Source of the DNA: Utricularia gibba | Lineage: Eukaryota; Streptophyta; Magnoliopsida; Lamiales; Lentibulariaceae | DNA length: 35,972 nt | Assembly: GCA_002189035.1 (NCBI GenBank) | Contig: NEEC01000089.1 | Coordinates: forward strand, 1-35,972 | Reading direction: 5' to 3' | Part shown: one piece after another, positions 1 through 35,972 of the stretch | Layout: each line of letters begins with the position of its first letter | Position numbering within the stretch: the stretch's first letter is position 1 | Notes under the pieces: model-generated | What the model was told of the DNA's origin: nothing | Seen by the model: the letters and a program-made list of their open reading frames with translations, nothing else | Database searches by the model: none | Translations under genes and position numbers: made by a program

Positions 1-50
1 CTTGAAGAGGCCTGCCTGGTTCTGTCCTAATGTATGTGAATAGAACGGCG

Positions 51-563
51 CTAGTTTTGCAGGACGACTGCCAAGCAGTTTTCCACCTGCCTGTTTAGAA
101 TTGTGGTGTACTTTGCAAGCGGGGAGTTGACATGAAACTCGGCCAGCGCATCGTCGCAGTCGTTGCTCAAGGCTGCGCTGAGATGCGTCACCGCTGTGCC
201 TTTGTCGTTGGACTGCAGGCCTTCGAGGCTCGTCTGCAAGTCGTCGACGAGACGGTCGAAGCCCTCGACGCACGTCCCCATGACGGCGTCCTGGCTCGTG
301 CTGTCCATGGTTGAGATGGCTGGCTGCAGCATACCAAGCTTGGCCTGGGCACGGCGTCCCGCCGCAAGGGCAGCTTTCACTGCATTGATGGAGGCGCCTT
401 CCAAGGTGGTGGCGCCATTCACCATTCTGTTGCACAGTCGCTTGTGGGTCGCGGTGCGGCACATTGGATTGACGTCAGGGAGACCCACAGCGTCACTAGT
501 CGAGAACCCCATGATCAGCAGCAGTACAACAGCAAAGGCACAGGTGACCATCTGGGAAGCCAT
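51..563 (-). CDS. Secreted PMEI/invertase-inhibitor-like protein
   Basis: Single-exon 170-aa protein. Proteins of this family are secreted four-helix bundles that inhibit pectin methylesterase or acid invertase in the apoplast. Residues 1-25 form a signal peptide (hydrophobic run VVLLLIMGF, then small residues). The family's four disulfide cysteines are visible: C35 and C44 in the N-terminal helical hairpin, C98 in the TCVEGF motif, and C136 in SNDC. A fifth cysteine, C163, is near the C-terminus. The length matches the family (about 150-200 aa). The start is the first ATG before the signal peptide, and a TATA-like run lies about 100 bases upstream at 661-670. Sequence alone does not separate a pectin-methylesterase inhibitor from an invertase inhibitor. 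The family call is firm; the target enzyme is unknown. Confidence 0.88.
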   Translation of the reverse strand: MASQMVTCAFAVVLLLIMGFSTSDAVGLPDVNPMCRTATHKRLCNRMVNGATTLEGASINAVKAALAAGRRAQAKLGMLQPAISTMDSTSQDAVMGTCVEGFDRLVDDLQTSLEGLQSNDKGTAVTHLSAALSNDCDDALAEFHVNSPLAKYTTILNRQVENCLAVVLQN

Positions 564-660
564 TTTTCCTTCCGGAGCTGTATATCGATATGTGGTTTCT
601 CCACAAACGGAGACCAGAATTCAAATCAAGAACAAGGGGTGTACAGTGGATATGATTCTT

Positions 661-670
661 CATATATATA
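661..670 (-). promoter_or_regulatory. TATA-like element of the PMEI-like gene
   Basis: An alternating TATATATA run on the minus strand about 100 bases before the ATG at 563. The position fits a plant core promoter with a 5' leader of roughly 70 bases. Called from motif and position only. Confidence 0.35.
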
Positions 671-820
671 TGAGATTGAAAATCTTGAAAGTTACTGGTC
701 CTTCACTTTCTCAGCAACATATCACGGATAGCCTTCCAATAATAGAATGAATAGAATTACTCAACATAGCAGATTGAGAGATTGACCGTGTTTCTCGTAG
801 AGAACCACAGAAATTGGATG

Positions 821-3352
821 TCAATCCTTCCAAGTCCAAGATCCTCGTCCAGTCTTCAACAAAGCAGCATAGAGCAGCTCATTCCATGAATCTGGTACAC
901 CTGGTAAGCACCAATGACTGCAGTCTTCGGCATGTATTTCTTGTTGAGCAGATTGATAATCCGGCCGGTAGATTGAAGGATGGGCATCCTTTCTGTAATC
1001 TGTAAGCTTGCTTATGTTTAGATAGGAAACAGGGGTACGCATATCCTTCAGCACGTACTCCAGGACCTTCATCTTCGAAGGGTACTTCGCTAAATATGTA
1101 TCATTGTATATGGGCTCAGTCTCCTGGTGGCACTGCCCTCCTGAATTCCAAGGTCCACCCCTGCAATACAATCAGGAAAAAGGGTTAAGATTCAGTAATG
1201 TGAATCTATAAGTAGGAAGAAAAAAGACATTTTTTTTAACCTGAAATGAGTGACAGAGAATCCTCTGAAAATCACTTGGGTATGGCTATTCTTGATGTTC
1301 TTATCCACCCATCTTGCCCAAGTCGTCAATGCCCTTTTGAAAGCTTCCAAAACTTTCAATCTTGGATAAACGTGATTACCTTCCTGGTAGTAGTCTTCCC
1401 TTAAAAAACACAAACAGAACAGACTCAACACCCGTACTTTTAAAAGCAACTGCTGCAACTGAGAAGAACCAATTGATTTCAAGAACTCACCCTTGAGAAG
1501 TTTTCTCATGAGTCCACCAGTGGCCGGTATTGAATATAAGAACATCTGCATCATGATACATATGTGTCGTGTCGTCCATTAGATCAAGTCGGAGAGTCTC
1601 AAAGGAACCATTTTTCCCTTTGAAAGATGATTCCTTGACAAGGAATGGAGAACTGACGAAGTCTATGGAGCAGTTGTAATCCTGAAAGCAAAACCAGATA
1701 AAGACAGAAGGATTAGACAACAGAACTGAAGTGCAACACTTTTTCGGATAATTTGTATGGGGTGAGTGTCGATCATGCCTCGTATCTGAATGCATAAAAA
1801 CCTTTCTTTTTGAAATCGTGTCTTCCAGAAATCTCATACACTCGGCTTTTATCCTCAACACCATGACGAAGCAGGCAAACAAGAGACTCCCACATGTTCC
1901 TGTTGAGAGAATCTCCAACAAACACTAGCTTCTGCCCCCTCAGCCTCTCAAGAAAATCAGTAGCATTGAACCTATTAACCACATAGCATTCAGTCAACAA
2001 AGTGGACTTTAATTTAAGAGAGCAACTTTTGTTATAAAAACATATTGAACCACTAAGACATCCTTGACTTCAACACAATAAAAGAAGAATCCAAAGGGAT
2101 AGATACCAGTCTGCGACTCAGCTCTTCATTAAGGCAGAAACTTTCAAAATTCTTACTGAACCACTAAAACATGTTGTGACTACAAGTAGCAAATGTGTGA
2201 AAACTCGATCAACCATGAAATAGGTAGAATGGGAAGTGAACACAATCTTAAACCAGAGACAGTATCGGATTCTTTTTGTATGTCTACTCCACGTCAAACA
2301 TATCTTGGTGGTTCAAAACCTCTAGCCATACATAGCAGCTAGTAAACGTTCAAGTCAAACAGATGCAAAGTTTTGCAGGTAAACTAATTCTTGACTGGGA
2401 TTGAAAGACAAAAAAGATGTACCTAGGAATTTCACAGCCGTATGGTTGCCATCTCCACTTCTCAAATTCATTATCCCGTCTCCCATTAAGGTGGCAATCG
2501 AAATCCTTATCGATGTAAGGGCAGGACAGTGGAGGATAATATGGGAGTGTCATCCTTCCCCATCTACCATCAAACAAAATCACAGTTCTTCAAAGATTTG
2601 GTGACGACTGGCGGAGTTTCAGTTCCTTCGCTCCTCTTACCATCACCAGCAGCCGTAGGATTCGTCGCATTCACAGAAAATTCACCGGAACCGGCGTCCA
2701 CTGCATCGGTTTCGTTCTCTTTACCACTTGATAAGACTGGATTTGGAGCAGATTCTGATCCGTTATTTGCAAAGGTGGCATTTTGAGGGTTATCAAAAAC
2801 CTTCTTTTGGCCATCAGATCTTGTTGGCGCCGCTTCATTCAATTCACCCAAATGGGCGTCCAAAGACTCCCCCTTGTACTCGCTAGCAGTTGCTATGACT
2901 GAACTCTTGGCAGACTCCGACCCATTATTGGAAAAGCGTGCATCTTGAGGCTTATCAACCACTTCACCCACATGGGCATCATCAAAAACCTCCTTTTTCC
3001 CATCCGAACTTGTTGCCACCGTGGGATTCAATTCACCCGAACGATTCCCAGCGGTCTGAACAATTTCAGAAACATTAGCGCTTCCGGAAGTAGTACCATT
3101 ACCTGAATCGGTGTAGGAAACTGAAAAGGGCCAATGCAACAAGGGGGGATTACTCAGAGAACCAAAGCTATTCAATCTCTGGAACAAAGGGTCAAGGAAA
3201 GGCGTCCGGGAAGACGCATTCACCAACACTGCACTCACAACTATGAAAGACAACAGTACCACTACACTAAACGGCGAAACAGCCTTCCTCTTAAACGAAG
3301 ATAGCCACTGATCTGAATCCGCTCTGGGTAAACCGGCAAAAAAGGTAACCAT
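821..3352 (-). CDS. TBL: Trichome-birefringence-like (TBL) O-acetyltransferase, with one frameshift
   Basis: Golgi type II membrane protein of the TBL/DUF231 family, which O-acetylates wall polysaccharides such as xylan, xyloglucan or pectin. Exons on the minus strand: 3352-2423, 1971-1779, 1681-1491, 1399-1241, 1160-821. One membrane segment lies near residues 28-46. A long Asn/Ser/Gly-rich spacer follows, containing imperfect repeats around NNGSESA. The TBL domain begins at FDGRWGRM and includes PYIDKDFDC and KWRWQPYGC. The catalytic GDS is in [10 protein letters not shown], and the C-terminal DxxH is in [18 protein letters not shown]. Exon lengths sum to 1813, one base over a multiple of three. 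The extra base lies within 2571-2580, just after the conserved NCD, and stops the frame; without it the product is about 603 aa. The intron after 1779 starts with GC rather than GT. The substrate cannot be assigned. Confidence 0.85.
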
Positions 3353-3580
3353 CTAGACTAAGTACACCGAAAACTCTACAAAATCCAAAGAATGCGGGTA
3401 ATATAAAGAAGGTCGGCTGTCTGTTGCTTTGATGAGCTTGAACAAAAATACACTGCAAAAGACAACGATGGTGGTAACCATAAAATTAGTGGAGGAGAAG
3501 CAGGAAGACGGAGGAGACACTTCGAGAGCGGACGTTAAGGGGCATCTTTGTAACATCACCCTCACCGACGATGAGCCTCT

Positions 3581-3590
3581 GCCACGTGGC
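3581..3590. promoter_or_regulatory. Palindromic G-box upstream of the TBL gene
   Basis: GCCACGTGGC, a perfect palindrome containing CACGTG, the core bound by plant bZIP and bHLH factors. It lies about 230 bases upstream of the TBL ATG. Function is inferred from motif and position. Confidence 0.45.
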
Positions 3591-3714
3591 ACCGGGAACC
3601 CATACGCCGTACGCGGACGCGCCCCATGGAAACTGTTCTCTGCTTATGAAAGGTGCTCCTGGGCAGTGGGCACCACAGTCTTAAATCCTCGGATGGTCAT
3701 TCAAACGTACTGAT

Positions 3715-3778
3715 TGGGCCTTTAAGCCCATCGTATATTGAGCCGATAATTCAAGGCCCGATGTTCGCCCAATGGGCT
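3715..3778. promoter_or_regulatory. Cluster of site II (TGGGCC/T) elements
   Basis: TGGGCC at 3715-3720, its reverse form AGCCCA at 3725-3730, and a closely spaced inverted pair GCCCA...TGGGCT at 3767-3778. Such clusters are TCP-factor targets in promoters of growth-related plant genes. They sit 360-430 bases upstream of the TBL start. Confidence 0.35.
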
Positions 3779-3999
3779 TTCATTTTTCTCAAAAAAAGAA
3801 TATTTTTTTTTGTTCACATTTCATCTTCGTCGTCCCTGCCGCTGCTGCACGGCGAACAGAAAAACCAGAAGCTTCCTCTAATTCAATGCTTTTTACAGTA
3901 ACTATTCTCAGATCACATCACGCCTTCCTCAAAAACAAGCTAAACTTCGTACTACACAACTTCAAAGTTGTGTACAAAACAAGGGGGCCTAAGCTATAT

Positions 4000-6727
4000 C
4001 TATCTCGGGCCCGACAGTTCCATAGCCTCGACCATGGACGACTCCTCGAAGTAATCGGAATACCGTTCCGGCGGCAAGTTAAACGACCGCTGCCGTGGGC
4101 TCTCTTCTACACTCAGGGATTGCTCCCATTTCTCGGCAAGCCCATCGCCTTCAAGCATTCTCAAAACCTCGGACATCTTCGGCCTGTAAGAAGGATCGAA
4201 TTGTGTGCACAGGAGGGCCACCCGCACCATTTCTTCCAGCTCCATACCATCGAAGTCGTTCTTCAGTTCTTTATCCACCATCAGATTCAGTTTCCCATCC
4301 TGGTGAAGCTTTCTTACCTGAATGAACCACAAAATCAAGTATTGAAGGGATTTTGGTGCCTGGGTTTGAAGTAGCGATAGAACAACATACCCAGTCGAGA
4401 ATGGCGCCTTTCTGGCTCGCCCCACGTCCGAAATCAACAGCTTTCTGGCCGGTGATGAGTTCCAGGAGTAGGATTCCAAACCCGAAGACATCAGTTTTTT
4501 CAGATGATTGGCCGGTGGAGAGATACTCTGGCGCGATATGGCCGACAGTGCCACGGACTGCAGTGGTGACATGAGAGTCCCGGTGGTCCAAAAGCTTGGC
4601 TAAACCAAAATCTCCGACCACCGGCTCAAATCCTCTTCTAACAAAATGTTGGCTGCTTTCACATCACGGTGAATGATTTTGGGGTCACATTGTTCATGCA
4701 AATAAACGAGGCCCCGTGCAGTTCCAAGGGCAACACTCTTCCTCCTCGGCCAATCCAAAATCGGCCGCCCGTGACTCTGATCTGAAACTCAGACAAACCA
4801 GACATCACATGTTAAAGTTCATATTCTTGTCCAAGTGAACTGAGATCAAGCAATCACCTCTTAGTCTTGACGCAACGCTACCATTAGGCAGATACGGGTA
4901 AACGAGGAGGCGCTCGTTCTCCGTGGAGCAGAAGCCCCAGAGACGAAGAAGATTTCTGTGGACTGCTAAACTGATAAGCTCTACTTCTGTCTGAAACTGG
5001 GCTTCGCCCCGACAGCGTTGAAGTCGTTTAATCTTTTTACCGCAACCACTGTGCCATTGCCAAGCCGTCCTTTGTATACAGTACCGAATCCTCCCCTTCC
5101 GAGAATGTTTTTGGAGTTGAAATTATCCGTTGCTGCCTTCAGCTCCTTGAAACTAAATCTTCTCAGATGACCTAAACGTATTTCTGGGTCGGATTGATCT
5201 GCCAAAAAGAAAAAAATTTTACAGAACAATCGGAAGGATTGAAGAATTTGAATGACTTCGACAGCATACCGTGATCATCGAAGACTATTTGTTGATTCCG
5301 TCTGAACCCCCACCAGACAAACAAGCCAAGCAATACAATGGAGAGGAAACCAGCGATGCTTGCACTAATAGCAATGGTAACAAGATGTTTCGATCTGGAC
5401 TCCGATGGACCTGAAAACCCAACAAGTAAATACAAAAAACATTGGAGTACCTCTGTAAATCCAGCTACTTACTTTTTAAAGCGTCTGGGGGAAAGGATAA
5501 TGGTTCAGGGTACACAACTGTGCAGTTGTCTGGAGAACTAATCCCACAGATAAGTGGATTTCCATTAACTCTAAAAGCAAAGCAAAATCATGAACCAGCC
5601 ATAATCAGTACAGAAGAGAAATACAGAAAGGAAGGGGATGACTCACTTGAAGGTTCTAGCAGAAACTCTTGGTGGCGATCCACTAAGATTATTGAAAGAA
5701 AGATCTCTGCAGCAATTCATGGACAGTAATACGTGAGATACTCTATTACTGAACTACAGTTCGTAATGCGAGGTCAAAAAGCGAATCGAACAGTATAAAT
5801 CGGGTAAGCCAAAAGAAACCACGTACAAAAGTGTGAGGCTTTGGACTTTAGAAAGAGTAGCGGGAATGGGCCCGGTAAGAGTGTTGTTGTTCAGCCGCCT
5901 GACTTGCTCAAGGAAAGACAAGCACATGAGAGCAATCTTCATGTTGAGAATGATTTAAACTCCAAATCTACGTTACTCACAGATACTTCAAACTCGTGAG
6001 ATCTCCAAGAGAAGATGGAATTTCTCCAGTGAGCTTGTTTTGAGAGATCAAGAGTCTGAAGCTTCTCCAGCTTCCCGATAACATCAGGAATTGGACCTGA
6101 GATTTCATTGTTCTGCAGTGACCTGCAATGGCCCTAGCCATCAATGTAAATCAATTTAAACAATACTGGAAACAAGGGAATCTTACACAGATTGCAAACG
6201 CGTGAGATTTCCTATTCCTGTTGATATGATTCCGGACAAACTCAGGCTAGGCATCTCTCTGAAAGGGAGAAGCAGCATCATTCCACTGTAGATTAACTAG
6301 GAACTCGAAAATATTTTTCTAATTGATAAGCAGCTTTCTTACAGAGCAAAAACATATCCATCTGGTGAACAAGTAATAGTCCTCCAGCTGCATGGATCTA
6401 CAGAGTTAGCATCCCAATTCTCCAGGACGTTGTAAGGATCACGCAAGTCATTCTTGATTGAAATCAAAGCAACAACTGCAAGCAGTTAACACGAAGCTCA
6501 CAATTGCTGCCAATTATTGCAGATAAAACACAGGTAACTCGAAGAACTGTGCGCTCGAGGGAAAAATTCATAGAAACTTTACTGATAAGAAACGACCAGA
6601 AACTCGGAAGAAGAAGAAGCTAACCTTCATAGTTCACCCCCGATGGCGAGAGGGTGGAATAGGTGCTCTCAGTAGCTACTAAAACTAGGAAACTAATCCT
6701 TAGAAGAAAGGAAATGAGTTTCCCCAT
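4000..6727 (-). pseudogene. NIK: NIK-type LRR receptor-like kinase, broken by three indels
   Basis: Plasma-membrane LRR-II receptor kinase related to NSP-interacting kinases. Exons: 6727-6625 (signal peptide), 6475-6343, 6258-6187, 6122-5981, 5898-5827, 5706-5647, 5570-5473, 5410-5270 (membrane segment IAGFLSIVLLGLFVWWGF), 5198-4858, 4781-4391, 4317-4000. The ectodomain has DPCSW and about five LRRs. The kinase shows [32 protein letters not shown] and APEY, and ends in the family signature MELSGPR. Splice phases and the 133/72-nt exons match the family. Three lesions break the frame: a 2-nt loss near 6036-6041 (exon 142 instead of 144 nt), a 1-nt loss in a C run at 5007-5010, and a 1-nt loss near 4630-4640. 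Undoing them gives about 624 aa, the family length. All motifs are preserved, so either a very young pseudogene or consensus errors. Confidence 0.88.
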
Positions 6728-7978
6728 CCCAGCCAACTCAAGAAAGTTGTCCTGTTTTACATGAATCACCTTGTGTTTGTCAAAATAGGATCACCTTTCT
6801 AATAAACGTTCTTTCCTGAATGCAGATATCGGAAACCCAGATGCAATATTGAACAAAAACAACAGAGTTCCTTGGAGAAGATTGGAGAGAACCGTGAAGA
6901 AGCTATAAACAACACAAATGAGAGATGCCAGGTAATAAAGACAGCAGAGACAGGAAATTTTGAGATCTGGGAATCCGAATTCCTTGAATTATCTGAACCC
7001 GTTCAGGGTTTAAGAAAATCCCAAAGCCTTCCCCTCCAATAATGATGGCAAAGAAGGCATTTGAAACTTCAACCTCAGCGACCCTTCAAAGGAAACGTCG
7101 CACTCCTCTCAAGATTAGCATCGCACTCACACCCCCTTACTGTATCGTGTATAATGCTCTGGGCAGCACATGTGATCGTATTTGCAGCATTTTGGCATCC
7201 AATACCAATACGCTGCTGCAACAGTGCAAGGCATCAAACCTGTAGCAAGATGTGGACTGCACCCCCAAAAACCTTTTTTTTTTTCCAGGAAAAAGTTCAC
7301 CTTTGTTCAAATTCCACACACTGAATTTAAAAACAAAGGAAAAAAAACTGGGGAAACGCTCAATATTCAGCGATTTTGACTGAAAAGATGCGCTGCAGGA
7401 GGAGCATGTTAGGGTAGGCCAAAAAGCAAGAAAGAACAATAAATAGTGGTGGGGGAGCCAAGTGCTTTTACCTTGTCCCCATAGTTGTCGTTTCGCTTTC
7501 GTCTTTAATGAAAATTCCATTTACTCAACAATCAAGAAGCTTCACATATCATTTAAATTAGTAATCAATGGCAAAACTGAAATACGGTGCCTGAATCCTC
7601 TCTCCGCCGCGGAGACACACCGGCTGCAAGGCGCCATTTTTGTCGCTTTGGAAAATCTGCACATTCTCCACCGCACCTCGAAAACGCTAACGCCTTTAAT
7701 CAAACCCAAAGCACCCTTTAATCGCACTCGCATTGACCTCGTCGCAGTGTGATTATGCCCTTTGCTCCTCCCCAATTTTCAAACCCTAACACGAAAGTAT
7801 CACAAAACGTTCTCTGAACTCGCAAGTTCATTGATTTTTCGATTTATAAATACAATTTTTTAATGTCGGAATTAATTAATAACCTGCTTTAAAACGCTAT
7901 TAACAAAGTCATCAAGAAATCAATTCCTGGGATTTTCAAAACGTGGCCCTTAGCCCAACGATAGTGATCATTGTGGAG

Positions 7979-8007
7979 GGGCCCCGCCTACGTCTCAGGC
8001 GGGGCCC
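7979..8007. repeat. GC-rich perfect inverted repeat (hairpin)
   Basis: An 11-bp perfect stem, GGGCCCCGCCT at 7979-7989 with AGGCGGGGCCC at 7997-8007, around a 7-nt loop. It stands out in an AT-rich spacer. No gene is placed so that it could serve as its terminator: the nearest coding end is over 550 bases away. Function unknown. Confidence 0.7.
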
Positions 8008-8488
8008 AGCCTATGGTCTATATATACTAAAGGATAGTTATTTTTGGGTTTACCTTTTCTCAAAAACATCATTTATCAGTCGTGTTTTTTGGGCTCATGG
8101 GCCGGACAATCCGCGCAAGCAAAACCCAGGCTCAATGGGCCCCTAACGTACTTGGGCCTGTTTCTGGTTTAGTTGGTTGTTGAGTAGTGTGTATGTGGCC
8201 CGATCCAATTGTTGAGATTCAGGAATCCGATTCTTATGCTGTATTATTTTAAAATATATACATATTATATAAATTAATATAATCATAATTAAAAAAATTA
8301 ATTTATCAAATACCACAATTAAATTAAAAAAATTATTAATATCTAAATGTCAATGTGAAAAAACATTGATTAGGGTTAACTATATATTTAGCATACGCAA
8401 GGCAAGCCTCATTAAGGGCTTGAAGAATGGATAGGGGTATTCGTAAAGTATGTATTTAGCATAGGGAAGGCAAGCAGCACCACACACG

Positions 8489-8525
8489 CATGGTTTCCTT
8501 GGAGACCAGATACAATGAAACCACG
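8489..8525 (-). repeat. Degenerate 3' hairpin of BURP gene A
   Basis: TGGTTTC and GAAACCA form a 7-bp inverted repeat about 50-90 bases after gene A's stop. Sequence and position match the perfect 11-bp hairpins downstream of genes C, D and E, so it looks like an older, shortened copy. Confidence 0.45.
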
Positions 8526-8575
8526 ATTATTCTGAGAGAAGCGGACTCCATGATCGTTTCTTTGTGCTTGTGCAC

Positions 8576-10059
8576 TCAATCTGCAGCAGCCCAAATCAGA
8601 TCGTTCTGGAAGATCCAATGGCAGACCTCTGTCTTTCCCGGGCTGGAGCGCAGTGCCTGGAAGGCTGCGTGGTCGGGGCTCCAGGAAGAAGTATCCTCAT
8701 GGCAGATGGCAACGCCATGGTTAACCTGGGACTTCGTTTTGGGATCCAGGATGTCGGCTTCGTAGACCCGGACGCCATTGACAGAGTGGCAGTAGTAGAG
8801 CAGGTATGGATAGAGTGTCTGATGACACGAGACTGAGTTGGTCACTTCTCCACCATTGATCCCTTTCACGTCTCCCAGTAAGATCACGCCATTGGAGCCG
8901 GCCGGGGTATCCATGGTTCGAACTTCCGCGTTTCGGCCCAGGATGAAGGTGGCGAAGTCGATCATGTCCTCGATCGACGCCACGCACCGCTTGGTTTCGC
9001 CTCGGTTGGGGACACGCTCGCAGCCCTGGGTCGCGTCGGAGATTATTTTGGACATGCTTGAGTCATTCGCAGCGTGAAAAATAGTTCTGATTTCGGAGAT
9101 CTTGGAGGAGGCGAAGGGCAGCTTCGAGACGATGGCGCGGGGCAAGAATGACCTTCTGGGCTTCTGATCGATAAAATCCGGCATCCGCAACTGGGTACCG
9201 GGTTTCAACATGGCCTCCCGGAAGAATATCCCCGGCGGCGGCGCCGGCTTGTTTATCCCCTTATAGCCTTCGAAGTCCTTGTGGTAGTGGTTGTATTCTT
9301 TGAACTCCGGAGGAAAGTCCGCCGGAGGCTTTTCATGTCCCTATTCAGAACACAGCTTTGCACTTTAAGTACAAATTAAACAAAAATATTTGTCAAAAAA
9401 TAATTAACTAAATTCATTTCGCTATTATAAATTATTATTTTATTAATATTTAAATTTGAATTTTGTAATAAATGCACGATTTCAACGTGTTTACCTCTTT
9501 ACTGCCTCCCTTTTGGTTGTATGTCTGGAATTGAGGCGTTTTATTTTCCTGTTTTAAAAATAAACATGCTCAAGAAAACAGAAGGAATTAAAAAATGAAT
9601 TTATACACAAGCTGCTTTTTACCTTTTGATCTTCCAGTTCTGGGGAGTCCTCGTGGTGTTTGAAACACATGAGGTTCGCCTGTGCGCAGAACACCGGCAG
9701 TCGTTGCGACAGGGCTTTCGGGTCATCGGCAATCTTACGGAATTCGGCGAACTGCGCCGCCGTGAGCGGTGACGCCTTATCCAGCAAGAACCCCGAGAGC
9801 GGTGCATCGTTGGTGACATGCTTTTCCCAGTAACTAAACAGATAAGCTTTAGGCGTCGACGGAATTTTCTCTCCTCCTCCGGCGACCCTTCCCACCTTCA
9901 GGATAATATTTGTGTTTTGGTTAAACACCGTGCAACTAGTTGTGCAACTAACAGATGAGCAAAGCGTGGAAGCTTATGATTCCTTACATGGGAAATTAGA
10001 GGTACGGCGAAGGCCAACAGCCACATCAGGCGGCGGTGGAGTGGATGATCAGACGCCAT
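8576..10059 (-). CDS. BURP gene A: PG1beta-type BURP-domain protein, one FxxY mini-exon
   Basis: Secreted BURP-domain protein of the PG1beta clade, intact, 387 aa. Exons: 10059-9988 (signal peptide), 9895-9623, 9548-9495, 9340-8576; all joins are in frame. Exon 2 carries the clade's N-terminal domain (TPKAYLFSYWEKHV, DKASPLTAAQF). The 54-nt mini-exon encodes FQTYNQKGGSKE, and the last exon opens with FKEYNHYHKDFEGY, so two or three aromatic FxxY-like motifs precede the BURP domain. The domain has CHQTLYPYLLYYCH, then AICHEDTSSW and VCHWIF, giving CHX10CHX27CHX25CH, the copper/His-Cys signature. Compared with the roughly 630-aa PG1beta family it has lost nearly the whole FxxY array. Only 285 bases separate its start from gene B's stop. 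Wall structural protein or BURP cyclase/precursor: undecided. Confidence 0.87.
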
Positions 10060-10344
10060 AGCTGGGTGAAGAAATGAAGAAAGCAACTGAGCGTTGCTCG
10101 CGATAGGGTCTCCAATTAATTTGCTTTAGGTGGGGGGCAGTCTCCAAGGGCTGTCATGTCCTCTGTTGATTCTTGTCGCGAAGCCGGGCATTGAAACGTT
10201 GATTGCGCAGGTCACATGTGGCCATCATCATCCTCAATATCTCTTAAATATTTAATTCATTGATATTTTTAATCATACACCACATTGGGAGCTTGAGCTT
10301 TCAGTGAAGCAACACAAGACTTATTTATTTCTACATTCTTGCGC

Positions 10345-11906
10345 TCAGTCTGCAACCACCCATGTCAGATCATTCTGAAAGATCCAATGACAGACCTCGA
10401 TCTCACCCGGGGCGGAGCCCAGGGCGGCGAAAGCCGGATGGTTCGAGCTCCAGGAAGAAGTATCCTCATGACAAACAGCAACCCCATGGTTGATCTTGGC
10501 CTTCGTTTTCAGATCCAGGAGGTCGGATTCATAGACCCGAATGCCATTAACGGAGTGGCAGTAGTAAAGCAAGTAGGGATAAAGGGTTTGATGGCACGAA
10601 ACGGACTTGGTCACTCTTCCACCGTTGATTCCTCTGACGTTACCCAGTAGCACCGTGGCATTGGAGCCTGCTGCTCCATCCATGGTTCGAACAACCACGT
10701 CTCGGCCAAGGACGATTGTGGCAAAGTCGATCATGTCCTCGATCGACGCCACGCATCGCTTCGTCTCGCCCTGGTTAGGGGCTCGCTCGCAATCCTCGAT
10801 TGCCTCCGTGAACATTTTGGACTTGCTTGAGTCGTCTTGCGCGTGAAAAATAAACTTGATATCGGATATCTTGTCGGAGGAGAACGGCAGCTTAGAGATG
10901 ATGCGGCGCGGCAGAAATGACCTTATGGGCTTTCTGTCTATGAAGTCCGGCATGAGGATCGGGGCCCCGGATTTCAGCGTCGCCTCTCTGAAGAATATGC
11001 CCGGCGGTACCCGCTTGTTGCCGTCCGCGTCCTTGAGGTACTCGTTGTAGCGTTTGAATTTGGTGCCGGAATATATCGGCTTTTCCGGCTGTCCAAAATA
11101 ATGTACCAATTTTAAAATATGAAAAAAAATGCATTTTTTTTCCAAATTAAAGTCATTTTCAATAATCTGCAGCATAATTTCAATACCTTCTTAGGACCTC
11201 CTTTATTGTAATTCTGGAAATCGACATCCAGTAATTCTGGTTTTATATTTTCCTGATAATAAATGGAAGAAAAATAATTCAAATAAGAATAAATGTTTTT
11301 TTCTTACAAAAAAAAATTATTTATTTTAAATTATAAAATTAAATCCTGTAATTACTTCCATCAGCTGAAGAAGAAACTTCGTTTGTTACCTTTTGATTTT
11401 TCTGAGAGTCGCCCCTGCGATACTCGTTGTAGAGAATGAAAGCGATAACCAAGGATGTGTTCTTAACACTTTCCACAGAATCGGGAAAGCACATGAGGTT
11501 AGCCTGTGAACAAAGCTCCGGCAACCGCTCCGACAGGGCTTTCGGATCATCGGAGACCTTTAAGAACTCAGCGTACTGCGCCGCCGTGAGGGGCGACGCC
11601 TTATCCATCAAGAACTCCGATTTGGGTAAGCCACCAGCGACATGCTCTTCCCAGTAACGAAGGAGATAAGCTCGAGGAGTTAACAGATGATCCTCGGGTT
11701 TACCAGAATGAACTCCTCCACCTACCCTTCCCACCTGCATCCATTATCACAAAGAAAAGTAAGCTACTTCACTCAGTCCAGGAAACAAAACCGAGTTCGG
11801 GATCTCTCACGTTGGAAATTAGAGCGAAGACGATGACCACCGTCGACAAGTGGAGGCGCCACTGACGAGAAGCGGCGGGTGCCGCCGAGGAGGTTATGGG
11901 AAGCAT
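10345..11906 (-). CDS. BURP gene B: PG1beta-type BURP-domain protein, one FxxY mini-exon
   Basis: Secreted BURP-domain protein, intact, 416 aa. Exons: 11906-11811 (signal peptide), 11734-11390, 11252-11187, 11088-10345; every join keeps phase 0. Exon 2 holds the N-terminal domain (LTPRAYLLRYWEEHV, MDKASPLTAAQYAEF) and ends with FILYNEYRRGD. The 66-nt mini-exon encodes DVDFQNYNKGGPKK, and the last exon begins with TKFKRYNEYLKD. Thus three FxxY motifs remain, against 21 in gene F. The BURP domain is complete: CHQTLYPYLLYYCH, AVCHEDTSSW, VCHWIF. A TATA box sits about 50 bases before the ATG. Mini-exon and flanking phases match genes A and E, so these three share an exon plan that F lacks. Confidence 0.88.
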
Positions 11907-11956
11907 CGCTGTGAGAAGAAGATGGAGGGTGGATTTCACCGAGAAACAACCTTTTT

Positions 11957-11962
11957 TTTATA
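11957..11962 (-). promoter_or_regulatory. TATA box of BURP gene B
   Basis: TATAAA followed by further A residues on the minus strand, about 50 bases before the ATG at 11906. Similar spacing is seen in genes C to F. Confidence 0.6.
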
Positions 11963-12178
11963 ACTCCTGGCGGCCGGCGGTACAGGAGATTGCTAAATAA
12001 TTTTTTAAAAAATTTTCAACCCAACATTCCCTATTTTAAAATTATGGATCTAATTCGAAGTTATATTTAAATTAATAATTTTACTTCTACTCAAAAAATA
12101 ATTAAAAAAATATTAAATATAACACACTTCATCATAAAAAGAAATATGGTACGGCGTCACGGCGTCACATCCGCCTGG

Positions 12179-12282
12179 CCCGACACAACTTTATAGGGCA
12201 CGTGGTTCAAAAATATAACAAGCTCCTTTCTTTCCTTATCTCGTGACCCGACACAACTTCATAGGGCACGTGGTTCAAAAAT
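12179..12282. repeat. Direct repeat of 36 bp carrying a G-box, in BURP gene B's promoter
   Basis: Two 36-bp copies, 12179-12214 and 12247-12282, differ at one base and are 68 bases apart. Each includes GGGCACGTGG, a G-box core. They lie 270-380 bases upstream of gene B's ATG. Just before them CGGCGTCA is itself tandemly duplicated (about 12152-12167). Confidence 0.75.
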
Positions 12283-13550
12283 GCATAACGTATTAATACA
12301 AAAATTGAGAATTAAAAAAAATTAAATATGCGGTAAAATTTGATGGAATTATTTGAAATTTAGATATCATTACTATAATGTAGTGTGTTATCAACGTGAG
12401 AGATGCTTTATATCAAGATTCCATTATTTAGTGTTTGAAAATGAATTGGGTCCCACCAATAAAAAATAGTGAGCCGCCACAAAATATGTGGCGCCCAAGA
12501 TAGTTAGACTGGGCCCATTCAGGGACAGAGAGCGTGAGCCTGGCCCAGTCCTTGGTTTGTCGCGTGATGCATTCGAATCGAGAAATATGTGATTTCATTA
12601 TAAAAAGGAAAAATATGTATTTATAAATAATTCACTATTAATAGCTCAGAAAATTATTTTTTTAAAGTTTCTATTCTGTACAGAAATTTATATTCTTATT
12701 TGTATTCAAGAAAGTATTAGTATTTGTTTTATATTTTTTAATAAACTGTATAATGATGTGGGTTTATATAGGCGTAGGGTGAAGTATAAAAATGGCCACT
12801 GTCTCGTTTACTTATTAGAAAAGTGGCCGTAGTGTAGTTTTCATTATAAAAATTGCCATCATCTTTGGAATTAAATAAAGAAAAAAATGTATATGATTAT
12901 ATGCTGTATTCTATGAAATAAATAAATGTTTTCACTTTCAAAAAATAATAAATAATTTAAATTAAAAACATAATTCAAATAATTTTATATCAATCATTAT
13001 CTTTCAATAGTTTTTCAAATGGAATATCTAAGTATAAAATTGTCAGAATCATGATTCTTCACATTTTAATTCATTTTTAAAAGTGGATTTTTTTGAAAAG
13101 TTTATATCATTTTGGATAAATTTATAATAAAAACTTAAAATAACAATTATTTAAAAAACATGATTTAATTTAGATTTATATTTAGTCATATATTAAGGAA
13201 ACTTACATGCATTAAAAAATTTAAAATGTGACTTTCTAATTTATATACATACAGTATAAAAAATTTTAGATATTTAAATATTTTTGTTAATAATTGAAAC
13301 ACTTGAAAAGATTCTATTGTCTGAAATTTAGTAATTATTAATAAACTGAATGAATATTATTATGTAATTATTTTAACTATAATAAGTTTAAATATAATAT
13401 ATACGTATATGTTATTTTTAAAAAAAATAAAAAATCATATATATACATATTGACATATATTGTATCTATTTTTAAAATTGAAATGACCAATTTTATAAGA
13501 AAAAACACACACTGCGTGCTTTTTCTAATTAACTCAATCCTTAAGCGACG

Positions 13551-13790
13551 TTTCAGAATCGTTTGGAGACCTATTGGCTACGCCCGATACTGAAAAGCCG
13601 TTTGTCGTCTCTCTATGCCCCTTGCTGTCATCGCATGTACTCATTCGCATACTTTTCAAAATGTGTGTTCTCTGACTGGTGATCCTGACGGATTGGAGGG
13701 CCACGGCGGCGGATCGGAAAAGAGCAACACGACGGAAGCTGCAACCCATCTCGTAACCTGCCAACCTGCTTCTCTACTTTGTGGAACATA
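13551..13790 (-). repeat. Distal conserved block, truncated copy 1
   Basis: The most diverged and shortest copy of a block also found at 17771-18180, 21487-21900 and 27521-27870. Shared landmarks include the CACACGACGGAA-type core, a stretch near AAAATGTGT and the GAAAAGCCGTTTGTC segment. It lies about 1.6 kb upstream of gene B. An open frame crosses it but the frame is not kept in the other copies. Confidence 0.6.
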
Positions 13791-15443
13791 AAGAGCAGGA
13801 GAGACTAACGTTTATGAGTCACGATTCTACGCTCACGGGTCGACATGGAAACCTCGACATGGTGAGTTAGGGTTGATGAGTTGAAGCCTTTGACTCGATA
13901 CTAACTCTAATTGATCCATTTTATTTAATTAAAAAATAGCTTTTAAATTAAAAAAATCATATAAAATCATCATAAAAAAGAAATATAAAATATAAATTTA
14001 AGTCTTATATGATTTTAAATTTTCTATCCTTATTATTCCAGGGTTAGATTGGTAATGTAAAATATCCATGGAGTTAAAAACTTTTTTTGGTTAGTTATAT
14101 TCAAAAAAATAAAAAAGGCAAAACAAAATAAAGATAAATTTATTGAGTTTTTGAGGAGGATGCTTCATCATTCTCATTCACAAAGAAATTTCGTAATCTT
14201 CGATCCTCAGCAAACCAGTGTTTTGGACAAATACAAGCTTCTAGGGTTTCAAAACAATTAATAGACACAAAACAAAAAAAATTAAGAAAAATAGAATCGA
14301 AAAAGAAAAAGAAGAGAATAATGGTTGACAGTTTCAGAATCAAAGGTTCAAATAAGAAACTGTAGTTGTTGTTTATGATCGTTTAACCAAGAGTGAAAAA
14401 TCACTAACTAAGTTTAATGAAGAATTAGGTTTAACCACTGGCTCATTAGTCGAAACCCTAATTTTTTGTGAAAAAATTAAATGAACCTTAATATAGGACC
14501 AACTCCCCGAGTCGACCCTAAATCGTGTTTCTCAACTAGGTATAACTAATTGTAGTTATAAAAACCGATTTTCGATATCATCAAGTTTGTATTTTAATTT
14601 TACCAAAAATTGAAAAAAAAATAGAATTTTCAGGATAAATAATATGAATTCATAATTTATATAAGGATTTTAAATTTTTTATATAAATAATTTAAATAAC
14701 ATTAAAATATATATTAATGTTTATTAATTTTTTAAAATATTGTATTCATTATATGGTAGGTCCATGAGTGGATACCGTCAGCCCAACTCAATAAATAATC
14801 TGGTTAAAGCCATATTAATTATTTTTTTATGTAATCATACTTTAGCATGATCCTAATTTAAAACTTGGCGAAGACCCATTGATATAGAATCGGGCCGGCC
14901 TGGCCCAACTTTCGTTTCTAAAACCTAGAGATCTCATTTTTACAAATTATTTTTGTTGAAATTAAGAATTCAACCATTTTGTACACTATAAACCTAAATA
15001 CATAAGAAGCAGAAGCGTATATCATATTATAAAAGATTTGATCCAATCAATTAATATTAATCTACAATTTAGTATACACTTGATTATTTAATTTTTCAAG
15101 TTAAGATACATAATTATTTGTTCTAATAATTTCCAATGATTTCAACCTTTATGACCTGCCCCCACCCATTGTGAAACAATTGACTCTCTCTTTTCCTTTA
15201 TGTGTTTCGATGGGGGATCTCAACCCTAGAATTAGGGATTTGGTTGTGAAATTAAGATATTCATTTCGAAATCTTAAATACATAGGCATCGGGTGAATCC
15301 CTGCAGCCCTAAGGGAGATCAGTAGATACCAAAAGCAAGCATTGATATTGATTAACACATATATTACAAGATGACAAGATGACCAGATGACCTGGTTTCC
15401 ACGTTGGAATCCAGCTGAAACACAAAGCAAGAGCCACACCACA

Positions 15444-15478
15444 TGGTTTCCTTCCAACACATACAACGAAGGAAACCA
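15444..15478 (-). repeat. 3' hairpin of BURP gene C
   Basis: Perfect 11-bp inverted repeat, TGGTTTCCTTC with GAAGGAAACCA around a 13-nt loop, 49-83 bases after the stop codon. It is repeated at the same place after genes D and E. Probably within the 3' UTR. Confidence 0.7.
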
Positions 15479-15526
15479 CTCTTATTCTGACCGAGACGGT
15501 CTCCATACTTTCACTTCTTCCCCTGC

Positions 15527-16727
15527 TCAGTCTGCAATGACCCACATCAGATCGTTCTCGAAGATCCAGTGGCAGACCTCGATCTTCCCGGGACTAGACC
15601 CCAACTCCGCGAACGCAGAGTGGTCGGCGCTCCAGGAAGAGGTATCCTCGTGACAGATGGCCACCGCATGGTTGATCTTGGACTTGGTTTTTGCATCCAG
15701 GATATCGGCTTCATAGAGGCGGATGCCGTTCACGGAGTGGCAGTAGTAGAGTAAGTAGGGATACAGGCGCTGGTGGCACGAAACGGACTTGGTCAATCTC
15801 CCGCCATTGATGGCTTTCACATCACCCAGCAAGGCAGTGGTGTTGGATCCGGCCTTGGTGTCCATTGTACGGGCGACCACCTTCTGGCCCAGCACCTGCG
15901 TGGCGAAGTCCACCATGTCTTCGATCGACGCCACGCACCGCTTCGTCTCGCCCACGTTGGGTTCCTGCTCGCAGTCGTCGAGTGCGTCGGTGAACATTTG
16001 GGTCCTGCTTGGGTGATCTCCGGCGTGGAAGATCTTCTTGATATCGGCCAGTTTGGAGGAGGCGAAGGGCAGCTTTGAGACGATGGTGCGCGGCAAGAAC
16101 GACCTGGCGGGGTTCTTGTCGGTGAAGTCGGGCATGGTTATCAGGACGCCGGGCTTCAGCGTCGTTTCCCTGAAGAACATCCCGGGGGGAAGCCAATTGG
16201 TAACCTTTTCATTCTCGCCCAGGCCCTTGATGAAGCGGCACGAACGACCAAAGAATCTATAATAAAATTGATACGAGAAGCAGCGGCGACGTTGGTCCAA
16301 CGTCTTCTCGGTGTCGCTGTCGGCGGAATTAGGTAAGCACATAATGTTGGCCTGTGAACACAGCTCCGGCATGTGCGCCGACAGGGCGTTCTGATCGTCG
16401 GCGATCTTGTTGAAGGCGGCGTATTGGGCGGCGGTGAGCGGGGACGCCTTATCCATCAGAAACTCGGACTTGGGTAGACCGCTGGTGACGTGCTTCTCCC
16501 AGTAGCTCAGGGCATAAGCTTTGGGCGTCAACGGGTTCTCAACTCCGATAACCCCGACCACCTTCAATCGTTAAATACAGAATAATGCTTGGGTTTTGGG
16601 GAAGCCGCAGTAAAGGAAAAAGATTTCTTACATTGGAGACCAGAACGGAGGCGAGAATGCACAGCCACGTGAGCCGGTGTTGAAGCGGCTGAGGAGAAGT
16701 GGCGGCGGCCGCGGATATGGGAGACAT
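15527..16727 (-). CDS. BURP gene C: BURP-domain protein with variable Cys/aromatic segment
   Basis: Intact 376-aa secreted BURP protein from two exons, 16727-16632 (signal peptide MSPISAAAATSP...WLCILASVLVS) and 16561-15527. The N-terminal domain (LTPKAYALSYWEKHV, DKASPLTAAQYAAF) is followed, after DTEKTLDQ, by an aromatic stretch bounded by two cysteines, CFSYQFYYRFFGRSC, where the FxxY repeats would be. The BURP domain follows with CHQRLYPYLLYYCH, AICHEDTSSW and VCHWIF. There are no mini-exons; the second exon reads through without internal splice sites. Gene D is nearly identical except in the Cys/aromatic segment. A TATA box lies about 70 bases upstream. The variable segment between conserved leader and enzyme-like domain is what one expects of a core-peptide region, but this is not proven. 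Confidence 0.88.
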
Positions 16728-16792
16728 CGCCGACTGAAAAGGAGAGGGGGAACCGAGTGAGGATGCAGGATTAGAGTAGAAGAAGCACCTTC

Positions 16793-16799
16793 CTTTATA
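16793..16799 (-). promoter_or_regulatory. TATA box of BURP gene C
   Basis: TATAAAG on the minus strand about 70 bases before the ATG. The same heptamer sits at the same spacing in genes D and E. Confidence 0.65.
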
Positions 16800-16970
16800 G
16801 GCAAATGGCGGCGGCTGAGTGCATTGCATGGAGAAATGGACATGTGATTGATAATCCATAAATTGTCCAACTAAATCAAGAACCAATATGCACAAAAGAC
16901 GATCATTTGGAAGTCAACATCCGATGGCCAACACTTTTGGGAATCTTTACATTAAAACCATAGGGATTGT

Positions 16971-17250
16971 GCGTGGTTCTGAAGTGCTGCTGTTTATCAT
17001 TAACATCAGGTTCCAATCAAGCGAAGACCCGGTCATGGAAATGTCCAAATGGCTGCTCCCCACACGCCACCACCTTGTAGCTGGCTGTCTGTAGACTGAG
17101 TCCACATGAATTGGAGGATCTGTGAGGATAAGGCAAGTGGAATGCCATGCCACCATTATTGAACTGGGATCTGTGCGGATAAGGCAAGTCTTTCTACGAC
17201 GCTGAGGCAAGACTTCCAGCAACTGCATCAGTTGAAGGTGGATCATTTCT
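16971..17250 (-). promoter_or_regulatory. Proximal conserved upstream block of BURP gene C
   Basis: Upstream sequence matching blocks before genes D (20944-21220) and E (26560-26860). Shared segments include GTGGTTCTGAAGTGCTG, the AAGCGAAGACCC region, the ATTATTGAACTGGG region and the CTGCATCAGTTGAAGGTGGA region. It starts about 240 bases before the ATG. In this copy a GATCTGTG(A/C)GGATAAGGCAAG segment is duplicated. Probably promoter sequence inherited in the duplication. Confidence 0.65.
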
Positions 17251-17770
17251 GCTTTTTTAAGTTGGAACTCAACCCCAATATCCGATGGATCGGATGAGCT
17301 CAAGGTTAAGCACACAAAAAACTTGTATCACAATCAAAAAAATTAGGTCAAACTTATTAATATTAATATGTAATTTCTTGTATAATTAATTATTTTATTT
17401 TTCAAATTCTATGGTATTGCTTTTTCTAATAAACACCCTCAAGTCAAAGTAATTTTCAATGCGGTGAATACTTGTTTTTTTTATTGTACGTAGTGCCCAA
17501 ATCATGAATTGATCTAATTTTTATCAATTAATTATAATGTATCTTTTTATTTTTTTTAGCAGAACTGAGATCAACACAAAACCCATTTTGATCATCTAAT
17601 GTAAAACAAACATTTTGATATGAAATTTAAGATGTGATGAATCGTACTTAAAAAAAATATGAATCATATTAAAAAAAGATTAAATCAAATCGATTATTAG
17701 TGATATTAAATGTTTTAAATATTTAAATATTTTATTTTATTTAGTATTACTTATTATAAATACAAATTAA

Positions 17771-18180
17771 ACCAGTGGGTTGGTTTCCTTACAGTGCCTC
17801 TTGGGGCACCCCCTTCTGCAAACTCTGCTCCTGGCCATGGAACGAGTTGGATCTGCTGCAGGTGCCAATGCTTCTCCGACGTTGTAGAATCGTTTCGATA
17901 CCTATTGGCTGTACCCAATACTGAAAAGCCGTTTGTCCTGTGTGCATACCCCTTGTTATCATGACATGAACTCATTCACATATATTTCAAAATGTGTATT
18001 CGCTGATTGCTGAGGGCCCTGGCGGCTGATCGGAAAAGAACAACACGACGGAAGCTGCATTCCCATCTCGTAACCGGCCAAACTGCTTCTCCCTCAGTGG
18101 AGCATACCGAGTAGGAGATACCTACGCTTCTGATGTGCATAGCCCAACCACACCAGCTGGATTTTCAATTTGTTTATTTG
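17771..18180 (-). repeat. Distal conserved block, copy 2
   Basis: About 410 bases closely matching copy 3 (21487-21900) from end to end, including the shared end AGCCCAACCACACCAGCTGG. It starts about 1.0 kb upstream of gene C's ATG. Open frames differ between copies because of single-base indels (for example GTGAATGAGTTC here, GTGAATAGTTC in copy 3), so it does not behave as coding sequence. Confidence 0.75.
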
Positions 18181-18862
18181 TCATGTGACCGTGCCTATCT
18201 GCTGTAGTTTTTTTTAAAAAAAAATCAATCAATTTTGAAAATTATTTAAAACATTATTTCCATTTTCAAAATACTTCAACTTTTGAAAGTTATATACTCC
18301 TATTCTATTAATTAAAATTCATCATTTCAATTTCGATAGAAATAAATTATGTTTTTAAAAACATATATTTCATTCTCAAATTTCGAAAAACTTAAATTTA
18401 AATAATTAAGTGTTTTTATGAAATTCATAGTTTTAAATATATATTAGAAATATATTTTAAAAAAATTAACTTTGTGTTATAGGCAATTGTCAAACCAATT
18501 TATCGCCACTCATTCATTTTGTTTATTGATTGAACATTTTTATTTTAATTTCACCAAAAATTAAAAAATAATCCTTGAATTTAATTTATAAAAACTTGTG
18601 ATCACCCTATGCTTGGCACTTTGCAATTGTTTAATGAGTTTTAAATACATTCGATTAATTTTTTACATATATGATGCGTAATTTTTTCACATAGTTAACA
18701 GACGATGACTACTTTTTCTAATTTATTCGATTATTTCATTAGGGTGCCAAGACAAGCCTTGGTGTATATTATGTTGTGTAGATGGGTGTGACCGGAAGCA
18801 AGCATTGATACTAATTCACACGTTCGAATCCAACCGAAACAGAAAGCAAGCGCCACACCACA

Positions 18863-18897
18863 TGGTTTCCTTCCGACGCATACAACGAAGGAAACCA
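18863..18897 (-). repeat. 3' hairpin of BURP gene D
   Basis: Same perfect 11-bp inverted repeat as after genes C and E, 48-82 bases downstream of the stop codon. The loop differs from gene C's at two positions while both arms are unchanged. Confidence 0.7.
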
Positions 18898-18944
18898 CTC
18901 TTATTTACTTTCTTGCACCCTATTCTTTCATCTTCTCCCCCTGC

Positions 18945-20154
18945 TCAGTCTGCAATGACCCACATCAGATCGTTCTCGAAGATCCAGTGGCAGGCCTCGA
19001 TCTTGCCGGGACTGGACCCCAACGCCACGAACGCCGAGTGGTCGGCGCTCCAGGAAGAGGTATCCTCGTGACAGATGGCCACCGCATGGTTGATCTTGGA
19101 CTTGGTTTTTGCATCCAGGATATCGGCTTCATAGAGGCGGATGCCGTTCACGGAGTGGCAGTAGTAGAGTAAGTAGGGATACAGGCGCTGGTGGCACGAA
19201 ACGGACTTGGTCAATCTCCCGCCATTGATGGCTTTCACATCACCCAGCAAGGCAGTGGTGTTGGATCCGGCCTTGGTGTCCATTGTACGGGCGACCACCT
19301 TCTGGCCCAGCACCTGCGTGGCGAAGTCCACCATGTCTTCGATCGACGCCACGCACCGCTTCGTCTCGCCCACGTTGGGTTCCCGCTCGCAGTCGTCGAG
19401 TGCATCGGTGAACATTTGGGACATGCTTGGGTGATCTCCGGCGTGGAAGATCTTCTTGATATCGGCCAGTTTGGAGGAGGCGAAGGGCAGCTTTGAGACG
19501 ATGGCACGCGGCAAGAATGACGTTGCGGGGTTCTTGTCGGTGAAGTCGGGCATGGTTATCAGGACGCCGGGCTTCAGCGTCGCTTCCCTGAAGAACATCC
19601 CGGGGGGAACCCAATTGGTAACCTCTTCATTCTCGCCCAGGCCCTTCTTGATGCCGCACTTAGGACGACCCCTGAATCTATAATAAAATTTATACGTGAA
19701 GCAGTAGCGGCTGAAAAACTTGTCAGTAGTGTTCTCAGTGACGCTGTCGGCGGAATTAGGGAAGCACATAAGGTTGGCCTGTGCACAGAGGTCCGGCATG
19801 TGGGCCGACAGGGCGTTCTGATCGTCGGCGATCTTGTTGAAGGCGGCGTATTGGGCGGCGGTGAGCGGGGACGCCTTATCCATCAGAAACTCGGACTTGG
19901 GTAGACCGCTGGTGACGTGCTTCTCCCAGTAGCTCAGGGCATAAGCTTTGGGCGTCAACGGGTTCTCAACTCCGATAACCCCGACCACCTTCAATCGTTA
20001 AATACAGAATAATGCTTGGGTTTTGGGGAAGCCGCAGTAAAGGAAAAAGATTTCTTACATTGGAGACCAGAACGGAGGCGAAGACGAACAACCACGTGAG
20101 CCGGTGGTGGAGCGGCTGAGGAGAAGTGGCGCCGGCCGAGGATATGGCAGACAT
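18945..20154 (-). CDS. BURP gene D: BURP-domain protein with variable Cys/aromatic segment
   Basis: Intact 379-aa secreted BURP protein, exons 20154-20059 (signal peptide) and 19988-18945. It is a close duplicate of gene C: the N-terminal domain and BURP domain differ at few residues. The middle segment, however, reads FSRYCFTYKFYYRF and then RGRPKC before KKGLGENEEVTNW, whereas C has CFSYQFYYRFFGRSC. One true FxxY (FSRY) is present. The BURP domain is complete (CHQRLYPYLLYYCH, AICHEDTSSW, ACHWIF). The flanks carry the same TATA box, proximal and distal blocks and 3' hairpin as C and E. Expression and product are unknown; a fused peptide precursor/cyclase or a diverged wall protein are both possible. 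Confidence 0.88.
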
Positions 20155-20218
20155 GGCCGATTGTAGAGAAGAGAAGAGGAACCAAGTGAGGATGCAGGAA
20201 TTGAAACGAAGCACCTTC

Positions 20219-20225
20219 CTTTATA
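20219..20225 (-). promoter_or_regulatory. TATA box of BURP gene D
   Basis: TATAAAG on the minus strand, about 65 bases before the ATG, matching genes C and E. Confidence 0.65.
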
Positions 20226-20943
20226 GTATCATTGGGCAGGCAGTGGCGGCTGCTGCGTGCATTGCATGGGGAAATGGACATGTGATTGATTACCCATAAA
20301 TTATCGAAGAAAATCAAGAAATTGAAGATGCAAAAATCGTGAACCATGTTCGGCAATATGCACAAGAGGATCATTTTGAAGGCAACATCCGATGGCTAAC
20401 ACTTTTTGTGAATATTTATTGTATATATTAAGTCCAAATAATCAATAAATATAAAGTATATTAAAAAATATTATACACAATCAATTAATATTAATATTTT
20501 TTATATAATTAATTATTTTAATTTTAATTCACTATTTGAAATTGATTGTTTTAATAGTTATCCTAGAATCAAGTTAGTTTTTAATTCGATTAAAACTTTT
20601 TTTGTGTGTAATTGTAAATAATGTTCAATTTATAAATCGATCTAATTTTTATCATCTAAGTTTAATACATCTTTTTTTTAATTGAAATTCAGATCAATAT
20701 AAAATTCATCTTGACTATTCAAGTTGTGTTCCAAGACAAATGTTTTGATAGTATGTTAAAATCTAGTATCCGATACATTGAGCGAACATACATAAAGGTA
20801 AAATATATAATACATGTGAATCATATTAAAAAAAATTATGTACAATCGATTACTAAGGATTGATAATATTTTTTTATATTTAAATATTTGAATTTCAAGT
20901 ACCTATGTTAGATTTTTTGTTTTAATAACAACCATTCAACTTG

Positions 20944-21220
20944 GGGAGTGTACGTGGTTCTGAAGTGCTGGTGATTATCACCAACATCAAGTTCCATTCA
21001 AGCGAAGACCCAGTCATGGAAATGTCCAAATGGCTGCTCCCCACGCGCCACCTTGTAGCTGAATGTATGTAGACTGAGTCCACGTGAATGGCTAAGGCAA
21101 GTGGAATGCCATGCCACCATTATTGAACTGGGGTTCCTTTCCTTGGTGCATCAAACAGCCTTCTCAGCACGTTAACGCAAGAGTTCCAGCAACTGCATCA
21201 GTTGAAGGTGGATCACGTCT
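20944..21220 (-). promoter_or_regulatory. Proximal conserved upstream block of BURP gene D
   Basis: Counterpart of 16971-17250, but it starts about 790 bases before the ATG because AT-rich sequence (about 20400-20930) lies in between. The core segments and their order are unchanged, so the AT-rich piece was gained here or lost in gene C. Confidence 0.65.
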
Positions 21221-21486
21221 TCTTCTTTTTTTGTTGTTAGTTAAGTTCGATGCATGTTGTTAGTTAACTTGGAACTCAACCCTAGTGACGAGGATACACA
21301 TGTTGAAATTAAACATATAATGAGTGAACAAGAATGCATGAAATACAAGTATACAATAAATATTAAAAATATTAAAAAAATTATGATTAATTATTTACTA
21401 GTAATTTTTAATTTTTTATATATTTGATTATTTTAATTTCAAATTAAGACGTGATATTATTTACTCTAATATTAATCAGATACAAC

Positions 21487-21900
21487 CAGCGGGTTGGTTT
21501 CCTCTAGAGTCCCTCTTGGGGCAACCCCTCCTGCAAACTCCGTTGCAGGCCATGGAACGAGTTGGATCTGCTGTAAATGCCAATGCTTATCCGACGTTGT
21601 AGAATCGTTTCGAGACCCATTGGCTATAGCCAATACTGAAAAGCTGTTTGTCCTGGGCGCACATCCCTTGTTTTCATGACATGAACTATTCACATATATT
21701 TCAAAATGTGCATTCGTTGATTGCTGAGGGCCCTGGCGGCTGATCGGAAAAGAACAACACGACGGAAGCTGCATTCCCATCTCGTAACCGGCCAACCTGC
21801 TTCTCTTCTCAGTGGAGCATACAGAGTAGGAGATACCTACGTTTCTGATGTGCATAGCCCAACCACACCAGCTGGATTTGCAATTTCTTTGTTTGTCATG
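21487..21900 (-). repeat. Distal conserved block, copy 3
   Basis: Near full-length match to copy 2 (17771-18180). A 127-codon open frame crosses this copy but is interrupted or shifted in the others. It lies about 1.3 kb upstream of gene D's ATG. I do not recognise the sequence; possibilities are a duplicated ncRNA, an enhancer, or the remains of a gene fragment carried along in the duplication. Confidence 0.75.
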
Positions 21901-23411
21901 TAACTTGTGACCGTGCTTATCTGCTCTAGTTGCAACAAAAGAAGAAAAAAATCAATTTTGAAAATTATTTAAAATATTATTTCAACTTTTTAAAATTATA
22001 TACCCTATTCTATTAATGAAAATTCATCATTTCAATTTCAATAGAAAAAAATATGATTTCACAAAAAATTAACATATAATTCATTCTCAAATTTCGAAAA
22101 AATTAAATTTGCCTTATAAGCAATTGGCAAACAAATTTATTGCCACTCATTTATTTTGTTTCATGAATTAAAAATTATATTTTAATTTCACAAAACATAA
22201 AAAAGAATAATCTGTGTATTTTAATTTATAAAAACTTGTGATCACCCTATGCTTGGTGCTAACCACTCTTTTAAATAATATATCTTTCATTTTATAATTA
22301 CACCTTTATCATCCACTTTGAAATTGTTTAATGAGTTTTAAATACATTCAATTTGATTATTTTAAATTAAGAAAAAGAAAAAAATGAAATAGTAAAATAA
22401 TGAAAAAATGATTGTTGGGAATAAAAAAAAATTCCTTCATGTTCATGAATTGAGAATAATTTTCTTTTTTGGTATCCCAATTTATAATTGTAATATTTTC
22501 TATTATCTATTTAAATTAGTAGTTATCTTGAATGTTTGATCTGTGGTGATTCCAATGGTTCCAAAAGGGTCCACATGCCATTTGAACATAAAGGAACTCT
22601 TATCATTTCCTCAGTTATATATTTATATTTGATTCTTTTTTATCAATAATTTTTTTCAATAAAGAACTAGATATATCAAACTACATAGTTATAAAGTTTA
22701 CAAATAACTTATCTTATACAATTTTTTAAAGTATGTAATGGATTAGTTATTTATTCGTGCCAATTCCGTTCATCGAGATACATGTAGCTGAATATTTATA
22801 TTTGATATATTTGACAACAATCATTAAAAATTGATTTTAATAAAATAAAAAATAGGTCTTTATGACGTGTGTGTTTAAATTTCTATGAAGTCATTTATGT
22901 TTGATAATAAAACTGATTTTAAAATATTTAAAAAAGTACTAACTATTTCTAATATAGGTATGCCCTATTGTGTGTTGCCTGACATTGTGAAGCAATTGAC
23001 TCTCTTTTTCTTTTTTTTAGGATGGCATATCGAAACCCTAAAATTAGGGATTTGATTGTAAAATTGGGAGGTTTATAACCAAATTTAGGGTGTATATATA
23101 GTGGCTGGCCGTAAGGAACATCCATATGTACATGTAGTGGCCATTAAGGGACTTTCCGCACTTATAAAAGTAATCATCCTAATTTTCAATCACACATATT
23201 ACGATTAATTTTTTTATATATATGATGGGTAACTTTTTCACATAGTTAATAGATGATGACTACTTTTTAAATTTATTTGATTATTTCATTAGGAGGCCAA
23301 GACATGCCATGGTGTATATTATGTTGTGTAGATGGGTGTAACCGAAAGCAGCATTGATACTAATTCACACGTTCAAATCCAACTGAAACAGAAAGCAAGC
23401 GCCACACCACA

Positions 23412-23446
23412 TGGTTTCCTTCCGATGCATACAACGAAGGAAACCA
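23412..23446 (-). repeat. 3' hairpin of BURP gene E
   Basis: Perfect 11-bp inverted repeat identical in both arms to those after genes C and D, 49-83 bases beyond the stop codon. Confidence 0.7.
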
Positions 23447-23494
23447 CTCTTATTCTGACCGGGACGGTCTCCATACTTTCTCTTCTTCCCCTGC

Positions 23495-26335
23495 TCAGTC
23501 TGCAATGACCCACGTCAGATCGTTCTCGAAGATCCAGTGGCAGACCTCGATCTTCCCGGGACTGGAACCCAACGAAACGAAGGCGGCGTGATCGGCGCTC
23601 CAGGAAGAGGTATCCTCGTGGCAGATGGCCACCGCATGGTTGATCTTGGACTTGGTTTTTGCATCCAGGATATCGGCTTCGTAGACGCGGATGCCGTTCA
23701 CCGAGTGGCAGTAGTAGAGTAGGTAGGGATACAGGCTCTGGTGGCACGAAACGGACTTGGTCAATCTCCCGCCGTTGATGGCTTTCACATCACCCAGCAG
23801 GACATTGGTGTTGGATCCGGCCTTGTTTTCCATTGTACGGGCGACCACCTTCTGGCCCAGCACCAGGGTGGCGAAGTCGACCATGCCCTCGATCGACGCC
23901 ACGCACCGCTTCGTCTCGCCCACGTTGGGCTCCCGCTCGCAGTCTCCGAGTGCCTCGGTGAACATTTTGGACATGCTTGAGTCGTCGCCGGCGTGAAAGA
24001 TCTTCTTGATATCAGGCAGCTTGGAGGAGGCGAAGGGCAGCTTTGAGACGATGGCGCGCGGCAGGAACGACCTTGCCGGCTTCTTGTCGGTGAAGTCGGG
24101 CATGGTTATCTCGGCTCCCGGCTTCAGCGTCGCCTCCCTGAAGAAGATCCCCGGCGGCACCCAATTGGTAACCTTTTTACTATCCCCCGTTTCCTTCTTG
24201 TAGTGGTTATAGCGCTTAAAGCGAATATCAGTGTCAACCCCTCGCTGTTAAAAAAAAAAGTTACCCTTCGGAATTTAACCATAACAACATTTTTTCCCAC
24301 GGTAAAAACTTTCTTACCGCAGCATCTACTTGGCTGTCCTTGTGGTAGTGGTTGATATCCACCAATTGAGCCGCGGTGAATTCCTGAAAGGAAAAAGAGT
24401 TAAAAAATTTCTATCCCTCTGCTTATTAAATTTCACCTCGGTTTACCTCTTTGTGTCCTCCCTTTTGGTGATAGTGTGTGAAGCTAATATCCGGCTTCAC
24501 TTCTTCCTGCTTAAACGATCAAAACAATTCATAAGCAGTAAAAAACTTTAGTCACCTTCGGGCAACCGGTTTACCTTCTTGTGGCCACCCTTTTGGTGGT
24601 AGCGTGAAAACCTGATATCTGTGACCTCGGGCTTCACCTCCTCTTCCTGTGAACATGAAGACCGGTAACGTTAAAAAAAAAAAAAAAGTAAAATCTTGTT
24701 GTTACTGTTAGAGGTTGGTATTTTTTAATTTACCTGTTTGTGACCTCCCTTTTGATGGTAATGGTTGAAGCTGATGTCCTTGACTGCTTCAGGCTTTATC
24801 TCGTCTTCCTGTAATAATATACAGTAAATTAGTTAAAATTCTTTTTTTAACCTTTAATATTCTTCCTTTTTTTAGAAAAATAATTATTTCTTAATAGAAA
24901 AAGCAACGAATTTTATAACTAATTTACCATTTTGTGGCCACCCTTTTGGTGGTAACGGTGAAAGCTGATATCTTGGACTGCCTCAGGCTTTATCTCGTCT
25001 TCCTGTAATAATATACTGTAAATTAGTAAAAATTCTTTTTTTTAACCTTTAATATTCTCCCTTTTTTTAGAAAAATAATTATTTCTTCATAGAAAAAGCA
25101 ACGAATTTTATAACTAATTTACCATTTTGTGGCCACCCTTTTGGTGGTAACGGTGAAAGCTGATATCTTGGACTGCCTCAGGCTTTATCTCGTCTTCCTG
25201 TAATAATATACTGTAAATTAGTAAAAATTCTTTTTTTTAACCTTTAATATTCTCCCTTTTTTTAGAAAAATAATTATTTCTTCATAGAAAAAGCAACGAA
25301 TTTTATAACTAATTTACCATTTTGTGGCCACCCTTTTGGTGGTAACGGTGAAAGCTGATATCTTGGACTGCCTCAGGCTTTATCTCGTCTTCCTGTAATA
25401 ATATACTGTAAATTAGTAAAAATTCTTTTTTTTAACCTTTAATATTCTCCCTTTTTTAGAAAAATAATTATTTCTTGATAGAAAAAGCAACGAATTTTAT
25501 AGTTAATTTACCATTTTGTGGCCACCGTGTTGGTGGTAACGGTGGAAGCTGATGTCCTTGACTGCCTCAGGCTTTATCTCGTCTTCCTGTAATAATATAC
25601 AATAAATTAGTAAAAATTCTTTTTTTAACCATAAATGTCTTCCTTTTTTAAAAAAACTAACTATTTATTAATAAAAATGAATTTTAAAATTAAATTACCA
25701 TTTTGTGGCCACCCTTTTGGTGGTAACGGTGGAAGCTGATATCCTTGGCAACAAGCCTTGCATCTTCCTGTTAAAAGAAGCGGGTAAAAGTAAATACATA
25801 TTAAAACAGTAAAAATTATTTACCCTTTCATTATGTAACGTTTTACCTGCTGGTGATCATCGGTAGATCGGGGCGGTAATGGTTGTAGCCGTGAAAATCG
25901 ATGTCCGACGTCTTCTCGGTGGCGCTGCCGGCGGAATTAGGAAAGCACATAAGGTTGGCCTGTGAACAGAGCTCCGGCATGTGGGCCGACAGGGCGTTCT
26001 GATCGTCGGCGATCTTGTTGAAGGTGGCGTATTGGGCAGCGGTGAGCGGGGACGCCTTATCCATCAGAAACTCGGACTTGGGTAGACCGGTGGTGACGTG
26101 CTTCTCCCAGTAGCTCAGGGCATAAGCTTTGGGCGTCAACAGGTTCTCAACTCCGATAACCCCGACCACCTTCAATCATTAAATACAGAATAATGCTTGG
26201 GTTTTGGGGAAGCCACAGTAAAGGAAAAAGATTTCTTACATTGGAGATCAGAACGGAGGCGAGGATGCACAGCAACGTGAGCCGGTGGTGGAGCGGCTGA
26301 GGAGAAGGGGCGCCGGCCGAGGATATGGCAGACAT
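23495..26335 (-). CDS. BURP gene E: BURP-domain protein with nine amplified FxxY mini-exons, one frameshift
   Basis: Twelve exons: 26335-26240 (signal peptide), 26169-25847 (N-terminal domain, ending FHGYNHY), nine mini-exons 25767-25699, 25586-25512, 25392-25318, 25197-25123, 25002-24928, 24808-24734, 24646-24575, 24506-24447, 24383-24318, and 24244-23495 (FKRYNHYKK plus BURP domain with CHQSLYPYLLYYCH, AICHEDTSSW, VCHWIF). All mini-exons are 60-75 nt and phase 0 at both ends, so any can be skipped or copied without frame change. They encode FHRYHQKGGHKM (four copies), FHRYHQHGGHKM, FNHYHQKGGHKQ, FSRYHQKGGHKK, FTHYHQKGGHKE and a degenerate INHYHKDSQ. Exon 2 is 323 nt; one base seems missing at the C run (minus strand) at 25870-25873, after NHY, putting the mini-exons out of frame. 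With 324 nt the product would be about 603 aa. Consensus error or recent loss of function. Confidence 0.82.
24928..25511 (-). repeat. Three tandem 195-bp exon-plus-intron units in BURP gene E
   Basis: Mini-exons starting at 25392, 25197 and 25002 recur at 195-bp spacing, and the next exon upstream (25586) is 194 bases away. The three exons are identical and their introns differ at only a few positions, mostly in T runs. The copy at 25586-25512 is slightly diverged (K to H, synonymous changes). This is a recent unequal-crossover-type expansion in an older series of mini-exons. Confidence 0.9.
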
Positions 26336-26399
26336 GGCCGATTGTAGAGAAGAGAAGGGGAACCAAGTGAGGATGCAGGAACTGAAACGAAGCAGCTTC

Positions 26400-26406
26400 C
26401 TTTATA
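26400..26406 (-). promoter_or_regulatory. TATA box of BURP gene E
   Basis: TATAAAG on the minus strand about 65-70 bases before the ATG, same as in genes C and D. Confidence 0.65.
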
Positions 26407-26559
26407 GTGTCATTGGGCAGGCAGTGGCGGCTGAGTGCATTGCATGGAGAAATGGACATGTGATTGGTTACCCATCAATTATTGAAGAAAATCAAGAAAC
26501 TGAACATGCAAGAATACATGTATCCTGAGCCATGTTCCGCGATATGCAGCTGATGTTGA

Positions 26560-26860
26560 TGCTGGAAGTGCTGGTGTTTATCATCAACATCAGATTCCAC
26601 TATGGAAAATGTCATTCGAGCGAAGACACAGGCATTGAAATGTCCAAGTGCTATTCTCCACACAGCAACTCTGTAGCTTGAATGTATGTAAACTGAATGC
26701 ACATGAATGGAAGGATGCCTGACACTGAGGCAAGGAGAACGCCGCCATTATTGAACTGGGGTCCCATTCGAGTTAACTTCTATGAATGAAAGGACTTTTT
26801 TATTGTGACCCAAGGCAAGAGCTTTAGCAACTGCACCAGTTGAAGGTGGATGCATCATTT
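26560..26860 (-). promoter_or_regulatory. Proximal conserved upstream block of BURP gene E
   Basis: Counterpart of the blocks before genes C and D, starting about 225 bases before the ATG. It keeps AGTGCTG, TTTATCATCAACATCAG, the AAGCGAAGAC region, ATTATTGAACTGGGGTCC and the CAGTTGAAGGTGGAT segment, but is more diverged than C and D are from each other. Confidence 0.6.
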
Positions 26861-27520
26861 CTTCTTTCTAGTTGTTATTGTTGGAAATATGGTATACTAG
26901 AAGATGCGTAAAATTTCATATTATTAATTGAAATTTATTTTAACTAGTTTATATAAAATGAAACTTCATTTATCACTTGACGATGAAATAGTATCACGTA
27001 CACATAGAGTCTAAGTGTGTAGTGTATGCAACTTAATTAATAAATTCTATTTAATTCATAAGTAGAAGTTATTGTACGAATATATACAAAATAAGTAAAA
27101 GTAGTCTATTTAAAATTAATTAAATTAATTATTAAATAAATCACATTTTATCAACTTATGTGATAAGTAATAGATATAGTTAAAATTGAAATAAGTTAAG
27201 AATAAATAAAAGTAGAATTAGAAGTTATGTTTAATAAAAGTTAGAGGTATTATGTAAAACAATAACTTTACTTTATGTCATAAGTAAAATAAGTCACAAA
27301 CTACCGTCTAATTTGTTAGATTGGGATTAGGCTTTTAGAACCCAAAAGGCTACGCATACAGGGGGTGTAAATCCGATTTCGAAAGTCAATCAGGGTTAGA
27401 TGGGTACGTATTCAACCATGTTCTTGACAGATCTATTAAATCCTGAGGGATTAAGAAATCCATTAACATATACTGAGACTTTGATCGTTTTTGGCTGTTG
27501 GTATTCAAAGAAACTCAGTC

Positions 27521-27870
27521 TCCGGGATTGGTTTCCTCTACAATCCCTATCATAGCATTCTCTCCGGCGAAATCTGATGCAGGGCATGGAAATTGGAATG
27601 AAATGAACCTGCTGTAGGTGCCAATGCTTCGAGACCTGTAGCTAATACTGAGAATCCGTTTGTCGTGTCTGCATACCCATTTTTACGATGCAGTGAACTC
27701 GCACACAGATATTTCGAAATGTGTGGTCTTTGATCGGTGATCATGTGGGGAGTGGGCCCTGCCTGCCTATTGGAAAAGAGCAACACGACGGAATCTGCAA
27801 TCCTATCTCGTGACGAGCCAACCTGCTTCTCCTCTCTCAAGCTCACGGAGGAGGAGAGCCTTACGTTTCT
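27521..27870 (-). repeat. Distal conserved block, copy 4
   Basis: Diverged copy of the block at 17771-18180 and 21487-21900, about 1.2 kb upstream of gene E. Shared landmarks: TTGGTTTCCTCTA, GTGCCAATGCTT, CCGTTTGTC, and the AGAGCAACACGACGGAA core followed by CCAACCTGCTTCTC. Confidence 0.65.
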
Positions 27871-28960
27871 CTTGTACACAACACACACACACAACTTTTA
27901 GCACGTGTTTTCCAACCCGCCAGACCCAAAGATACCATCTTATATATACATTAAGTAGTGTTCTAAAATCTTTAGAATTTATTTTTACTTTTTTAAAACT
28001 ATTTTTTAAAAATAGAAATGATAATTAAAAGTAAATTATTAATTATTTTTTTAAAATTAACTTTTGTAATATAATTTCAAAAGTATTTTTTGATATAATT
28101 TCTTTTAAAATTGTTATTGTTCTATAACAAAATTATTTTTATTTTTAAAAAATAGAAATAAAGTTCAAAAATTTTACATTAACACTGTTTTATATTATAT
28201 TAAAAAATTTTAAAATTTATTATTTCACATTACTTTTAAGAATTTTCAATATAATAACTTTTCCTTCAAAATAAAATATTCAACTTAATAGTACATATTA
28301 ATATTGAATTAATTAATTAGATTTTTCGTTAATGATGAAATACAATATCATTTTTTTATTTCAAAATATTTTTTATTCAATTCTTTATTATAATATTTTA
28401 ATAATATTCTATATGAACACACAAATATTTATTTTTAAACTAGTTATTTTTATGTAAATTAATTACTATTTGATGATATGTCTTTTAGAAAATCGTTTTT
28501 GATAAGAGTATCTTTACTTATTTTTGGAAATGCTGACATTGGCATTTCCGAAAATTGAGTAATTAAGTTTCTATTACGTTTGTATTTATTTTCGGAAATC
28601 ATAATATTAAAATAATATTAAAATAAATATTATAAGCTACATTTTAAGCTATTTTAGGAATGAAATCAGGTTTTATTATTTTCGTTTCTAAAAAAAATAA
28701 GAAACAAATTTACTTATTTACGAAAACATTTGCCCTATTTTCGAAAAAATCACATCAATATTTACAAAAATAAATAAAGATGCTTTAATACATATTAAAT
28801 GTAAAAATTTAAGTTTTACAACTTTTTTAAAAATAAAAAATTACAATTTAAATGTCATTTATGTCTAGTCGTAATAAAAAAAACTCAGAAAATCAACCGT
28901 AAACCCTAAAAAACGCAAGAAATGAAATCGATTCCTGTAGGAGAAGAACGACACCCCATC

Positions 28961-29146
28961 CAACACTTTGGCTGCATACCCCCCGCCCGCCACCATTAGA
29001 ATCCAAGAACCGGAATTGATATCATCCAACACTTTGGCTGCATACCCCCGCCCGCCACCATTAGAATCCAAGAACCGGAATTGATATCATTCAAAACTTT
29101 GGCTGCATACCCTCGTCACCATTAGAATCCAAGAATCCGAATTGAT
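28961..29146. repeat. Tandem repeat, unit about 66 bp, nearly three copies
   Basis: Units start at 28961, 29027 and 29092, each with ACTTTGGCTGCATACC and then CACCATTAGAATCCAAGAA. The first two differ by a single base, the third is shortened and diverged. No coding role is apparent. Confidence 0.85.
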
Positions 29147-29759
29147 CTCCCGGGCCCAAATTCGAACGAAAGGATTTCCACCCATCACAGCTGATAGGTA
29201 ATTACTTGTTCAGTGAGGTGTCGTCGGGTCTATCTTCTTCCCCCCTCACCCCGCGCTGTTGTCTTTCTTTCTTTTCGTTTCTGAAGTTGTCGTTCTGGTT
29301 TTTTCATCAGATTGTGGGAATTGGAATCCTGTTTTCCTCCCGACAGAGCAGTTTTGTGGCGTGGATCCCGACGTCTCCGGCGGAGTTGATTCCGATCAGT
29401 GAAAATTGAACGCACGGATGAAGGAAGGATGGATAGATACTATCAACGTCGGGAATAATAATTCACTCACATGGGCAATAATTAATAAATAACCTTTGAG
29501 CACGTGCGACAGCAGACACCCATTGACTCGGTACGAGTAGAGGTGGATGGGTACGGGTTCGACCCATTAACCCGTAATGGGAATCGTTGCATTTTACGCG
29601 TGGGAACGGGAGGGGTAAATCTAACCACCCTCACTTTATCTCATACACAGCATGTACAAAAAAATATATAGAGGAATGTGGGTAGATTTCTCATACCTTA
29701 ATAATACAGTGGGTATTTTTTAAAAAAACTCGGCGGAGAAGCCTGGGTCTCGGAACGCC

Positions 29760-30276
29760 GGCAGCAGAAATGTTATCTGCGAAGCAACCTGTGATTTAGA
29801 AAAGTGGCCACTGTCATTCACTATGTGAGAAAAGTGATCATCCTACGTATAAAATTTTTGACTTAGTGTGAGAGAGGTGGGCAGGATAGCCACTTTTCTA
29901 AATGGCCCGCGAAGCAACACAGGGGGTTGCTGGGGCTCAGGATTGTCGATGAGCATAGGAAGGTGAAGAGGGAAGTCAAGTGGAGGATCGAGGAACCGGG
30001 GGCGCTTCAACACTGAAGGAAGATGAGAATGAGGGAAGTGAGCGATGAGTGGATCGAGTACGAGTTCAACTTGCCATGGATTGACGCGATCCACGTTCTG
30101 TAGAAAATCGGGCACATCCCAAGTCACCTGCAATTGGATTCAGTTTTATTAAAAAGGAAAAAAAAAAGCTTCAATTCAAAGATGAATCTGCGTTACCTTA
30201 AGAAGTTTCCATGGGGAGGCAGGCCATTTTTGTTTTCTACAAAAAATCTTCACTTGAACCCCCCTTTCCTCCTTTA
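29760..30276 (-). pseudogene. Truncated auxin response factor (ARF10/16/17-like) fragment
   Basis: Two exon-like pieces. The first (about 30276-30197) ends in WPASPWKLLK at a GT donor. The second starts at 30127 after a CAG acceptor and reads VTWDVPDFLQNVDRVNPWQVELV. This is the end of the conserved Auxin_resp region of ARF proteins, whose family form is close to VTWDEPDLLQNVxxVxPW. The B3 DNA-binding domain, the rest of the Auxin_resp region and the C-terminal half are absent. The frame continues to PQQPPVLLR and is then interrupted by an inserted element at about 29789-29908. Beyond it, another frame reads DNISAAGVPRPR, resembling the ARF segment that normally follows. A gene fragment, not a functional regulator. 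Confidence 0.7.
29779..29918. mobile_element. MITE-like insertion in the ARF fragment
   Basis: A 10-bp direct repeat GCGAAGCAAC at 29779-29788 and 29909-29918 flanks about 120 bp. Inside, 15-bp inverted repeats ATTTAGAAAAGTGGC (29794-29808) and its complement (29889-29903) face each other, starting about 5 bases in from each edge. Short length, inverted repeats and a flanking duplication fit a non-autonomous DNA transposon; a 9-10 bp target duplication would suggest the Mutator type. The outermost bases do not pair. Confidence 0.5.
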
Positions 30277-30683
30277 CTGTAATCTGAGTTTTTTGTCATG
30301 TTAATGTTTTGATGAGATGAGTTTTATCCCTTCGTACATGTTATGTTTTGTCCTGGCCCATATCCAAGGTCCAAGATACATAAGACATGACAACTCGAGA
30401 TGACACAAAAATAGAGAAAAAAAAATTCAAAAATGAATGAAAGCAAAGTCTATTTAAATAACATATAATTTAAAAATCTAATGTTATCCCATTTATAAGT
30501 ATTATTATATTTTTCATTAGGGTTTGACCAGAAGGGGAGCACGTGGCCTTTTGGGACATGATTGTGATATTTCATAGAGGTAAACCGACCATATAAGTCC
30601 ATACCATACCTTGTGCTATTAACACACGCACACGCACACACCAGGGGAAATAAGTTTGGGCCGGGTTCATCGGGCCGGCCCAT
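30277..30683. other. Spacer between the ARF fragment and BURP gene F
   Basis: Nothing recognisable; 3' flank of gene F. It contains an ACACGCACACGCACACAC simple repeat near 30623-30641 and AT-rich sequence. Confidence 0.5.
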
Positions 30684-32655
30684 TTAATCCGCGACGACCC
30701 ATGTCATATCGTTCTCGAAGATCCAATGACACACTTCGATCTTACCCGGGCTGGGGCCCAAGGCGATGAAGGCCCCATGATCTGGGCTCCATGAGGAGGT
30801 GTCCAGGTGGCAAATAGCCACGCCGTGGTTGATCTTGGACCGGGTGTTCGGGTCCAGGATATCCGCTTCGTAGACCCGGACCTTGGGAACCGAATGGCAG
30901 TAGTAGAGCATGTACGGATACAGGCTTTGGTGGCACGACACCGACATCGTGACGTTGCCACCGTTGATCCCTTTTACTTCGCCCAGTAAGACTTGAGAGT
31001 TGGCGCCGGCGGTTGTGTCGGTGGAGCGTACCGTCACGCTCCGGCCCAACACGGACGTCGCGAAGTCGATCATGTCCTCGATGGACGCCACGCACCGCTT
31101 CGTTTCACCCGCACTCGGGGCGCGTTCGCAGTCGTGCAGCGCATCGACGGCCATTTTAGAAATGCTTGATTCCTCCCCTGCATGGAAAATCTTCTTGATC
31201 TCGTGCATCTTTGAGGATGAAAACGGCAGCTTCGAGACGATGCCGCGCGGCAAGAATGATCTTTTCGGCATCTTGTCTCGGATGTCCGGCATCGGCATTA
31301 GAGTGCCCTCTTTCAGCATCGCCTCCCTGAAGAATTTCCCCGGTTCCACCCATTTGCTTACCTTTGTTGCGTCCACGGATGCTGCCGGAGGTGAGCTGTC
31401 GTTGCGGTAACTGGAGAATGTGGTGGGGGTGGCCTTGTCGTACTCTTTGAACGTGTTGTTCACACCGTATATCTTGAAATCGACGGTTGTGGCCTTGGCG
31501 CCTTTGCCGTAGCCGGTGAATTTGTCGGTGCCCTCGTTGAAACTTTGGCCGTAATTCACGAATCCCAACTCCGAGCTGCTAGATCCCTTGCCGTAGGATT
31601 CGAAACTGTCATCCCCGACGTTGGATTGATTTCTGTAACTTTTGAAAGTATCTGAAGCACCGCTTCCGCCGGTGCCGTAGTTGCGGAAATTATTCTGCGG
31701 CACGTTGCCGTCGTCCCCGTAAGAGGTGAATGTATCATTTGCTTCTTTACCATGCTCCCCGTAGTTCCTGAAATTGCTGCCGATTACGTTGGATAATCCA
31801 CCTCCGTAGCTTGTGAATGTGTTGTCGATGTCGCTACCCTTCTTCCCGTAGCTAGCGAATGTCTGGTCTCCGGCGTTGGCTTCGTCGGAATAGGAGGTGA
31901 ATTGTTGATCCCGGTCATTGCCTCCATCGGAATAGGATGCGAATCTGAGATTGGGGTTGTTCGTTTGCTTGCCGTAATTACTGAATTGGCCCTCACCCCC
32001 GCCGGCGCTGGTTCCGTAGGTGTTGAAGTTCTGGTCCACGACGTTGGAACCAGTGGCGTAGGCCACAAAACCATCGTTGTGGTCGGTGGAGTCGCGACTG
32101 TAGCGCCGGAAAGTATTCACAACCACGTTACCGTTTTCAGAGTATTTCTGGAAAGCATCGGCTCCTTTTACGCGGCCATCCCCGTAGCTGGTGAAGTTCT
32201 GTTCCGTATAACTCGCGAAATTAACATCGGTATCATGCTTCGCCAAACTCGGCGACAGATCAGGGAAACACAAGAGCTTCGCTCGTGCACAGAATTCCGG
32301 CAATTGCGCCGAAAGCGCGTTCCTATCGCCAGCGATTTTACTGAAGGCGGCGTACTGCGCCGCCGTCAGCGGCGACGCCTTGTCAATCAGAAGCGCCGGT
32401 TTCGGTAAATCATTGGCAATCCGTTTCTCCCAATACCGTAGCAGATAACCTCTGGGTGTGAACGGATTTGAATCCGCCAGGCGTCTTCCACCGGATACCT
32501 GCAGCAAGCCACACAGAAATCAGTGAGGATTCATTCCGGATACCGAACTTAATTCCGTTGCTAACCTCGGAAATCGAAATGCAAGCGATGAAAAGGAAGC
32601 ACAAGAGCCGACGGGCCGGAGATGAAGCCGACGCCGCGTGGGAAACGATCCCCAT
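30684..32655 (-). CDS. BURP gene F: canonical polygalacturonase-1 non-catalytic subunit beta (PG1beta)-like protein
   Basis: Intact 634-aa secreted protein, exons 32655-32566 (signal peptide) and 32498-30684; tomato PG1beta precursor is about 630 aa. Order: signal peptide (about 1-28), N-terminal domain with FTPRGYLLRYWEKRI and IDKASPLTAAQYAAF, a 21-fold FxxY array from about residue 124 (FASY, FTSY, FQKY, FRRY and so on to FSSY) with Gly/Asn/Ser-rich linkers, and a BURP domain with CHQSLYPYMLYYCH, AICHLDTSSW and VCHWIF (CHX10CHX27CHX25CH). PG1beta binds polygalacturonase in the wall and affects pectin breakdown. The ATG at 32655 is preferred over one at 32703, because the TATA box at 32709-32716 would place the latter upstream of transcription. 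This is the reference member for A to E. Confidence 0.95.
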
Positions 32656-32708
32656 TTTCGCTTTCAGAAGAAGAGAACCGTTGATGCATTTCCTACAAAC
32701 CACCCTTC

Positions 32709-32716
32709 TTTTTATA
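32709..32716 (-). promoter_or_regulatory. TATA box of BURP gene F
   Basis: TATAAAAA on the minus strand about 55 bases before the ATG at 32655. It decides the start, since the upstream in-frame ATG at 32703 is only 6 bases beyond it. Confidence 0.65.
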
Positions 32717-35700
32717 GTGGAACGCCAGTTAAGAATTTATTAATCGAATTATAATTTAAATATAATTCATTTGATATTTTTTATAATAAAAAAATATTGA
32801 AAAAATTAAAATATCACCCCCTGCCCCTCCTCTGAATCTCATCAAATATCTTTTTCAAAATTATTTATTTTTTAATTAGTATTTACTGCAAAAGACTATT
32901 CATTTAAATAAAAAACTGTTTTATTACAAAATAATTAAATGGCGCCCGATGCCACAAAAAATCTCTGCGTACGATATTTTTAATATATAGTTTTTATTTT
33001 ATGCAAAAATTAGATATTTTTATAGGGTGCTAGATGGAGAGTGGCAACCACTTTTATCAGTATCTTCATTAAACTTTGTATTTTTATCTGTTTGTAGTAA
33101 GTAAAATAAGGGATATTATTGTCTGATGGCGACATCCATATGGAGCCGGTAGGGCGCCTATTCAATAAATATCATCATGAACGAGGAAAATGCAAAGCCA
33201 TGTGGTCATCCTCCCGAAATTATTTGGATATTTTTTATTATATTATTAGTAAAGCCCCATCTGCGCTATACTTCTAAATAAATGATTTTTTTTTCTTTTG
33301 TACTAGTTATAGTTTAGAATTACCTCAAAAAATTTTGGAACAAGTAAAAATTTATGTACTTTTACATGGTTCCTACGGCTCCTATTATCATGATACAATC
33401 TCGTTTTGCATGGTATCATTTAATTCGAGTCTTCAATTCTCACGATTTTATGTTTTTTTTAAGTAAAAGACTTTACATAAGATTAGGAATATGCTATTAT
33501 TTAATAATATTTATTTTTTCATTTCTAATCAATACAAGATATCATCATAGAATATTGTTTAATATCATTTATAATTGATCTTCACTATTTAAAAATTGAG
33601 CAAAAATAGTTCACATTATTTATTTCAATGAAATTAGAAACCTAAATCATTCTTTCGAATCTAAATAGCACCACCACCATTTGGCTAGCAAGATTTAGTA
33701 ATATGTTTGCTGCATAAAGGACATCATATATCACATTATCCACAAATAGAGTTTTAAATTCCAAATGTACATAAGAAAATCATAATGGAACATTACACGT
33801 CAGATTATCCACAAATGGCATTAATAACATATTATTTTATGAGAGATAAATAAATTAAACATATTTCGATCAAATGGCAAATTGAAATTATGAAAAAATA
33901 AAAGTTGGGAAATTAAGGAGGGTTTAAAAAAATGATCAACTTTAGTTTTTCTTTATGTTGTAAAGTTAGCATTAACACGTGACCAAATTTGGGACTTAGA
34001 AAATGGATCCACCTGAATTTATTTTTCATAGGCTAAATAAAATAAAACGTGGCCAATTTTCTAAATCGGCGGCCAGTAAAGATGGGTATGGGTAGGTTAG
34101 GTACGGTAGGTTCTGTCCGTCGGTGCGCTCCCTTCCCTTATCGGGCATAACCGTGGAGCTAATTTTTTTTAATTTTCATTTAATTGGACCCCTGGAGTGT
34201 AAATGTGTGGGGCCCGCGTTCGTTGATTCAATAACAGTGCCTTTTTTTAATGGTCTAACATGTGTTTGATTATGTTTAATTAAGATTATTTTTCGAGAAT
34301 TGACTATAAAAATTAAAAAATAAAATTATACCAAACACGATTTTATAGATACGAACGGTATAAAAATACAAGGAAGAAGATCTCTCTGGAACACGAAACT
34401 ATTTTTGCACATGTATCTTATCAAAAGGTGGATTAGAGAACCATAATGTTGTGTTGTAATGTATATTGTATATATGTATGATAAATTATTTATATTAAAA
34501 TTAAAGATCTAATGAATCATACGATCACATTTGAAGTTAAAATATACAAATAATATAGATTATAATTTATAATTTTTTAAATACTTGAATAGTTTATTTT
34601 AATTTATCGATGATAAATTATTTATTTAAATATCTTTAACGTATCAAGCATGACTTGAAAAATGGAGCAAGGATTTTGGTTGTAGTACTTGTGTTTTTAA
34701 TGCAATATACTCGTGGTTTCAACGGTTGTTGTCTAGACAGTTGACGAAAAATCACCAGATGGTGGTTATTATAGCAAATGCCGGATTTGTGGTGCCACTG
34801 TGAAAAGAGAGAGACAAGATCATTCATTTCTGGGACCTGCTGCTGCATATCTTCAATCTCCCTCTGACCCATTTCTCTTCTTGCAATTCTATTTACTGCG
34901 CAGCGTCGGCACTCTTTCAGCACTGCACTGTAAATGATTGTGTTCTCTGGGTTTTTCCTCCTCTTCCCAACAAATAAATTTACGGACGGAGGTGATAATC
35001 AAGTCCTTGATTAATGTAACCCCAGTTTTGGAGTAGTCAAGGGCGGTAGTTGAAGAAAAAAGATGATGACAATCACCTTTTGATTTCGATTAAATAATGG
35101 AGTGGGCGACAGGAGCGTCTGTATTGTGGTTGATTCTGATATTAGAAGCACTTCACATGGGACGTGGTCCTCTTTCCGTGCCCTCATTTGCGTCGGGAGA
35201 AAAGCAACAAGGAGGATTAGGAGATAAGGATCAAGTTCAATGCAACAAACCAAGAAATGATCACAATTAATCATCGGGAGGGCATGTTATCGATCCCGGT
35301 TTGGAATATCCATCGCTCTGCGCTGGAGATGGCGCCCCAGCGGGATCGCACATACTGTGGCGTAGGACCCCAACTGTCCCCTCCTTCCTCTCTTCCTCCT
35401 TTTGACAAGCAGCCTTTCTAGTGCTGTGTTGCGAATAACGCTCTCCAAGCCTGCTCTGCGAAAACAGGCGAAGACGTCTGTCAGTCCCTCCTCCTCTTCT
35501 GCTCTATTCTGTTCGAGCATCATCAATTACTAGTCCAATGAACGGCAGCAGAGGTGAAGAAAGGGAATGAGATAGTGGTGGTGGTGGGTGGGTGGGTCGA
35601 GCCTCTCTGCCAAAAGCGCGACATTGTGGGAGATGAAAGACTGTGTCGTCACCTTTTCCTTTTGGTCATCATCAGCCAGATAGCATGCAACAACATTCAC

Positions 35701-35972
35701 ATATAAGATTCTCCAGAGACACCCACTTTTTTCTTTCAGACAGACCGAAAGATTATTGATGCTTGTAGAGTCCCAACTCCCAAGAGTACTTGATGCGAAG
35801 GTTAGATTAGATTCAATTCGTGGGTGCCCATCCCATGAACAGAGACATACATGATGAGCATGCCCGTCACGCCCAGTCGATGAGGGACCTTACGCCCATC
35901 AAGAACTCAAGCCCAATGCTACTCTCCAGCATATTTTTGATACGTAACCATACTCCATAACAAAAATCACCC
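32717..35972. other. AT-rich spacer upstream of BURP gene F
   Basis: No gene I can support. 32740-34630 is very AT-rich with short open frames only. Open frames at 34636-34923 and 35287-35526 (minus) and 33354-33578 (plus) have no recognisable domain and no splice-site or promoter support. 35560-35600 is a GGTGG/GGTGGG simple-sequence stretch. Confidence 0.5.

Follow-up and report, generated by a model that had tools for sequence, protein, structure and literature searches.

The BURP domain takes its name from proteins that include PG1beta. In a gene of this kind from Utricularia gibba, the region holding the FxxY repeats appears to be divided among very short exons, which raises the question of whether these exons are genuine coding units and, if so, whether the number of repeats is varied by splicing or in the DNA itself. 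The stretch of DNA analyzed here, referred to as the window, spans 35,972 nucleotides (C112:1-35972 of a 100 Mb assembly), and its minus strand carries a row of six BURP genes, named A to F in order of increasing coordinate.

Several other features accompany this row. Neighbors at 54-620, 824-1171 and 1776-2069 are also linked to the cell wall by family: they comprise a PMEI-domain protein and fragments of a Pmr5/Cas1p-type PC-Esterase, all over the Pfam cut-off. Pieces of a protein kinase domain occupy 4274-5274, on the low-coordinate side of the BURP row, with 4274-4663 over the Pfam cut-off and 4984-5274 below it. A 65 bp tandem repeat (28957-29146; 3 copies, 91% match) is situated between genes E and F.

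Family assignment and exon layout of gene E

Gene E (26335-23495, minus strand) encodes a PG1beta-type BURP protein in which all four CH motifs are present. The first-pass annotation had described it as a PG1beta relative, and this assignment stands: the gene matches PF03181 with 219 bits against a cut-off of 27, and it displays the PG1beta-like trait of FxxY repeats between an N-terminal segment and the BURP domain. The spacings between the CH motifs (10, 27 and 25) fit the pattern CHX10CHX25-27CHX25-26CH, as do those of 21 of the 22 BURP rows compared, the exception being x_C1 with a middle spacing of 28. Alignment with AhyBURP (8sy2; E 4e-13) brings the CH motifs into register, with the four conserved histidines of the copper site present. 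By eye, the N-terminal segment resembles that of gene F. A single-sequence AlphaFold model of the last exon was discarded (mean pLDDT 32.8, pTM 0.24).

The gene is modeled with 12 exons in the window and 10 in a second copy on contig C2, and departs from the plan usual for PG1beta-like genes, with about two exons and the repeats in one of them; this plan is a common trait in the family survey (PMC6102523) and not a strict criterion for membership. Exon 1 (26240..26335, minus strand) ends in a phase 0 donor and probably encodes a putative signal peptide, as judged by eye; its sequence is the same in the C2 copy, where it measures 96 nt and starts a frame of 553 aa. Exon 2 (25847..26169, minus strand) encodes the N-terminal segment and the first FxxY (DIDFHGYNHY). 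It comprises 323 nt in the window as compared with 324 in the C2 copy, a difference of one base near the exon end that leaves the window donor out of phase with the mini-exons that follow. The last exon (23495..24244, minus strand) encodes the BURP domain, CHX10CHX27CHX25CH, together with a single FxxY (DIRFKRYNHY), and has its stop at 23495-23497. The window copy holds eight FxxY motifs in mini-exons, to which exon 2 and the last exon each add one; these two additional motifs and the phase break at exon 2 had gone unmentioned in the first-pass annotation.

Coding signal and repeat history of the mini-exons

Between 24318 and 25767, nine symmetric phase-0 mini-exons had been proposed, and their coordinates proved exact: all nine are 60-75 nt long, divisible by three and flanked by AG/GT borders. 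On the minus strand, they comprise mini-exon 1 (25699..25767; EDARLVAKDISFHRYHQKGGHKM), mini-exon 2 (25512..25586; EDEIKPEAVKDISFHRYHQHGGHKM), which is missing from the C2 copy, the identical mini-exons 3 (25318..25392; EDEIKPEAVQDISFHRYHQKGGHKM), 4 (25123..25197) and 5 (24928..25002), and mini-exons 6 (24734..24808; EDEIKPEAVKDISFNHYHQKGGHKQ), 7 (24575..24646; EEEVKPEVTDIRFSRYHQKGGHKK), 8 (24447..24506; EEVKPDISFTHYHQKGGHKE) and 9 (24318..24383; EFTAAQLVDINHYHKDSQVDAA). The accompanying claim that each exon carries one FxxY unit was an overstatement, because F-x-x-Y is found in eight of the nine; the ninth has lost the Phe while retaining D-I and Y-H.

The mini-exons are distinct from the surrounding DNA in composition, with a GC content of 0.45-0.53 compared with 0.13-0.38 in the AT-rich introns, which are 63-120 nt long. 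Acceptors (CAG) and donors (GTAA) are similar throughout the array. An exon rule that includes FxxY returned eight exons from the 1,603-base region; over 300 dinucleotide shuffles of that region, it averaged 0.03 and never gave more than 1. Among the six distinct units, codon position 3 accounts for 12 of the 18 variable columns (hypergeometric P 1.7e-4, the units not being independent). Exon 7 shares 0.68-0.79 identity with exons 1-6, whereas introns 7-10 share 0.23-0.36 with introns 2-6, which is the level of shuffled sequence (mean 0.33). Because of this third-position bias and the conservation of exon 7 next to introns at shuffle level, the mini-exons look coding. Codon-position counts were used in place of NG86 dN/dS, which between units gave dN of 0.05-0.32 and dS from 0.28 up, with 5 of 15 pairs uncomputable, from sequences too short to rely on. 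The nucleotide identity of exon 9 to the other units (0.33-0.41) is at shuffle level (mean 0.32, maximum 0.47), so that it is placed in the series by its position, its phase and a short motif.

A 195 bp tandem repeat consisting of exon plus intron extends over 24726..25748 (TRF, no strand assigned; 5.3 copies, 93% match), and introns 3-6 are 0.87-1.0 identical among themselves, which identifies units 2-6 as recent tandem copies. Most units of gene E measure 24-25 aa; the units include an acidic spacer, and 12% of their residues are His. The mini-exon region of the C2 copy contains 11.6% His, 16.5% Lys plus Arg and 18.9% Asp plus Glu, compared with 0.7%, 9.0% and 12.3%, respectively, in residues 96-395 of the gene F frame.

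A second copy of gene E with fewer modules

Contig C2 carries the same gene E, almost letter for letter outside the array. In this copy, all ten exons are multiples of three, the frame is open over 553 aa and eight FxxY motifs are present. Its mini-exons number seven, namely unit 1, two units of the 3/4/5 type, and units 6, 7, 8 and 9. In the assembly, the two gene copies thus differ by two whole units, nine in the window and seven on C2, and module number therefore differs at the DNA level. This bears out the earlier proposal that units can be added or removed without breaking the frame. The difference is consistent with gain or loss of entire exon-intron units, and motif number seems to change through gain or loss of whole exons.

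Gene F presents the reverse case of gene E: its window copy is open, and the BURP match of its C2 copy is split over two frames (C2:4841154-4841791). Since the frame breaks of E and F fall on opposite contigs, base-level error in the assembly would reasonably account for both. More broadly, C112 and C2:4838001-4878000 are near-copies, with 97.7-99.7% identity in three long blocks and about 89-94% in most other long blocks. They are also rearranged, with additional BURP genes on C2 lying between the first B-like gene and the A-like gene of that contig.

Mini-exons in related genes

Across the genome, 27 PF03181 matches reduce to 23 genes after four split pairs are merged. Gene F (30684..32519, minus strand) follows the usual PG1beta plan, in which a single open frame holds its 21 FxxY motifs as well as the BURP domain, in agreement with the first-pass annotation, which had placed all FxxY units of this gene in one exon. 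Genes A and B each contain a single phase-0 mini-exon, at 9495..9548 (ENKTPQFQTYNQKGGSKE) and 11187..11252 (ENIKPELLDVDFQNYNKGGPKK), respectively, both on the minus strand. A genome search with E-type mini-exon peptides, in which only the best candidates were scored, returned the two E loci only. Single-type peptides recovered one mini-exon apiece from six gene copies, of which two are on C112 (A and B), three on C2 and one on C451; the remaining matches were weak ones to unit 7 of gene E only. The C451 mini-exon has a weak donor and was missed by the mini-exon scan, which also yielded chance exons in PG1beta-type repeats and other DNA that were left uncounted.

Five genes, namely C (16570-15527, minus strand), D (19997-18945, minus strand) and three on C2, show no mini-exon. 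In genes of this kind, including those at C2 positions 4853417 and 4870925, the linker preceding the BURP domain is short, aromatic and basic. Its mean pairwise identity is 0.48, compared with 0.91 for the N-domain and 0.90 for the BURP domain (6 pairs from four of the five genes; g55 was omitted as no single frame spans it). This variable linker may be a fast-changing core peptide segment.

A BURP tree was built from 22 of the 23 inferred genes, all from this genome and with no reference sequences from other plants; the C2 copy of gene F, with its match in two frames, was left out. Gene E, its relatives and the PG1beta-type genes group together (19 of 22 rows; 100/99). Within this group, the PG1beta-type genes form an inner branch (100/100) that includes x_C1 and x_C412 and leaves E outside, and the five genes that lack mini-exons form a branch of their own (90/90). 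A single polytomy gives rise to the C/D branch, gene E, the A-like and B-like genes, the C451 gene and the PG1beta branch. The mini-exon label requires three changes when mapped onto this tree, although the starred branches force just one, and it marks one side of a branch in 0% of 200 bootstrap trees. The topology allows a scheme in which a mini-exon would have been gained once, expanded in E and lost in the C/D branch.

Discussion

Fibrillar collagen genes also devote short symmetric exons to single repeats, as gene E does, in an unrelated protein. Within the BURP family, a survey of 125 genes describes the PG1beta-like subfamily as having mainly two exons, with one or three in a few of its members and in a few members of two similar subfamilies (PMC6102523). 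The cotton and jujube surveys (PMC6615115, PMC9541082) agree on the exon number of PG1beta-like genes, and the AtPGL genes have two exons (PMC4460304). Many-exon BURP genes do exist, because the BURPIII subfamily includes a rice gene with 18 exons (PMC6102523), and as many as nine exons are listed in the cotton survey for BURP genes whose names do not place them in PG1beta. In contrast to PG1beta and AtPGL1-3, with two or mainly two exons (PMC4460304, PMC6102523), gene E has 10-12, with one FxxY per exon in units of mostly 24-25 aa rich in His, Lys and Glu. The first-pass annotation knew of no described PG1beta relative with this plan; none appears in the cited parts of these four papers (PMC6102523, PMC6615115, PMC9541082, PMC4460304) or among the literature matches listed, and no BURP protein is among the matches listed for BURP with exon duplication. 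The family is thus known, and the one-module-per-exon plan is new within these surveys and matches.

Gene E also invites comparison with precursors of cyclic peptides. BURP domains are copper-dependent peptide cyclases (PMC12186524), and fused or split burpitides (AhyBURP; ArbA2/ArbB2; CamA1) share with gene E the copper-site CH motifs, repeated units of spacer plus core, and a core ending in Tyr. They differ from it in that the core of gene E is an FxxY within a PG1beta-like protein. ST proteins (DUF2775), putative precursors of cyclopeptide alkaloids, resemble the probably secreted product of gene E in being secreted and in carrying a variable number of tandem 25-26 aa repeats with one xxxxY each; unlike those of gene E, their repeats lie in the second exon, in a layout described without a BURP domain (PMC11991032). 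A likeness between KDIS in the mini-exons and in CamA2 (PMC12186524, table 1) was set aside, as it is short, lies at another distance from the core and could be due to chance.

The reading we favor, and consider reasonably probable, is that gene E encodes a PG1beta-type BURP protein, probably secreted, whose FxxY region is split so that each unit has its own symmetric phase-0 mini-exon, with unit number changing by exon-intron duplication. Such a gene would probably have started from a single mini-exon, placed after exon 2 and before the BURP exon in the arrangement seen in A, B and their relatives. Tandem duplication of this exon plus its intron would then have followed in E, most likely through unequal exchange between near-identical introns, and module number could shift thereafter with the frame kept open, as between the copies with seven and nine.

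The first-pass annotation had instead viewed the array as a splicing cassette, in which phase-0 mini-exons would be skipped or included in varied combinations to give differing FxxY numbers from one gene. The short lengths of the nine mini-exons, all multiples of three, would suit such a role, as would the C2 copy, where any skip keeps the frame. However, the uniform CAG acceptors and GTAA donors give no sign of weak, regulated exons, and the variation seen is in the DNA, which makes a splicing cassette quite unlikely. That variation could itself be an artifact if the near-identical 195 bp repeat had been collapsed or expanded in assembly. The identity of units 3-5, the near-identity of the remainder of gene E between contigs and the single-base frame differences in the BURP row on both contigs lend this some plausibility. 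We nevertheless regard it as rather unlikely: unit 2 of C112 has a sequence of its own (QHGG) that is missing from C2, the array is merely about 1.5 kb, and C112 and C2 are also rearranged relative to each other elsewhere.

It is also conceivable that gene E is turning into a pseudogene with the mini-exons as relics, given the one-base difference in exon 2 that breaks phase in the window copy and the Phe lost from the ninth unit. This is very unlikely in view of the open 553 aa frame on C2, the bounds and lengths kept in all nine mini-exons, the third-position bias among units and the opposite frame break in gene F, which fits base-level assembly error. A further alternative concerns the product: each mini-exon might combine a recognition stretch with a core, and the modified FxxY cores would be cut out as small cyclic peptides, not kept in a wall protein. 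The copper motif of gene E is intact, multicore precursors are common among burpitides (PMC12186524), and a charged spacer, a four-residue core ending in Tyr and a following His recall split precursors such as CamA1, with ILLY/FFFY followed by HG/HN (PMC12186524, table 1). In the validated fused cyclases described there, however, a recognition feature is not apparent; gene E adjoins PG1beta-type genes, and the mature tomato protein consists of the repeat domain as a single chain (PMC5313189, PMC4460304). A fused burpitide precursor therefore appears unlikely.

If gene E is instead a PG1beta-type protein built of exon-encoded modules, as we favor, its modules may be substrates of its own BURP domain. 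In PG1beta proteins, FxxY lies in a 14-aa repeat, and all identified FxxY Phe residues are 2 Da lighter, read as dehydro-Phe, in alfalfa, hemp, Arabidopsis and maize PG1beta (PMC5313189). The finders of this mark postulated a modifying enzyme and called it unknown (PMC5313189), and a review suggests that dehydro residues of plant peptides may derive from BURP action (PMC10880069). Because the Phe of FxxY is modified in PG1beta, BURP domains are copper cyclases and gene E keeps the copper motif, each mini-exon could encode one module on which the BURP domain of its own chain acts. The His/Lys-rich repeats, once modified, would bind the wall, and the His and charge composition of the mini-exon region suggests possible pH-dependent binding to acidic pectin or to metal. 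With their acidic spacer, abundant His and usual length of 24-25 aa, the units of gene E are unlike the 14-aa PG1beta repeat, and a wall role may therefore not carry over.

A more speculative extension, which we think improbable but worth stating, is that the minus 2 Da mark on FxxY across the PG1beta family is an oxidation trace of the protein's own copper BURP domain, and that gene E is a cassette of cross-linked cores, one per exon, with dosage set by exon gain and loss. The first product would possibly be a bond from Tyr-O to Phe-C-beta between positions i and i+3, which would shift the mass just as dehydro-Phe does. In burpitide cores of five residues, the link joins positions 2 and 5, and a copper enzyme from a fungus connects Tyr-O to Phe-C-beta; section 8 of the same paper words the ArbA2 link instead as Tyr4-Leu2 (PMC12186524). 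The b9 ion in figure 1 of PMC5313189 contains the Phe without the Tyr and carries the minus 2 Da, which favors dehydro-Phe over a Tyr-Phe ether, unless the ether breaks in the instrument. No BURP domain that makes the FxxY modification was found in the cited parts of the PG1beta and burpitide literature or among the matches listed from 2022 on.

Gene E offers a case of growth by one repeat per exon in a family whose repeats usually lie in one exon. Its copies with seven and nine units, together with sister genes that have one mini-exon or none, constitute a ready test series. Such a series could reveal whether every module is modified by the BURP domain and what effect module number has.
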